Of a stretch of 64,000 nt of DNA, positions 1 through 64,000 are shown piece by piece. Origin of the DNA: Oceanospirillaceae bacterium (GTDB lineage Bacteria; Pseudomonadota; Gammaproteobacteria; Pseudomonadales; Balneatricaceae); contig JABGSN010000041.1 of the NCBI GenBank assembly GCA_018647765.1, positions 1 through 64,000 of the forward strand, given 5' to 3'. The notes under the pieces are model-generated. The model was given only the letters and a program-made list of their open reading frames with translations. It did no database searches and was not told the origin of the DNA. Both the position numbers and the translations under genes were made by a program. Positions within the stretch are counted from its first letter, which is position 1, and each line of letters starts with the position of its first letter.

Positions 1-279
1 AGGAAACAACGCGTAGCTTTGAAAAACCATGCCGAGACCCCGTTTATGCGGCGGTGTTGCAATCATTTCCTGCCCACCAATCCGGAGTGACCCACAATCC
101 GGCCGCACAAAACCGGCCAGTGCCATCAGCAGCGTCGTTTTACCCGAGCCCGATGGTCCAAGTAGCGTCAGGAATTCGCCTGCAGCAATATTCAGCGATA
201 CATCATCAAGCGCCTCGACCTCTCCGTAGGACTTGCACAGGTTAGATATGTCGATGGGAAGGGATTGGGTTGAAGACAT
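1..279 (-). CDS. ABC transporter ATP-binding protein, polyamine-type (partial)
   Basis: This is the N-terminal 93 residues of an ABC ATPase; the rest lies beyond the left edge of the window. It is absent from the ORF track because it has no stop here. My translation begins [19 protein letters not shown], contains the Walker A motif GPSGSGKTT near residue 40, and reaches the Q-loop sequence FQSYALFP at the edge. The start is supported by AAGGA about 7 nt upstream. The Q-loop sequence and the binding-protein gene upstream fit the PotA/spermidine-putrescine importer class, energising uptake at the inner membrane. The true substrate is not known. Permease genes would be expected further left. Confidence 0.85.
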
Positions 280-489
280 AGTTTATCCTTGACTGGTGAC
301 TGGTCTTTTTTGTGACCACTGGTAAATTTTTAGAAAAACGTTTCGATGAACAAAACATCGATACATTAAATATAGTTTATGCTGGGTTGAGACAACGACC
401 CTTTTTATCCGTACAGGCGCACTTTGGGTCGCCAGAACGCCCGATTGCCACCCTATTGATGACAGAACCAATAATCATTTTACGGATGC

Positions 490-1233
490 TTAAGATTTGC
501 ACTTCGCAGCCCTCAACAAGAATTGATTTATTGCCTTTGTGGTGCTGCTAGCGCTTTCTATCGTTGGCAAGTGTCCACAGTTCTGCAAAATTAAAATTTC
601 GCTGCTAATTACACTTTCTGATATTTCCTGAACTCCATTTCTGAAATACTCGGAATCATCACTACCACTAATCAATAAGACTGGGCAGCGGATATCTTTT
701 AGGCCTTCCTGGAAATTCGGCCTCATTGCGGAGGCGGCCATTTGTCGGCTGAACGTATCAAGCGAATGGGTTTTGACCATCTCACGAAAACACCGTCTTG
801 CATCGTTAGAAGTGCTATTGTTCGATACGCAAGCATCCACAATTTCGTCAATCAAGTCCTCGCACTGGCCAGATTCTATTCTCTCTATCCAGCCTTTACG
901 TTCTTCGGACTGGGATGGAGTCTCCGCTCTGGGCGTGGTGGAGATTAGTACAGCGCCCCAAACCCTATCAGGGGCTATGCGCAACACTTCAAGCGCCACA
1001 TACCCACCCATACTTATACCAACCAGAGCAAAGCGCGACGGTGCATGAGTCAACAGCGTTTCTGCCATTTCAGTTATCGTTTTAGCCTGTATGGTATCAA
1101 TAAACAGTGTCCTGAAGGACGGGCTGATACCTGCGACCTGATGAGCGAAAACTTCCTCACTGCAAAGTGCACCCGGTACAAAGACAACCGATTCTTTACT
1201 GTTTATTTTTGATGACATGAGTGTCCCAAGCAT
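490..1233 (-). CDS. alpha/beta-fold hydrolase
   Basis: The 247-residue protein has the alpha/beta hydrolase pattern: nucleophile elbow GISMGG near residue 97, an acid loop around SGSDDSEYF and a late catalytic histidine in NCGHLPT. This fits a Ser-Asp-His triad that hydrolyses an ester, amide or similar bond, probably in the cytoplasm because no signal peptide is seen. It lies between a periplasmic binding-protein gene and an ABC ATPase gene on the same strand, so it may process the imported compound; that is inference from position. The start is uncertain: a second ATG (MSSKIN) lies five codons inside, and neither has a clear ribosome binding site. The substrate is unknown. Confidence 0.8.
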   Translation of the reverse strand: MLGTLMSSKINSKESVVFVPGALCSEEVFAHQVAGISPSFRTLFIDTIQAKTITEMAETLLTHAPSRFALVGISMGGYVALEVLRIAPDRVWGAVLISTTPRAETPSQSEERKGWIERIESGQCEDLIDEIVDACVSNNSTSNDARRCFREMVKTHSLDTFSRQMAASAMRPNFQEGLKDIRCPVLLISGSDDSEYFRNGVQEISESVISSEILILQNCGHLPTIESASSTTKAINQFLLRAAKCKS

Positions 1234-1278
1234 ATCTGAGTATCGGGCGCGGAGTAAAAATCACCGCGCCCAAAACTA

Positions 1279-2337
1279 TTACTGTTGGATCAGAGTATCA
1301 AATTCCTCGGTCAACTTACCCAGCTGCCCGATATAGAATTTCGGATCGACCAGCAGTTGCGGGGCGAAATTTTCAGGGAAGGTAGGCAAAAGTTTGGCTT
1401 GTTCGTCCGTGAGGATGCCGGCGGTAAAGGCATCGCTGTTCGCAGGCCCGAAGGGCATCGCCTTGACCAGCCGTGCTTGCGCTTTTGCATCAATCATTTC
1501 ACTGATCAATCGCATCGCATTATCTTTATTAGGCGCACCCTTGGGAACCAGCAGGCAGTCGACATCCATCGTTGCTCCATCAAAGGTAAAATTCACCCCG
1601 ATGCCGTCATCGTTAATATAACCCACATGGTTTTGCCCCATGTGAATCATGTCGACCTCACCATCGCGTAAAAGCTGTGCGGACTGCGCCCCACCACGAT
1701 ACCAGACGGTGACGTGTGGGACAATTTCAGCAAGTTTAGCCCAGGCGCGCTTGATGCCCTCGTCCGTGGCCAACGTGTCGTAGACCTTCGACGTGGGCAC
1801 ACCGTCCGCCATCAACGCGGCCTCCAGGTTGTAGTTGACTTTTCCATGCATGCCACGCTTTCCCGGGAACTTTTTAACATCCCAAAAATCTGCCCAGCTT
1901 TGTGGTCCATTATCACCAAACTTATCTTTTCTATAGGCAATGACTTTTGTGAAAGCAAGCAGTCCTACATAGTGGCTGTTGATCAGTTCCGGAGGAATCC
2001 CCGTTGTATCGATTTTGCTGTAGTCAAGCAGCTCAAGCGAGCCTTCCTGTTTGAGCGTCTCACAAGTCGACAACTCTTGTTCTGTCACATCCCAAGCGAC
2101 TGCACCCGCACTGATCTGCGCGCGCACGTCCTGAATGCCGTTTGTCGTATCTTCCTTAACCGTAATATTCAGCTCTTTTGCAGCAGGGTCTAGCAAGGTA
2201 GACCGCAAAGTATCCTGAAATGAGCCTCCCCAGGATGAAAATAATACCTCACCATCGGCAAAGGCAGGTGCAGCCATTATCAAGCTGCCGGCAACGAGGC
2301 AGGCCGCAAGTGACAGCCTTCTCTCTTCTTTCTTCAT
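1279..2337 (-). CDS. periplasmic solute-binding protein, PotD-like
   Basis: This 352-residue protein has a Sec signal peptide (KK start, hydrophobic core, likely cleavage after APAFA near residue 27). The mature part starts with EVLFSSWGGSF, typical of spermidine/putrescine-type binding proteins (cluster D) of ABC importers, and contains the hinge-like WYRGGAQSAQLLRDGEVDM. It would capture a small, probably cationic or amino-acid-like solute in the periplasm. GGAG about 10 nt upstream supports the start. It is the first gene of an operon with the downstream hydrolase and ATPase, and three phased TTCGAA motifs lie 40-90 bp upstream. The ligand cannot be read from the sequence. Confidence 0.87.
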   Translation of the reverse strand: MKKEERRLSLAACLVAGSLIMAAPAFADGEVLFSSWGGSFQDTLRSTLLDPAAKELNITVKEDTTNGIQDVRAQISAGAVAWDVTEQELSTCETLKQEGSLELLDYSKIDTTGIPPELINSHYVGLLAFTKVIAYRKDKFGDNGPQSWADFWDVKKFPGKRGMHGKVNYNLEAALMADGVPTSKVYDTLATDEGIKRAWAKLAEIVPHVTVWYRGGAQSAQLLRDGEVDMIHMGQNHVGYINDDGIGVNFTFDGATMDVDCLLVPKGAPNKDNAMRLISEMIDAKAQARLVKAMPFGPANSDAFTAGILTDEQAKLLPTFPENFAPQLLVDPKFYIGQLGKLTEEFDTLIQQ

Positions 2338-2378
2338 GTCATATTCTCCAGTAATTGTTGATTTTTATTATTTATGTT

Positions 2379-2427
2379 GTTCGAACACTAAACCGTAGTT
2401 TCGAACACCGAAACACCGTTTCGAAAG
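2379..2427. promoter_or_regulatory. three 20-bp-phased TTCGAA operator-like motifs
   Basis: TTCGAA occurs at 2380-2385, 2400-2405 and 2420-2425, exactly 20 bp apart, each in a near-palindromic context (GTTCGAAC, GTTTCGAAC, GTTTCGAAA). The spacing equals two helical turns, so the motifs face the same side of the DNA. They lie just upstream of the binding-protein gene. This is typical of a repeated binding site for a transcriptional regulator; repeated half-sites of this kind are known for IclR-family regulators, but no regulator gene is seen in the window. Confidence 0.6.
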
Positions 2428-2874
2428 CAATAATACAGGTAATATATTGAAAGTCAAGAACACTGTGTTGATTTGCGCCCAGGGTTGACCCACTAAATGG
2501 ATGTTATTGCAGCCAACACTACCCCTTACGGAAATCTCAGCTCATTGGCTAAGTCGAAGAAGATATTTGCAGCGGATTTATTGCTGGTACAAATGTTGTA
2601 ACTGTTTAATTATTAAAAACATTTTTATAATTAAATCAATTAGTTACCGGCTTAATTTGATTCCAACCCTGACTATATTTCAGAAGATTCATCCAATAAC
2701 GTACGCTCATAAGTTCAATCTAAGCTTATGACATTGGTCGATTTTCGCCGTCAATGGTGAATTTCCAGGCGTCCGCTTCCGCTTGTTTCCTGGCTTTCTG
2801 AAAATTCATGGACCAGGTAACACAAGGAACGTGGATAACTGTTTTTTTCTTATTCTATAAAGTAAAAAGAAGAT

Positions 2875-2910
2875 GTTGACCCCGCTGTTGACACCCCCGG
2901 GTGACCCCGT
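2875..2910. repeat. three imperfect 12-bp tandem repeats
   Basis: The sequence reads as GTTGACCCCGCT, GTTGACACCCCC and GGGTGACCCCGT in direct succession, sharing a GTTGACCCC-like core. A further GGGTTGACCC is found at 2482-2491. Their function is unknown; they could be a binding-site cluster or a remnant of an element end. Confidence 0.35.
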
Positions 2911-3416
2911 GGATTGCGTATTTCATCTAACACCATTCCTCTACCGTCAGATGGTGTGGTGCACATTTGAGTGACGGCATTATCAGGGAATGACTCAAGG
3001 GTACGTGGGGCAATCTAAATCGCGTCTTTGACTTCCCAAGCTGATTGTCTACCCCATACCACAACATGATGCGTTGTAAGATCAGTAAAGCGGGCTTTCA
3101 CAATGGCTACCCGACTGTAGTAATGAAACACTGCCGTCTATCAAAATACTGAAATCCGAAAGCCGCTTACCCAGTTATAGGAGCCATTCAAAACAACAGA
3201 AATGTATCTGCCAGCTAGTTTCTAATCAACACATGCCTGAGATTAGAAATTGCTTCTGGAAACGTACTTTTTTAGCACTGTGGATGTTGGTGAGCTGCCC
3301 ATGAAGGACAGGACTTGACTAACCAGAGATTCACATTATGGAATCCAATACCTGTAGCTCACTCCTAACGGCTAAACAGTCATTTCCAATTAATTAATTG
3401 AATCGAAATAAATACC

Positions 3417-3495
3417 GGTGGGATTATCGATGCCAGTTATAATCTCACCTCTTATTTCCTAACCGCCTGGTTTTAGTGGATAATCCCATCCCACC
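3417..3495. repeat. imperfect inverted repeat
   Basis: GGTGGGATTATC at 3417-3428 is matched by GATAATCCCATCCCACC at 3479-3495. The right arm carries an extra copy of a 5-bp GGGAT unit relative to the left arm. A related direct copy, GGGTAATCCCGCACCACA, follows near 3532. This lies in the gene-poor stretch and has no assigned role. Confidence 0.35.
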
Positions 3496-3620
3496 GTTTT
3501 CTAACGTATAGAGTTAACAGCTATTCGCATGGGTAATCCCGCACCACACAGGGCCAGGAAGAGGTTTGGCCAAAACTTTCCAAGACCAAGGCATTATGAG
3601 TAGGATGCTCTGGTAGACTA

Positions 3621-3699
3621 GTCTAACGAGTGTGACGATAAGTCGAGATATTTCAAATTACGTTTTCCGGAGATCACATACGGTTTTTTCTTGTTAGGC
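3621..3699 (-). repeat. weak attC-like element
   Basis: Read on the minus strand, this 79-bp stretch opens with GCCTAACAAG and closes with GTTAGAC, which fit the R'' (RYYYAAC) and R' (GTTRRRY) core-site consensus of integron attC sites. It lies 67 bp past the stop of the membrane-protein ORF, where a cassette attC would be. The internal arms pair poorly, so this may be chance. Confidence 0.2.
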
Positions 3700-3765
3700 A
3701 AAAAATCAGATGATAGATCGCGGCTGACTGACTTAGGCTGACGCTTTCCCCTAAATAGTGCTCTT

Positions 3766-4083
3766 TTACCAGAAATTATCAGGGAATTTAGTGTATTGAG
3801 GGGGCTGACCTAGGAGTGCGTAAATTATATACCGACTAGAATATATAATTCCTGTTAACAATAGAAATGTGTCTATCGGCTTCTCAAATTTATCTTGCCC
3901 TGTCATTTTATCAACTTCGCTTTGCGGCGCGAATAGACCAATTTTAAAACTAGGGAACGAAACAAAGAACAATATAGGTGCGGCAATTATCCAGCGCCAT
4001 GATTCGTCAAAGTAAATAACGAAAAAAGATGCCAACAATGTCGAAAGGACTGCTGATGTTAGTGGTACAAATCTAGAGTTCAT
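3766..4083 (-). CDS. small membrane protein of unknown function
   Basis: The 105-residue product has three hydrophobic stretches: about residues 9-25 (TSAVLSTLLASFFVIYF), 30-43 (WIIAAPILFFVSF) and 73-90. A charged loop, SEVDKMTGQDKFEKPID, separates the last two. An inner-membrane location is likely. GGAGGAGAT immediately before the ATG supports translation, although the spacing is short. I do not recognise the family. It is alone in an AT-rich stretch between inverted repeats that resemble integron recombination sites, which suggests an acquired gene. Confidence 0.55.
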   Translation of the reverse strand: MNSRFVPLTSAVLSTLLASFFVIYFDESWRWIIAAPILFFVSFPSFKIGLFAPQSEVDKMTGQDKFEKPIDTFLLLTGIIYSSRYIIYALLGQPPQYTKFPDNFW

Positions 4084-4123
4084 ATCTCCTCCATTTTTTT
4101 GTCATGCGTTGCATCTATTGCTT

Positions 4124-4166
4124 CACCTAATGGCTTAGAGATGATCATAACATCTCTTGTTAGGTG
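4124..4166. repeat. inverted repeat, attC-like hairpin
   Basis: Outer arms CACCTAA and TTAGGTG enclose a perfect inner stem, AGAGATG and CATCTCT, around a 7-nt loop. On the minus strand it begins ACCTAACAAGAG, sharing CCTAACAAGA with the element at 3621-3699, and lies about 40 bp before the membrane-protein start. It could be a degenerate integron attC or a simple hairpin; at 43 bp it is shorter than typical attC sites. Confidence 0.35.
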
Positions 4167-4404
4167 GCCAAATTCACTGTACCACTACAATCAGATAAGA
4201 ACCCTCGATATAGCTTTTTTACTGCCAACATAGTGAGAGGTTTTGCTATATGCGCACTGGTAGGTGGTATAATCTGTGTCATGGGCGACCAACTTTTAAA
4301 ACAATAATAAAGTACACCATATACTACACTAAACGATGATATTTGACGATCACAGATGCTATTGCCTGATATGAAATTAAACAATCAAAACTATTAAAAA
4401 CGTC

Positions 4405-4423
4405 TGTATAACAATGTTATACA
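4405..4423. promoter_or_regulatory. 19-bp perfect palindrome upstream of mutS
   Basis: TGTATAACA-A-TGTTATACA is a perfect palindrome with a single central base, ending 42 bp before the mutS start codon. Length and symmetry fit the operator of a dimeric repressor. It is not a LexA box, because the CTGT and ACA halves are too far apart. The regulator is unknown. Confidence 0.5.
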
Positions 4424-4465
4424 AGTGTTCACTATCAATAAAACCTCTATAAATACTGGACAATC

Positions 4466-7027
4466 ATGCTAAAAAGCCAACAACACACTCCCATGATGCA
4501 ACAGTACCTTGGTATTAAGCGCGACCATCCTAACGACCTAGTGTTTTACCGTATGGGTGATTTTTATGAGTTGTTCTATGACGACGCTAAAAGCGCTTCT
4601 GAGTTACTTGATATTTCCCTTACCTCAAGGGGGCAGTCTGCAGGGCAGCCAATCCCTATGTCGGGCATCCCGTATCATGCCGCCGAAGGTTATATTGCCA
4701 AAATTGTAAATGCCGGCCGTTCTGTTGCTGTGGCGGAACAAATCGGCGACCCCACCACCAGCAAAGGCCCCGTAGATCGCAAAGTAGTACGTGTGATTAC
4801 CCCCGGCACCCTCACAGACGAAGCCTTAATGGATGCCCACAGCGAACGTTTGTTGACCGCTGTGTACCAACTAACCGACCAGTACGGCATTGCAAGTTTA
4901 GATATGAGTAGCGGTCGATTTAGCTTACTTGAAGCCACTTCCGTTGATCAATTGCAGACCCAGTTACAACGCTTAAAACCGGCTGAATTATTGTTCGACG
5001 AGGCCAGTGACATGCTCGACCAGATTCAAGACTGGCCCTGCCGCCGCCCACAAGCAACTTGGAATTTTGCCCTAGACACTGCCCAACGGTTGCTGTGTAA
5101 CCAATTTAATACCCGCGATTTGAGCGGCTTTGGCTGTGACGAAATGGCCGCTGCTATCTGTGCTGCGGGCTGTTTACTCAACTATGCCAAAGAGACTCAA
5201 AAAGGCGAGTTGCCTCACTTACGTAACTTGCAAGTTGAACTGGCTCAAGACACCCTAATACTCGATGGCCCAAGCCGAAAAAACCTAGAAATAGATCAAA
5301 ATGTGCAAGGCGGTGACCAATTCACCCTAGCGCAAACCCTTGATTCAACCTCCACCCCCATGGGCGGACGATTACTGCGTCGCTGGCTCAACAATCCATT
5401 ACGTTGCATCAAGACATTACATCAGCGTCAAGATTTTATTGCACAAGCCATAGAAACAGATGTTACCGAGGCGCTGCAACTCGCACTTAAACCCATTGGC
5501 GACATTGAACGCATCTTGCCTCGTATCGCTCTGCGCTCGGCACGCCCACGGGACCTGTCACGTCTCAGCGCAAGCTTGCAAGCTTTACCTCAACTGCAAC
5601 AGCACTTAATCCTGTTAGGCGCTGCCAAATCGGTGTCCTTGGCCAAAAATATCAAACAATTTCCCGAGTTAGTTAAACTCTTAGATCAGGCCATTATCGA
5701 AAATCCACCTGTCATCATCCGCGACGGCGGCGTTATTGCCGAAGGCTATGATGCCGAACTCGATGAACTGCGTGGTTTAAGTCAAAATGCCGGTCAGTTC
5801 TTGCTTGACCTGGAAACACAAGAACGTGAACGCACTGGCTTATCGACCCTTAAGGTGGGTTACAACCGGGTGCATGGTTATTACATTGAAATCAGCAGGT
5901 TACAGTCGGCCCAGGCACCTACAGAATATGTTCGTCGCCAAACATTAAAAAATGCCGAACGCTTCATCACTCCCGAACTCAAAACCTTTGAAGACAAGGC
6001 CCTGAGTAGTAAAAGCCGGTCCTTAGCCAGAGAAAAGGCGCTTTATGAAGCCCTTGTTGAGCAGCTCGCAGGGCACCTAACCGACCTTCAACTTGCGTCA
6101 GACGGCATTAGCGAACTGGATATTCTCGCCTGTCTAGCCGAGCGCGCCATTAACCTAGAATTGGTGCGGCCGCAACTGACCGAACACGCGGGCATCAATA
6201 TAGATAATGGCCGCCACTTGGTTGTGGAACAGTTAATCAGTGAGCCGTTTGTTGCCAATGACTGCTGCCTCTCAGCTAGCCAAAGCATGAAAATCATTAC
6301 TGGGCCAAATATGGGTGGTAAATCCACCTACATGCGCCAAGTGGCGCTGATCGTGATCATGGCTCAAATTGGTTCTTTTGTACCCGCAAAAAATGCCAGC
6401 ATAGGTATTGTAGACCGCATATTCACACGTATGGGCAGCAGTGATGACCTAGCAGGTGGCCGGTCAACCTTTATGGTGGAGATGACGGAAACCGCCAATA
6501 TACTGAATAACGCAACCCATCAAAGCTTAGTACTTATGGATGAAGTAGGTCGTGGCACAAGTACTTTTGACGGCCTTTCGTTAGCCTGGTCCTGTGCCTT
6601 CAATCTAGCCCAAGACATTGCTGCACTGACCTTATTCGCCACTCACTATTTCGAAATGACGCATTTAGTCGACCAGTTGGTTCAAGTAGAGAATGTGCAT
6701 TTAGACGCGACCGAACATGGCGACAGCATTATCTTTATGCATAAAGTATTGCCCGGCCCAGCCAGCCAAAGCTACGGTTTACAAGTGGCTAAATTGGCGG
6801 GTGTGCCGGTCAATGTCATCAATGACGCGCAAACTAAGTTGCAACAACTTGAGATCGATGACGACTCAAGCAAACCCAGTAAATCAGCTGCACCTTTACA
6901 AACAGACTTATTCAGCAGTTTGCCCCATGCCGTAGAAAGCTTGCTGCAAAATAACAATGCCGACGACCTGACACCAAGGCAGGCGCTAGAGCTTATTTAC
7001 CAAATGCAACGAGCCTTAAAGCAATAA
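4466..7027 (+). CDS. mutS: DNA mismatch repair protein MutS
   Basis: MutS recognises base mismatches and small loops in newly replicated DNA and recruits MutL. The 853-residue length equals that of E. coli MutS. The mismatch-wedging Phe-X-Glu is seen in GDFYELF (F33, E35), the Walker A motif is [10 protein letters not shown] near residue 613, and the Walker B and dimer signature is [12 protein letters not shown] near residue 692. The C-terminus keeps the helical tetramerisation region ([17 protein letters not shown]). The upstream ribosome binding site is weak. It converges on rpoS, as often seen in gammaproteobacteria, with only 16 bp between the stops. Confidence 0.98.
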
Positions 7028-7043
7028 CAAGCCGCTGTTAAAA

Positions 7044-7985
7044 CTACAGCTTAGCGGTCAACATGTCGGCGCTATTGAGGCCTTCGGTTTCTAAAATATT
7101 GCGAAGGCTGCGCAATGCACCCAATTGGATCTGCCTAACTCGCTCACGGGTCAGGCCAATTTTTTTACCCACCTGCTCTAGCGTGCATACGGCATGGCCT
7201 CGCAACCCAAAACGCCGACAAATAATGTCTTTTTGCAAGTCTGTGAGGTGATCAAGCCATTGTTCCATGTTAGCCATCAAGTTACTGTCTTCAGCATGAT
7301 ACTCTGGGCCTGGGCTACTTACATCGGCAATGGTATCTAGCAAGGTGCTGTCGTTATCTGGGCCTAGGGTATTGTCAACCGAACTCACGCGATCGTTGAG
7401 GCTGAGCATCGCAGTCACTTGTTTAACGGGCTTGTCAAGAAACTGAGCAATTTCTTCGGCGCTGGGTTCATAGTCTAACTTTTGTGCCAACTGCCGTGCT
7501 GCACGCAAATAAACATTGAGCTCTTTAACAACATGGATCGGTAAACGAATAGTGCGAGTTTGGTTCATAATTGCACGCTCTATGGTTTGGCGTATCCACC
7601 AAGTGCCATAGGTTGAAAATCGAAAGCCTCGTTCTGGATCAAATTTTTCAACCGCGCGAATCAGGCCTAAGTTACCTTCTTCGATTAGGTCTAGCAGCGT
7701 TAAACCGCGATTAAGGTAGCGCCGTGCTATTTTAACCACCAAACGCAGATTGCTTTCAATCATAAGGTGGCGGGCAGGTTCATCACCCTGCAACGCCAAG
7801 CGAGAAAAATACTGCTCTTCTTCTGCCGTCAGTAGGGCGCGAAATCCGATTTCGCCTAAATAAAGCTGCGTCGCATCCTTGAACTGGGTGACCGTGTCAG
7901 ATTTATTGCGTATGCCTTTATAAGCAGCATATTCAACTTCGCTGCGCCTCTGGTGTGCTTGTTCTACCGATAATTCTTGCGTCAT
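7044..7985 (-). CDS. rpoS: RNA polymerase sigma factor RpoS
   Basis: This is the stationary-phase and general-stress sigma factor of RNA polymerase. The 313-residue protein shows sigma-70 region 1.2 near residues 38-70, region 2 ([30 protein letters not shown], then [11 protein letters not shown]), the RpoS-typical [15 protein letters not shown], and region 4.2 with [10 protein letters not shown]. The linkage to nlpD is the classic nlpD-rpoS arrangement, in which the main rpoS promoter often lies inside nlpD. No convincing terminator follows: a small inverted repeat overlaps the stop but lacks a T-run. Confidence 0.97.
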
Positions 7986-8039
7986 TTAACTATCCTATAC
8001 TCATCAAAGTCCTTACTGCGGAGCTTTATGGGCAACTGC

Positions 8040-8855
8040 TTATAGTTTTGGCAAGTACTGTAGTGGATTAACCGGCTTACCATCTTTTCGAATTTCGAAA
8101 TGTAACCGAGGATCCAACTGGGGACCCTTTCCTACCTCTGCAATCACTTGGCCAGCGTTAACCTGGGCACCTTCTGCAACCAAAATTCGGCTGTTATAGG
8201 CGTAAGCACTCAAAAAAGTTTCATTGTGCTTAACTACGACTAAATTGCCGTAACCTTGGATGCCACTACCAGCATATACTATTAATCCACTTGATGCAGC
8301 TTTTATCGAATTTCCGAGACGTGATGAGATCTCAATACCGTGAGATATGACTCCTTTATTGGCAAATTTTTGTACCACCGAGCCTTTTAATGGCCATTGC
8401 CATATGACGGACCCTGTGGCCATTTTTTGCTTATTATTCAATGAATTAATTTTAATATTTGGAATTTTTTTAACAACGGATTTAGTCGTCACTTTCGGCT
8501 TAGAAAGCGATGAAGATATTTTATTATTTTTTTTATTTATATTTGTATTTATTTCACTAAACAGTAACTTTTGCCCCACATAAATGGTGTAAGGCGATGC
8601 GATAGCATTCACTTTTGCCAATTCTTTATAGTCCCAGCCAAACCGCCAGGCGATGGCAAACAGCGTATCGCCACTGCGTACTTGATAGGAGGCTGGAGCG
8701 GAGCGCACACTACTGGCACTGACTGGCTGTGTCGTTAAGCTGTAGCCAAGTTCCTGCACAGGCGCATATTGGCTAGCCCCACAGGCCATTAGAAGCAAGC
8801 CGAATACGCCATAACATAATGCGTGCAACATAGTGGCAGGTGCGTATTTACCCAT
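8040..8855 (-). CDS. nlpD: murein hydrolase activator NlpD (LysM/M23 lipoprotein)
   Basis: NlpD is an outer-membrane lipoprotein that activates the cell-division amidase AmiC. The 271-residue protein has a lipobox LLMAC near residue 25, a LysM domain (YQVRSGDTLFAIAWRFGWDYKEL, about 57-100) that binds peptidoglycan, and a C-terminal M23-type domain. The zinc-ligand motif is degenerate (SHGIEI instead of HxxxD) while HFEIR remains, as expected for an activator without its own catalysis. The linker (about residues 103-145) is rich in Lys, Asn and Ser and AT-rich in DNA. I chose the ATG at 8855; the track starts one TTG codon earlier. It overlaps the end of the DUF368 gene by 8 bp. Confidence 0.93.
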   Translation of the reverse strand: MGKYAPATMLHALCYGVFGLLLMACGASQYAPVQELGYSLTTQPVSASSVRSAPASYQVRSGDTLFAIAWRFGWDYKELAKVNAIASPYTIYVGQKLLFSEINTNINKKNNKISSSLSKPKVTTKSVVKKIPNIKINSLNNKQKMATGSVIWQWPLKGSVVQKFANKGVISHGIEISSRLGNSIKAASSGLIVYAGSGIQGYGNLVVVKHNETFLSAYAYNSRILVAEGAQVNAGQVIAEVGKGPQLDPRLHFEIRKDGKPVNPLQYLPKL

Positions 8856-9834
8856 CAACGTCAGCCTTTAAATCTTGCAACCTAATGCGGCCAAACTTAA
8901 ACACCAGCGCAGCCGCTAACAAAAATACGATCAAACTGGCCATTAGCTGATGCTCTAAACCCGTCATTTGACTATAAGTCCAAGGTAATAGGTTTTCTTG
9001 CTGCAGAGGCACGTCTGCGCCAGAGCTGTTGAGCCGATAAGTGATAGTATGTTTCCAAGGCCACAATTTAACCGCCGAACCAATCATCAAGCCCGTCAAT
9101 AGACTCATTACCGAGGCCATATAATGGTTTAATAGGTAGCTAACTAAGCGGCTAAAGGTGAGTAGCCCTACGCCACAGCCCAAGGCAAAAATAGCAATCA
9201 CTTGTATGTCTAAGGCGGCCAGCCGACCTATTAAATAGGGGTATACGCCAATGATAAGTAAGATAAAACTACCCGAAATACCGGGTAATATCATCGCACT
9301 TATGGCCAAAGCACCGGCGGCCATTAGCCATACATAACCCCAACCAGAAAACCCGTCTACAACGGCCAGGACTGGCATGTTGGCCAGCGATACACTCACA
9401 GCCACACCTAACGAGAGCCACACCAAGCGTAAGCTTTGCTGTGCCAACAACTCTTTGAGTAACAAACCACTAGCCACCAAGATCAAACCTAAAAACAAGC
9501 TCCACATGAGCAGCGGCTGCACCACAAGCAACCAACTAATTAGCTTTGACAACAGCAACAGGCTCACACCAATGCCCAACCCTAGATTAACCAAAAAACT
9601 CGCATCCAGGTGCCGCCACGCCTGTGCAACCTGACCACGAGCTAATAAGTTAGCAAAGGTTAGATCTACGCCACTAATGGCCGCTAACAAGCGGCCGTAT
9701 ATACCACTCAATAAGGCCACTGTGCCGCCAGAGATGCCAGGCACCAAGTCTGCCGCGCCCATCATCATACCGGTAACAATTGTACGCCACTGCCACCAAA
9801 AGTCTTTTTGTTTCATCGTCTTATCATAGTCCAT
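8848..9834 (-). CDS. popT: DUF368 (PopT-type) undecaprenyl phosphate translocase
   Basis: The 328-residue polytopic inner-membrane protein shows the DUF368 signature GAADLVPGISGGTVALLSGIYGRLL near residues 25-50 and an inverted second half-motif, LPGISGSFILLIIGVYPYLI, near residue 183. DUF368 proteins (PopT) have been shown to move undecaprenyl phosphate back across the membrane so that the carrier can be reused for peptidoglycan and O-antigen synthesis. Function here is assigned by family. The gene sits between pcm and nlpD, usually direct neighbours, and overlaps nlpD slightly, suggesting co-expression. An alternative start, MKQKDFWW, lies six codons inside. Confidence 0.85.
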   Translation of the reverse strand: MDYDKTMKQKDFWWQWRTIVTGMMMGAADLVPGISGGTVALLSGIYGRLLAAISGVDLTFANLLARGQVAQAWRHLDASFLVNLGLGIGVSLLLLSKLISWLLVVQPLLMWSLFLGLILVASGLLLKELLAQQSLRLVWLSLGVAVSVSLANMPVLAVVDGFSGWGYVWLMAAGALAISAMILPGISGSFILLIIGVYPYLIGRLAALDIQVIAIFALGCGVGLLTFSRLVSYLLNHYMASVMSLLTGLMIGSAVKLWPWKHTITYRLNSSGADVPLQQENLLPWTYSQMTGLEHQLMASLIVFLLAAALVFKFGRIRLQDLKADVDG

Positions 9835-9845
9835 TAACTAAGTCG

Positions 9846-10535
9846 TCAGCCTATTGTGCCAGTAACCAAAGGCACAAAGTTGGCAGCTTCCACTTTTTGT
9901 TTACTAAAGTGATTGCCCGAGCGGGTGATTTTTACCAAATGTTGCTCATTGTCGCCCACTGGAATAATCATACAACCCCCTTCCGCCAGCTGCCACTGCA
10001 ACGCTTTAGGCACTTGCGACGGTGCCGCCGTTACCATAATACCATCGAAAGGCTCTCTGTCTGGCCAGCCTTCGTAGCCGTCTCCATGGCGGTAAATCAC
10101 GTTGTGGATAGCCATTGCCTCCAGCCGCAGTTTAGCCCTATTTAACAGTGGCTCAATGCGTTCCATAGTAAACAGGCGCGGCACCAGTTGCGCCAAAACA
10201 CAGGTTTGATAACCTGAACCTGTACCCACTTCCAACACCTTTTTAGCGCTGCAAGAGGCGAGCAACAGCTCACTCATACGGGCCACAGTATAGGGCCGTG
10301 ACAAGGTTTGATTGTGACCGATAGGTAAAGACTTGTCTTCGTAGGCCCGATGCGCCAAGGCTTCGTCTAGAAACAAATGCCTAGCGGTGCTGCGCATCAC
10401 TGCCAGCACCCGTGGATCTTGCACACCTAACACTTGCAATTGCTCTACCAAGCGTTCGCGCGTGCGCTGAGAAGTCATGCCTATACCTTGACGACGCGCA
10501 TGTTGGCGCTTAGGATCTGTCACACTGTAGCGCAT
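9846..10535 (-). CDS. pcm: protein-L-isoaspartate O-methyltransferase
   Basis: Pcm methylates L-isoaspartyl residues in damaged proteins with S-adenosylmethionine, starting their repair. The protein shows the family sequence LPIGHNQTLSRPYTVARM near residue 75, the SAM-binding motif VLEVGTGSGYQT near residue 100, and a late DGIMVTAAP. The track ORF (229 residues) starts in a TAATG overlap with the surE stop, which favours translational coupling. An internal ATG at 10478 (MTSQRTRERL) would give 210 residues, closer to the family's usual length. Confidence 0.95.
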   Translation of the reverse strand: MRYSVTDPKRQHARRQGIGMTSQRTRERLVEQLQVLGVQDPRVLAVMRSTARHLFLDEALAHRAYEDKSLPIGHNQTLSRPYTVARMSELLLASCSAKKVLEVGTGSGYQTCVLAQLVPRLFTMERIEPLLNRAKLRLEAMAIHNVIYRHGDGYEGWPDREPFDGIMVTAAPSQVPKALQWQLAEGGCMIIPVGDNEQHLVKITRSGNHFSKQKVEAANFVPLVTGTIG

Positions 10536-11278
10536 TACAAGGTGTCCTGCTGCCAGTCTGCAAGGCCACTAAAGGCATCATAACAAGTCATATCGGGAGT
10601 TAATGGCGTCACCGATACATAGCCGTGCTCGATAGCATGAAAGTCGGTTCCAGGCTCGGCGTTTTTAATCACTCCTACAGGGCCAATCCAATAGCATTGA
10701 TGGCCGCGAGGGTCTTTGGCATCAATGGCGGACGCACCTAACTCTCTCACTCCTAACTTGGTCAATTTTACGCCTTTTATCTGATCGTAAGGCAAGTCTG
10801 GAACGTTGACGTTAATAATACAGCGGGGCGGCAGTTGTAACCCTTGCATACCCTTGACGAGCTGCCGGGCCACTTTTGCAGCGCTCTCAAAATGCTGCTT
10901 ACCCACTAGAGATACCGCCATGGCATGGTGTTTTAAATAGCGCCCTTCCATGGCCGCCGCCACCGTACCGGAATACAACACATCGTCACCTAGGTTGGCG
11001 CCGTGGTTAATGCCCGACACCACCATGTCTGGCGCAATATCGAGCGCGCCATTAATACCTAGGTGCACACAGTCTGCCGGGGTGCCATCAATAGCAAAAA
11101 ACCCGTTGGGTTGAGGCATTATCCGCACGGGACGCGATAGGGTCAGTGAATTACTTGCGCCACTTAGGTCACGATCGGGAGCAACCACGGTAACTTGATG
11201 GTCTAACGCCAGTTGCTTAACCAAGTGAGAAAGGCCAGCTGCCTGCACACCATCGTCGTTTGAAATCAATAATTTCAT
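10535..11278 (-). CDS. surE: 5'/3'-nucleotidase SurE
   Basis: SurE is a metal-dependent phosphatase acting on nucleoside monophosphates and on short polyphosphate. The 247-residue protein begins MKLLISNDDGVQAAGL, with the metal-binding DD pair at residues 8-9, and has the family motifs APDRDLSGASNSLTL and VSGINHGANLGDDVLYSGTV. The stop overlaps the pcm start. The truD-surE-pcm order is the conserved gammaproteobacterial one linked to rpoS. Confidence 0.97.
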   Translation of the reverse strand: MKLLISNDDGVQAAGLSHLVKQLALDHQVTVVAPDRDLSGASNSLTLSRPVRIMPQPNGFFAIDGTPADCVHLGINGALDIAPDMVVSGINHGANLGDDVLYSGTVAAAMEGRYLKHHAMAVSLVGKQHFESAAKVARQLVKGMQGLQLPPRCIINVNVPDLPYDQIKGVKLTKLGVRELGASAIDAKDPRGHQCYWIGPVGVIKNAEPGTDFHAIEHGYVSVTPLTPDMTCYDAFSGLADWQQDTL

Positions 11279-11291
11279 GACCGTATCTCTG

Positions 11292-12365
11292 TTATTGTGT
11301 TTGAGTGATTTCGCGTATTAAGGCGGTTGCATAGCTGCCACGCATCAGATGAAACTTCAATTCTAAAACGTCATCGTCTACCCAGTGCCAACTAAAGTCT
11401 TTGGGCCACAAACGCAAACTACGCCTTTGTGCAGTTAAATCCTGCGCCACCAAAGCCTCAATCCAAGGGGAAAACGGGGCTAATATCTGGTTTTCATAGA
11501 GGCTTGCAGGCGTCACTGGAGGATGACCCACACGCCCTGCCATAGGGCCCGTCGGTGCAAGGTCGCTGACATCAATACGATCTTGAACACCCACCAAATC
11601 AGCACCATCGGCGGCGGCATCAAATTGACTAAACCCGTCGCTAAACATACATCGATCACCAGCAATCGCCTGCAACCAAGAGCTATCTTTAACGCGCTCG
11701 CTGAGCAGTTGATTAAACAGGTAGGACCTTACAGAAGACAGCGCCATACCTCGCTTGAAGCGATCCTTGATGCGCTTACCTTGCAACATCGACAAGGCCA
11801 AGCCAAGGTTACCGCCATGGTGACCAAACCGCTGATCACCAAAGTAATTAGGTGCGCCCTGCTGGGCAATCGTTGCCAATCTGCGTTCAACGCCCTCAGA
11901 GGCACCAATACCACGTAAACGGATACAAAAATAATTACCCTGATGCACCCCTGTTTTGAGTTTACGTAAGTGACGCACGGCTTGGTGTAGATGCACTTGC
12001 GGGGATTGGAGTTGTTCCCAATCAGGATCTACATCTTCTGCCTTGCCGGGTAGGTGAACACCAAACCATTGCCGTGTCACACCTCTACGGTCCTTGAGGC
12101 CTGAGTAATTGACTTGCCGCGCTGGTACGCCAGCTAGTTTGGCGATATTACGGGCCAAAAAGTCGGTATTGGTATCGGTCTTAGTGATATCCAAATACAC
12201 ATGTTCACCCTCACCGCAGGGTTCGAAACCCAGATCTTCGGTCACTAAAAAATCGCTGCAGTGGGTTTTGAGCTGCGCTACTGTTTGTGGTTCGCCATGG
12301 GCATAGGCCCAGGACATGGGCCACGTCAAGGGGACTAAGGGTTGTGTTGATTTGGCATCAGCCAT
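11292..12365 (-). CDS. truD: tRNA pseudouridine(13) synthase TruD
   Basis: TruD converts U13 of tRNA-Glu to pseudouridine. The 357-residue protein contains the catalytic motif NYSGLKDRRGVTRQWFGV near residue 86 with the conserved aspartate. It also has NYFGDQRFGHHGGN near residue 175 and a TRUD insertion domain after it. Its start codon overlaps the ftsB stop by one base. In E. coli and Pseudomonas ispD and ispF separate ftsB from truD; here there is no room for them. Confidence 0.96.
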   Translation of the reverse strand: MADAKSTQPLVPLTWPMSWAYAHGEPQTVAQLKTHCSDFLVTEDLGFEPCGEGEHVYLDITKTDTNTDFLARNIAKLAGVPARQVNYSGLKDRRGVTRQWFGVHLPGKAEDVDPDWEQLQSPQVHLHQAVRHLRKLKTGVHQGNYFCIRLRGIGASEGVERRLATIAQQGAPNYFGDQRFGHHGGNLGLALSMLQGKRIKDRFKRGMALSSVRSYLFNQLLSERVKDSSWLQAIAGDRCMFSDGFSQFDAAADGADLVGVQDRIDVSDLAPTGPMAGRVGHPPVTPASLYENQILAPFSPWIEALVAQDLTAQRRSLRLWPKDFSWHWVDDDVLELKFHLMRGSYATALIREITQTQ

Positions 12366-12643
12366 TACTCTTCTACCAATTGATAAAATGTTTCGTTGGG
12401 CTTAACCATACCCAGATTATAACGCGCTCGTTCTTCGATGGCGGCTATGCCTTGTTTTAAATCTAACACCTCGGCATGGAGCTGTTTGTTACGCTCGGCC
12501 AAGCTGGCGTTAACCGCTTCTTGCGCGCCAATTTGCCGCTGTAGCTGCGCCACCTCGAGCAAACCGGACGGCCCCCACCACAGGCTGTACTGCATCAACA
12601 CTAAAGCAATAAATATTAGACCGACTAACCATTTCATAAGCAT
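12365..12643 (-). CDS. ftsB: cell division protein FtsB
   Basis: FtsB is a small bitopic membrane protein of the FtsQLB complex that controls septal peptidoglycan synthesis. The 92-residue product has one N-terminal membrane segment (about residues 3-22, WLVGLIFIALVLMQYSLWWG) followed by a periplasmic coiled coil (about 30-72) and the family tail ERARYNLGMVKPNETFYQL. The downstream gene truD overlaps it by one base. The eno terminator lies just upstream, so ftsB probably has its own promoter in the short gap or relies on read-through. Confidence 0.95.
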   Translation of the reverse strand: MLMKWLVGLIFIALVLMQYSLWWGPSGLLEVAQLQRQIGAQEAVNASLAERNKQLHAEVLDLKQGIAAIEERARYNLGMVKPNETFYQLVEE

Positions 12644-12676
12644 AACCTACCTGATACTGTGCCAGTATCTTTTCAC

Positions 12677-12721
12677 AAAAAAAGGGAGCTTGCTCGGGCT
12701 ATGTGCCCAGCTAAACTCCCT
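12677..12721 (-). terminator. Rho-independent terminator of eno
   Basis: On the minus strand AGGGAG and CTCCCT close a stem that contains an inner GGGC/GCCC pairing, followed by seven T. It lies about 60 bp past the eno stop and before ftsB. Confidence 0.8.
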
Positions 12722-12782
12722 CGCTTACGTTAGTAGGCTAGCACATTTGCCAACAATCTATACAAACTCGTTGAACTGAGTG

Positions 12783-14120
<1,338 letters not shown>

Positions 14121-14137
14121 CTACTTGAACGACTGTA

Positions 14138-15798
<1,661 letters not shown>

Positions 15799-15982
15799 GA
15801 TTTGAACAAAACACGATGGAGCAACCACAGAAAAACGCCTTACATCGTGGCGGGGTGGATGTCTCTAACGTTTATAATAATTGGCGCGCAAACAAACGCC
15901 TTTATAGGCGATCAAGTTTCCGTCTTAAGATGGGAGTGTAGGATACCAGAAGTGGCTATTCTGGACAATAAAAAGCTGCGTT

Positions 15983-17353
15983 TTAGCTGGGCTTTTGCCA
16001 ACCCCATGCGGGCTCACCAAAGGCAGGCTCAAAACCAGCATTAACCCATAAATCAGCTACCATGGCTAGCTCACCATTAATATAAAACAACGGTAGGTGC
16101 GACCGCTCCCACGTGGGGATCTTCGCTTCTTGTAATAGTTTTTTAAGGTTCTGACTATGAGTCCGCCCCAATGGCTTGCAGCGCTCTCCCCCTACCCGCC
16201 CTCGCAACTCCAAATGATCACCCACCGCCAAAGACATCGCCACGGCATACTCACCCGCATCGAGCCGGCCGGCACTCAAAACCATACTGCCATGATCTAA
16301 CTCAGCTTGAGAAATGGTGGCCGACCAGGGCTCACAAAACAATCCTTTGCCATGCCCTGCATACGGCGTAAGCCATAGCTGGCCATGGCTGCGGCGCAAA
16401 CACCAAGCCCCAAACACAAGGCACGGCTGGGCATCATCGGCACTGGCTAACACCTCGCCGTCGATCTGCTGCATAGTCACATAGCTGAGAGCAGGCACCT
16501 TATGCAAGGATAACCAATGGCGCAAAAGGTTATGGCGGCGCGGCTTTGACAGCGCCAACAAAGCCGCGGTACGTAAGCACTGACTATTAACCAAACCGCT
16601 GCTTATCAGAACCAAGTCTTCCGCAGCGACTTCGTTAAGCAACTGCGTTGTATCACCCATAACCGCGGCGGTAGTCGCCCAGCACCGATCCATCGCCGGC
16701 CACCGCTGGCGCAACAAGGGCAACACTTGATGGCGTAAAAAATTACGGTCAAAACGCGCATCGTCGTTGCTGGGGTCGTCACTCCACACCACGTGATGTT
16801 GGCGTGCATAGTCGGCAAGGGCTTGCTGACGTACATTGATAAGCGGCCTCAGCATACAACCCAACCCTAAACTACGCTGTTTCGGCATGGCACTCAGGCC
16901 TGTCACCCCAGCGCCACGCATCAAACGCAACAACATAGTTTCACTCTGATCATCGGCGTGCTGAGCCAACAACAGCACTTCTCCGGCCTGCAACTGTTGT
17001 TCAAAAAATTGATAGCGAGCGTCACGAGCAGCGGCTTCTAGGCCCAGATTTTGTTTGACAATAGGGTCGATAACCACAGTTTGGGTTGCACAGGAAAGGC
17101 CATACTCTCGTGCTTGCTGCTCAACTTGCTGTTGCCAAGCCTGCGCATCTGTATGTAAACCATGATTTACGTGCACCACTCGGATTGGGGGGCACTGCTG
17201 AGATTGGCCCAATTGCACCAGCGCGTGTAGCAGCACCATAGAATCTAACCCACCACTAACAGCCACCAGCCACCCTGCAGCCTGAACGTGTTTATTCAGG
17301 CCGCAGGTTTCGGTGGTTAAGACATGGTGGGTAAAGGCCACGGCGGAAGACAC
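15983..17353 (-). CDS. tilS: tRNA(Ile)-lysidine synthase TilS
   Basis: TilS attaches lysine to C34 of the CAU-anticodon tRNA-Ile, changing codon reading from AUG to AUA. The 456-residue protein has the PP-loop motif VAVSGGLDSMVLL near residues 30-42, LAQHADDQSETMLLRLMRGAG near residue 130, and C-terminal substrate-binding domains ending with LGRTHSQNLKKLLQEAKIP, WERSHLPL and a VADLWVN-type sequence. It follows accA with 15 bp spacing, so the two are probably co-transcribed. Confidence 0.95.
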   Translation of the reverse strand: MSSAVAFTHHVLTTETCGLNKHVQAAGWLVAVSGGLDSMVLLHALVQLGQSQQCPPIRVVHVNHGLHTDAQAWQQQVEQQAREYGLSCATQTVVIDPIVKQNLGLEAAARDARYQFFEQQLQAGEVLLLAQHADDQSETMLLRLMRGAGVTGLSAMPKQRSLGLGCMLRPLINVRQQALADYARQHHVVWSDDPSNDDARFDRNFLRHQVLPLLRQRWPAMDRCWATTAAVMGDTTQLLNEVAAEDLVLISSGLVNSQCLRTAALLALSKPRRHNLLRHWLSLHKVPALSYVTMQQIDGEVLASADDAQPCLVFGAWCLRRSHGQLWLTPYAGHGKGLFCEPWSATISQAELDHGSMVLSAGRLDAGEYAVAMSLAVGDHLELRGRVGGERCKPLGRTHSQNLKKLLQEAKIPTWERSHLPLFYINGELAMVADLWVNAGFEPAFGEPAWGWQKPS

Positions 17354-17368
17354 AACCTAGATGAAAGC

Positions 17369-18322
17369 TTAAGAGCTCAGGCCGTAAGCCATAAGCCGCT
17401 TGTAACGACGATCCAGCAGGGTGTCTGCGTCCATTAGATCGAGCTCAGCCAGCTGGCTAATCAAGGTGGACTTAATGCTGGCGGCCACTAAATCGGCATC
17501 ACGATGGGCACCACCCAGAGGTTCTTTGATGACATGATCCACAAGCCCTAAGTCGTGCAACCGGCTAGAGGTAATCCCCATGGCATTGGCCGCATCAGCA
17601 GCATATTCAGCACTCTTCCAAAGGATGGACGCGCAACCTTCTGGAGAAATAACCGAATAGGTAGAATACTGCAGCATGTTAAGCTGATCACATACGCCAA
17701 TGGCCAAGGCACCACCAGAACCACCCTCGCCAATAACGGTGGCAATAACGGGGGTTTTAAGGCCCGACATTTGGGCTAGGTTATAGGCGATGGCTTCACT
17801 TTGACCGCGCTCTTCTGCATCAATACCGGGGTAGGCTCCAGGCGTGTCGATAAAGGTCAAAATAGGCATTTTAAAACGTTCCGCCATTTGCATCATGCGC
17901 AAGGCCTTACGATACCCTTCTGGGCGCGGCATACCAAAGTTACGAGCCACTTTTTCTTTGGTGCTACGGCCTTTCTCTTGACCCATCACCATCACTGCAC
18001 GGCCACTTAAGCGGGCGATACCACAGACCATTGCCTGATCGTCGCCAAAATGGCGGTCACCATGCAATTCATCAAAATCGTCAAATATGCTAGCAATGTA
18101 ATCAACCGTGTGAGGCCGCAGAGGATGGCGCGACACTTTAGACACTTGGGCTGCAGACAAGTTAGAGAATATAGACTCTGTCAGATTGACACTTTTAGCT
18201 GATAGCTTAGCAATTTCGTCGCTAATGTTTAGCTCATTGTCATTACCCACCAATCGCAAGGCTTCAATCTTGGTTTCAAGGTCAGCGATAGGTTGTTCAA
18301 AGTCGAGGTAATTTGGATTCAT
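17369..18322 (-). CDS. accA: acetyl-CoA carboxylase carboxyltransferase subunit alpha
   Basis: AccA with AccD moves the carboxyl group from biotin on AccB to acetyl-CoA, giving malonyl-CoA for fatty acid synthesis. The 317-residue length is as usual. It opens [19 protein letters not shown] and contains the carboxyltransferase signatures [25 protein letters not shown] and [14 protein letters not shown]. It sits directly after dnaE (41 bp), the conserved order in gammaproteobacteria. accD is not in the window. Confidence 0.97.
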
Positions 18323-18363
18323 AGGGCTTAGTTTCTAATTGTTGATCAGCAAATATGGGGTTA

Positions 18364-21300
18364 TTATAACTTGCGATAACGCATTTTTACAGCGTCTTCA
18401 CCCAGCAAGTAAGCGAGATCTTGCAACATATCATCTTCTACCTGCAATCGCCACGGCGAGGCACAACGAATAACCCCTCGGCCAATGTCATTTCCAACGT
18501 GCAGCTCTAGCTTGGCAGCGGGCGTATCGCCACTGACTTGGTGGGGACTTACTATCTGCAACAACTGCTGTAATCCCTTACCCTGAGCAAACTCCGGGGC
18601 GACTGACAAGTTCAAACCTTTGGAAAAAACAGTGCGCGCTTGAGGCATGGTTAGGATCTGCTGAGCGCTCACCTTTAACCCGCCCGAATAATCATCTTCC
18701 GACACCTCTCCTTCAACAATAAGCAGGCGATCGTTTTGCAATAATTCGCGGTATTTATCGTAGGTATCACCAAACAGCGCCACATCCACCCGTGCTCGTC
18801 GGTCATCCAAGGTTAAAAAGGCGATGGTTTTGCCACGTTTGGTTTTCATGGTACGGCTAGCAACCACTAAACCGGCAATCCACTGCTTTTCTTTTTTGGC
18901 AATCAACTGATCTAAACGGCAGCGCAAGAAACGGCCTAACTCATGGTCGTAACTGTCGATGGGATGACCTGTCACATACAGGCCCAGGGTGCTTTTCTCG
19001 CCTTTTAGCCGCTGTTTGAGTGTTAGGGGGCGGGCATTCATGTGCCGATCATATGCCGCATCTAGGGCATCAACGTCGTCCACCACGGCGCTGATTTCGC
19101 CAAACAAATCCATTATGCCGGCGTCTTGGTTACGCTCGCTTTGGTCAGCCAATTGCACCGCATCGGGGATGGCACTATACAGCACGGCGCGTTCTTGATT
19201 GGACACCATTTGATCGAGCGCACCGCTGGCCACTAGGGCCTCGAGCACACGCTTATTGATTTTTTTACTACCCACTCGCTTACAAAAATCAAACAGGTCG
19301 ACGAACGCACCACCTGTCTCTCGGGCCTCAATAATCGCCGCCACAGGGCCTTCGCCAACGCCTTTTACCGCGCCTAACCCATACACCACTTCGTTGTTAT
19401 CATTCACGGTAAATTTGAAGTGACTGGCATTGACGTCGGGCAAATTAAGCGGCAACTCCATGCGACGACACTCTTCAACAAAAATCACTATTTTGTCGAT
19501 ATTTTGCATATCCGCCGACAACACCGCTGCCATAAATTCGGCGGGGTAATGGTACTTGAGCCAAGCGGTTTGATAGGCCACTAAGGCATAAGCAGCCGAG
19601 TGTGATTTGTTAAATCCGTAACCGGCAAACTTTTCCACCAGGTCAAAGATATTTCCTGCAAGGTCTTCGGCAATACCATTAGCTAAACTGCCGGCGATAA
19701 AACCAGAACGCTGCTTGGCCATTTCTTCTGGCTTTTTCTTGCCCATAGCACGCCGCAACATGTCAGCCTCGCCCAAGCTGTAGCCCGCCATCACCTGAGC
19801 AATTTGCATGACCTGCTCTTGGTACAAAATAATGCCGTAAGTAGGCTCTAACACCGGCTGCAAAGAGTCTAGTTGGTAGTTTTCGTGGGGCCAGGCCAAC
19901 TTAGCACGACCGTGCTTACGGTTGATAAAGTCGTCCACCATGCCCGACTGTAACGGTCCTGGACGAAACAACGCTACCAAAGCGATAATGTCTTCAAAGT
20001 TACTCGGCAGCTGCCGCTTAATTAGGTCTTTCATGCCGCGTGATTCCAGCTGGAATACACCCGTGGTTTCGGCTCGTTGCAATAGCTTGAACACCGGCCC
20101 ATCGTCAAGCGGAATGGTTTCAATGGCGATGGCTGCCTCGCCCTTTTCTGCCCGTCGCTGGTTGATCATACCCATGGCCCAGTCGACCACGGTGAGGGTT
20201 TTTAGACCCAAAAAGTCGAATTTAACCAAACCCGCATCTTCGACGTCATTTTTATCGTACTGAGTCACTAAGCCAGAGCCATCAACATCACAATAAAGCG
20301 GCGAAAAATCGGTTAACTTGGTGGGCGCGATCACCACACCACCAGCATGTTTGCCGACGTTACGGGTTAAGCCTTCCAGCTGATAAGCCATCTCCATAAT
20401 TTCTTGAACTTCGTCACTGCCATCAATAAACTCACGCAGTGCATCTTCTTGCTCCACGGCTTTACTCAAGGTAATGCCCACTTCAAAAGGAATTAATTTA
20501 GATAACTTATCGGCCAGACCAAACGGTTTACCTTGTACCCGAGCCACGTCTCGCACCACGGCTTTTGCAGCCATGGTACCGAAGGTGATGATTTGTGATA
20601 CCGCGTCCTTACCGTAAGTTTGGGCCACGTACTCGATCACTCGGTCGCGGTTATCCATACAAAAATCGATATCAAAATCGGGCATCGACACCCGCTCCGG
20701 ATTAAGGAAACGCTCGAACAGTAAGTCGTATTGTAATGGGTCTAGGTCGGTGATTTCTAACACATAAGCCACTAACGAGCCAGCGCCCGATCCACGACCG
20801 GGGCCCACAGGGATGTCGTTATCTTTGGCCCAGCGAATAAAGTCCATAACAATAAGGAAGTAGCCAGGGAAACCCATTTGAGTAATGATGTCGAGTTCAA
20901 AATCTAAGCGATCATCAAACTCTTTTCGCTTAACAGCAAAGTCTGGATCGTTGCTATCGAGAATGGTTTCAAGGCGTTTATCCAAGCCTTTACGAGATAC
21001 ATCACCAAAGAACTGGTCCATAGTCATGCCTTCTGGCACCGGAAAGTTAGGCAAGCAACAGCGGCCTAACTCAATGTCTAAGTTACAGCGCTTGGCAATT
21101 TCAACACTATTAGCTAAGGCCGATGGCAGGTCAACAAAGAGGGCCTGCATTTCTTCATTGCTGCGTAAATACTGTTGATTAGAGTAGTCTTTAGGGCGGC
21201 GTGGGTCATCCAAGGTCATGCTTTGGTTAATACAGACGCGAGTTTCGTGGGCTTCAAACTCATCAGCAGCCACAAACATGACGTCATTGGTTGCCACTAA

Positions 21301-21894
21301 AGGCACCTGTGCGACTTGAGCCAAGGCCACTGACAGGTGCAGACATTGTTCGTCATTTTGACGTCCAGTACGCTGCACTTCCAAGTAAAAACGATCGCCG
21401 AACACACCGACCCAATAGGCCAGCACCGCCTGCGCTTCGTCTACACCACGGTTGATAAGGGCCCGCCCTACCTCTCCCTGCGAGGCACCAGACAAGGCAA
21501 TCAAACCGTCACTTTGCTGTGCGAGCCAATGCCGCCCTACAATGGCTTTGCCGTCGGGGGTTTGTCCTTCTTGAAACGAGCGTGAGACCAATTCGGTGAG
21601 GTTAAGATAACCCTGCGGGTTCATGGCCAGAAGAGTCATACGACTCACTGGCAGATCGGTGGCTGGATCGGCAGCTAGGTAGATATCGCAGCCACAAATG
21701 GGTTTTATACCGGCCCCTTGTGCCGCTTTGTAAAACTTAACCATGCCGCACATGTTAGATTGATCCGTTAAGGCAATCGCAGGCATTTGTTCGGCTTGCA
21801 GCGTTTTCATCAAAGGTTTGATACGCACCATGCTATCAATCAATGAAAACTCGGAATGCATCCGCAAATGCACAAAGGGTACAACTAGTGACAT
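18364..21894 (-). CDS. dnaE: DNA polymerase III subunit alpha
   Basis: This is the replicative polymerase catalytic subunit. The 1176-residue length fits DnaE1 (E. coli 1160). It starts with a PHP domain (FVHLRMHSEFSLIDSMVRI). The polymerase core has GPGRGSGAGSLVAYVL near residue 355 and the catalytic aspartates in MPDFDIDFCMDNRD near residue 400. A helix-hairpin-helix region (VKGVGEGPVAAIIEAR) and a C-terminal OB fold follow. It lies 3 bp after rnhB, so the rnhB-dnaE-accA run is probably a single transcript. Confidence 0.98.
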   Translation of the reverse strand: MSLVVPFVHLRMHSEFSLIDSMVRIKPLMKTLQAEQMPAIALTDQSNMCGMVKFYKAAQGAGIKPICGCDIYLAADPATDLPVSRMTLLAMNPQGYLNLTELVSRSFQEGQTPDGKAIVGRHWLAQQSDGLIALSGASQGEVGRALINRGVDEAQAVLAYWVGVFGDRFYLEVQRTGRQNDEQCLHLSVALAQVAQVPLVATNDVMFVAADEFEAHETRVCINQSMTLDDPRRPKDYSNQQYLRSNEEMQALFVDLPSALANSVEIAKRCNLDIELGRCCLPNFPVPEGMTMDQFFGDVSRKGLDKRLETILDSNDPDFAVKRKEFDDRLDFELDIITQMGFPGYFLIVMDFIRWAKDNDIPVGPGRGSGAGSLVAYVLEITDLDPLQYDLLFERFLNPERVSMPDFDIDFCMDNRDRVIEYVAQTYGKDAVSQIITFGTMAAKAVVRDVARVQGKPFGLADKLSKLIPFEVGITLSKAVEQEDALREFIDGSDEVQEIMEMAYQLEGLTRNVGKHAGGVVIAPTKLTDFSPLYCDVDGSGLVTQYDKNDVEDAGLVKFDFLGLKTLTVVDWAMGMINQRRAEKGEAAIAIETIPLDDGPVFKLLQRAETTGVFQLESRGMKDLIKRQLPSNFEDIIALVALFRPGPLQSGMVDDFINRKHGRAKLAWPHENYQLDSLQPVLEPTYGIILYQEQVMQIAQVMAGYSLGEADMLRRAMGKKKPEEMAKQRSGFIAGSLANGIAEDLAGNIFDLVEKFAGYGFNKSHSAAYALVAYQTAWLKYHYPAEFMAAVLSADMQNIDKIVIFVEECRRMELPLNLPDVNASHFKFTVNDNNEVVYGLGAVKGVGEGPVAAIIEARETGGAFVDLFDFCKRVGSKKINKRVLEALVASGALDQMVSNQERAVLYSAIPDAVQLADQSERNQDAGIMDLFGEISAVVDDVDALDAAYDRHMNARPLTLKQRLKGEKSTLGLYVTGHPIDSYDHELGRFLRCRLDQLIAKKEKQWIAGLVVASRTMKTKRGKTIAFLTLDDRRARVDVALFGDTYDKYRELLQNDRLLIVEGEVSEDDYSGGLKVSAQQILTMPQARTVFSKGLNLSVAPEFAQGKGLQQLLQIVSPHQVSGDTPAAKLELHVGNDIGRGVIRCASPWRLQVEDDMLQDLAYLLGEDAVKMRYRKL

Positions 21895-21897
21895 TGT

Positions 21898-22476
21898 CTA
21901 AGTTCCAATCAGTCGTCGCACCGGCGCAAAACTACGCCGATGTTGCGGGCTCACGCCGTGTTCTTCAAGGGCCTGCATATGGGCTTTAGTAGGGTAACCC
22001 TTATGCTTATCAAGACCGTAATATGGGTATTGTTGATGCCAGTCTAGCATCTCTCGGTCGCGGGTGACCTTAGCAATAATAGAAGCAGCGCCAATACAAA
22101 ATTTTTTCGCATCGCCTTTAACGATCGCCTCACTGGCGCAAGGCAGTTGCGGGCAACGATTGCCGTCAATTAACGCTAAGTCTGGCTTCGCCGATAAACC
22201 CAATACCGCACGCTGCATGGCAAGCATGGTCGCCTGCAAAATATTAATATCGTCAATTTCAGCAACACTGGCCCGCCCTACAGACACACTCAAAGCGTCA
22301 CGCAAGATGAGATCAAACAACCGCTCTCGGGTTTTTTCCGTGAGTGCTTTTGAGTCTCCCAGCCCAGCAATGGGCTTATTTGGATCAAGGATGACGGCCG
22401 CCGCCACCACATCACCAAACAAGGGTCCACGCCCAGCTTCGTCTACACCACAAATCAATCTCATAGTCTGGGTCAT
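21898..22476 (-). CDS. rnhB: ribonuclease HII
   Basis: RNase HII removes ribonucleotides misincorporated in DNA and RNA of RNA-DNA hybrids. The 192-residue protein has the catalytic DEAGRGP motif near residue 12, the second acidic residue in ALIDGNRCP near residue 103, and the late [11 protein letters not shown]. Its start overlaps the lpxB stop by four bases, indicating translational coupling. A second possible start, [11 protein letters not shown], lies four codons inside. Confidence 0.97.
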
Positions 22477-23636
22477 GTTGCCGCCTTAACTGAGGTCTGT
22501 TGGGCAATGACCTCTAACACCGCTTGGGCTGCCGTGGTACTGGCGCCACAAGCCAACTGTCGGTGAATGTCAGAAAAGTGCTGTTGCTGTGCTGTAGCCA
22601 CACTTGCATCAAACAACAAGGCGTCTAGTTTCCGCGCTATGAGTTGGGGCTGCACTGCATCTTGTAATAATTCTTCTACTATTTGTTGACCTGCTAACAG
22701 GTTAGGCAAACTTACAAACGCCACCTTGAGCTTGCGTTTGAACAAGCGATAGCTCAAGCCGTTCATGCGATAACAGACTAACATGGGTTTTTCGAACAAC
22801 AAGGTCTCTAGGGTTGCCGTTCCCGAAGCCACTAACACCGCGTCTGCCGCCGCCAACACGGGGTGAGATTGGCCCAGCACGAGCTGAATGCGCAATTGGG
22901 GATGGGCCAACAATTGCTCTTGCAGTTCGGCTTGACGCTGCCGGTTAGCTGCGGCTACAACCACTTGGAGAAGAGGGTGCTGTTGCTGCAATAAGGCCGC
23001 CGCTGCCAAAAAATCCGGCGCTAGTTGGCGCACCTCTGCGGCACGACTGCCTGGCAATAAGGCTAATACCGGCTGCTGTGCGACTAACTGCAATTGAGTT
23101 TGCGCCACCGCCTGGGTCAAATCACCAGGAATAACATCAGCCAAGGGATGACCTACAAAGGTCGCGGGGATATTGTGACCTTGATAGTATGGCAACTCAA
23201 AGGGTAACAGCGCCAATACGCGGTGACATGCCTTAGCCACGGTAAACACTCGATCTTCACGCCACGCCCATACCGATGGGCTGACATAATGCACAGTGGG
23301 TATATTGGCCGCTTTAAGCTTAGTTTCCAGTACAAAATTAAAATCTGGCGCATCAATCCCCACAACGGCTAATGGGGGCTGTTTGATATAGCGTTTGATC
23401 AACCGTCGGCGCAGTCTTAATAATTCTGGTAAGCGGCCCAACACTTCCACTAAACCCATCACTGACAGACGCTCCATAGGCACCAAGCTAGTAAAGCCAA
23501 GGGCTAGCATTTGTGGCCCGCCAATACCTTCAAACTTCAGTTCCGGTCGTTGTTTTTGCAAGGCCAGCATCAAACCCGCGCCGAGCACATCGCCCGATGC
23601 CTCTCCGGCAATAATAACAATGGTGTGATTGGCCAT
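22473..23636 (-). CDS. lpxB: lipid-A-disaccharide synthase
   Basis: LpxB joins UDP-2,3-diacylglucosamine and 2,3-diacylglucosamine 1-phosphate to form the lipid A disaccharide at the inner membrane. I chose the internal ATG giving [23 protein letters not shown] (387 residues) because this matches the family N-terminus and removes a 41-bp overlap with lpxA. Family motifs seen include [13 protein letters not shown] near residue 118, [14 protein letters not shown] near residue 195 and [10 protein letters not shown] near residue 275. It lies between lpxA and rnhB as usual. Confidence 0.96.
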
Positions 23637-23646
23637 AGGGTAGCGG

Positions 23647-24429
23647 CTATCGAATAATGCCGCGGCTAGTGTCTTGTAACGAAGCAATTAAAACAGATAA
23701 TTCGTCACCCTCACCAGACAGGCCTTGTAGACGGGCAATTGCGGTATCCAAAGTAAGCCCCTGTCGGTAGATAATTTTATAAGCTTGGCGCAAGTTCTTA
23801 ATGGCTTGCTCAGAAAAACCTCGGCGTTTTAAACCTTCCGTATTCATGCCATGAGGCGATACCGAATTACCGTTAGCCATGACAAACGCAGGGATATCTT
23901 TGAGCACTACGCTGCCTGCACCGGTCATACAATGAGGGCCTATATGGCAAAACTGATGCACTGCCGTAAAACCGCCTAAAATGACAAAATTACCCACATG
24001 GACGTGACCTGCCAAGGCCACATTGTTAGCAATAATAACGTTGTTGCCCACCACACAGTCGTGCGCTACATGCACATTGGCCATGAGTAAATTATTGTTG
24101 CCAATGCGGGTGACACCCGCGTCTTGTACCGTGCCACGATGCAGGGTACAGCCTTCGCGAATGACGTTGTTGTCGCCTATCTCAAGCCTTGTAGGCTCGC
24201 CGTTATACTTCATATCCTGACAGGCTTCGCCTACCGAGCTAAACTGGAAGATATGATTATGGCACCCAATACGAGTCGGGCCCTTGACGACCACATGTGA
24301 TTCTAGCTTAGTGCCAGCACCCAGCTCTACGCCTGCACCAACAATGGAATAGGGGCCAATTTCTACATCATCAGCAATAATAGCATTGGCATCTATGATA
24401 GCACTTGCATGAATCAATGGCTGGGACAC
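23647..24429 (-). CDS. lpxA: acyl-ACP--UDP-N-acetylglucosamine O-acyltransferase LpxA
   Basis: LpxA carries out the first step of lipid A synthesis, adding a 3-hydroxyacyl chain to UDP-GlcNAc. The 260-residue protein (E. coli 262) is a left-handed beta helix of hexapeptide repeats. The catalytic histidine lies in NNLLMANVHVAHDCVVGNN near residue 125, and the C-terminal helices include GLKRRGFSEQAIKNLRQAYK. It starts with GTG, which overlaps the fabZ TAG stop, so it is likely translationally coupled. Confidence 0.97.
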   Translation of the reverse strand: MSQPLIHASAIIDANAIIADDVEIGPYSIVGAGVELGAGTKLESHVVVKGPTRIGCHNHIFQFSSVGEACQDMKYNGEPTRLEIGDNNVIREGCTLHRGTVQDAGVTRIGNNNLLMANVHVAHDCVVGNNVIIANNVALAGHVHVGNFVILGGFTAVHQFCHIGPHCMTGAGSVVLKDIPAFVMANGNSVSPHGMNTEGLKRRGFSEQAIKNLRQAYKIIYRQGLTLDTAIARLQGLSGEGDELSVLIASLQDTSRGIIR

Positions 24430-24869
24430 TAAACCTTCCTATCTGCACATAAAATAGTCGCCGATGCCACACGCTCACCGTCTACACTGGCACAACAATC
24501 AAACTTCCAGATACCACGTTTTTCAGACATGATGCTGGCTTCTAGCTGTAACTTGTCTCCCGGCACCACAGGGCGTTTAAAGCGTAGTTTATCGGATCCA
24601 ACAAAGTAATAAATAGAACCGTCTTGAGGGGTTTTATCCATGGTTTTAAAACCAAGAATACCCGCCGCTTGCGCCATCGCTTCGATAATCAACACCCCGG
24701 GCATCACCGGATGGTCTGGAAAGTGGCCATTAAAAAAGGGCTCGTTCACAGTCACGTTTTTGTAGGCAATAATAGACTCACCAAGATTGAGCTCAGTCAC
24801 TCGATCAACCAATAAAAATGGGTAGCGATGAGGTAGGTATTCGCGAATTTCTTTAACGTCCATAACCAT
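24429..24869 (-). CDS. fabZ: 3-hydroxyacyl-[acyl-carrier-protein] dehydratase FabZ
   Basis: FabZ dehydrates 3-hydroxyacyl-ACP in fatty acid elongation. The protein begins [24 protein letters not shown] and has the catalytic His in [14 protein letters not shown] near residue 50 with the downstream Glu in [12 protein letters not shown] placed the start seven codons inside the track ORF because the AAAGGAAAAGG sequence then becomes a well-spaced ribosome binding site and the 146-residue length fits the family. It is located between lpxD and lpxA, linking fatty acid and lipid A synthesis. Confidence 0.96.
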
Positions 24870-24915
24870 AAAAATGCCTTTTCCTTTCATTCTTGTCTAT
24901 GCCAAAAAACAGCGC

Positions 24916-25941
24916 TCAGCCTTTTAACTGCTGCAGTTCGGCTTCTAATTGCTTAAGCCGCTTCGCCATTTGGTCTAGTTGTTTAAACCGTGCAGCATTA
25001 CGCCGCCATTTTTGATTTTTGTCTAGCCCAGTACCGGATGAATAGGCCCCTGGCTCGTTAATCGAGTGGGTCACCAGTGACATGGCCGTCACATGCACGC
25101 CATCTACCAAGGTAAGGTGGCCGGTAATGCCGCACGCCCCCGCCACGGTACAGTGCTTGCCTAGTTTTGTACTGCCGGCAATGGCGGTACACCCAGCAAT
25201 TGCAGTATAGTCGCCCAGCTCTACATTATGAGCAATCTGTACCTGATTATCCAGCTTAACGCCATGGCCGATAACCGTATTATCCAGCGCGCCGCGGTCT
25301 ATGCTAGTGCCGGCGCCAATTTCCACAAAATCACCTACAATAACCCCGCCTAACTGTTCTATTTTAACCCACTCATCACCGTCTTTGGCAAAACCAAAGC
25401 CGTCTGCACCAATCACTGCGCCACTATGCACAGTACATGAGCGGCCTAACTCAACGCCATGATAGAGGGTAACGTTAGCACCTAAACGAGTATGATCACC
25501 AATAGATGAACCCGCACCAACCACAGTGTTGGCGCCAATAGTGACCCCGTCACCAATGATCGCATGCGCACCGATCACCACACCTGGTGCCAAATTAACC
25601 TGATCACCTAGGCGGGCACTGGCCGCCACTTCTGCTGAGGCATGTATGCCGCTAAATTGATCCGCTGGAGCAAAGGCCTGTGACAAACGGGCGTAGCCTA
25701 AGTATGGATTCACTAGTAACAAACGATTGCCACCAAAGAGGTGCGCCTGATCAGGGTGCAAAATGACCGCCCCTGCGGCGCACTGCTCTAACTGACTGGC
25801 ATATTTCATATTCGCCAAAAAGCTCACTTGGTGCGGTTGAGCTTTAACCACCGTAGCTAACCCAGTGACCGGGTAACCTGCTTCGCCCTTTAATTCAGCG
25901 CCCAGTAGTTGCGCAATCTCACCCAAGGTTAAATGTTGCAA
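24916..25941 (-). CDS. lpxD: UDP-3-O-(3-hydroxyacyl)glucosamine N-acyltransferase
   Basis: LpxD adds the N-linked hydroxyacyl chain in the third step of lipid A synthesis. The 341-residue protein has an N-terminal uridine-binding domain (LGEIAQLLGAELKG), a long hexapeptide beta helix with the catalytic His region in NTVIGHGVKLDNQVQIAHNVELG near residue 237, and a C-terminal helix that may bind ACP (LDQMAKRLKQLEAELQQLKG). The start is directly adjacent to the skp stop. Confidence 0.97.
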   Translation of the reverse strand: MQHLTLGEIAQLLGAELKGEAGYPVTGLATVVKAQPHQVSFLANMKYASQLEQCAAGAVILHPDQAHLFGGNRLLLVNPYLGYARLSQAFAPADQFSGIHASAEVAASARLGDQVNLAPGVVIGAHAIIGDGVTIGANTVVGAGSSIGDHTRLGANVTLYHGVELGRSCTVHSGAVIGADGFGFAKDGDEWVKIEQLGGVIVGDFVEIGAGTSIDRGALDNTVIGHGVKLDNQVQIAHNVELGDYTAIAGCTAIAGSTKLGKHCTVAGACGITGHLTLVDGVHVTAMSLVTHSINEPGAYSSGTGLDKNQKWRRNAARFKQLDQMAKRLKQLEAELQQLKG

Positions 25942-26454
25942 TTACGGCTCCAAATTTAACAGTTCGACAACCTTAGGGGTAATATCGATACCCGCAGCGT
26001 TATAAATCACCGACTGGCCGTTAATAATTAAGGAGATGTTATTTTCTTCAATTAACTGGCGCAAAATCTTATCCAACGCTGGACGCATGTTAGCCAAAAA
26101 CTCTTGTTCTATCTTGAGTTTGGTATTGGATAAGTAATTTTGTAACTGCTGATACTCTGCTACCAAAGCCTGAATTTCACCCTGAAGAGCTTGCACTTCT
26201 GCGGCACTCATCAGGTCTTTATCTGCCTGTAAACGCTGCTGCAATGCTTGTAATTCCACTCCCATCGCATCAAAGCGGGTGGTTTGGGGCTTCAGCTCAG
26301 TAGATAATTCCTGCCCCAAAGCAATGGCTTTGTCGGTGGCAAACATGGCTTGTTCGGGCTTTAACACCACGATGGTTTCTGCGTGAGCCAGAACGGGCAG
26401 CACTAGGCTCATAGCCAACAGTGCCGAGCCCAATATACGCTGGGATTTATTCAT
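25942..26454 (-). CDS. skp: periplasmic chaperone Skp (OmpH family)
   Basis: Skp holds unfolded outer-membrane proteins in the periplasm before BamA inserts them. The 170-residue protein has a signal peptide (residues 1-25, cleavage after AHA) and a long helical, Gln-rich coiled coil (about 60-125). It ends with a short hydrophobic core around NISLIINGQSVIYNAAGIDIT, typical of OmpH. The bamA-skp-lpxD order is conserved. Confidence 0.93.
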   Translation of the reverse strand: MNKSQRILGSALLAMSLVLPVLAHAETIVVLKPEQAMFATDKAIALGQELSTELKPQTTRFDAMGVELQALQQRLQADKDLMSAAEVQALQGEIQALVAEYQQLQNYLSNTKLKIEQEFLANMRPALDKILRQLIEENNISLIINGQSVIYNAAGIDITPKVVELLNLEP

Positions 26455-26474
26455 TATTAACTGTCCTTATTAAG

Positions 26475-28754
26475 TTAAAAAGATCGACCCAGAGTAATAT
26501 GGGTCGATTGCGTCTTATCACCGGAGTTTTGGTTTAACGGGTTAGCCACTACCAAGGTTAAAGGCCCAACAGGGGTTAACCATGACAGGTTCAAACCAGC
26601 AGACACTCGCAATTCACCGGTGCTAAACGCCCCTGACTGATACACGTTACCCACATCCATAAACAACGAGGTGCGCACCGAAGGCATGTCATTAAACAAC
26701 GGAAAGATGAGTTCGGTCGACGCGGTGGTTAATAGCTGCCCACCTAATGGTTCGCCAATGGAGTTTTTAGGACCCAATGAGTTGAACGCAAAACCACGTA
26801 CACTGCCAAAACCACCACCGTAATAGTTGGCAAAGAATGGGGCCGTGCTGGTGGCACCGTATGCGCCTACAACACCTACACGAGCTCCCGCAGAAAACAC
26901 TAACGTCTCACTATGGTTTAATGGCGTAAAGGTGCGGTAGTTGTAGCCTAACTGATAAAAATTCAAATCACTGTTGGGTAATGCCAAGTCTAAGCTAACC
27001 CCATGGGAACTGCCGTTGGTAGGGTACCAAAAGTCATTAAGGGTGTTGTTGCTCCAGTTTATGGTGGACTTATACTGTTTATATTGTTTGCCTTCGGCGG
27101 CAACAAAACTAGCTACTTCGGTGGCCGTGGCGCCACCCAATACTAAATCAATACGCTCGTAACCTAGCTTAAAGTCGAGGCGTGTATGGTCGTCAATAGG
27201 GTAGCCAAAGCGCATGTCTACACCCACTGTGTCGGTCGCAAAGTTACTCACTGCCACTTTGGCATAATCGCGCTTGGTGTAATACAGATCAATGCCCCGG
27301 CTCACGCCATCCACGGTGTAATAAGGGTTGAGGTAACTAAAGCGGTATTCGTCGGTGCTGCTACTGGACGAGAATGAGGCTTCCATTTTATTTCCAGTGC
27401 CTAAAAAATTGTTTTGGTTAACAGAACCACCCCAAAAAGCACCCTCACCATCGTTGTAACCCACCACGGCAGACCAATCCGCTGTGAGACCTTCCTCCAC
27501 TGCAAACTCCACATCAAGTTGATCGTCAGTGCCCGCAACAGGGGTGGTTTCCACTGCCACATTATTAAAAAAACCTAAGCGCTGCAACCGTAGCTTGGAT
27601 GCCATAATGTCGGCCATGGCCGCGACACCACCTTCTATTTGACGCATTTCACGGCGTAACACCTCATCACTGGTGCGGGTATTACCGCGGAAGTCGATGC
27701 GCCGAACATACGTTCTTTTACCGGCTCGCACTTGGTATTGCACATCGACGGTTTTTAGGTTTTCGTTAATTAACGGCACCGGTTGAACCTCTGCAAACGC
27801 AAACCCTTGATCCCCAAACAGTTGGCGCACATCTTGAGCCGCGTTGACTAAATTTCGACGCGAGAACACCTGCCCAGATGAAGCATTGATGAGGTTTCTG
27901 ATATCGGCCTCTTGGACTTCGTACTGACCAGCAATGCTCACTGTGCCGATGGTAAATTGATCGCCTTCGGCCAAGTTAATAGTAATAAAGACATTGGTTT
28001 TGTCTGCCGAAATCGCCACCTGAGTCGATTCGATATTAAATAACACATAGCCCTTATTTAAGTAATGAGAGCGAATATTTTCTAGGTCGGCGGTTAGTTT
28101 TTCCCGCGAATATTGGTCATCTTTAGTAAACAAGGTCCAAAAGCCAGGGGTTTGCAGGCTCATCAAGCTAATCAGCTCACTGTCACTGAAATCATCGTTA
28201 CCAATAATATTGATATGGCTAATAGAGGAGGTCACACCCTCATTAATACTCACCTTTATCGATACGCGGTTTTCGCCCAGGTCTTCTACCACGGACTCGA
28301 CCAACACAGCATAACGCCCCTGACTATTGTACTGACGTTCCAATTCGAGTTCGATTTGCGCGAGGGTGGCACGCTGGAAAATCTCACCTTCTTTGAGACC
28401 AGCAGCTTCTAGTGCAGCACGTAATTGCTCAGTTTTTAGTAATTTATTACCATCCAACCCAATAAAACCAATGGCAGGCCGCTCCCGCACTATGACTAAG
28501 AGTAAATTACCGTCTTGTTGTAATTCAATGTCTTCGAAATAACCACTTCTAAACATGCTACGGGTAGCAAATGCCAAGCTCCGGTCGTCTACATCATCAC
28601 CCACTTGCAATGGCAGCGTTGCAAACGCTTGGCTTGAAGTGAGGCGCTGCAACCCTTCGATGTGGATATTTTTAATGGTAAATTCGCCACTCACAGCCAC
28701 CGGAGATATGGCCATCGTCAAACTTAACAATAGTCCCAAAAGAACACGTTTCAT
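26475..28754 (-). CDS. bamA: outer membrane protein assembly factor BamA
   Basis: BamA is the central Omp85 protein inserting beta-barrels into the outer membrane. The 759-residue product has a signal peptide (about 1-23), five POTRA domains beginning FTIKNIHIEGLQRLT, and a C-terminal 16-strand barrel. The barrel carries the Omp85 lid motif VRGF (SVRGFAFNSLGP near residue 655) and ends in HITLGRSF with a terminal Phe. I use the ATG at 28754; the track begins two codons earlier with GTG, and AGGTAGAG is better spaced for the ATG. rseP lies directly upstream, as usual. Confidence 0.97.
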   Translation of the reverse strand: MKRVLLGLLLSLTMAISPVAVSGEFTIKNIHIEGLQRLTSSQAFATLPLQVGDDVDDRSLAFATRSMFRSGYFEDIELQQDGNLLLVIVRERPAIGFIGLDGNKLLKTEQLRAALEAAGLKEGEIFQRATLAQIELELERQYNSQGRYAVLVESVVEDLGENRVSIKVSINEGVTSSISHINIIGNDDFSDSELISLMSLQTPGFWTLFTKDDQYSREKLTADLENIRSHYLNKGYVLFNIESTQVAISADKTNVFITINLAEGDQFTIGTVSIAGQYEVQEADIRNLINASSGQVFSRRNLVNAAQDVRQLFGDQGFAFAEVQPVPLINENLKTVDVQYQVRAGKRTYVRRIDFRGNTRTSDEVLRREMRQIEGGVAAMADIMASKLRLQRLGFFNNVAVETTPVAGTDDQLDVEFAVEEGLTADWSAVVGYNDGEGAFWGGSVNQNNFLGTGNKMEASFSSSSSTDEYRFSYLNPYYTVDGVSRGIDLYYTKRDYAKVAVSNFATDTVGVDMRFGYPIDDHTRLDFKLGYERIDLVLGGATATEVASFVAAEGKQYKQYKSTINWSNNTLNDFWYPTNGSSHGVSLDLALPNSDLNFYQLGYNYRTFTPLNHSETLVFSAGARVGVVGAYGATSTAPFFANYYGGGFGSVRGFAFNSLGPKNSIGEPLGGQLLTTASTELIFPLFNDMPSVRTSLFMDVGNVYQSGAFSTGELRVSAGLNLSWLTPVGPLTLVVANPLNQNSGDKTQSTHITLGRSF

Positions 28755-28774
28755 ATACACTCTACCTATAATTA

Positions 28775-30181
28775 TTAATGACGCATCAAGTCATTAGCGA
28801 TAGCGATGATCGTCACGCTAAACACCAAGGCCATTCCAATACGCAAGCCTACAGCCTGAATTCGATCAGGCACTTTCCGACCGGTAACTAACTCTATGAA
28901 GTAATATAGCAAATGCCCGCCATCGAGCATAGGAACGGGCAATAGATTTAACACCCCTAAGCTCACACTTAAGTAGGCCATAAAACTAATGTAGGTGATC
29001 AAACCCGTCGCGGCGGAAGCTGCAGCGACCTTAGCAATACTAATGGGACCGCTTAAGTGTTCGGTAGACACCACCCCTTGCACCATTCTACCCAGAAAGC
29101 TAAGGGTTAAGCTGACCATTTCTAGGGTTTTTTGACTGCCGTCGATCAACCCTTCAAGCAGGCCTAGTTGCTGCTGATATTGTATGGAGTAAGGCCACGA
29201 AATAGAGGCGACGCCAACGCCAATCTTGCCTATTAATCCACCCGTTTGGTCAACATCACTGTGTAATGTTAACGGCAATATCAATAGCTCGCCGCGACGC
29301 TCCAAAGCCACCAGCACACTCGCATCTGGGTGGCTTTGGACATAGGCCACAAATTCATTAAAACCAGCCATAGACCGTTGGTTAAACGCTATAATTTTGT
29401 CGCCTACTAGCAGCCCCGCGCGTTGCGCAGCACCACCCTCGATCACCCGATCAATAACGATGGGCACATTGGGTCGCCAAGGTTGAATGCCTAACTGTGA
29501 TATAGGGCTTGTTTGCACCGCGTCGGCCAGCCATCGATTAACAGGCACACTGTAGGACACGACAGGGCCTAACAGCGGCAGTTGATCTGACGTATTGGCT
29601 TGTACCGCTTGCTGCTGCAATACGGCGCTATCTAACGGCTGCAACGCCACTTCAATATGGCCAGTTGCACCAATTCGCTTGGCTAAGGCTAAATTGACAG
29701 CCTCCCAGCTTCGTGTAGCCTGCCCATCAATCGAAATAATTTGCTGTACCGGCGTTAGGCCTGCTGTTTGAGCGGGCGAATCTACCAAAACGGGCCCAAT
29801 TACAGGAATCAGCTGAGTGGTGCCCGCCATTTGCACTACAGCATAGAGCAAGGCTGCAAACACTAAGTTGACGATAGGGCCCGCGGCCACAATAGCAATA
29901 CGCACCCATACCTTTTGCTGATCGAAGGCCGCCGCCATCTCATGTTTAGGCACGTCATCATTGCGGGTGTCTAACATGCGCACATAACCACCTAACGGTA
30001 ACCAGGCAAGCACATATTCAGTGCCATCTTGACCGATACGCTGAAATATGGGGCGCCCAAAGCCAACGGAAAAGCGCAGTACTTTGACGCCACTCCAGCG
30101 GGCTACAAAAAAATGCCCCGCTTCATGGATGCTGACTAATACAGCAAGGGCAAATAGTGTGGTTAATATAGTGGTAAGCAT
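28775..30181 (-). CDS. rseP: RIP metalloprotease RseP
   Basis: RseP is an inner-membrane zinc protease that cuts the anti-sigma factor RseA after DegS, releasing sigma-E, and also clears signal peptides. The 468-residue protein has the zinc motif HEAGH near residue 20, two periplasmic PDZ domains (about 125-190 and 235-300), and the C-terminal NLLPVPMLDGGHL motif with the third ligand near residue 415. Only 14 bp separate it from cdsA; dxr, normally between the two, is absent. Confidence 0.97.
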   Translation of the reverse strand: MLTTILTTLFALAVLVSIHEAGHFFVARWSGVKVLRFSVGFGRPIFQRIGQDGTEYVLAWLPLGGYVRMLDTRNDDVPKHEMAAAFDQQKVWVRIAIVAAGPIVNLVFAALLYAVVQMAGTTQLIPVIGPVLVDSPAQTAGLTPVQQIISIDGQATRSWEAVNLALAKRIGATGHIEVALQPLDSAVLQQQAVQANTSDQLPLLGPVVSYSVPVNRWLADAVQTSPISQLGIQPWRPNVPIVIDRVIEGGAAQRAGLLVGDKIIAFNQRSMAGFNEFVAYVQSHPDASVLVALERRGELLILPLTLHSDVDQTGGLIGKIGVGVASISWPYSIQYQQQLGLLEGLIDGSQKTLEMVSLTLSFLGRMVQGVVSTEHLSGPISIAKVAAASAATGLITYISFMAYLSVSLGVLNLLPVPMLDGGHLLYYFIELVTGRKVPDRIQAVGLRIGMALVFSVTIIAIANDLMRH

Positions 30182-30195
30182 TACGCCTCAGGGGT

Positions 30196-31005
30196 TTAAG
30201 TGCCCACTAAAAGAAGGCACAGTGCAAATACGGGTGCTGCAGAAGTGAGACTATCAATGCGGTCCATAATACCGCCATGGCCGGGCAATATAGAGCCGCT
30301 GTCTTTAATGCCGCACTGACGCTTAAACATACTTTCAGTGAGGTCGCCAATCACCGAGGCAAATAATACCACCACAGCCAAAAGATAGATGCTTACGGGC
30401 ATGTCCTTGGCGAAATGTAAGTATGGCTGCACCAAGGCAGACACCAAGAGTACAGTGGCCACCGCGCCACCTACGCCCGCCCACGACTTAGCGGGGCTAA
30501 CCCGAGGCATGAGCTTACGTTTGCCAAAACGTTTACCGGCAAAATAGGCACCGGTATCTGCTCCCCATACCAGCAAAAACAAATACACCATCAGCCACGG
30601 GCCTTGATCCATCTGCCTAATCGACACCATGGCCGCCCACGTAGGCACCAAAATAAACAGCCCGACTAACCCTTTACTAGGAGGCCGACACCAAAGCTTG
30701 GAAAAACGCGGGTACTTTACCACCAGCAGTGTAGCCACCAGCCACCAACCGGCAGCCACAGCAAACACCCATTGCTGGTATTGTGCCATGAGCTTTTGCA
30801 GCACCACAATAGCAAACAATACTGTCAGCACGTACACCGTACGCTGGCTACGACTGACCAACCGCATCATCGCGGTCCATTCCCATGCCCCCATAAGTAC
30901 AACTAGGGCCATAAATAATGCGAACGCTTGGTGCGGCAAAAAAAACACCGCGCCTAAGGTAAGTGGGGCCAGCACCAAGGCTGTAGCAATTCTTGATCTC
31001 AACAT
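30196..31005 (-). CDS. cdsA: phosphatidate cytidylyltransferase
   Basis: CdsA makes CDP-diacylglycerol from phosphatidic acid and CTP, the precursor of all bacterial phospholipids. The 269-residue protein has about eight membrane segments and the family signature VIGDLTESMFKRQCGIKDSG, extended by PGHGGIMDRIDSL near residue 240. Its stop is followed almost at once by rseP, so the four-gene order uppS-cdsA-dxr-rseP known from many gammaproteobacteria is reduced to three genes. Confidence 0.97.
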   Translation of the reverse strand: MLRSRIATALVLAPLTLGAVFFLPHQAFALFMALVVLMGAWEWTAMMRLVSRSQRTVYVLTVLFAIVVLQKLMAQYQQWVFAVAAGWWLVATLLVVKYPRFSKLWCRPPSKGLVGLFILVPTWAAMVSIRQMDQGPWLMVYLFLLVWGADTGAYFAGKRFGKRKLMPRVSPAKSWAGVGGAVATVLLVSALVQPYLHFAKDMPVSIYLLAVVVLFASVIGDLTESMFKRQCGIKDSGSILPGHGGIMDRIDSLTSAAPVFALCLLLVGT

Positions 31006-31048
31006 ATTATTATTTTATATTGCGCCAAAGAGGCCGACCACTCCGGGG

Positions 31049-31819
31049 TTAGGCATTCGACTCTTGTTCAGTTAACTGCGCACTTGTTTGGCCAAACCTC
31101 CGTTGTCTTTGACCGAACTCCACAAGTGTATCAACCATCTTTTGGTGCTTAAATTCAGGCCACAAGGCATCGACAAACACAAACTCAGCATACGCCATTT
31201 GCCACAACAAGAAGTTGCTAATGCGCTGCTCACCACTGGTACGAATACATAAATCTACCGCCGGCAAATCACCCAAACTCATGTGCTTACCAAACTTTTC
31301 TTCAGTGATGGCATCGATATCCAAGCCTTGCTGCTGAACTTGGAGCGCCATTTTTTTAACCGTTTCTACAATATCCCATCGGCCGCCGTAGTTGGCTGCA
31401 ATGTTAAGTTGCATACCTGTATTAGCTTGGGTTTTAGTTTCTGCCGATACAATGAGCTTTTGTAACTCTGGACTTAAGCCCTGAATGTTACCAATAATTC
31501 GCAAGCGTATGTTGTTTTCATGAAGCTTATTCACCTCGCGCTTAAGCACGTACACAAATAAGTCCATTAAGGCTTTAACTTCGAGCGGCGGACGCCGCCA
31601 GTTCTCACTACTAAACGCAAATAAGGTGAGCGCAGGGACTTGGTAGTGCACCGCGGTTTCAATCACCGCACGCACTGCATCAACACCCGCCTTATGGCCA
31701 GACACCCCAGACAAACCTTCGCGCTTGGCCCAGCGATTGTTGCCGTCCATAATAATGGCAATATGCTCAGGCAAAGTGTCCAGTTTCTGTGCCAGTATGG
31801 CTTGGCGCGGGTCGGTCAT
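31049..31819 (-). CDS. uppS: undecaprenyl diphosphate synthase
   Basis: UppS extends farnesyl diphosphate with eight isopentenyl diphosphates to C55 undecaprenyl diphosphate, the lipid carrier for cell-wall precursors. The 256-residue protein has the catalytic motif HIAIIMDGNNRWAKREG near residue 20, then HKAGVDAVR, LTLFAFSSENWRRP, and the C-terminal DLCIRTSGEQRISNFLLWQ and FVDALWPEF. Its presence shows that the cell makes isopentenyl diphosphate even though the syntenic MEP genes are missing. It follows frr by 43 bp. Confidence 0.97.
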   Translation of the reverse strand: MTDPRQAILAQKLDTLPEHIAIIMDGNNRWAKREGLSGVSGHKAGVDAVRAVIETAVHYQVPALTLFAFSSENWRRPPLEVKALMDLFVYVLKREVNKLHENNIRLRIIGNIQGLSPELQKLIVSAETKTQANTGMQLNIAANYGGRWDIVETVKKMALQVQQQGLDIDAITEEKFGKHMSLGDLPAVDLCIRTSGEQRISNFLLWQMAYAEFVFVDALWPEFKHQKMVDTLVEFGQRQRRFGQTSAQLTEQESNA

Positions 31820-31862
31820 GCAGTCATCCTTAATATGAGTCTAGACAGAAGCGAGATGCAGG

Positions 31863-32420
31863 CTAAACCTCCATCAAATCCTTTTCTTTCGCTAATAGGG
31901 CAGCTTCGATGCTAGCCACGTGTGCATCAGTCACCTTTTGCACCAGGTCTTCACCACGACGAGCATCATCTTCTGAGATGTCTTTGTCCTTCAAAAGTTC
32001 CTTAATATCACCATTGGCATCACGGCGAATGCTGCGCACTGACACACGGGCCTTTTCAGCCTCTTCGCGTGCACCACGAATAAAGCTTTTGCGGGTTTCT
32101 TCCGTTAACGCCGGCATAGGCACTCGAATCAGGTCGCCAGAGGTAGACGGGTTAAGGCCTAAGTTAGCCTTCATAATAGCTTTTTCAATTTCTGGCACCA
32201 TGGGTTTTTCCCAAGGAGAGACTGCTAAACAGCGGCCATCTTCTACCGAAATATTGGCCAACTGATTTAGCGGCGTGTCGCTACCATAATAAGACACCAT
32301 TACACTGTCTAGAATACTGGGATGCGCGCGGCCTGTACGTATACGCTTAAAGGCTTCACTGAGCGCGCTAATACTCTTGTCCATACGCGCGTCGGCATCT
32401 TGCTGAATGTCGTTAATCAT
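31863..32420 (-). CDS. frr: ribosome recycling factor
   Basis: Frr with EF-G splits post-termination ribosomes. The 185-residue length is exactly the family norm. Recognisable sequences are [47 protein letters not shown] and [14 protein letters not shown]. It lies one base after pyrH in the conserved pyrH-frr-uppS-cdsA order. Confidence 0.98.
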
Positions 32421-32421
32421 T

Positions 32422-33174
32422 TTATTCTCCGCCCTTGGGCAATGTCACATTAACCAAGGTGCCTTCATGGCCACCGACGACTAGATTGACTAGCGCACCT
32501 GGGTTATTCATATTAAATACACGTACCGGCATTTGCTGGTCACGGCATAAGCACATGGCCGTAAGGTCCATCACACCCAGCTGTTTTTCTATGGCTTCGT
32601 TAAAAGTAACGTAGTCATATTTAACCGCTGAGGGATTTTTAACAGGGTCCGAATCATATACGCCGTCAACTTTAGTCGCCTTTAGCACTACATCGGCCTC
32701 TACTTCAATACCACGTAGCGCAGCAGCAGAGTCGGTAGTGAAAAAAGGATTACCCGTACCGGCAGAAAAGATCACCACATTGCCTTGCGATAAATATAAC
32801 ATCGCATTGCGTCGATCATAATGATCCACTACGCCGCTCATGGGGATAGCCGACATTACACGTGTGGTGATATTTGAGCGTTCTAGCGCATCACGCATGG
32901 CTAGGGCGTTCATTACCGTAGCCAACATACCCATATGGTCGCCAGTCACTCGATCCATACCGGCTTCACTCAAGGCAGCACCACGAAACAAGTTGCCGCC
33001 GCCGATGACTAGACCGACCTGAACACCGATACCCACTAACTGACCAATCTCAAGTGCCATACGATCTAACACCTTGGGGTCTATACCAAAGTTTTCGCCA
33101 CCCATAAGGGCTTCGCCGCTGAGCTTGAGCAAAATCCGCTTATAGCGAGGTTGGCGCTTATCAGGAATTGCCAT
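32422..33174 (-). CDS. pyrH: UMP kinase
   Basis: PyrH phosphorylates UMP to UDP. The 250-residue amino-acid-kinase-fold protein has [13 protein letters not shown] near residue 14, [10 protein letters not shown] near residue 56, [18 protein letters not shown] and the acidic [13 protein letters not shown]. The tsf terminator lies 125 bp upstream, so pyrH probably has its own promoter in the gap between them. Confidence 0.98.
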
Positions 33175-33298
33175 TCATCTTCTCCGAATAGTTACTGTGC
33201 CCCGCTAGCCTAGACATGTGTATAAGATAGCGCTGACAAAACAATAAGATAGTGACGCATTAATTGGCCTAGAGCAAGTTATGCCCTAGGCTAAAATC

Positions 33299-33343
33299 AA
33301 AAAAAAAGCGCCACCACAGCAGACTAGCTACTGTGATGGCGCT
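33299..33343 (-). terminator. Rho-independent terminator of rpsB-tsf
   Basis: On the minus strand AGCGCCATCACAG pairs with CTGTGGTGGCGCT around an 11-nt loop, with one mismatch or G-U pair, followed by eight or more T. It ends the rpsB-tsf unit shortly after the tsf stop. Confidence 0.9.
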
Positions 33344-33363
33344 TTATATAAGGTTAATTAATC

Positions 33364-34224
33364 TTAACCTTTTAGCTGCTGGGCAACTTCTGCAGCAAAA
33401 TCCACTTCTTCAACTTCGATACCTTCGCCAACTTCTAAACGATTGAAGGCAGACACAGAGGCATCAGCAGCTTTTAACAAATCGCTAATTTTTTGCTCTG
33501 GGTTCTTAACAAAAGGTTGCTCCGTTAGGCTGTTTTCAGCCAAAAACTTATTGATACGTCCCGTCATCATCTTGTCGACGATTGCATCAGGCTTGCCGGC
33601 CATGTCTGGCTGGGCCTTGATGATTTCCTTTTCCTTTTCCACTTCTGCAGCAGACATATCATCACGACTAATTACACGCGGGTTAACCGCAGTCACATGC
33701 ATGGCGATGTCTTTAGCCAATTCGCTGTCGCCAGCCGTTAAAGCGATTAAAGTGCCGATCTTATTGTTGCTGTGCACGTATGCGGCAACGTTGGCAGCTT
33801 CAAGCATAACAATACGACGAGGGGTGATGTTTTCGCCAATTTTCTGAACCAGTGCTTCACGGGCTTCAGTCAAATCACCTGTCATCAAGGCCGCCATGTC
33901 GTCTTGCTTAGCAGTAAAGGCAGCATCAGTTACTTTAGCAACAAAAGCCAAGAAGCCTTCATCACGGGCAGCGAAGTCAGTTTCTGAGTTCACTTCAACC
34001 AGCACACCAAAAGAACCGTCATCGGAAACTTTGGCACATACAACGCCTTCAGCAGCAGTACGGCCAGCTTTTTTAGCTGCTTTCATACCACTAGACTTAC
34101 GTAAGTCTTCGATTGCCTGCTCGATATTGCCGTCAGCAGCAACAAGGGCTTTTTTACAATCCATCATGCCCAAGCTAGTACGCTCGCGCAATTCTTTAAC
34201 CATAGATGCAGAGATTGCAGCCAT
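33364..34224 (-). CDS. tsf: translation elongation factor Ts
   Basis: EF-Ts exchanges GDP for GTP on EF-Tu. The 286-residue protein has the N-terminal UBA-like domain with [27 protein letters not shown] split over the first 35 residues, the core [14 protein letters not shown] that contacts EF-Tu near residue 80, and [21 protein letters not shown] near residue 208. It follows rpsB; a hairpin with a T-run between the two genes may reduce its expression relative to rpsB. Confidence 0.98.
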
Positions 34225-34280
34225 TAGAAAATCCTCAAATTGGGTTTATAACGCCTTTTCCTACGGGGTGAGGCGTTGTT

Positions 34281-34307
34281 AAAAAAAAGGGAGCCAAGCT
34301 CCCTTTT
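34281..34307 (-). terminator. terminator or attenuator between rpsB and tsf
   Basis: AAAAGGGAGC and GCTCCCTTTT form a tight, symmetrical hairpin with a three-base loop, followed by T8 on the minus strand. A partial terminator between rpsB and tsf is known in E. coli, so attenuation rather than full stop is likely. Confidence 0.8.
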
Positions 34308-34342
34308 ATATGCAAATGCTTAGCTAAACCAGGGATTTAGTC

Positions 34343-35089
34343 TTATTCAGCAGCTGCTTCTTCGGCTACTTCAGCCACTTCAACGAATTCGCCAGCAATC
34401 GCTGTGCCGTCGTCTTTGCCAGCTGCACAGGCATCAGCCATAGCAGAAACATAGATTTCGATTGCACGAAGTGCGTCGTCGTTAGCAGGGATAACGTAAT
34501 CGATGCCGTCTGGGTTGCTGTTAGTATCAACGATACCGATAACAGGGATGCCCAACTTGTTGGCTTCGTTGATTGCAATACGCTCATGCTCAACGTCAAC
34601 TACGAACAAAGCGTCTGGTAGGCCGCCCATGTCCTTGATACCGCCAATAGCGCGCTCAAGCTTTTCCATTTCACGTTGACGCATCAACGCTTCTTTCTTA
34701 GTCAACTGCTCAGATGTGCCGTCGTTAAACTGAGTTTCCAAGGTACGGAAACGGTTGATCGACTGACGAATCGTCTTGTAGTTAGTCAACATGCCGCCCA
34801 ACCAACGATGGTTAACATAAGGCATACCAACACGACTAGCGTGTTCTTTAATCAACTTACCTGCCGCGCGCTTAGTACCAACGAACAATACCTTGTTCTT
34901 GTTGGAAGCCATTTTCTCAACGATAGCAAGTGCATCGTTTAGAGCTGGCAAAGTTTGGTCTAGGTTGATGATATGGATCTTGTTACGAGCGCCAAAGATG
35001 TACTGGCCCATTTTTGGGTTCCAGTAACGAGTTTGGTGGCCGAAGTGGGCGCCAGCTTTAAGCAGGTCGCGCATACTTACTTTAGTCAT
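34343..35089 (-). CDS. rpsB: 30S ribosomal protein S2
   Basis: S2 is a 30S subunit protein binding near S1 on the back of the subunit. The family N-terminus [27 protein letters not shown] begins 27 codons inside the track ORF, preceded by AAAGGAAATTAAA, so I start it there (248 residues). Also seen are [16 protein letters not shown] and [18 protein letters not shown], and [22 protein letters not shown]. The C-terminus is acidic and Ala-rich. A leader of about 200 nt precedes it, which could serve autoregulation as in other bacteria. Confidence 0.97.
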
Positions 35090-35290
35090 TTTAATTTCCT
35101 TTGTACGGGTTAGGCCTCCATAAACCCTCGCTCCCAGGTAACTACCTGATCGCCATGATTCGATCAACAACCTTAAAGCAGGCTGCCAACACCCAGAACC
35201 ATGTGCCGGTTTATGTGTGACGTTATAGTTTAAGCTCCAAATTCGCTAGCTAGTTCTTTAAAACAGACCAGTTAGAATTTGGGCGCGCAA

Positions 35291-35320
35291 TTTATACCAT
35301 AAAACACACCATGAAGGCAA
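35291..35320 (-). promoter_or_regulatory. probable rpsB promoter
   Basis: On the minus strand TTGCCT, an 18-bp spacer and TATAAA are followed by the GC-rich discriminator TTGCGCGCCC, a feature typical of growth-rate and stringently controlled ribosomal promoters. It sits about 200 bp upstream of rpsB and divergent to map. Confidence 0.5.
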
Positions 35321-35405
35321 AATATAATTGCAAACACCACTACATTTTGGCGCTTGTGTTTTTACCATCGATGCATAGCCATCTAATTAATTTTCACTCC
35401 ATGTC

Positions 35406-35414
35406 TGATATAAT
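35406..35414 (+). promoter_or_regulatory. extended -10 promoter for map-glnD
   Basis: TGATATAAT is a perfect extended -10 element (TG-N-TATAAT) about 45 bp upstream of the map start. No good -35 hexamer is seen, as is common for extended -10 promoters. Confidence 0.5.
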
Positions 35415-35458
35415 TCCTCATAACAAAGCTCACTTGCTAAACACACACCGAGAAGTTG

Positions 35459-36229
35459 ATGAATATTCTTATAAAAGACACCGCCGCCATAGAAAAAATG
35501 CGCGTGGCAGGCCGCTTGGCAGCAGAAGTATTGGAAATGATCCACGAGCATGTACAAGTGGGCGTCACCACCAACAAACTCAACCAACTCTGCCATGACT
35601 ATATTGTTGATGTGCAAGAGGCGGTGCCTGCGCCACTCAACTATCACGGTTTCCCTAAGTCTATTTGCACCTCGGTTAACCAAGTGGTTTGCCACGGTAT
35701 TCCCAACGACAAACCACTCAAGAATGGCGACTGGGTCAATATTGACATCACTGTCATAAAAGACGGTTACCATGGTGATACCAGCCGTATGTTTCCGGTA
35801 GGCAAGACAGCGCCCCATTCCGAACGACTAGTCGCCATTACTCAAGAGTGTCTATATAAAGGTATGGCACTGGTTAAACCTGGTGCGCGTTTAGGTGACA
35901 TTGGCCATGCAATCCAAGTGCACGCTGAAGCCAATCACTACTCCATTGTGCAAGAATACTGTGGCCACGGTATTGGTGAAGGCTTCCACGAAGACCCACA
36001 AGTATTGCATTACGGCAAACCCAATACTGGCGTAGAACTCAAACAAGGCATGATATTTACCATTGAGCCCATGCTCAATGCAGGCAAACGCCACGTGAAG
36101 CTAAATAAAAATGACGGCTGGACAGTGACCACCGTAGACAAACGTTTGTCGGCGCAGTTTGAACACACCATATTAGTCACTGCGGACGGCTACGAAAACC
36201 TTACTATGCGTAAAGAAGAAATGGTGTAA
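35459..36229 (+). CDS. map: methionine aminopeptidase, type I
   Basis: Map removes the initiator methionine from nascent proteins. The 256-residue protein (ATG chosen one codon after the TTG in the track) has IEKMRVAGRLAAEVLEMI near the N-terminus. Its metal ligands are in NIDITVIKDGYHGDTSRMF (two Asp), GHGIGEGFHEDPQ (His) and FTIEPMLNAG (Glu), with the last Glu in AQFEHTILVT. It is divergent from rpsB and runs into glnD with 2 bp between, as in E. coli and Pseudomonas. Confidence 0.98.
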   Translation: MNILIKDTAAIEKMRVAGRLAAEVLEMIHEHVQVGVTTNKLNQLCHDYIVDVQEAVPAPLNYHGFPKSICTSVNQVVCHGIPNDKPLKNGDWVNIDITVIKDGYHGDTSRMFPVGKTAPHSERLVAITQECLYKGMALVKPGARLGDIGHAIQVHAEANHYSIVQEYCGHGIGEGFHEDPQVLHYGKPNTGVELKQGMIFTIEPMLNAGKRHVKLNKNDGWTVTTVDKRLSAQFEHTILVTADGYENLTMRKEEMV

Positions 36230-36231
36230 TC

Positions 36232-38904
36232 GTGTCTGTGGTTAGCGAATCGCTGCAACAACTGCTTATCGACCACACGCAATTGCAGCACCAACTGGCT
36301 GAGCAAGACCCGGCCCATGTATTAAAAACCGCCCTTGAACACGGCCAAGCCAAACTTGATGCCTTGTTCAACGAGCACCAAGAGACCCGTGTTTATGAGC
36401 TAGTGCATGCCCGCGCTTGGATGGTCGATCAAGTCCTGCGCCTCGCTTGGCAACAGTACCCATGGCCAGACCAAGCGGCATTGGTTGCAGTGGGTGGTTA
36501 TGGGCGTGGTGAGTTACATCCACAGTCTGATATCGACTTGCTCATTTTACTCGATAACGATTTACCCGAGTCCAGCTGGCACAACTGCACCCAACAGTTC
36601 ATCACCTTTATTTGGGATTTAGGCTTACAAATTGGCAGCAGTGTACGCAGCCTCAACGACTGCTACGAACAAGCTAACGGTGACATCACCATTGCTACCA
36701 GCTTACTCGAATCACACACTCTTATTGGCAAACCGGAGCTGCTTAAAAAAGTATTCGACTGGGTCATTTCTGAACAAGCCTGGAGCGATGAAGCCTTTTA
36801 TAAAGCCCGCATCAAAGCCCAGCAAAAACGGCACCAGCGTACCAATGACACCGAATACAATTTAGAGCCTAACATCAAAAACTCGGCCGGTGGGCTGCGA
36901 GATATACAAACCATTGGCTGGATTGGCAAACGTCACTTTGGCTTACGCTTCATGGCTCAACTGGCTGATCACGACTACCTCAACCAAACTGAATTAGACA
37001 CCCTTAGACGTGGTATCAACTACCTATGGACCATTCGCTATGCGCTGCATTTAATTGCCAAGCGACCAGAAGACCGACTACTGTTTGACCACCAGCGCAA
37101 ACTCGCCGAATTTTTTGGTTATCTAGACAATGACGATGAACTGGCCGTTGAGCAGTTTATGCATCGTTATTATCGGACCGCCATGCATCTTGCGGAGCTT
37201 AACCAAACGCTACTCCAACTCTTTGACCAAGCCATTTTACATGCTTGCGAAGAGGATAAAGTCGTGTCCATTAACCGTCGCTTTGAATTACGTAACGGCC
37301 GCTTACAAGCGTGTTATCCCACGGTGTTTTTACACCAACCCTACGCCATCATGGAAGCCTTTGTCATTTTGGCCCAAAACCCTCAATGCAACGCCATTGG
37401 TGCCGAGTGCAAACGCTTAATTCAAGCAAGTCGATACTTGATTAACGACAAATATCGCCGTGACATTCGGGTAAACAGCCTCTTTATGGAGCTTTTACGC
37501 TCGCCTGAACGCATGTCCCACACATTGTTAGAAATGCAACGCCAAGGCGTATTAGGCAACTATTTACCCGCCTTCAATAAAATTGTTGGGCGCATGCAGC
37601 ACGATCTTTACCATATTTATACGGTAGATGCCCACACCATGAAGGTGGTGAAGAAGATGCGTGAACTGCGACTACCTAAAGAACAAGAGCGTTTTCCGCT
37701 TTCTGGCCGCTTGGTGCACGAATTGCCCAAAATTGAATTACTGTATATTGCTGGTCTGTATCACGATATCGGCAAAGGTAGTGGGCGCGATCACTCAGTA
37801 GTGGGCGCAGAAGAAGTGCGCCACTTTTGTAGCCAACATCAGTTAGGTAAATGGGATACAGACCTGGTGAGCTGGTTAGTGCGAAATCACCTGCTTATGT
37901 CGATGACGGCGCAAAAACGGGATATCGGCAACCCCGATATCATTCATGAATTCGCCACCAAAATGGGTGACGAGCTCCACTTAGACTACCTTTACGTACT
38001 TACCGTGTGCGACATTAACGCCACCAATCCTGCACTGTGGAATAACTGGCGCGCATCCCTACTCCGCCAGCTTTACACCGCCACCAACCGTGTACTACGT
38101 TTAGGCCTAGATATTCCCGTTGATCACCAGGCACTCATTGAACAAAGCCAAACCGACGCTCGTAAATTATTACAAGCGCAGCGCTTTAATCCCGCCTCGG
38201 TCATGCGCTTGTGGAAAAACTTGGGTGACGACTATTTTATTCGCGAAAATGCAAAAACCATTGCCTGGCATACCCGCACCATCCTCAATCATCAAATTCC
38301 TGGGCCCTTAGTGGCCATTAGCGAAACCTCCTTTAGCGCCTTTGAAGGCGGCACTCAGGTGTTTGTTTACACGCAAGACAGAGCCAATTTATTTGCCGCC
38401 TTGTGTGCCATTCTTGGCCAGCTACAACTCAGCATTCAAGACGCCCGCATTATTACCACCGAAGACGGTTACAGTATGGATACCTTTATTGTGCTGGATG
38501 CCAACGGCACCACGATAAATCAAACGCCAGCCCTGCTAGCCCAGCTTCAACTACGCCTTACCCAAGCCTTGCAAGACCCCATGGACTTTGGTTATCTTGT
38601 CGAGCAAAGGCAACCTAGAACCCATAAACTGTTTAACCAGCCCTCTATCGTCAGCCTGAGCAACCCCCCTGGCCGTAGTTGGACACGCTTGGAATTATCC
38701 AGTGCCGACCGGCAAGGTTTATTGGCTGAGGTGGGTTTAGTCTTTATGCGCTTGGGCATCAGTGTACAAAAAGCCAAGATTCAATCCATTGGCGGCCGTG
38801 TAGAAGATGTCTTCTTCATCACCTTATCCAATGGCGAGCGTATTGTTGATCAATCCCTGCTGCAAACATTAGAAGACAAGATTTGTACTGCCTTAGATAG
38901 CTAA
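36232..38904 (+). CDS. glnD: bifunctional uridylyltransferase/uridylyl-removing enzyme GlnD
   Basis: GlnD senses glutamine and uridylylates or deuridylylates the PII proteins, controlling nitrogen metabolism. The 890-residue protein starts with GTG. It has the nucleotidyltransferase motif GGYGRGELHPQSDIDLLIL near residue 88, an HD domain (IAGLYHDIGKGSGRDHSVVGAEE near residue 505) for removal, and two C-terminal ACT domains (about 705-780 and 815-890) that bind glutamine. It is joined to map, probably in one transcript. Confidence 0.98.
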   Translation: MSVVSESLQQLLIDHTQLQHQLAEQDPAHVLKTALEHGQAKLDALFNEHQETRVYELVHARAWMVDQVLRLAWQQYPWPDQAALVAVGGYGRGELHPQSDIDLLILLDNDLPESSWHNCTQQFITFIWDLGLQIGSSVRSLNDCYEQANGDITIATSLLESHTLIGKPELLKKVFDWVISEQAWSDEAFYKARIKAQQKRHQRTNDTEYNLEPNIKNSAGGLRDIQTIGWIGKRHFGLRFMAQLADHDYLNQTELDTLRRGINYLWTIRYALHLIAKRPEDRLLFDHQRKLAEFFGYLDNDDELAVEQFMHRYYRTAMHLAELNQTLLQLFDQAILHACEEDKVVSINRRFELRNGRLQACYPTVFLHQPYAIMEAFVILAQNPQCNAIGAECKRLIQASRYLINDKYRRDIRVNSLFMELLRSPERMSHTLLEMQRQGVLGNYLPAFNKIVGRMQHDLYHIYTVDAHTMKVVKKMRELRLPKEQERFPLSGRLVHELPKIELLYIAGLYHDIGKGSGRDHSVVGAEEVRHFCSQHQLGKWDTDLVSWLVRNHLLMSMTAQKRDIGNPDIIHEFATKMGDELHLDYLYVLTVCDINATNPALWNNWRASLLRQLYTATNRVLRLGLDIPVDHQALIEQSQTDARKLLQAQRFNPASVMRLWKNLGDDYFIRENAKTIAWHTRTILNHQIPGPLVAISETSFSAFEGGTQVFVYTQDRANLFAALCAILGQLQLSIQDARIITTEDGYSMDTFIVLDANGTTINQTPALLAQLQLRLTQALQDPMDFGYLVEQRQPRTHKLFNQPSIVSLSNPPGRSWTRLELSSADRQGLLAEVGLVFMRLGISVQKAKIQSIGGRVEDVFFITLSNGERIVDQSLLQTLEDKICTALDS

Positions 38905-38986
38905 AGCGGCTGTAATTCTGCTACTATATTTGCTCCATTTTTTGCACTAGCAAATGCTCACAACCACAACTATTAGAGAACACCCA

Positions 38987-39352
38987 GTGACTCAAGTTCA
39001 AATGCATGGTATTAGCAATTGCGACACCATTAAAAAAGCCAAAAAGTGGCTCGCAGATGCAGGCATTGAATTTAGCTTTCGTGACTACAAGCAGCAGCCC
39101 CCTAGCATCAGCGAATTACAACAGTGGGTTGAGATGGTTGACTGGGAGCTATTACTTAATAAACGCGGCACTACCTGGCGAAAACTACCTATTGACCAAC
39201 AACAAACTGTTTCGGCAGAAACCGTATGCCAATTACTCGCCGACCAGCCAAGTATGATTAAACGACCTTTGTTATTGCTACAAAGCGGTCCACAAACACA
39301 AGCAGTTGCCGGTTTTAAAGCCGAGCAATATGCCACTATTTTTAAACTATAA
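38987..39352 (+). CDS. ArsC/Spx-family reductase-like protein (YffB type)
   Basis: The protein belongs to the ArsC/Spx thioredoxin-fold family. It matches the YffB branch with GISNCDTIKKAKKWL near the start and LLNKRGTTWRKL and MIKRPLLL later. It has a single Cys in NCDT, so it probably is not a true arsenate reductase; glutathione-linked thiol chemistry has been proposed for YffB. The start is uncertain: I use a GTG giving MTQVQMHGISNCDT, which aligns with relatives, while the track starts eleven codons earlier. The gene precedes dapD, a linkage seen in Pseudomonas. Confidence 0.8.
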   Translation: MTQVQMHGISNCDTIKKAKKWLADAGIEFSFRDYKQQPPSISELQQWVEMVDWELLLNKRGTTWRKLPIDQQQTVSAETVCQLLADQPSMIKRPLLLLQSGPQTQAVAGFKAEQYATIFKL

Positions 39353-39382
39353 GTTTTAACATTTTATTTATTGGAGAGTTCC

Positions 39383-40420
39383 ATGTCGCATTTTAGTTTT
39401 GCCTTTGGTATCGGCAGCCAGTCTAGCCAAGGCGATTGGTTAGAAGTATTTTACCCACAGCCTGTTTTAAGCCCAAGTGCAGACCTAGTGGCGGCCATTA
39501 CCGGTGTTTTAGGTAGCCAATTAGCGACGGGGAATCATGCCGTGCAAATTGACGCCAAGCAAGCCAGCCAATTAGCCAAGGCGTGCACTATTGCCGGCCA
39601 AGCTGACCAAGCAAAGTGGTTGACTCAAGCCGCAGACAAAGGCCAACCCATGGTGATAACACTACTAGAAACTGACAGTGGCCCAACCACCACGCCAGAG
39701 GTATACCTCAAGCTACAACTACTTTCCACCGGCCTTAAGCAGCCCAACAGTATGGACCTTAATGGTATCTTCGGGTTATTGCCTAACGTGGCTTGGACCA
39801 ACGAAGGCGCAGTGGCCATTGATGATTTAACGCAACGTCAAATGGACGCTCGCCTACGTGGGGAATGGCTACACGTGAACGCCGTCGACAAGTTCCCCCG
39901 CATGGCCGACTACGCCGTGCCCAAGGGCATTCGTATAGGCGATGCATCCCGTGTTCGTTTAGGCGCTCACGTTGCCGAAGGCACCACCGTCATGCACGAA
40001 GGTTTCATTAACTTCAACGCTGGCACCTTGGGCCACGGCATGATTGAAGGCCGCATCTCTGCGGGTGTTACCGTGGGCAACAACAGCGACTTAGGTGGTG
40101 GCTGCTCTACCATGGGCACGCTTTCTGGCGGCGGAAAAATTGTTAACTCAGTGGGTGCAGACAGTCTTATTGGTGCCAATGCTGGCATGGGTATTCCTAT
40201 TGGTGATCGCTGCATCATTGAAGCAGGTTTGTATATTACGGGTGGTTCTAAAGTGGCCTTGCTCGACATGAATAACGAGCTAGTAGATACAGTTAAAGCG
40301 GCTAGCCTTGCCGGTAAGCCAGACCTTCTGTTCCGTCGTAACTCATTGAACGGTCGTATTGAAGTAAAACCTAACCGTACCGCGGTTGAGTTGAACGCCG
40401 ACCTACACACCAACAACTAA
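39383..40420 (+). CDS. dapD: 2,3,4,5-tetrahydropyridine-2,6-dicarboxylate N-succinyltransferase
   Basis: DapD succinylates tetrahydrodipicolinate in the succinylase branch of lysine and meso-diaminopimelate synthesis. The 345-residue protein is the longer Pseudomonas-type form. The C-terminal half is a left-handed beta helix with [27 protein letters not shown] and [14 protein letters not shown]. The ATG at 39383 is preceded by GGAG; the track begins four codons earlier at a TTG. dapE follows 13 bp later, so two steps of the pathway are co-expressed. Confidence 0.97.
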
Positions 40421-40433
40421 GAAGCCTAAATCC

Positions 40434-41576
40434 ATGTCTGTGTCACCAACCATTGCCTTAACCCAAGACTTGATTAGCCGCGCTTCGGTCACGCCAGAAG
40501 ATAAAGGCTGTCAAGCATTGATGATCGCTCGTTTAGAAGCCATTGGTTTCACCGTAGAGCGCATGCGTTTTGGTGAAGTCGATAATTTTTGGGCACGTCG
40601 TGGCACACAAAAACCTGTGCTGGCGTTTGCTGGCCACACCGACGTGGTGCCCAGCGGCCCAGTCGATCAATGGCACACGCCGCCGTTTGAACCGACCATT
40701 AAGGACGGCTACATTTATGGCCGGGGTGCAGCCGACATGAAAGGCAGCCTTGCCGCTTGGGTTGTGGCGCTAGAAGAGTTTATTGCGCAACACCCTAATC
40801 ACCGGGGCAGCTTAGCTCTGTTAATCACCAGCGATGAGGAAGGACCGTTTGTAGACGGCACCACTCGAGTGATTGATACCTTAGAGGCCCGTGGTGAGAA
40901 AATGGATTGGTGTATTGTGGGTGAGCCGTCATCCACCAACACCCTAGGCGACGTGATTAAAAACGGCCGCCGTGGTTCGTTAACTGCCAATATTACTGCA
41001 AAAGGCATTCAAGGCCACGTGGCCTACCCTCACTTAGTGGACAACCCAATTCACAAAGTGGCGCCGGCTCTAGCAGAACTTGCGGCCACCACTTGGGACC
41101 AAGGCAACGACTTTTTCCCACCCACCAGCTTCCAAATTGCCAACATTAACGGCGGTACTGGCGCTTCTAACGTGGTACCAGGTCATGTAGAGGTGATGTG
41201 TAATTTTCGCTATTCCACCGAACTGACGGCCGATGACTTAACTGCCAAACTAGAGGCTATTTTAGACAGCCACAAGGTGGACTATGACATCCGCTGGACC
41301 TATAACGGCCTGCCCTTCTTAACAGCCTCCGGCGCATTAGTTGATGCCTGCCGTGATGCCATTAAAGCCACCACCGGCACCGACACAGAGCTGTCTACTG
41401 CTGGCGGCACCTCAGACGGACGTTTCATTGCCCCCACCGGTGCCCAAGTGGTTGAACTAGGGCCGTGCAATGGCACTATTCATAAGCTTAACGAGTGTGT
41501 CAAAGTCAGTGACTTGGAGCAACTGACGGATGTTTATCTGGGTGTATTAACGCGCTTGATGGCGCAGGGGTCATAA
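40434..41576 (+). CDS. dapE: succinyl-diaminopimelate desuccinylase
   Basis: DapE removes succinate from N-succinyl-diaminopimelate in lysine and peptidoglycan precursor synthesis. The 380-residue M20-family metallopeptidase has zinc ligands in [12 protein letters not shown] near residue 66 and [16 protein letters not shown] near residue 100. The catalytic Glu is in [12 protein letters not shown] near residue 134, and later ligands are in [12 protein letters not shown] and near the end in [11 protein letters not shown]. It follows dapD. Confidence 0.98.
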
Positions 41577-41578
41577 CT

Positions 41579-41971
41579 ATGACGTCGCCCCAAGCCGCCA
41601 TCCAAACAGATATTGAAATATACATTAAGTCCGTCAGTCCCGAAGTCATAAAGGCTTGGTTAGAAAACTGCACCTCTAGCTTAACAGTAAAAAGCTCGAG
41701 CCCTAAACGTCAGGCTTATTGGGCAACCTTTGCAGGCACTGAGCAAGAGTTTGAAATTATTACCCTTAACAAGGTTGAAAGTAACTTCAGTAGTGTTTGG
41801 TTTAATACCAGCAACACACCATGGGTAGACGACAGGGCCTGCGCCCTCAGTGCTCTTGCACACTTTCAATCAAGCGTACGATGCGTTGCATCGGGCTGGC
41901 AAGAAGGTGACGCCCCGGATCAGTGGTTAAATATTGATACCCAAGGCGAAACCACTATTGATTGGTTATAA
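41579..41971 (+). CDS. conserved-looking hypothetical protein downstream of dapE
   Basis: A 130-residue protein without signal peptide or membrane segments starts 2 bp after the dapE stop, so it is almost certainly co-transcribed. It contains several tryptophans and a polar C-terminus (EGDAPDQWLNIDTQGETTIDWL). I do not recognise the family. Position suggests a link with the dap genes, but no function can be stated. Confidence 0.7.
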   Translation: MTSPQAAIQTDIEIYIKSVSPEVIKAWLENCTSSLTVKSSSPKRQAYWATFAGTEQEFEIITLNKVESNFSSVWFNTSNTPWVDDRACALSALAHFQSSVRCVASGWQEGDAPDQWLNIDTQGETTIDWL

Positions 41972-41990
41972 ACCATGCACATGATTAAAG

Positions 41991-42026
41991 TTGTGACTGT
42001 AGTTACAACCACAGCTATAGTCGCAA
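41991..42026 (+). terminator. 12-bp hairpin after the dap operon
   Basis: TTGTGACTGTAG can pair along its full length with CTATAGTCGCAA around a 12-nt loop if two G-U pairs are allowed. No T-run follows, so it may be a 3' stabilising structure or part of a Rho-dependent terminator rather than an intrinsic terminator. It lies 20 bp past the last gene of the operon. Confidence 0.35.
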
Positions 42027-42125
42027 GCCACCGATTTCCATACCAAGCCAACAATCCATAAAAACTTTATCTATTGCCTGATTTTGTGTAACAGTTAGGG
42101 GTTCAATACGATTAAGGACAGTAAC

Positions 42126-42953
42126 ATGCTCACCCCCAATCAGCTCGACCACTTTAATCAGCAAGGTTACCTAGTGATCCAGGACTTTATCAAGCCCCAA
42201 CAACGCCATGCATTAATGGCTCGGGCTCAACAGCTGATTGAAGACTTTGAGCCACCCATAAAACGGTCAGTATTCACCACCGACGAACAGGAACGCACTA
42301 GTGATGACTACTTTTTGAGTTCGGGCAATCAAACACGCTTTTTCTTTGAAGAAAAAGCCATCGACAGCGACGGCAACTTCACCGTAGCCAAGCAGCAATC
42401 CATCAATAAGATAGGCCATGGACAACATGAGCATGACCCGGTCTACAAAGCTACGGTAACTGCGTTAGATTTTAACAACATAGGACAGCAACTGGGGCTA
42501 AATAAACCCCGCGCAGTACAGTCTATGCATATCTTTAAACAGCCCGGAATCGGCGGTGAAGTAGGTCTGCATCAAGATTCTACCTTTTTATACACGCAGC
42601 CAAAAAGCTGTATTGGCTTTTGGATGGCATTAGAAGACGCCACCGTAGATAACGGTTGTTTGCAAGCCATGGCTGGGGGGCACACAATCCCACTAAAGCA
42701 GCGCTTTAAGCGTGCAGCCAATGGCGGCACAGAATTTGAAACTCTCGATACCAGTCCATGGCCAGAACAGCCACTGACTATGCTGGAGGTGCCTGCCGGC
42801 ACTTTGATCATCTTGCATGGGCAACTACCTCACTACAGCGCTGCCAATACGTCAAATCATTCTCGTCAAGCCTTTACCCTGCATTTGGTGGACCAGGCCT
42901 GCGACTACCCTGACGACAATTGGCTAGTGATCGGCGATGAGTCGCCTACCTAA
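42126..42953 (+). CDS. phytanoyl-CoA dioxygenase (PhyH) family protein
   Basis: A 275-residue Fe(II)/2-oxoglutarate-dependent oxygenase of the PhyH family. The HxD iron ligands are in GLHQDSTFLY near residue 154 and the distal His in HGQLPHYSAANTSNHSRQAFTLH near residue 240, with the following Arg to bind 2-oxoglutarate. The overall layout resembles animal PHYHD1 and related bacterial proteins more than ectoine hydroxylase. The substrate is unknown. It stands alone with its own upstream gap, and its end overlaps the convergent GNAT gene by 30 bp. Confidence 0.85.
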   Translation: MLTPNQLDHFNQQGYLVIQDFIKPQQRHALMARAQQLIEDFEPPIKRSVFTTDEQERTSDDYFLSSGNQTRFFFEEKAIDSDGNFTVAKQQSINKIGHGQHEHDPVYKATVTALDFNNIGQQLGLNKPRAVQSMHIFKQPGIGGEVGLHQDSTFLYTQPKSCIGFWMALEDATVDNGCLQAMAGGHTIPLKQRFKRAANGGTEFETLDTSPWPEQPLTMLEVPAGTLIILHGQLPHYSAANTSNHSRQAFTLHLVDQACDYPDDNWLVIGDESPT

Positions 42954-43355
42954 CACTACTGAGGGGTCCACCACATAGTCTAGGTGATCATAAAAATCCA
43001 ACACCTTAAGGTTGCTGTCGCGCACATAAAGATTAATTTTTGGACACTCAAGCGCCAACAAAAAGGTGTCACAATAAGCCATCAGCAACCGGCCTAAACC
43101 TCGCCCTTGGTAGGATGGGTGAACGGCTAGGTAATATACGCTACCACGATGGCCGTCATAGCCTAACATTACGCTGGCCACTAGCGATTCTTGGTCACGT
43201 ACTACAAACAATCCGCCCACAGGATCTTTGAGCTTACGCTCGATATCTTTATGGGGATCGTTCCAGTGCTTGGTAAGGCCACACTCTTGCCACAGCAGCA
43301 CTAACGCGTCGGTATGCGCCACATCAAAACGCTCTACCGCGTATTCAGGCGTCAT
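42924..43355 (-). CDS. GNAT family N-acetyltransferase
   Basis: A GCN5-related acetyltransferase of about 143 residues. The acetyl-CoA-binding motif A is seen in YYLAVHPSYQGRGLGRLLMAYC, and the end contains NLKVLDFYDHLDY typical of YpeA-like enzymes. I start it at the internal MTPEYAVERF, which shortens the overlap with the upstream lipase gene to 11 bp. The acetyl acceptor is unknown. Start overlap suggests co-expression with the lipase gene. Confidence 0.87.
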   Translation of the reverse strand: MTPEYAVERFDVAHTDALVLLWQECGLTKHWNDPHKDIERKLKDPVGGLFVVRDQESLVASVMLGYDGHRGSVYYLAVHPSYQGRGLGRLLMAYCDTFLLALECPKINLYVRDSNLKVLDFYDHLDYVVDPSVVLGRRLIADH

Positions 43356-44322
43356 GGTCCTTACCCAACCAAGCCAATAGATCGTCAATCACTTGCTGTT
43401 TGTTAGGCTCATTAATCATCTCATGGCGGCCATTGGGGTAGAGCTTGTAAGTCACGTCTAGAGCACCGGCTCTTTTTAGCGCCCTTTCCAAAGCCACTAC
43501 ATAACCACCTTGATTACCCACTGGGTCCTTGGCCCCAGAGAACATATAAATGGGTAAGTTAGGATCAATTTTGGCCATAGACTCTGGATCATGCACGTCC
43601 GATAAGCCATGGAACAAGTCGAACCAAAATTGATTGCTTATGTCATGGCCGGCCAAGGGGTCTGCTATATAAGCATCAACCACCTCATTATCTGAACTTA
43701 TCCAGTCTTTAGGCGTGCGAGCAGGCTTAAAGGCATTGTTATAATGACCAAAGGTTAGTCGATCAATTAAACTGCTACGGCCCAAAGGCCCTTGCCGCCA
43801 GCGCTCAAATACGGTCGTAATGAGGCCTAGGCGATATAACCAAGGGGGCCTATAACTACTGGAAGAAAGTACTAAACCCTTGAGGTGGGGTTTTAACCGC
43901 TTGGCATAGCGTTGCACCACATGTGTAGCCACAAACGTACCCATACTATGGCCAAAAATTGTTAAGGGCTGTGTCCATTGCGCTTGCAAGTGCCCAATGA
44001 TCGTCGCCTGATCAGCAACAAGCTTATTCCACCCATCGTGGTCAGCAACGTGACCTCGCTGTGCATCAGATACACAAGTTAAGCCGTGGCCACGATAGTC
44101 GCCGACACTCACATTGTATCCGGCGGGATTTAGCTGTTTGGCTAGAGCACCGTATCGAGCACCATGCTCACCTACACCGTGCATGATATGCAGCCACCCA
44201 ATGGCGTCAGTGACCGGCCACAGATGAACTTGTAAAACAACATCGGTGTCGTCTTCAGCTTCAATACTGATTAATTGATGGTTATCTTGTAACAATGTTC
44301 GAGGCCTAGTTTTAGAAAACAA
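43345..44322 (-). CDS. alpha/beta hydrolase, monoacylglycerol lipase/lysophospholipase-like
   Basis: The 325-residue protein has the PldB/monoacylglycerol lipase pattern: oxyanion region HGVGEHGARYG near residue 49, DYRGHGLT, nucleophile elbow GHSMG near residue 128, acid in SGAKDPVGNQGG near residue 267 and His in YPNGRHEMINEPN near residue 302. It most likely hydrolyses lysophospholipids or monoacylglycerols. No signal peptide is seen, so it probably acts in the cytoplasm. It overlaps the GNAT gene downstream. Confidence 0.87.
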   Translation of the reverse strand: MFSKTRPRTLLQDNHQLISIEAEDDTDVVLQVHLWPVTDAIGWLHIMHGVGEHGARYGALAKQLNPAGYNVSVGDYRGHGLTCVSDAQRGHVADHDGWNKLVADQATIIGHLQAQWTQPLTIFGHSMGTFVATHVVQRYAKRLKPHLKGLVLSSSSYRPPWLYRLGLITTVFERWRQGPLGRSSLIDRLTFGHYNNAFKPARTPKDWISSDNEVVDAYIADPLAGHDISNQFWFDLFHGLSDVHDPESMAKIDPNLPIYMFSGAKDPVGNQGGYVVALERALKRAGALDVTYKLYPNGRHEMINEPNKQQVIDDLLAWLGKDHDA

Positions 44323-44375
44323 GGCCCATTAAAGAGCAATCAAAGGGGACCTGCAATAAAAACCTTGCAGTCAAT

Positions 44376-44735
44376 CTATTCGCTGGCTGTGAAATCAAAC
44401 GCAAACAGTTCGCGACTCCAGCAACCGGCACGTGTAAAGTCCAAAGCCAGTAACTCATCACCGTAACCAAGCTTGGCTAAGGCGTAGGCATCTAGCTCTT
44501 CGGGCAAGCTAACTGCAGCTTCAGCCCGACGTTGCTTAAAGCTGGCACTTTGATAACTAAATTCCTGTGCTTCTTGATCGTACACACAAGCCAAATGCTC
44601 ACACGGGTGCAAACCTTGCAGGTCGTCCTCTTGGCGATTGCCACAAACCGGACAACACAACCCTGCCACAGAGGCGCTTTGATAAACCGGCGCATACGAT
44701 ACGCGGCTAGGTAAAAAACTATGGGTTATGTTCAT
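44376..44735 (-). CDS. small zinc-ribbon-like protein of unknown function
   Basis: A 119-residue protein with CCPVCGNR near residue 30 followed by PCEHLACVYD about 15 residues later. This Cys/His set could bind one zinc ion. The rest is acidic and Ala/Leu-rich with no membrane segment. I do not recognise the family. It is divergent from the outer-membrane-protein gene at 44920, with a 184-bp gap between. Confidence 0.65.
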   Translation of the reverse strand: MNITHSFLPSRVSYAPVYQSASVAGLCCPVCGNRQEDDLQGLHPCEHLACVYDQEAQEFSYQSASFKQRRAEAAVSLPEELDAYALAKLGYGDELLALDFTRAGCWSRELFAFDFTASE

Positions 44736-44849
44736 TTAATTGGCTTCCAAGAACTGTTTGTAACAATGGAGCCATAGTACAAGATTTTGAGTGGCTGCTG
44801 GGTGAGCATTATTTACGCTAGGTGAGCGAAACTAATACACGTGCCAGAT

Positions 44850-44878
44850 TTGCACTCATGTTAAGACAAGACCATAAT
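44850..44878 (+). promoter_or_regulatory. probable promoter of the small outer-membrane protein gene
   Basis: TTGCAC, a 17-bp spacer and CATAAT form a good sigma-70 promoter about 40 bp upstream of the start codon at 44920. Confidence 0.5.
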
Positions 44879-44919
44879 GGCTGCACACTCAATTGCCATA
44901 TTCATAAAGGAATAAATTT

Positions 44920-45510
44920 ATGCGCACACTCAACTCTGTGACACGTTTGGCCTGTTTAGCCACGTGCCTAGCCGTACCCGCCATCAGCATGGCCGCGAGC
45001 AACAATGCCTATATTGGCTTAATCAACACTAGTGGTGCTACTTACATCAATAGCACACACTACACCACCAGTGGCACAGGTACCAAGATAGGTGCTGACA
45101 TGGCCATCAGCAGCCAACTCGGGCTGATGCTTAGCTACCGCAGCGCCAAAGTGAACTCATCTACCAGCGTTAACTACACCGACATTGGCGTGCGTTATCG
45201 CTTAGACGACGCCACCTCCACCTACTTTAGTGCTAACAAAGCTGCCGTTGCCAACAATAGTGAAACCTTATTTATGCTAGGCGCTATGCACCACATGAGT
45301 TTGAGCGGCACATCCGACTTAGTCCTTAAAGCCGGTACCAGCACCTCAAACCTGCTTGACGATTTAGAGTTTGGTGTGGACTTCAGCTTACCTGTGATGG
45401 ATGCGCTGATCTTAAACCTAGGCTATAAATCCAGCGTTTCTAGCCTCGGCAAAAGCAGCACTACTGCAACCTCGTCGGATTACAGTGTAAGCATCAGCTC
45501 TCGCTTTTAA
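44920..45510 (+). CDS. small outer-membrane beta-barrel-like protein
   Basis: A 196-residue protein with a signal peptide (cleavage after SMAA near residue 26) and a mature part rich in Ser, Thr and Gly. It alternates polar and hydrophobic residues as in beta strands (LGLMLSYRSAKVN, TDIGVRYRLDD) and ends in Phe (SVSISSRF), the signal read by BamA. An 8-strand barrel is plausible from its length. AAAGGAA supports the start. No family is recognised and the function is unknown. Confidence 0.7.
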   Translation: MRTLNSVTRLACLATCLAVPAISMAASNNAYIGLINTSGATYINSTHYTTSGTGTKIGADMAISSQLGLMLSYRSAKVNSSTSVNYTDIGVRYRLDDATSTYFSANKAAVANNSETLFMLGAMHHMSLSGTSDLVLKAGTSTSNLLDDLEFGVDFSLPVMDALILNLGYKSSVSSLGKSSTTATSSDYSVSISSRF

Positions 45511-45522
45511 CGCACGGCCCAA

Positions 45523-46416
45523 TTAAAGCAAGGCGTTATCAAAAAAGGCCACCACCCGACGAGCATATTCGTCGGATTTTTGGGTATCAAATTTAGTGTG
45601 TCCAAGTTGCGCTTCGTACCACAGCTCTTTTTCGCCACAAGCCGCATCAAAGATCCACTGTCCACTGTCTACAGAAACCACAATGTCTTTGCCACCTTGC
45701 ATAATAAACAAAGGCGTCGTGCAAAGTTGAGCGGCGGCCTTGGTGGCGTCAGCTTGCTCCACCTCCATCCCCAATATAGTCTCGGCCCATATAGAAATCA
45801 TCGGTGCAAACGGGAATGCAGGCAAACCAGTAAAATATTCAACCGACACGTTAATGGTGTCCTGTAACGATGAAAACGGGCTCACTGCCACCACCGCGGC
45901 AATCGCCTGATTTTGAGCTGCATATTCGATAACCATGGCAGCACCCATGGAGTTGCCCAACAAACCAACCTTGTCAGCATGAGCACCTTGTTCGTCAATC
46001 AAGTAGTTGTACCAGGTTTGTAGGTCATCCATTTCTCGAACGCCAAAACTGATTTCATCACCATCGTTCAGGTCATGAGCCCTCACACTACTTATTAATA
46101 CGCCATAGCCTGCATCTTGCAGCATTTTGGCTTCTTCAAACATATAACTACGGTCGGCCTTAAAGCCATGTTGCAACATCACGTAGGCACCATTGTGAGT
46201 GCTTGAAAAATAGGCATGTAATTGTTGGCCGTCCTGATTAGTGCGCACAACTTCACTCACTTGCAGATCAAAATCATACACCGAGTGTTTGGGCGGGCTA
46301 CGAGTTTCTAACGGATAGTGCACCAAATCATTGGCTTGCTGATAAGTCACCCACAAAAATGCGGCCACTAAAACGGTGCTCACAACGGCCAAAAGCCACT
46401 GCATTATTTTTTTCAT
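45523..46416 (-). CDS. membrane-anchored alpha/beta hydrolase
   Basis: The 297-residue protein has an N-terminal hydrophobic anchor (residues 7-24) and an alpha/beta hydrolase domain, probably facing the periplasm. Seen are HGFKADRSYMFEEAKML near residue 79, the nucleophile elbow GNSMGAAM near residue 153, the acid near GGKDIVVSVDSG and the His in AQLGHTKFD near residue 275. It resembles the YqkD/BAAT-like group. The substrate is unknown. It lies 8 bp downstream of tag, which suggests co-transcription. Confidence 0.82.
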   Translation of the reverse strand: MKKIMQWLLAVVSTVLVAAFLWVTYQQANDLVHYPLETRSPPKHSVYDFDLQVSEVVRTNQDGQQLHAYFSSTHNGAYVMLQHGFKADRSYMFEEAKMLQDAGYGVLISSVRAHDLNDGDEISFGVREMDDLQTWYNYLIDEQGAHADKVGLLGNSMGAAMVIEYAAQNQAIAAVVAVSPFSSLQDTINVSVEYFTGLPAFPFAPMISIWAETILGMEVEQADATKAAAQLCTTPLFIMQGGKDIVVSVDSGQWIFDAACGEKELWYEAQLGHTKFDTQKSDEYARRVVAFFDNALL

Positions 46417-46424
46417 AGTTGTTC

Positions 46425-47000
46425 CTAGTTACATTGTGAGTAGCAAAAGCAACCCACCAGATGATCGTTAACCATGCCTATGGATTGCATGTACGCATAG
46501 ATGCCAATGGGACCAACAAATTTAAAACCGCGGGCTTTTAAATCTTTGGCAATATTGGCGGAGAGTTCCGTTTGGGCAGGAATTTGGTGGTCTTGGTTAA
46601 ATCTGTTGACGATGGTCTGGCCATTAACAAAACCCCAGATATAGGCATCAAAACTGCCAAACTCTTGCTGCACGGCAATAAACTTGCCAGCGTTATTGAC
46701 CACACTTTGTACTTTGAGGCGGTTGCGAATAATGCCTTTATCTTGCAACGCGTGAGCGATGTCGTCAGGCGTGAAGGCCGCCAATTTGGCTAACTCATAG
46801 TTACAAAATACACGTTTATAGTGATGACGTCGCTTGAGTATGGTGATCCATGACAATCCTGCCTGCGCACCCTCCAACACGAGCTGTTCGAACAGCCGCA
46901 CATCGTCGTGCACCGGCCGCCCCCATTCTTCATCGTGGTAAGTGACATATAGGGCATCTTTTGTAGGCCAGCTGCAACGCGTAACTTGCTCTGTGTGCAT
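46425..47000 (-). CDS. tag: DNA-3-methyladenine glycosylase I
   Basis: Tag cuts 3-methyladenine from alkylated DNA to start base excision repair. The 191-residue protein begins with the zinc-binding Cys and has RCSWPTKDALYVTYHDEEWGRP, LVLEGAQAGLSWITILKRR and the final zinc-ligand region with HLVGCFCY. The late KFVGPIGIYAYMQSIGMVNDH is a family signature. Length fits E. coli Tag (187). Confidence 0.97.
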   Translation of the reverse strand: MHTEQVTRCSWPTKDALYVTYHDEEWGRPVHDDVRLFEQLVLEGAQAGLSWITILKRRHHYKRVFCNYELAKLAAFTPDDIAHALQDKGIIRNRLKVQSVVNNAGKFIAVQQEFGSFDAYIWGFVNGQTIVNRFNQDHQIPAQTELSANIAKDLKARGFKFVGPIGIYAYMQSIGMVNDHLVGCFCYSQCN

Positions 47001-47148
47001 TATTTTCTCGCTTCATACCAAGGTAGCATTATCATATGCAGTTATAGCGAAAAAAGAAATCAACTATGGGGAAACCCGCCCAAAGCATACGACTATTTGA
47101 CACTTTATGTTATTATGAATATCCGTTTTTAATCCAGTGATTTAGCAC

Positions 47149-47952
47149 ATGAACCATTTTTTTCGATTGCTCGTCGGCGCAACCATGGTTGCCATGTGCG
47201 CTTTGCCCGCCCATGCCGCAAGCTTTAAACAAGCCAAAAAGCACTATGCCGCAGCCGATTATTCGGCTGCCATCGCAGAGCTACAACCCCTTGCCAAAGC
47301 TGGCAATGCAGATGCCAATAACTTACTTGGTGAAATGTATTTACAAGGCGCGGGCGTGAATAGCGACATCACCCTAGCTAAAACCTTTTTTGAAGCCGGT
47401 GCTCGAGTAGGGCACTTGGCTGCATTGGCTAATTTAGCCGACATCCTTAACCGCGAGTACAAGGTCGAGCTAGTCACTCTGGAACCACTGGCTGAAGCGG
47501 GTAATGCCAAGGCACAGAATCGATTGGGCCGGATGTACGAATTTGGCCAAGGTCACAGCATTAACCCACAAGCTGCATACGCTTGGTATAAAAAAGCGGC
47601 CGACCAGGGCCTCATGAACGGCCGTATGAATTTGGCACGGGCCCACAACTTTGGTTTGGGTACGGAGCAAGATTTTGTTAAAGCCGAAGCCGGCTATTTA
47701 GCGAATGCCAAGGCCGGCCACGTCGACAGCATGTTCTTTTTAGGCACCATGCATTTTGCCCAAGTTAGCCAAGCCGGCTTAGACTCTGATCGTCAGGCGT
47801 ATGCATGGCTTAAGGTGGCGGCACAAAATGGTCACGCCACAGCGGCCGCTATGGTGACCCGCTTGGCCATCAAGCTAGGAGACAACCTAAGCCAAGGCGA
47901 TGCCTTGTATCAAGACTACGCCACCCGCTATACCAGCGCTGCGGCCAACTAA
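47149..47952 (+). CDS. Sel1-repeat (TPR-like) periplasmic protein
   Basis: A 267-residue protein with a signal peptide (cleavage after AHA near residue 24) and several Sel1-type repeats. They are seen as NADANNLLGEMYLQGAGV near residue 53, NAKAQNRLGRMYEFGQGH near residue 118 and LMNGRMNLARAHNFGLGT near residue 154. Such repeats form helical scaffolds for protein-protein contact. The role is unknown. An RDD-domain gene starts one base after its stop. Confidence 0.85.
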   Translation: MNHFFRLLVGATMVAMCALPAHAASFKQAKKHYAAADYSAAIAELQPLAKAGNADANNLLGEMYLQGAGVNSDITLAKTFFEAGARVGHLAALANLADILNREYKVELVTLEPLAEAGNAKAQNRLGRMYEFGQGHSINPQAAYAWYKKAADQGLMNGRMNLARAHNFGLGTEQDFVKAEAGYLANAKAGHVDSMFFLGTMHFAQVSQAGLDSDRQAYAWLKVAAQNGHATAAAMVTRLAIKLGDNLSQGDALYQDYATRYTSAAAN

Positions 47953-47953
47953 C

Positions 47954-48391
47954 ATGAGCCGACGCTTTAACAGCCATAACCTGCCCAACGCCAGCTTAGT
48001 CAAACGGCTCATGGCAATGATGTACGACACGCTACTAGTCGTCGCTGTGTGGATGTTGGTGGGTTATGTGTTTATTGCATTTAACGATGGCGAGGCGGTG
48101 TCTGGGCCACTCTTTAATAGCAGTATTTTTTTGGTAACCTTTTTGTTTTTTGCGCTATTTTGGACTCGGTCCGGGCAAACGCTAGGCATGATTGCTTGGC
48201 GGCTTCGAGTAGAGACCGACGACGGTCAGGCGCTTGACGCTAAGCAGTCTTTATTGCGCTTTATGGGGGCACTATTTTCCGCCCTAGTATTAGGCTTAGG
48301 TTACTGGTGGATTTTGGTCGACGCCAACAATCTCAGCTGGCATGACCGCTGGTCGAACAGCCGCATCGTACAACTGCCAAAACAGCCCTAG
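47954..48391 (+). CDS. RDD family membrane protein
   Basis: The 145-residue protein has the RDD domain, with the Arg and Asp residues in KRLMAMMYDTLLV near residue 18, two or three membrane segments (about 22-42, 57-75 and 110-130) and RSGQTLGMIAWRLRVETDDG. The true start ATG directly follows the Sel1 gene stop; the track ORF begins upstream inside that gene. The function of RDD proteins is poorly known, although transport has been proposed. It abuts convergent lptG. Confidence 0.87.
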   Translation: MSRRFNSHNLPNASLVKRLMAMMYDTLLVVAVWMLVGYVFIAFNDGEAVSGPLFNSSIFLVTFLFFALFWTRSGQTLGMIAWRLRVETDDGQALDAKQSLLRFMGALFSALVLGLGYWWILVDANNLSWHDRWSNSRIVQLPKQP

Positions 48392-49438
48392 TTAACCGGC
48401 TCTACGCAGCAGCCACCCGCCACCCGCCACACACGCTATTATCGGCAACAGATAGGCCAGCAATGGCGTAAAGCCAAACACACTACTAGCTGGGCCTAGC
48501 ACCTCTTGGGCATAATTAAAGGTTAAGCCCACCAGCACCCCCACCAGCACGCGCTGACCTAGCGTCACCGATCGCGTGGAACCAAAGATAAACGATATCG
48601 CCACAAACACCAGAGCCAAGGTGGCTAGGGGCTGGAGTATTTTCTTCCAAAACGCCAGCTCGTAGGGCGCGGCATCTAACCCACTTTGATTTAAGTACTG
48701 GCTATAACCCACAAGGTCTGTAAGCGCCAAATGCTGTGGGTCCATACTCAAGATCGATAACAAATGCGGCTCCAAGGTCACCGCCCAGGGCGCCTGCGGG
48801 TAGGCCAGTTGGCGCAACCGCTGATCTTTAAGCGCGACCACCTGTATGTTGTGCAACGCCCAAGTGCCATCGGTATAGACAGCCTGTTGTGCAAGCAGCG
48901 TTTGCTGCCAGTCTTGTTGCTCAAAACGGTAGCGCGAGACGTCGGCTAAGGTGCCATCGGTTCGGACCGAGCGCACAAATATATAATCGTCATTATCGCG
49001 CAACCAGAAGCCTTTACTAGATGCCACACCCTTATATTGGGCCTGCTGAGCTTCCGCCATTTGCTGGCTATTAGGCGCCACAAACTCACCCATAAGGCCT
49101 GCAAAAACCACAAATACGGCCACCGACTGCATGACCGACCAGACGATACGCCGTAGCGATACGCCCGCCGCTCTCATCACCGTGAGCTCACTATTGTTAG
49201 CTAACGTACCTAACCCTACTAAGCAGCCCACCAACACCGTTAATGGCATAAACTCATACACCCGCCTAGGCACGGTTAACGCAATATAAGTCAGCACCTG
49301 GCTGAAACTAGCGCCATGATCGAGGGCGTCCAATTCACTGCCCAGTGCAGTCATTAAATCGAGACCGAGAATCACCAACAGCACTATGGCCACTGCCGCC
49401 CAGATGTGTTTTGCGATATACCAATCAAGTAGGCGCAT
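48392..49438 (-). CDS. lptG: LPS export ABC transporter permease LptG
   Basis: LptG with LptF forms the inner-membrane channel of LptB2FG, which extracts LPS and passes it to LptC. The 348-residue protein begins MRLLDWYIAKHIWAAVAIVLL (19 codons inside the track ORF), has an N-terminal pair of membrane segments, a beta-jellyroll periplasmic domain and four further segments with VAISFIFGSTRSVTLGQR near residue 280. It overlaps the lptF end by 14 bp. Confidence 0.95.
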   Translation of the reverse strand: MRLLDWYIAKHIWAAVAIVLLVILGLDLMTALGSELDALDHGASFSQVLTYIALTVPRRVYEFMPLTVLVGCLVGLGTLANNSELTVMRAAGVSLRRIVWSVMQSVAVFVVFAGLMGEFVAPNSQQMAEAQQAQYKGVASSKGFWLRDNDDYIFVRSVRTDGTLADVSRYRFEQQDWQQTLLAQQAVYTDGTWALHNIQVVALKDQRLRQLAYPQAPWAVTLEPHLLSILSMDPQHLALTDLVGYSQYLNQSGLDAAPYELAFWKKILQPLATLALVFVAISFIFGSTRSVTLGQRVLVGVLVGLTFNYAQEVLGPASSVFGFTPLLAYLLPIIACVAGGGWLLRRAG

Positions 49439-50540
49439 GATGATTTTCCTGGTGACGCAAACGGCCCACAATAGAACGTATAAAGGGTCCCGCAAATAAC
49501 AACACCAAACCGATCATCAAGAAACCGGTATGCAAGGCCACGATTTTAATATCGGCACCAGCCAAGCCTTTAGACATGTCATCTCGAAAACTTGTGAGTG
49601 CCGACAAATACATAAGGTAAACGAGTATGGCCGGCAATAGGCGCGTAAAACGGCCTTTACGTGGGTTTACTTGACCCAAGGCAATGGCGATAAAACTCAC
49701 GATAAGGGTCATTAGCGGTAACGATACCCGCCAATAGAGTTGCGCCCGATAGTCGGCCACAGGCGAACCAACCAGCACATTGGTAGGTAAGGTAAAGCCG
49801 CGAGTAATATTGATTTCTAACTCTTGGGTATAGGATCGTACCGCTAATTCTTCAAACTGAGTGATGGTGTAATCTAGCTGCCCAGGTTCACCTTCGGTTC
49901 TAGAACCATTTTTTAATAATAGATAACGGCTTTGGTATTGCTCATCAAATACCTGGCGTGCCGATGTGGATTTAATCACCACCGGTGCAGCGCCTGGCGC
50001 TGGGCGATTAAAGACAAATACATTTTGTAACTGTTGACGGTCATCGCTCATACCTTGCGCATAAATTACCTGGCGCTCAATATTGCCTTGAAAGCGTCCA
50101 GCCACAACACTATCAAACTCGGCTTCGTGGGATTGCTGGTACAACACCTGCTCTACGTTGCGGGAGGTTTCAGGAGCTAACCATAGGCTTAAAAAAGCCA
50201 CTAGCAAGGCCAAGATAGACAAGGGCACTAACACTGCCTTAACCAGCTGCGCTTGGCTCACGCCGTTAGCAAATAACACCGTCAGCTCGTTATCAACACT
50301 GAGCCGGCCCAAGGTTAGCAACACCGCCAAGAAACCACCCAGAGGCAACAAGGTACTTAAGTATGCAGGCAACAGATTGATGATAATTTCCACCACCGCT
50401 TGGGCGTCGAGCTCGCCGGTCACCGCCTTACTGAGGTAGTGGGCAAAGCGACTGCTAGAAATAATAAGCAGCAATACCATGCTTACGGCTAAAGCACTAA
50501 CCAGCACTTCGCGGTTGATATAACGAGTAATGATAGACAA
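49425..50540 (-). CDS. lptF: LPS export ABC transporter permease LptF
   Basis: LptF is the partner of LptG in LPS export. With a TTG start giving (M)SIITRYINREVLVSALAV it has 371 residues, close to the family. The track begins at another TTG 25 codons upstream (50615). Six membrane segments surround a periplasmic beta-jellyroll domain, and the late segment has SFIAIALGQVNPRKGRFTRL. It is divergent from pepA, as in Pseudomonas. Confidence 0.93.
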   Translation of the reverse strand: MSIITRYINREVLVSALAVSMVLLLIISSSRFAHYLSKAVTGELDAQAVVEIIINLLPAYLSTLLPLGGFLAVLLTLGRLSVDNELTVLFANGVSQAQLVKAVLVPLSILALLVAFLSLWLAPETSRNVEQVLYQQSHEAEFDSVVAGRFQGNIERQVIYAQGMSDDRQQLQNVFVFNRPAPGAAPVVIKSTSARQVFDEQYQSRYLLLKNGSRTEGEPGQLDYTITQFEELAVRSYTQELEINITRGFTLPTNVLVGSPVADYRAQLYWRVSLPLMTLIVSFIAIALGQVNPRKGRFTRLLPAILVYLMYLSALTSFRDDMSKGLAGADIKIVALHTGFLMIGLVLLFAGPFIRSIVGRLRHQENHHAPT

Positions 50541-50722
50541 GGTGACGGCTTCTTTAACATACACATGGCTGGACAATGGGCTTAGTGTAGCAGATTTAAT
50601 GTCATTTAAAGCCAATACACCACTAGAGCCTAAGCTAAATTTGGCGTAGAATTTTGCCTTTGCTTCAAACGCCGAAGCAACCTCACATCCGCCACGCCGC
50701 CACGCACTTGTCTGGAGACAAC

Positions 50723-52201
50723 ATGGAATTTTCTTTACAACAGGATGCCTTAGATTTTAACACCGCATCTAGCCTCATTCTACCTTTGGCCGCCTTTGAA
50801 GGTAGCGAACCCGTTCTCTCAGCCAGTTTAGCCGCAGCTGACCAATTACTTAACGGCGCTATTGGCCAAGCGATTAACAGCGGTGACTTAACCGGCAAGT
50901 TCAAAAGCAGCCAATTATTTTTACATGCCGGTGCTGGGCCAGATCGCATTTTAGTGATGGGCTCTGGCGACCCCGCCAAGCTTAACGGCCGTAAATTTGG
51001 TCAACTAACACAAGCCGCTTGGAGTCAAATTAACACCAACCCTGGCACTAGCGTACTGAACCAACTCACCAACGCCGACAGCGCTGACCTAGACACAGCC
51101 AACAAGGTACGTCTAAGTATAGAAGCCTTAGTCCAAGCCTGCTACCGCTTTGACCAGTTTAAATCAGAAGCCAAGCCTCAGTCCGCCTTGCCCAGCATGG
51201 CTTTGGTTGCCGATGCCAGCAGCCAAACTCAACTTGAGCAGTCCACCGCCACCGCCCAGGGCATGGATTTATGCCGCGATTTAGGCAACCTTCCTGGCAA
51301 CGTGTGCACGCCAAGCTACCTTGCCGAGCAGGGTCATAAACTGGCCGCTAATTCCAGCAAAGTCACCACTCAAGTATTGGAAGAAGCCGAGATGGAAAGC
51401 TTGGGCATGCACTCGTTGCTGTCCGTAGGTAAAGGCAGTGCCGAACCCTCCAAATTGATCATTGTAAATTATCAAGGCGGAACCGAAGGTGCAGCACCTC
51501 ACGTCCTTGTGGGCAAGGGCATTACCTTTGACTCCGGCGGCATTAGCATTAAGCCAGGCGCCGCCATGGATGAAATGAAGTACGACATGTGTGGCGCAGC
51601 GAGTGTTATTGGGGCCATGCAGGCCATCATCAATATGGGTTTAAAGGCCAATGTTGTGGCAATTATTGCCAGCGCCGAAAACATGCCCTCTAGCACCGCC
51701 TCTAAGCCGGGCGACATTTACACCACCATGTCTGGCAAAACCGTAGAAGTGCTTAACACCGACGCCGAAGGCCGCCTAGTATTATGTGACGCCCTCACCT
51801 ATGCCGAACGATTCAACCCCAGCACAGTCGTGGACGTCGCCACCCTCACCGGCGCCTGCATTATTGCCCTTGGCCATCATACCAGCGCTGTATTAAGCAA
51901 CGATGACACCTTTGCTTCAAGTCTAATGGATGCTGGCAAACAAGCCTTCGATGCGGCTTGGCAGTTGCCTATGGGAGAAGAGTATCAAGAACAGCTAGAA
52001 AGTAATTTTGCCGACCTAGGCAATATCGGTGGCCGCTCGGCGGGTACCATTACCGCCGCTTGTTTCTTGTCTCGCTTTACCGAAAGTTATACTTGGGCAC
52101 ACCTTGATATTGCCGGTACTGCGTGGACCTCTGGCGCCAAGAAAGGCGCCACCGGTCGTTGCGTTCCGTTACTGGTTCAACACCTAGTGAATCAGGCATA
52201 G
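50723..52201 (+). CDS. pepA: leucyl aminopeptidase PepA
   Basis: PepA is a cytosolic two-metal aminopeptidase of family M17; in E. coli it also binds DNA. The protein (492 residues from the ATG preceded by GGAG, 23 codons inside the track ORF) has VGKGITFDSGGISIKPG near residue 270 with the metal-binding Lys and Asp, and the M17 signature NTDAEGRLVLCDAL near residue 348. It is divergent from lptF and followed by holC. Confidence 0.97.
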   Translation: MEFSLQQDALDFNTASSLILPLAAFEGSEPVLSASLAAADQLLNGAIGQAINSGDLTGKFKSSQLFLHAGAGPDRILVMGSGDPAKLNGRKFGQLTQAAWSQINTNPGTSVLNQLTNADSADLDTANKVRLSIEALVQACYRFDQFKSEAKPQSALPSMALVADASSQTQLEQSTATAQGMDLCRDLGNLPGNVCTPSYLAEQGHKLAANSSKVTTQVLEEAEMESLGMHSLLSVGKGSAEPSKLIIVNYQGGTEGAAPHVLVGKGITFDSGGISIKPGAAMDEMKYDMCGAASVIGAMQAIINMGLKANVVAIIASAENMPSSTASKPGDIYTTMSGKTVEVLNTDAEGRLVLCDALTYAERFNPSTVVDVATLTGACIIALGHHTSAVLSNDDTFASSLMDAGKQAFDAAWQLPMGEEYQEQLESNFADLGNIGGRSAGTITAACFLSRFTESYTWAHLDIAGTAWTSGAKKGATGRCVPLLVQHLVNQA

Positions 52202-52203
52202 GC

Positions 52204-52629
52204 ATGCAACGAGCCGATTTTTATCAGCTCAAGTCCGACGATCCGGCCAGCCGCTATCCGCTGCTGTGCCGCTTGTTGGAAAAAGCCGTCGGCAGTGGCC
52301 AACAGGTATACATTCAGTGCCGCGACGACGCTGAAGCCAGCCACCTTGACGTGTACATATGGGCCTTTAAACCGGATTCATTTATTGCCCATGTCTGCGC
52401 TGGCGATGACGCTGTAGCACCGATTGTTCTCGGCCACCCCAACACCGCCGAAGAGAACTACCCAAAGCAGCGTGATATTTGCTTAAACCTAAGCCACCAA
52501 TTGGCACCGAAGGAGTTCGAGCGCATCATCGAAGTAGTGACCCAAGATCCAGACATGATCCTCATTACCCGCCAACACTACCGCAGCTACCAGCAGCAAG
52601 GCCGCAGTATGCAGTACCACAAACTCTAG
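52204..52629 (+). CDS. holC: DNA polymerase III subunit chi
   Basis: HolC (chi) links the clamp loader to single-stranded DNA-binding protein. The 141-residue protein starts MQRADFYQLKSDDPASRYPLLCRLLEKA, right after the pepA stop, and has YIQCRDDAEASHLDVYIW near residue 38. The track start lies inside pepA. pepA-holC-valS is the common order, but here valS is on the other strand and two genes lie between. Confidence 0.93.
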   Translation: MQRADFYQLKSDDPASRYPLLCRLLEKAVGSGQQVYIQCRDDAEASHLDVYIWAFKPDSFIAHVCAGDDAVAPIVLGHPNTAEENYPKQRDICLNLSHQLAPKEFERIIEVVTQDPDMILITRQHYRSYQQQGRSMQYHKL

Positions 52630-53636
52630 CTAGACTGCTGACGGTCGGCAATCAAACTAATCATCTCAAACATGATGGCCGTAGCCACCATTGACGTAAT
52701 ATTGTTAGGGCTGTCTTTAGTTGGCATTAAACACACCACGTCACCACCAATGATGTTCATACCGCGGGCTGCCTGCAGCAACTGCATCACTTGATCCATC
52801 ATAAAACCCTGACACCCAGCCTCAATATTAGACACGCCAGGGGCGACCGTAGGGTCTAAACAATCCAAATCAAAGGTGATGTACACTGGCCGATTGCCAA
52901 TGCGTTGCTGAATGATATCAATGCTTTGTTGCGCACCAATTTGATGGTACCGATCCATGGTAATTACCTCATAGCCATGCTCGTAACTCGGCTGCAACCA
53001 ATCTAAAGTGCGAGCATTACCCCGAATACCCACCTGCACACTGTGGTGAGCGTCCACATTGCCTTGCTGCACCAAATACGAGGCCCAATGGGCGGCCGAC
53101 TTTTTAGCGCCTAAAAAGTGTTTCATATTACTGAAGCAGTCTGTATGGGCGTCAAAATGCAAGATACACGCGGGCTGCCCGCCTGTGAGCTTCGATTGAG
53201 GACCACCTAAGGCTTGTAAGATGCCACCCGTAACAGAGTGGTCACCACCCACAGACACAGGCCTCGTACCCGCTGCATCGATTTTAGTATAGTAGTCTGT
53301 GATGTGCTGAATCGACACTTCATTGTCGTTCATGTGGGTCAGTGGCACATCGCCTAAGTCGTTGATACGGCATGCTTGCCACGGATCTAACTCAAAATTC
53401 ATATGTACACGGCGGCCATTAGCCGAGACATTACGCACAGCTCTGGGGCCAAGGTGCTGGTCTCGCTCCGTGGTACCATTGCCGCTGCTGTGGGGCACAC
53501 CCACTAATGCAATGTCACAATCACTCGGATTGGGGTTGTGGGGTGCACGAAACAAGGTTGCCACACCATACCAATACAGGGCGTCCATAAATGCGTTTTG
53601 GTTACGATCAAACTGGGGTTCGGTGGGCTGGCTCAT
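52626..53636 (-). CDS. ureohydrolase family protein (agmatinase-like)
   Basis: A 336-residue arginase/agmatinase-fold enzyme that should hydrolyse a guanidino compound to urea plus an amine. All manganese-binding motifs are present: GGDHSVTGG near residue 128, LHFDAHTD near residue 158 and FDLDCLDPT near residue 245. The loop that usually reads GTGTPE-GG is changed to GVSNIEAGC, so the substrate may not be agmatine. It starts in an isolated position and its end overlaps holC by four bases. Agmatine, guanidinobutyrate or a related compound is possible. Confidence 0.8.
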   Translation of the reverse strand: MSQPTEPQFDRNQNAFMDALYWYGVATLFRAPHNPNPSDCDIALVGVPHSSGNGTTERDQHLGPRAVRNVSANGRRVHMNFELDPWQACRINDLGDVPLTHMNDNEVSIQHITDYYTKIDAAGTRPVSVGGDHSVTGGILQALGGPQSKLTGGQPACILHFDAHTDCFSNMKHFLGAKKSAAHWASYLVQQGNVDAHHSVQVGIRGNARTLDWLQPSYEHGYEVITMDRYHQIGAQQSIDIIQQRIGNRPVYITFDLDCLDPTVAPGVSNIEAGCQGFMMDQVMQLLQAARGMNIIGGDVVCLMPTKDSPNNITSMVATAIMFEMISLIADRQQSS

Positions 53637-53713
53637 GTTGGTTCTCTAATAACGCAGTCAATAACCATGGTTTTACCTTAAACCTTCTGGGTCGGTCAAC
53701 TTTTCTACAGGCG

Positions 53714-53742
53714 AAAAAAAACGCCACTAAAAGCGGCGTTTT
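53714..53742 (-). terminator. Rho-independent terminator of the cold-shock gene
   Basis: On the minus strand AACGCC and GGCGTT pair around a 9-nt loop, followed by eight T. It lies about 25 bp past the stop of the cold-shock gene. Confidence 0.85.
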
Positions 53743-53765
53743 CTCAATGTTATTTTCTTAACGAA

Positions 53766-53972
53766 TTAAGAAGGAACAACATTGTTGGCGCAAGGGCCTT
53801 TTTGGCCTTGGCCAACTTCGAATTCTACGGCTTGACCGTCGTTCAAAGTGGCGTAACCGCCGCCATTGCGGATTTCAGAATGGTGTACGAATAAATCCTT
53901 ACCACCGTCTTCTGGAGTGATGAAACCGAAACCTTTATCGGCGTTAAACCACTTCACTGTACCTTTGCTCAT
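53766..53972 (-). CDS. cold-shock protein (CspA family)
   Basis: The 68-residue protein starts [18 protein letters not shown], 15 codons inside the track ORF. RNP1 is KGFGFI and RNP2 is LFVHH, the RNA- and single-stranded-DNA-binding motifs of the cold-shock domain. It acts as an RNA chaperone. A gap of 250 bp separates it from valS and contains a 17-bp palindrome; long structured leaders are usual for cold-inducible csp genes, but induction cannot be read from sequence. Confidence 0.95.
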
Positions 53973-54032
53973 ATCTTTACTCTTTGCTACTAAATTAATT
54001 TGATAAACCGCCTTCATCTGCGCGGGTTCTCA

Positions 54033-54049
54033 AACAGATGACATCTGTT
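54033..54049. repeat. 17-bp perfect palindrome upstream of the cold-shock gene
   Basis: AACAGATG-A-CATCTGTT is perfectly symmetrical and lies 60 bp upstream of the cold-shock start. It is flanked on both sides by CTGCGC. It could be an operator or a leader-RNA hairpin with a small loop. Confidence 0.45.
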
Positions 54050-54222
54050 ACTGCGCAAATTTACGGTTTGGGCCTACACACATAACGGTCAAGCTAGTGC
54101 GGAGCACAGTCTAGCACCTTAAACCAAGGAAAGCCAATAAATACACAGGCGGCCTTGTTTACATACCACTACCCGAGCTGCCATCTTCTCTCGTTAGAAA
54201 TAGGCAGCTCTTGGTTGGGCAT

Positions 54223-57075
54223 CTAAATCGCTTCAATTTTAGCCACTTGATGCTGCAAGGTGCTCGCTGCCGATTCGGCATCCTGCAACTTAGCACGCTC
54301 TTTTTCGATGACTTGTGCAGGCGCTTTATCCACAAACTTAGCGTTACCCAACTTACCACCAAGACGTTTAATTTCACCCTGCAATCGACCTAGCTCTTTG
54401 TTTAAGCGAGCCAGCTCAGCATCTTTGTCGATCAAGCCTGCCATCGGCACTAACACTTCTAGCTCGCCCACGAGCGCGGTCGCACTCAGCGGCGCGTCCA
54501 TGCCAGCCTCTAGCAAAGTGATGCTTTCTAGCTTGGTGAGTTTAATGAGGAACTGACTATTGCTGCGTAAACGTTCCTGATCAGCGGCACTGGCTTTATT
54601 AAGCAACACAGGGATCGGCTTACCCGGCGCAATGTTCATTTCGCCACGGATATTGCGAATGCCGTCGATAATTCCGCGCACCCAATTGAGGTCTGCTTCC
54701 GCTGTTTCGTCGCGTTGACTGTCGTCTGGCACTGGGTAGGGCTGCAACATAATGCTGTCGCCCTCGGCGCCCGCTAAGCCTTTCACCCGTTGCCAGATCT
54801 CTTCGGTAATGTACGGCATTAACGGGTGCGCCAAGCGCAACACGGCTTCCAACACCCGTACCAGGGTGCGACGCGTGCCTCGTAATTGCTCTGGCGTGGC
54901 ATTATCATCCCACAATACCGGCTTAGACAATTCCAAGTACCAATCGCAGTATTCGTTCCAAATAAAGTGGTACAAGGCTTCAGACGCGTGATCAAAACGG
55001 TACAGACCCATAGACTCAATGACTTTTTGTTCGGTCTGCTGTAAACGCGAACCAATCCAGCGATCTGCCAGACTCAAATCAACGTCGCCACCGGTTTGGC
55101 CGCAATCCTGCTCTTCGCAGTTCATCAGCACATAGTTAGTGGCATTCCAGATTTTGTTACAAAAGTTACGGTTACCTTCGATGCGACCCAGATCAAACTT
55201 AATGTCGCGGCCGGTTGAGGCCAACGAACATAGGGTAAAACGCAAGGCATCGGTGCCGTAAGAGGCAATACCATCTGGAAAGTGTTTTAGGGTTTGTTTT
55301 TCGATTTTTTTGGCCAACTGCGGCTGCATCATATTGCCGGTGCGCTTTTCGAGTAGCGCATCCAGCTGAATACCATCAATCAAGTCGAGAGGGTCAATGA
55401 CATTACCCTTAGACTTGGACATTTTGTCGCCATCTTGGTCACGTACCAAACCGTGAACATACACGGTTTTAAACGGCACTTGAGCTTCGCCCGTTGCGTC
55501 TTTGGTGAGGTGCATGGTCATCATGATCATGCGCGCCACCCAAAAGAAAATAATGTCAAAGCCGGTCACCAACACATCGGTGGGGTGGTATTTCTTTAAC
55601 GCTTCGGTGGCATCTGGCCAGCCTAGGGTGCCAAAGGTCCATAAGCCAGAGGAAAACCACGTGTCGAGCACGTCTTCATCTTGCTTCAAATTAATATCAC
55701 CCAACTCATGCTTATCGCGCACGTCTTGTTCGCTACGGCCGACGTAAAAATTGCCTTCGTCGTCGTACCAAGCAGGGATACGATGACCCCACCAAAGCTG
55801 GCGCGAGATACACCAGTCTTGAATATCACGCATCCAAGAAAAATACGTATTTTCCCATTGCTTGGGCACAAATTCGATACGCCCATCTTCTACCGCCTCA
55901 ATAGCGGGTTCGGCCAATGGCTTAGTACTCACAAACCACTGATCTGTTAATAGCGGCTCAATAACCAGACCCGAACGATCACCACGAGGCACCTTTAAGC
56001 CATGATCTTCGATTTCTTCTAACAAACCAGCCGCATCTAGGTCGGCCACCATTTGTTTACGGGCATCATAACGATCCAAACCACGATACGCGGCCGGCAC
56101 CGTTTCATCATGTTCTTCAACCACCTTGCCAGCCGTGGTGTATACATCCGGCACTTGCACTATAGCGGCGTCGTGATCCAATACGTTAATCATACCTAAG
56201 TCGTGGCGCTGACCCATGGCGTAGTCATTAAAGTCGTGGGCTGGGGTAATTTTTACGCAACCCGTACCAAACTCCATATCCACGTAATCGTCAGCAATGA
56301 TCGGAATCAAGCGACCGACCAACGGCAGTTCTATAAATTTTCCAATCAGGTGCTGGTAACGCTCATCCTTAGGATGTACCGCCACGGCGGCATCGCCCAA
56401 CATGGTTTCTGGGCGAGTGGTAGCCACAACCAAATGACCCTTGCCATCGGCGGTGGTTGCACCATCAGCCAAGGGATACCGCAAATGCCACAAATGACCT
56501 TTTTCGTCAGTAGAAATAACCTCTAAATCAGAAATAGCCGTGTGTAATTTTGGATCCCAATTCACCAAACGCTTGCCGCGATAAATAAGGCCGTCGTCAT
56601 ACAAACGTACAAAGGCTTCTTGCACCGCAGTATAAAAACCGTCATCCATGGTGAAGCGCTCTCGGCTCCAATCTACACTGGCACCCATACGACGAAGCTG
56701 GCGGGTAATGGTACCACCTGATTCATTTTTCCAGTCCCACACTTTTTCCAGAAACTTATCTCGCCCTAGCTGATGGCGAGTCTTGCCTTCTTCAGCTTGA
56801 ACTTTACGCTCCACCAACATCTGGGTAGCAATACCCGCATGATCGGTACCAACCTGCCACAAGGTATCATGGCCTTGCATACGCTTAAAACGCGTCAAAG
56901 TATCCATGATGGTATCTTGGAAAGCATGGCCCATATGCAAACTACCTGTGACGTTAGGCGGTGGGATAACAATACTGTAAGGCGTGCCTTCTCCGGAGGG
57001 GGCGAAGTAATTGTTATCTTCCCATTGCTGGTACCACTGCTGCTCAATGGCGTTGGGGTTATATGTCTTTTCCAT
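54223..57075 (-). CDS. valS: valyl-tRNA synthetase
   Basis: ValS charges tRNA-Val. The 950-residue class I synthetase has the HIGH-type motif [15 protein letters not shown] near residue 42 and KMSKS in [15 protein letters not shown] near residue 555. It also has the editing domain ([17 protein letters not shown] near residue 222) and a C-terminal coiled coil ([19 protein letters not shown]). Length is as in E. coli (951). It is transcribed opposite to pepA-holC, which is unusual for this block. Confidence 0.98.
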
Positions 57076-57135
57076 AATGTCGATGTGGCGCTCTAAAAAA
57101 GGTGGTCTGAAAAAAGTACGTTAACAAAAGCCGTG

Positions 57136-57618
57136 TTAGTGGTTACAACCAGGTCCGTGGATATGGCCGGCAGACAATTCGTCGGCGGTGGCTTCACGAA
57201 TCGCCATTACTTCGACGTCAAAGTTGAGGGTTTCACCGGCCAAATCGTGGTTGCCGTCAACGCTTACTTTGTCACCATCTACTGCGGTAATGGTCACCAC
57301 ATGCTGCTGGCCAGAGTCGCCTTCTGCGTGGAACTGCATGCCCACTTCTAAGGTATCGATACCCGAAAACATTTCACGTTCTACCTGCTGTACCATTTCT
57401 TCCATGTATTCGCCGTAACCTTTATGAGGTGGCACTTCTACTTGTAGCTTATCACCCACTTGCTTGCCTTCTAGGGCTTCTTCTAGGCCTTGCACGATGT
57501 TATTTGCACCATGCAAATACGGTAAAGGCTCGCCTTCACGGGAGCTGTCTACTAACTCACCCGCGCCATTGGTTAGGGTGTAATGGAAGCTAGCAACGCT
57601 GTTTTCGGCAATTTTCAT
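57136..57618 (-). CDS. slyD: FKBP-type peptidyl-prolyl isomerase SlyD
   Basis: SlyD is a cytosolic prolyl isomerase and chaperone that can bind metals. The 160-residue protein starts MKIAENSVASFHYTLTN after GGAG; the track starts four codons earlier. The FKBP domain has LPYLHGANNIVQGLEEALEG and an IF insert domain from about residue 70 to 125. The C-terminus HIHGPGCNH is a short version of the metal-binding tail, much shorter than in E. coli. Confidence 0.93.
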   Translation of the reverse strand: MKIAENSVASFHYTLTNGAGELVDSSREGEPLPYLHGANNIVQGLEEALEGKQVGDKLQVEVPPHKGYGEYMEEMVQQVEREMFSGIDTLEVGMQFHAEGDSGQQHVVTITAVDGDKVSVDGNHDLAGETLNFDVEVMAIREATADELSAGHIHGPGCNH

Positions 57619-57737
57619 TTGATACTCCAAAATGCCCTAATAACAGTCTTGTTTAGGGCGTCAATAATTAAACTTAACTCATGAGCTTGAGCAACCTGCT
57701 ATAATACCGCAAAAATCGCTTCTAGGCTCTAATTTCC

Positions 57738-58352
57738 ATGCATTTTACTATTCACGATACCCCTGGTGTTATCCACCTAATTAGGGGCTTATCTTGGCTG
57801 ATTTTGAAACTCAGCGGCTGGAAAGTCATCAACGTTGCACCCGCCACCGGCAGTTATCTTATTATTGCAGCCCCCCATACTTCAAACTGGGATTTCCCGC
57901 TGGGCATTGCCATGGCGTTTCACTTGCAACTCCACGTCTATTTTATTGGCAAGCACACCTTATTCAAAGGGCCTATGGGGCCCTTCATGCGCTGGTTAGG
58001 GGGTATTCCTTTAGACCGAAAAGCCAGCCAAAACTTTGTCGACGCCTCAATAGAAACGTTTAGCACGCACCCGAATTTAGTGATGGCCATCGCCCCGGAA
58101 GGCACTCGCTCAAGTGTGCTGCGCTGGAAAACTGGCTTTTATCACATGGCTAAAGGCGCACAGATACCTATAGGTTTAGCCTATTTTGATTTTTCCACTA
58201 AAGTGGGCGGCATTGGTAAAATGTTAGACACCAGCGACGACATGGACGCCGACATGCTGGCTATAGCGGATTTTTACCGCACCAAAGTGGGCAAAGTCCC
58301 GGCCAATTACAACCCCGACATTACCGGCGCAACAGTTAAAAGAAAGCCTTAG
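57738..58352 (+). CDS. 1-acyl-glycerol-3-phosphate acyltransferase-like protein
   Basis: A 204-residue PlsC-family acyltransferase. The HxxxxD catalytic motif is in PHTSNWDFPLG near residue 47, and the glycerol-phosphate-binding PEGTRS is near residue 116. It is smaller than PlsC itself and belongs to the group often annotated as lysophospholipid or glycerophosphate acyltransferase-related. The acceptor is unknown. It is divergent from slyD, and its stop overlaps that of rlmG by four bases. Confidence 0.85.
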   Translation: MHFTIHDTPGVIHLIRGLSWLILKLSGWKVINVAPATGSYLIIAAPHTSNWDFPLGIAMAFHLQLHVYFIGKHTLFKGPMGPFMRWLGGIPLDRKASQNFVDASIETFSTHPNLVMAIAPEGTRSSVLRWKTGFYHMAKGAQIPIGLAYFDFSTKVGGIGKMLDTSDDMDADMLAIADFYRTKVGKVPANYNPDITGATVKRKP

Positions 58353-59521
58353 AGCCTTGCCTTTAACACCACAAACTTCGGGTGTGAACCGATCTGCTGC
58401 ACCTGCTTAAACCAACGTTTGAGTTTAGCGTGGTAGCCTAAATGCCGATTGCCCACCACCCATAGTTCGCCGTCTGCGCTAAGCACTTGTGCGGCTTGCG
58501 CAAACATACGCATGGCGATTTGATCACCCATCACGCGTTCTTGGTGAAACGGGGGATTACATAAGATCAAATCGGCCGACTGTGGGTCCATATCAGTCAG
58601 GCAATCGTTGGTTATAAAACGACACTGCGACCCGACGCCATTGGCCAATGCGTTATTAGTCGCTGAGGCTACTGCCATACAGGACTCATCCACACCGGTG
58701 ACTTGGCTTTGAGGCCACTTTTTGGCCGCCATGATGGCCTGCACGCCATTACCACAACCCAAGTCGATAATATGTTGATAGTTGCCATCGGGAAAATTCT
58801 CCAGCAACACCTGGGCACCTTGGTCTAATTTGGTAGGACTGAAAACACCGCTATAGTGATCCAAGGTTAAACCCAGACCTGCCACTGACCAACGGTGTGT
58901 TTGCGCAGGCGGGCTCTCGCCGTCACCCGCCTCAACCTTTGCCGCCAGCACTAAACGGGCTTTTTTACGCGCCAAACTGGTCGTTAGCGGGCCCAACAAA
59001 GACTCCAACAACACAAACAACGGCGTATCTAAGTGTTTTACCATCACTGGCATGATGATGACAGCCCCTGCCGCCAGCTGCGGCAATAGCCGAGCCACCT
59101 GATCTTTGAGTAATCGATGGCTTTTGGGTAGCTTCAACACCATCAAGTCAAACGCGCCTTGGGGCGTTTTATGAGCCGGCACAAAATCTGCTAATGCCAA
59201 GCCATTATGTTGTGCATTGTGCGCCAAGGCTTGCTGGGCAATATGCGAATCACTCCACAAAGTCGGCACACCACCAGTGAGCATCTTCACCGCCTCGGTT
59301 AGGCCACAGGTAACGGCAGCAAAGGCGTCGTTCACCACCAACACTCGGCTATGGGGCTGCAACAACTGCTGCTCATGAATGTAATCCAGGGCCAGCAAAT
59401 CGCCTTGATCAAATGCCAGCAAGGTTTGCTTGGAGCTCAGCGGTAGCCGATAAACATTGAGCTTACCAAAGTGGCTCGCCATACCTGAGGGCGGAGATGA
59501 AATTGCATTTTTAGGCATCAT
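58349..59521 (-). CDS. rlmG: 23S rRNA (guanine(1835)-N2)-methyltransferase RlmG
   Basis: RlmG methylates G1835 of 23S rRNA with S-adenosylmethionine. The 390-residue protein has the two-domain layout of RsmC/RlmG: a degenerate N-terminal domain (VLVVNDAFAAVTCGL near residue 73), then a catalytic domain with IIDLGCGNGVQAIMAAK near residue 245 and NPPFHQERVMGDQIAMRMF near residue 328. The end FVVLKARL matches RlmG rather than RsmC. A second ATG lies 13 codons in (MASHFGKLN). It follows pdxH by 2 bp. Confidence 0.9.
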   Translation of the reverse strand: MMPKNAISSPPSGMASHFGKLNVYRLPLSSKQTLLAFDQGDLLALDYIHEQQLLQPHSRVLVVNDAFAAVTCGLTEAVKMLTGGVPTLWSDSHIAQQALAHNAQHNGLALADFVPAHKTPQGAFDLMVLKLPKSHRLLKDQVARLLPQLAAGAVIIMPVMVKHLDTPLFVLLESLLGPLTTSLARKKARLVLAAKVEAGDGESPPAQTHRWSVAGLGLTLDHYSGVFSPTKLDQGAQVLLENFPDGNYQHIIDLGCGNGVQAIMAAKKWPQSQVTGVDESCMAVASATNNALANGVGSQCRFITNDCLTDMDPQSADLILCNPPFHQERVMGDQIAMRMFAQAAQVLSADGELWVVGNRHLGYHAKLKRWFKQVQQIGSHPKFVVLKARL

Positions 59522-59523
59522 GA

Positions 59524-60168
59524 TTAGGGTGCCAAACGATCAATAACCCAGCCGTCAACGCCGTATTGATACCGAAAACGATCATGCAAACGGCTGGGGC
59601 GCCCCTGCCAAAACTCAAAGTGAGTGGGTTGCAAACAATAACCTACCCAAGGTTTAGGGCGGTCGACTTGTGCATCTAGCGTGAGCTGGTCAAGGTGGTT
59701 TACATTGGCTTGCAGCTCCACTGAACCACTCACCACTTGGCTTTGTGCAGTGGCTGCCGCACTTAACTGACTGGCCCTAGGCCTGCTGTGAAAGTATGCA
59801 TCGGCGGTCGCATCTGGCAACATCACCACCGTCCCCGAAATACGCACTTGCCGCTCGAGAGGCTGCCAATAAAACAACACCGACGCCTGTGGGTTACTGG
59901 CCAAGTCTTGGCCTTTGTGACTGCGACTATCGGTGTACCAAACCAAACCCTGTGCATCATAGCTTTTCATCAGCACGATGCGGGCGCTGGGCATGCCAGA
60001 AGCCGACACGGTTGCTAGCGACATAGAGGGGGCATCCAACGGGCATGCGTTAGTCGCCTGCGTTAACCAAGTGCTAAATTGCTGCCACGGGTCCAGCGCG
60101 AGGTCTTGCCTGCGCAACCCCTCGGCTTCGTATTCGCGTCGATAATCGTTATAGTCTTGTGATGGCAT
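59524..60168 (-). CDS. pdxH: pyridoxamine/pyridoxine 5'-phosphate oxidase
   Basis: PdxH is an FMN-dependent oxidase producing pyridoxal 5'-phosphate (vitamin B6). The 214-residue protein has RREYEAEGLRRQDLALDPWQQF at the start, the FMN-binding region SARIVLMKSYDAQGLVWYTDSRSHKGQDL near residue 58, FYWQPLERQVRISG near residue 98 and FEFWQGRPSRLHDRFRY near the end. It is the first gene of a pdxH-rlmG pair. Confidence 0.97.
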   Translation of the reverse strand: MPSQDYNDYRREYEAEGLRRQDLALDPWQQFSTWLTQATNACPLDAPSMSLATVSASGMPSARIVLMKSYDAQGLVWYTDSRSHKGQDLASNPQASVLFYWQPLERQVRISGTVVMLPDATADAYFHSRPRASQLSAAATAQSQVVSGSVELQANVNHLDQLTLDAQVDRPKPWVGYCLQPTHFEFWQGRPSRLHDRFRYQYGVDGWVIDRLAP

Positions 60169-60415
60169 GAATGTCGCCCAGTTACTTACATTAGTGGATC
60201 ATTCACCCATTATAAGCTGCCTCCGGCGAGGCGCAAACTGTTGCATGGCACCAAAACTTGTAATCAGTCAATTAACCGAGTAAAAAATGCGTAAAGACCT
60301 AAACTACCGCACAGTCACAAATATCAAATCAGCAAGCATTAATGTACTATCTAGCCCTAGTTTTTATTAGCCTCGAAAGCCTGCGTGCTTTTTCTGCTTA
60401 AACAAGGTCGTTTAC
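60169..60415. other. divergent intergenic region between pdxH and the RND operon
   Basis: This 247-bp gap must hold the promoters of pdxH (minus) and the efflux operon (plus). No clear operator palindrome or full promoter was recognised; TACTAT near 60342 is a possible -10 for the plus strand but lacks a -35 partner. No regulator gene of the TetR type lies next to the pump. Confidence 0.4.
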
Positions 60416-61666
60416 ATGAGTGCCAAATCCATCCTTTCTCGTTTTATTTTTAAGATTGCCCTACCTATCGCTATTGTTGCTGGTGCTATCGCTGGCTTCA
60501 TCTATCTTAAAGATTCAAAACCAGAAGTACCTGCCAAGCCGATTGTCGAACAAGTCTGGGGCGTGTCCAGCCATGTTATCCAACTGCAAGACCTAGCCCC
60601 TGAAATCACCCTTTATGGTGCCGTAGAGGCTAGCGAAACAGTGCAACTTAGCGCCACTGTCAATGCCTTTGTTAACCAAGTGAACGTTAGCCGCGGTGAC
60701 CGCATCAGCAAAGGTCAAACCATGGCACAGCTAGACGACCGAGAACTACGCCTGACCTTGGCTCAACGAGAGGCTAGTCTAGCCGACATTGAGGCGCGTA
60801 TTAACAGCGAGATCAATCGCAATAAAACCGACCGAAAAGCGTTAACCGTTGAGCAACAGTTACAAGCTATCAATGAAAAAAACTTACGCCGTCAACAACA
60901 ACTGGTTGACCAAAACGTGGCCCCAGCATCGCGCTTAGAAGACGCCACACGGGCCGTGCAACAACAGCAATTGTCATTACTAAACCGTGAAAACACCATC
61001 GCCGACCACCCCAATCGCTTAGCCCAGTTAAAAGCCGCTGCCACTCAGAGTAACGTACAACTCGAGTTTGCACAGCTTGACTTACAACGCACTCGCATCT
61101 TGGCGCCGTTTGACGGCCGAGTATTGAGTGTAGATACCGCTGCTGGCAATCGCGTGCGTAATGGCGACCGCGTAGTAAAGCTATATAACACTCAAAACCT
61201 CGAGGTTCGCAGCCAAATTCCAGCCCGTTATCTGCCGATGATGCAATCCACCGCTGCCAGTGCAGGCCTTACGGCTAGCATTTCCCATGGCGGCAGAAGC
61301 TACCCGCTGAAGCTGGACCGCTTGTCGGCTGAAGCCTCAGCCAGTCAGGGCGGCATTGATGCCTTCTTCACCCTTGAACAAAACCAAAACATTGAAGTCG
61401 GGCGTAATTTACAAGTACAGGTGCAGCTCACTACGGAAGCCAATGTGGCCGCATTGCCCGCATTAGCCATATATGGCCAAAACCGCGTGTACCTGATTAT
61501 TGACCAGCGCCTACAAGCCGTCAGCATTGACCGCATTGGCGCTTGGACCAGCCCCACAGGAGAACGTTTAACCTTGGTGCGCAGCGCCCAGTTACAAAGT
61601 GGCGATCAGGTGTTAACGACGCAGTTACCCAATGCCGTTACTGGCTTATTAGTCGAAACCCGATAG
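60416..61666 (+). CDS. RND efflux membrane fusion protein (periplasmic adaptor)
   Basis: The 416-residue protein has an N-terminal membrane anchor (about residues 10-32, no lipobox) and the HlyD/AcrA layout. The lipoyl half-motif is near residues 70-105 (VEASETVQLSATVNAFV), followed by a coiled-coil hairpin (about 115-205) and the second lipoyl half DLQRTRILAPFDGRVLSVDTAAGNRV near residue 222, then barrel domains. It links the RND pump to an outer-membrane channel. The permease gene follows 15 bp later. The outer-membrane partner and substrate are not seen in the window. Confidence 0.93.
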   Translation: MSAKSILSRFIFKIALPIAIVAGAIAGFIYLKDSKPEVPAKPIVEQVWGVSSHVIQLQDLAPEITLYGAVEASETVQLSATVNAFVNQVNVSRGDRISKGQTMAQLDDRELRLTLAQREASLADIEARINSEINRNKTDRKALTVEQQLQAINEKNLRRQQQLVDQNVAPASRLEDATRAVQQQQLSLLNRENTIADHPNRLAQLKAAATQSNVQLEFAQLDLQRTRILAPFDGRVLSVDTAAGNRVRNGDRVVKLYNTQNLEVRSQIPARYLPMMQSTAASAGLTASISHGGRSYPLKLDRLSAEASASQGGIDAFFTLEQNQNIEVGRNLQVQVQLTTEANVAALPALAIYGQNRVYLIIDQRLQAVSIDRIGAWTSPTGERLTLVRSAQLQSGDQVLTTQLPNAVTGLLVETR

Positions 61667-61681
61667 GCGGAGAATAGCACT

Positions 61682-64000
61682 ATGATGCAATCATTCATTC
61701 GCCTCTTTGCTAACCACAAAGTCGCCCCTAACCTGCTAATGCTGTTACTGTTTTTATCGGGAGCCTATGGCTTAAAGCAGCTTAATACGCAGTTTTTTCC
61801 GGATTTCGCCGTCGACGTCGTGATGGTTAATATTCCTTGGCCCGGGGCCGCCGCAGAAGATGTGCAAAGCAGCATCACTATTCCTGTTGAGCAGGCCTTA
61901 AAAAGCGTAGCTAACGTCACTAAAGTCAGCTCCAGCACCTACCGTGGCGGTGTGACCCTTTGGTTAAACATTGACAGTGGTGCAGACTTTACTGAGACCA
62001 CCAATGCGATCAAACAGCGGGTCGATTCCGTAGGCAACATACCCACCGATGCAGAGACCCCAAGTGTCGAGCAGTTTGTGATGTATGAAAACGTCGGCAC
62101 CTTGCTCATTACCGCGGACGGTCCAGTTGATGAACTGACTAATTTAGCCCACCAAGCAGAGCGGGAGTTGCTGGCCAAAGGCATCAGCAAAATCAACTTT
62201 ACGGGTTTACCTAAACGGGAGATTGCCATTCAGGTAGACACCAGGACCATGCACGAGCTGGGGCTATCTTTGCAAAATATGGCAGGGCTAATCAACAATC
62301 AAAGCCAAGACGTGATGGCCGGTACTGCCGGCCGTACAGACGGTTCTAAACAATTACGCGCCATTGGCAAAGTCTCAGACGTCAACAGCTTTGAACAACT
62401 ACCCTTACTCACTGGCGACAACGCTCAATTGCTTCGCTTAGGCGATGTGGCCGACATCAGCCTTAGGCCTAAGGAAGATCAAAGCACCATCCGTTATCAC
62501 GGCAAGTCCGCCATAGAGCTGTCTATCATGCGCAGCCAAAACGACGACACCATTAAAACCGCAGCCATTATGAATGACTGGGTGGCCGATGCCCGCGACC
62601 GCTTCCCTCAGGGAGTAGAAATTGTGGTCTACGATGAAGCCTGGCTCATCCTGAAAGCGCGTATCAACTTGCTGATTAATAACGGCGCCACGGGATTATT
62701 GTTTGTGGTGGGATTACTGTTTTTATTCCTTAACTCCCGCGTGGCATTTTGGGTGGCTATGGGTATCCCGGCATCACTGCTAGCCACGTGGGGCGTGATG
62801 TACTACATTGGCGGCTCCATTAATATGATCAGCCTATTTGGCATGATCATGGCCTTAGGCATTATCGTTGACGACGCCATTGTCGTAGGCGAAGACACTC
62901 TAGCCCATTCGCAGCGCGGCGAGTCTTCGTTGCAGGCGGCCATGGGTGGTGCACAGCGCATGCTTGGACCTGTGGCGGCATCATCGTTAACCACAGTAGC
63001 CGCTTTTTTACCGCTATTATTGATTGGCGGGCCTATCGGCAGTATTTTGTCGGACATCCCCGTGGTAGTCATTTGCGTGATTATCGTGTCTCTGGTTGAG
63101 TGCTTCTTAATCTTACCTGGCCATCTTCACCATGCACTGAAGAACCGCGAAGGTAAAACCCCATCGCGCTGGCGCACCGCCTTTGATCAAGGGTTTGAAA
63201 ATTTTAAAAACAACATCTTCCGCCCCGCCGTTAGTTTTGCCATAGATTTCCGCTTGGTTACCTTTAGCTTGGCCATCACCGCCTTTGTATTAGCCATCGG
63301 TTTGCTGGTAGGCGGCCGCTTGCAGTTTGCCTTTTTCCCTAGCGTAGATGGCGACAACTTGCGCGCTAATGTTCAATTTAGCAGCGGCACCCCGGCCACC
63401 GAAGTCGCGGACTACTTAGTCAAAGTAGAAGATGCTTTGTTGGCTACCGAGGCAGAGTTAGGCGGTCAGCTCATTCGTGAACGAGCGGCCTACTTTGGCA
63501 CCCACATGTTGTCTATAGATGGCATTTCTAGCCGTGATCAAATAGCCTTGCTGCGGGTAGAGTTAGACAGCACGGCCCTACGCTCTGTGTCCAATGCCGA
63601 GTTCATTGACACCTGGAACAGCAAAATCCCTCGAGTACCTGGCTTAGAAAAAATCATTATTGACCAACCAGAGACCGGCCCTCCGGGCAAACCCATTGAA
63701 GCCAACATTACTGGCGCCAGCGCCAATGTCATGAAGCAAGTTGCGCTGGAGTTACAAACAGCACTAAAGGTCTTTACCGGCGTGCAGAACATCGATGACA
63801 ACCTACCGTACGGCATGGAACAGCTCATTTTCAGCTTAACACCCGAAGCCACTACATTGGGCCTAACCAGTTCAGACATTGGTCGTCAACTCAGATATGC
63901 CTTTGACGGCGTAACTGTGCAAAGCTTTTATCAAGGCAGCGACGAAATTGATGTGCGACTAATGCTCAAAGACCAAGACCGTAATAGCCTTGCCACCCTA
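61682..64000 (+). CDS. RND efflux transporter permease (partial, runs off the window)
   Basis: It is open to the right edge, with 773 codons in the window, and so is missing from the ORF track. I translated it from the ATG at 61682 (MMQSFIRLFANHKVAPNLLML). It has the first membrane segment, a large periplasmic porter domain beginning FFPDFAVDVVMVNIPWPGA, and membrane segments with the RND proton-relay motif GIIVDDAIVVGED near residue 395. A second periplasmic domain (FFPSVDGDNLRANVQ) is followed by GPPGKPIEANITG. This is the HAE-1/AcrB-like superfamily driven by the proton gradient. The exporter substrate is unknown. Confidence 0.93.
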   Translation, partial: MMQSFIRLFANHKVAPNLLMLLLFLSGAYGLKQLNTQFFPDFAVDVVMVNIPWPGAAAEDVQSSITIPVEQALKSVANVTKVSSSTYRGGVTLWLNIDSGADFTETTNAIKQRVDSVGNIPTDAETPSVEQFVMYENVGTLLITADGPVDELTNLAHQAERELLAKGISKINFTGLPKREIAIQVDTRTMHELGLSLQNMAGLINNQSQDVMAGTAGRTDGSKQLRAIGKVSDVNSFEQLPLLTGDNAQLLRLGDVADISLRPKEDQSTIRYHGKSAIELSIMRSQNDDTIKTAAIMNDWVADARDRFPQGVEIVVYDEAWLILKARINLLINNGATGLLFVVGLLFLFLNSRVAFWVAMGIPASLLATWGVMYYIGGSINMISLFGMIMALGIIVDDAIVVGEDTLAHSQRGESSLQAAMGGAQRMLGPVAASSLTTVAAFLPLLLIGGPIGSILSDIPVVVICVIIVSLVECFLILPGHLHHALKNREGKTPSRWRTAFDQGFENFKNNIFRPAVSFAIDFRLVTFSLAITAFVLAIGLLVGGRLQFAFFPSVDGDNLRANVQFSSGTPATEVADYLVKVEDALLATEAELGGQLIRERAAYFGTHMLSIDGISSRDQIALLRVELDSTALRSVSNAEFIDTWNSKIPRVPGLEKIIIDQPETGPPGKPIEANITGASANVMKQVALELQTALKVFTGVQNIDDNLPYGMEQLIFSLTPEATTLGLTSSDIGRQLRYAFDGVTVQSFYQGSDEIDVRLMLKDQDRNSLATL

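Follow-up and report, generated by a model that had tools for sequence, protein, structure and literature searches.

Probable replacement of the MEP pathway by a mevalonate operon, with a short-loop DXS retained, in a family of marine Gammaproteobacteria

INTRODUCTION

Replacement of the MEP pathway of isoprenoid synthesis by the mevalonate (MVA) pathway is already a known kind of event, with precedents in Coxiella, Legionella, Piscirickettsia and Wenzhouxiangella. The intracellular Gammaproteobacteria Coxiella burnetii and Legionella are reported to carry mevalonate genes and no non-mevalonate genes (PMC9997736, PMC9803151). The metabolic model of Piscirickettsia salmonis uses mevalonate for IPP, has no DXS and predicts a need for thiamin and vitamin B6 (PMC5732189), and the MVA pathway has been reported in Wenzhouxiangella, a free-living gammaproteobacterial genus (PMC7691419). 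Mevalonate genes have also been mentioned as a predator signature (PMC9803151, PMC8560859).

The family described here resembles C. burnetii and Legionella in having MVA genes without MEP genes and, as with Legionella, for which a review finds no recognisable phosphomevalonate kinase (PMK; PMC13001223), no protein of the operon studied here reaches a PMK cut-off; unlike these intracellular bacteria, it consists largely of free-living marine species. Wenzhouxiangella is likewise free-living with MVA, in a separate lineage. The mevalonate route is shared with P. salmonis, in contrast to which the genome studied here keeps both DXS and PdxJ. Our literature search, with most subscription journals outside its scope, returned no report of mevalonate genes in the genera concerned.

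RESULTS AND DISCUSSION

Two gene junctions lacking MEP genes

The window (the whole stretch of 64,000 nucleotides that was analysed) lies on contig 55 of its genome. A sequence-only reading of it had proposed that ispD and ispF are absent between ftsB and truD while the rest of the block remains, and that dxr is absent as well. All of this is borne out by the coordinates below, every gene being on the minus strand. The cell division gene ftsB (12365-12643; NF002058 at 122 bits, over cut-off; PF04977), the upstream neighbour of the missing ispD-ispF, and the tRNA pseudouridine-13 synthase gene truD (11292-12365; NF002153 at 368 bits; TIGR00094 at 177 bits, over cut-off; PF01142) have a single base in common (12365..12365), which can be read directly in the sequence as TAATG (...GAGTAATGGCT). 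Relatives within the order that use MEP have ispD-ispF at this site, and the window sequence has no trace of either gene between ftsB and truD. The block continues with surE (10535-11278; PF01975), pcm (9846-10535; PF01135), nlpD (8040-8858; LysM and Peptidase_M23) and rpoS (7044-7985; Sigma70 regions 2, 3 and 4).

An additional member of this block, which the earlier reading did not mention, is an undecaprenyl-phosphate translocase-like gene in the interval between pcm and nlpD (8848-9834, minus strand; PF04018 at 253 bits).

The gene order given in the sequence-only reading agrees with what we see in other genomes of the same order, where truD adjoins ispF in 27 of 30 IspF loci; in most of the 30, ftsB is found further upstream, beyond a gap of the size of ispD. 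Because ispF and truD are side by side in 27 of these loci, ftsB-(ispD)-ispF-truD can be taken as the norm in the order and, given this order-wide arrangement, the absence of ispD-ispF from the ftsB/truD junction is, as judged from gene order, no matter of chance.

The second junction is that of cdsA (30196-31005; PF01148) and rseP (28775-30181; PF02163 and PDZ). The two genes are separated by a spacer of 14 bp (30182-30195) at the site of the missing dxr, and neither the open reading frames, nor Pfam, nor the sequence itself gives any sign of dxr there. A consumer of IPP, the undecaprenyl diphosphate synthase gene uppS (31049-31819; PF01255 at 274 bits), is retained nearby.

Six MEP genes are missing from the genome

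The assembly (2.49 Mb in 68 contigs) has a completeness of 100% and a contamination of 0.02%. Whole-genome profile searches produced no match to the C-terminal domain of DXR and none to IspE, IspF, IspG or IspH; the same searches were positive in standard control genomes, and those for IspG, IspH and IspE in four MEP users from the order as well. The IspD profile gave two weak matches. One (41 bits) is GlmU, a protein that scores 611 bits with TIGR01173, and the other is a MobA/MocA-like ORF situated beside a 2Fe-2S oxidoreductase-type subunit; a true IspD reaches 206-217 bits in three MEP-using genomes in the same search.

Thus six of the seven MEP genes (dxr, ispD, ispE, ispF, ispG and ispH) are missing genome-wide and only DXS is kept. 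Intact copies of ispD and ispF elsewhere in the genome, which according to the sequence-only reading would mean relocation only, were sought in these searches and neither was found. IspG and IspH were also not found by profile searches in nine other genomes of the family.

A mevalonate operon on another contig

The same genome carries a six-gene mevalonate operon on contig 52 (4947-11352). It starts with genes for HMG-CoA reductase (HMGR; 4947-6029; PF00368 at 275 bits against a cut-off of 27), type 2 IPP isomerase (IDI2; 6026-7057; TIGR02151, 354 against 281) and HMG-CoA synthase (HMGS; 7094-8287; TIGR01835, 505 against 360), followed by two GHMP kinases, GK_A (8284-9348) and GK_B (9341-10345), both with TIGR00549 as the best model, and ends at 11352 with diphosphomevalonate decarboxylase (MDD; TIGR01240, 278 against 171). 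HMGS, IDI2 and MDD thus exceed curated NCBIfam cut-offs. HMGR, which has 6hr7 as its nearest PDB entry, is class I-like: it passes the Pfam cut-off and with TIGR00533 scores 273 bits, under the equivalog cut-off of 442. MDD is not the phosphomevalonate or bisphosphomevalonate variant (NF040704, 122 bits against a cut-off of 475; NF040847, 36 against 560). The six-gene operon has no gene for acetoacetyl-CoA thiolase.

The proposal that the MEP pathway had been lost or replaced is therefore supported, with six MEP genes gone and a mevalonate operon present. The mevalonate genes that the sequence-only reading had listed were found as far as HMGS, HMGR, MDD and an isomerase of type 2 are concerned; for mevalonate kinase and PMK there are two candidate GHMP kinases, which score below the cut-offs for both.

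GK_A and GK_B score 154 and 150 bits with TIGR00549, against a mevalonate kinase cut-off of 163, and in profile searches no operon protein reached the PMK cut-off. The PGK lysine of mevalonate kinases is kept in GK_A; GK_B has S or N at this position. We attempted to pick out the PMK by profiles, by a PDB profile search and by comparison of predicted structures (pLDDT 93), and by each of these both proteins came out closest to mevalonate kinases. A classical pathway would require one of the two to act, by elimination, as phosphomevalonate kinase, and the operon would then expose a PMK of an unrecognised kind.

With PDB entries, the family MDD scores 205 bits for 6e2s and similar entries and 93 bits for 3lto, which we take to be the diphosphomevalonate decarboxylase of Legionella. 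Because MDD is far closer to 6e2s than to 3lto, the acquisition looks independent of that in Legionella.

Distribution in the family and order

The family includes Nitrincola, Marinobacterium, Neptuniibacter and Balneatrix (identified by exact locus matches), and the closest named relatives of the window genome are Oceanospirillaceae MAGs, ASP10-02a among them. In profile searches none of the 117 family genomes (16 genera) had IspF, while 268 of 295 genomes sampled from the order have it. HMGR genes occur in 88 of the 295, and genomes with HMGR and without IspF are confined to the family itself, to family f40 (most of its genomes) and to a single genome, G334, from family f6. The operon order HMGR-IDI2-HMGS-GHMP-GHMP-MDD is identical in 86 loci, the incomplete named loci being cut by contig ends. 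A tree of the concatenated operon enzymes groups most genera, a pattern that fits vertical inheritance. As read from gene content, the replacement of MEP by MVA is old and family-wide and not particular to the window genome. A scan of named genomes for the operon gave only this family and close relatives, with no donor among them.

Outside the family, G334 has the same MVA operon (locus L074), with an HMGR 64% identical to that of the family and a DXS with a short loop. It is likely to have received its operon by transfer, either from one family to the other or from a donor common to both.

The f40 genomes have a different arrangement. One locus (L075:6831-9119, minus strand) encodes a class II HMGR fused to a mevalonate kinase, 762 residues in all, both parts scoring over curated cut-offs, and the other HMGR frames of this family are of similar length. 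Judged by this architecture, f40 represents an independent swap. Three nearly complete f40 genomes (G155, G191 and G367) have PdxJ, and in these DXS, IspE, IspF, IspG and IspH were not found, so that their vitamin B6 synthesis would have to draw DXP from a source other than a recognised DXS.

Alternative explanations of the gene content

Bacterial gene order is variable, and ispD, ispF and dxr might have moved elsewhere with the MEP pathway still running, a reading to which the two weak IspD matches would lend some colour. We regard it as wholly implausible: because the searches of a complete assembly lack all six genes, ispD, ispF and dxr were not relocated, the two IspD matches belong to other proteins, and absences recur in nine further family genomes (IspG and IspH) and in 117 (IspF), so that relocation would need a diverged full set evading six profile searches. 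An artefact of assembly or binning, with MEP genes hidden in gaps and the MVA contig a contaminant, deserves just as little credence. The genome is indeed a draft in 68 contigs, with operon and window on different ones. Against this stand the completeness and contamination values, the fact that both junctions are intact within one contig, and two single-contig genomes of the family (G026 and G072) that show the same pattern of gene content. Contig 52, moreover, matches in GC content (49.6 versus 49.1%) and in tetranucleotide profile (correlation 0.94), and has a syntenic stretch, 85% identical at the DNA level, in another, named MAG; since these three lines agree, it can be considered the organism's own.

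It is harder to dismiss, though still improbable, that the family did not gain the operon at all and that an older ancestor had both pathways, MVA being lost later across most of the order. The 88 order genomes with HMGR speak for such an ancestor. Against it, the family enzyme is just 34-38% identical to the 30 HMGRs compared from elsewhere in the order, the HMGR of f40 is of another kind (fused, class II) and, among the loci read, only G334 has the same operon. We hold with high confidence, from comparative genomics, to the replacement of MEP by MVA, with the gain of an MVA operon, the loss of six MEP genes and the retention of DXS, probably as a side enzyme, in the ancestor of the family.

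Under the favoured scenario, the ancestor of these marine Gammaproteobacteria would have gained the operon and then lost dxr, ispD, ispE, ispF, ispG and ispH, and it is because of this loss that ftsB and truD, and cdsA and rseP, would now abut. IPP would be made from acetyl-CoA by way of HMGS, the class I-like HMGR, the two GHMP kinases (one as mevalonate kinase, the other by elimination as phosphomevalonate kinase) and MDD, with the type 2 isomerase supplying DMAPP. DXS would have been kept as a supplier of DXP, used by PdxJ for vitamin B6 and probably also in thiamin synthesis. Relieved of its MEP duty, it may have shed a flexible, catalytically dispensable loop of 30-40 residues.

A whole family of common marine Gammaproteobacteria would have exchanged one essential pathway for another, cleanly and long ago, beyond the usual intracellular examples. 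The MEP pathway should then not be presumed in Gammaproteobacteria, which would affect metabolic models, isotope biomarkers and the use of MEP-targeted drugs; the family is predicted to resist fosmidomycin and might be sensitive to statins.

A short loop in the retained DXS

DXS is kept in all ten family genomes examined and in G334. In the window genome dxs sits in an xseB-ispA-dxs cluster, and its product scores 688 bits with TIGR00204 (cut-off 466), with conserved blocks that align with those of MEP-using relatives. This genome also has PdxJ, an enzyme that draws on DXP to make vitamin B6. The likeliest reading is that DXS in the MVA lineage is a vitamin-only enzyme, with mevalonate serving for isoprenoids.

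The loop that runs from NDNDMSI to the next conserved stretch has 22 residues in the window genome and 18-30 in all 11 MVA-lineage DXS read, versus 56-57 in the enzymes of three order members that use MEP; most of the other DXS read have 49-66. By these alignments the deficit is about 30-40 residues. The top PDB matches of the window-genome DXS are two loop-deleted constructs, 8a29 (P. aeruginosa) and 8a8y (K. pneumoniae), in which the loop was replaced by six glycines for crystallography (PMC10504544). The same loop is missing in both cases, engineered in the constructs and natural in every family member read. The PRK12315 (NF008968) subfamily of 582 aa likewise consists of short DXS; the window DXS scores 458 bits with this model (cut-off 510), below its score with the general dxs model. 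In the best DXS tree G334 is grouped with its MEP-using family relative, and because of this placement two losses of the loop are implied; independent losses are thus favoured by the tree over one, with a single loss common to the family and G334 not rejected (AU p 0.153).

Two readings of this deficit have to be weighed. It is possible, and we put it forward tentatively, that after a swap of MEP for MVA with DXS kept for vitamins, DXS repeatedly loses its loop, the loop being a part of the enzyme with an MEP-specific duty. If so, the loop would serve, for example, in flux control or in handing DXP over to DXR, and from a missing loop one could tell in a genome that DXS is vitamin-only. The other reading is neutral drift, unrelated to the loss of MEP genes, of a poorly conserved and dispensable segment, and we consider it to have close to an even chance. 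It gains from the finding that the loop has very low conservation and does not shape the active site, and that the loop-deleted P. aeruginosa enzyme has similar, near-native kinetics, the loop not being needed for activity (PMC10504544). The single loss that the tree leaves open favours drift as well. What drift does not readily accommodate is the split between the long loops of the three MEP-using order members and the short ones of all 11 MVA-lineage enzymes, the two losses in the best tree, and the size of plasmid-borne DXS, of which 34 in a spread of 40 records are full length by match size (the remaining six are clearly short). The link between the loop and MEP duty is so far only a correlation. 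Either way, the family offers a natural experiment on what this non-catalytic segment does in DXS, which is a target for antibiotics.

Short loops (24-30 residues) are also present elsewhere, in plasmid copies of Lactobacillus, Bacteroides and Paraburkholderia and in Listeria, which has both isoprenoid pathways (PMC3847144). Since Listeria and plasmid DXS are short-looped too, a short loop does not strictly mark the loss of MEP genes. The plasmid DXS of Lactobacillus amylolyticus, with a loop of 24 residues, is short like the family enzymes. Loops of 24 residues were likewise observed in the plasmid DXS of Paraburkholderia caribensis (L199) and Bacteroides finegoldii (L201), which are probably second copies; such plasmid copies suggest that short-loop DXS may serve non-MEP roles more widely.
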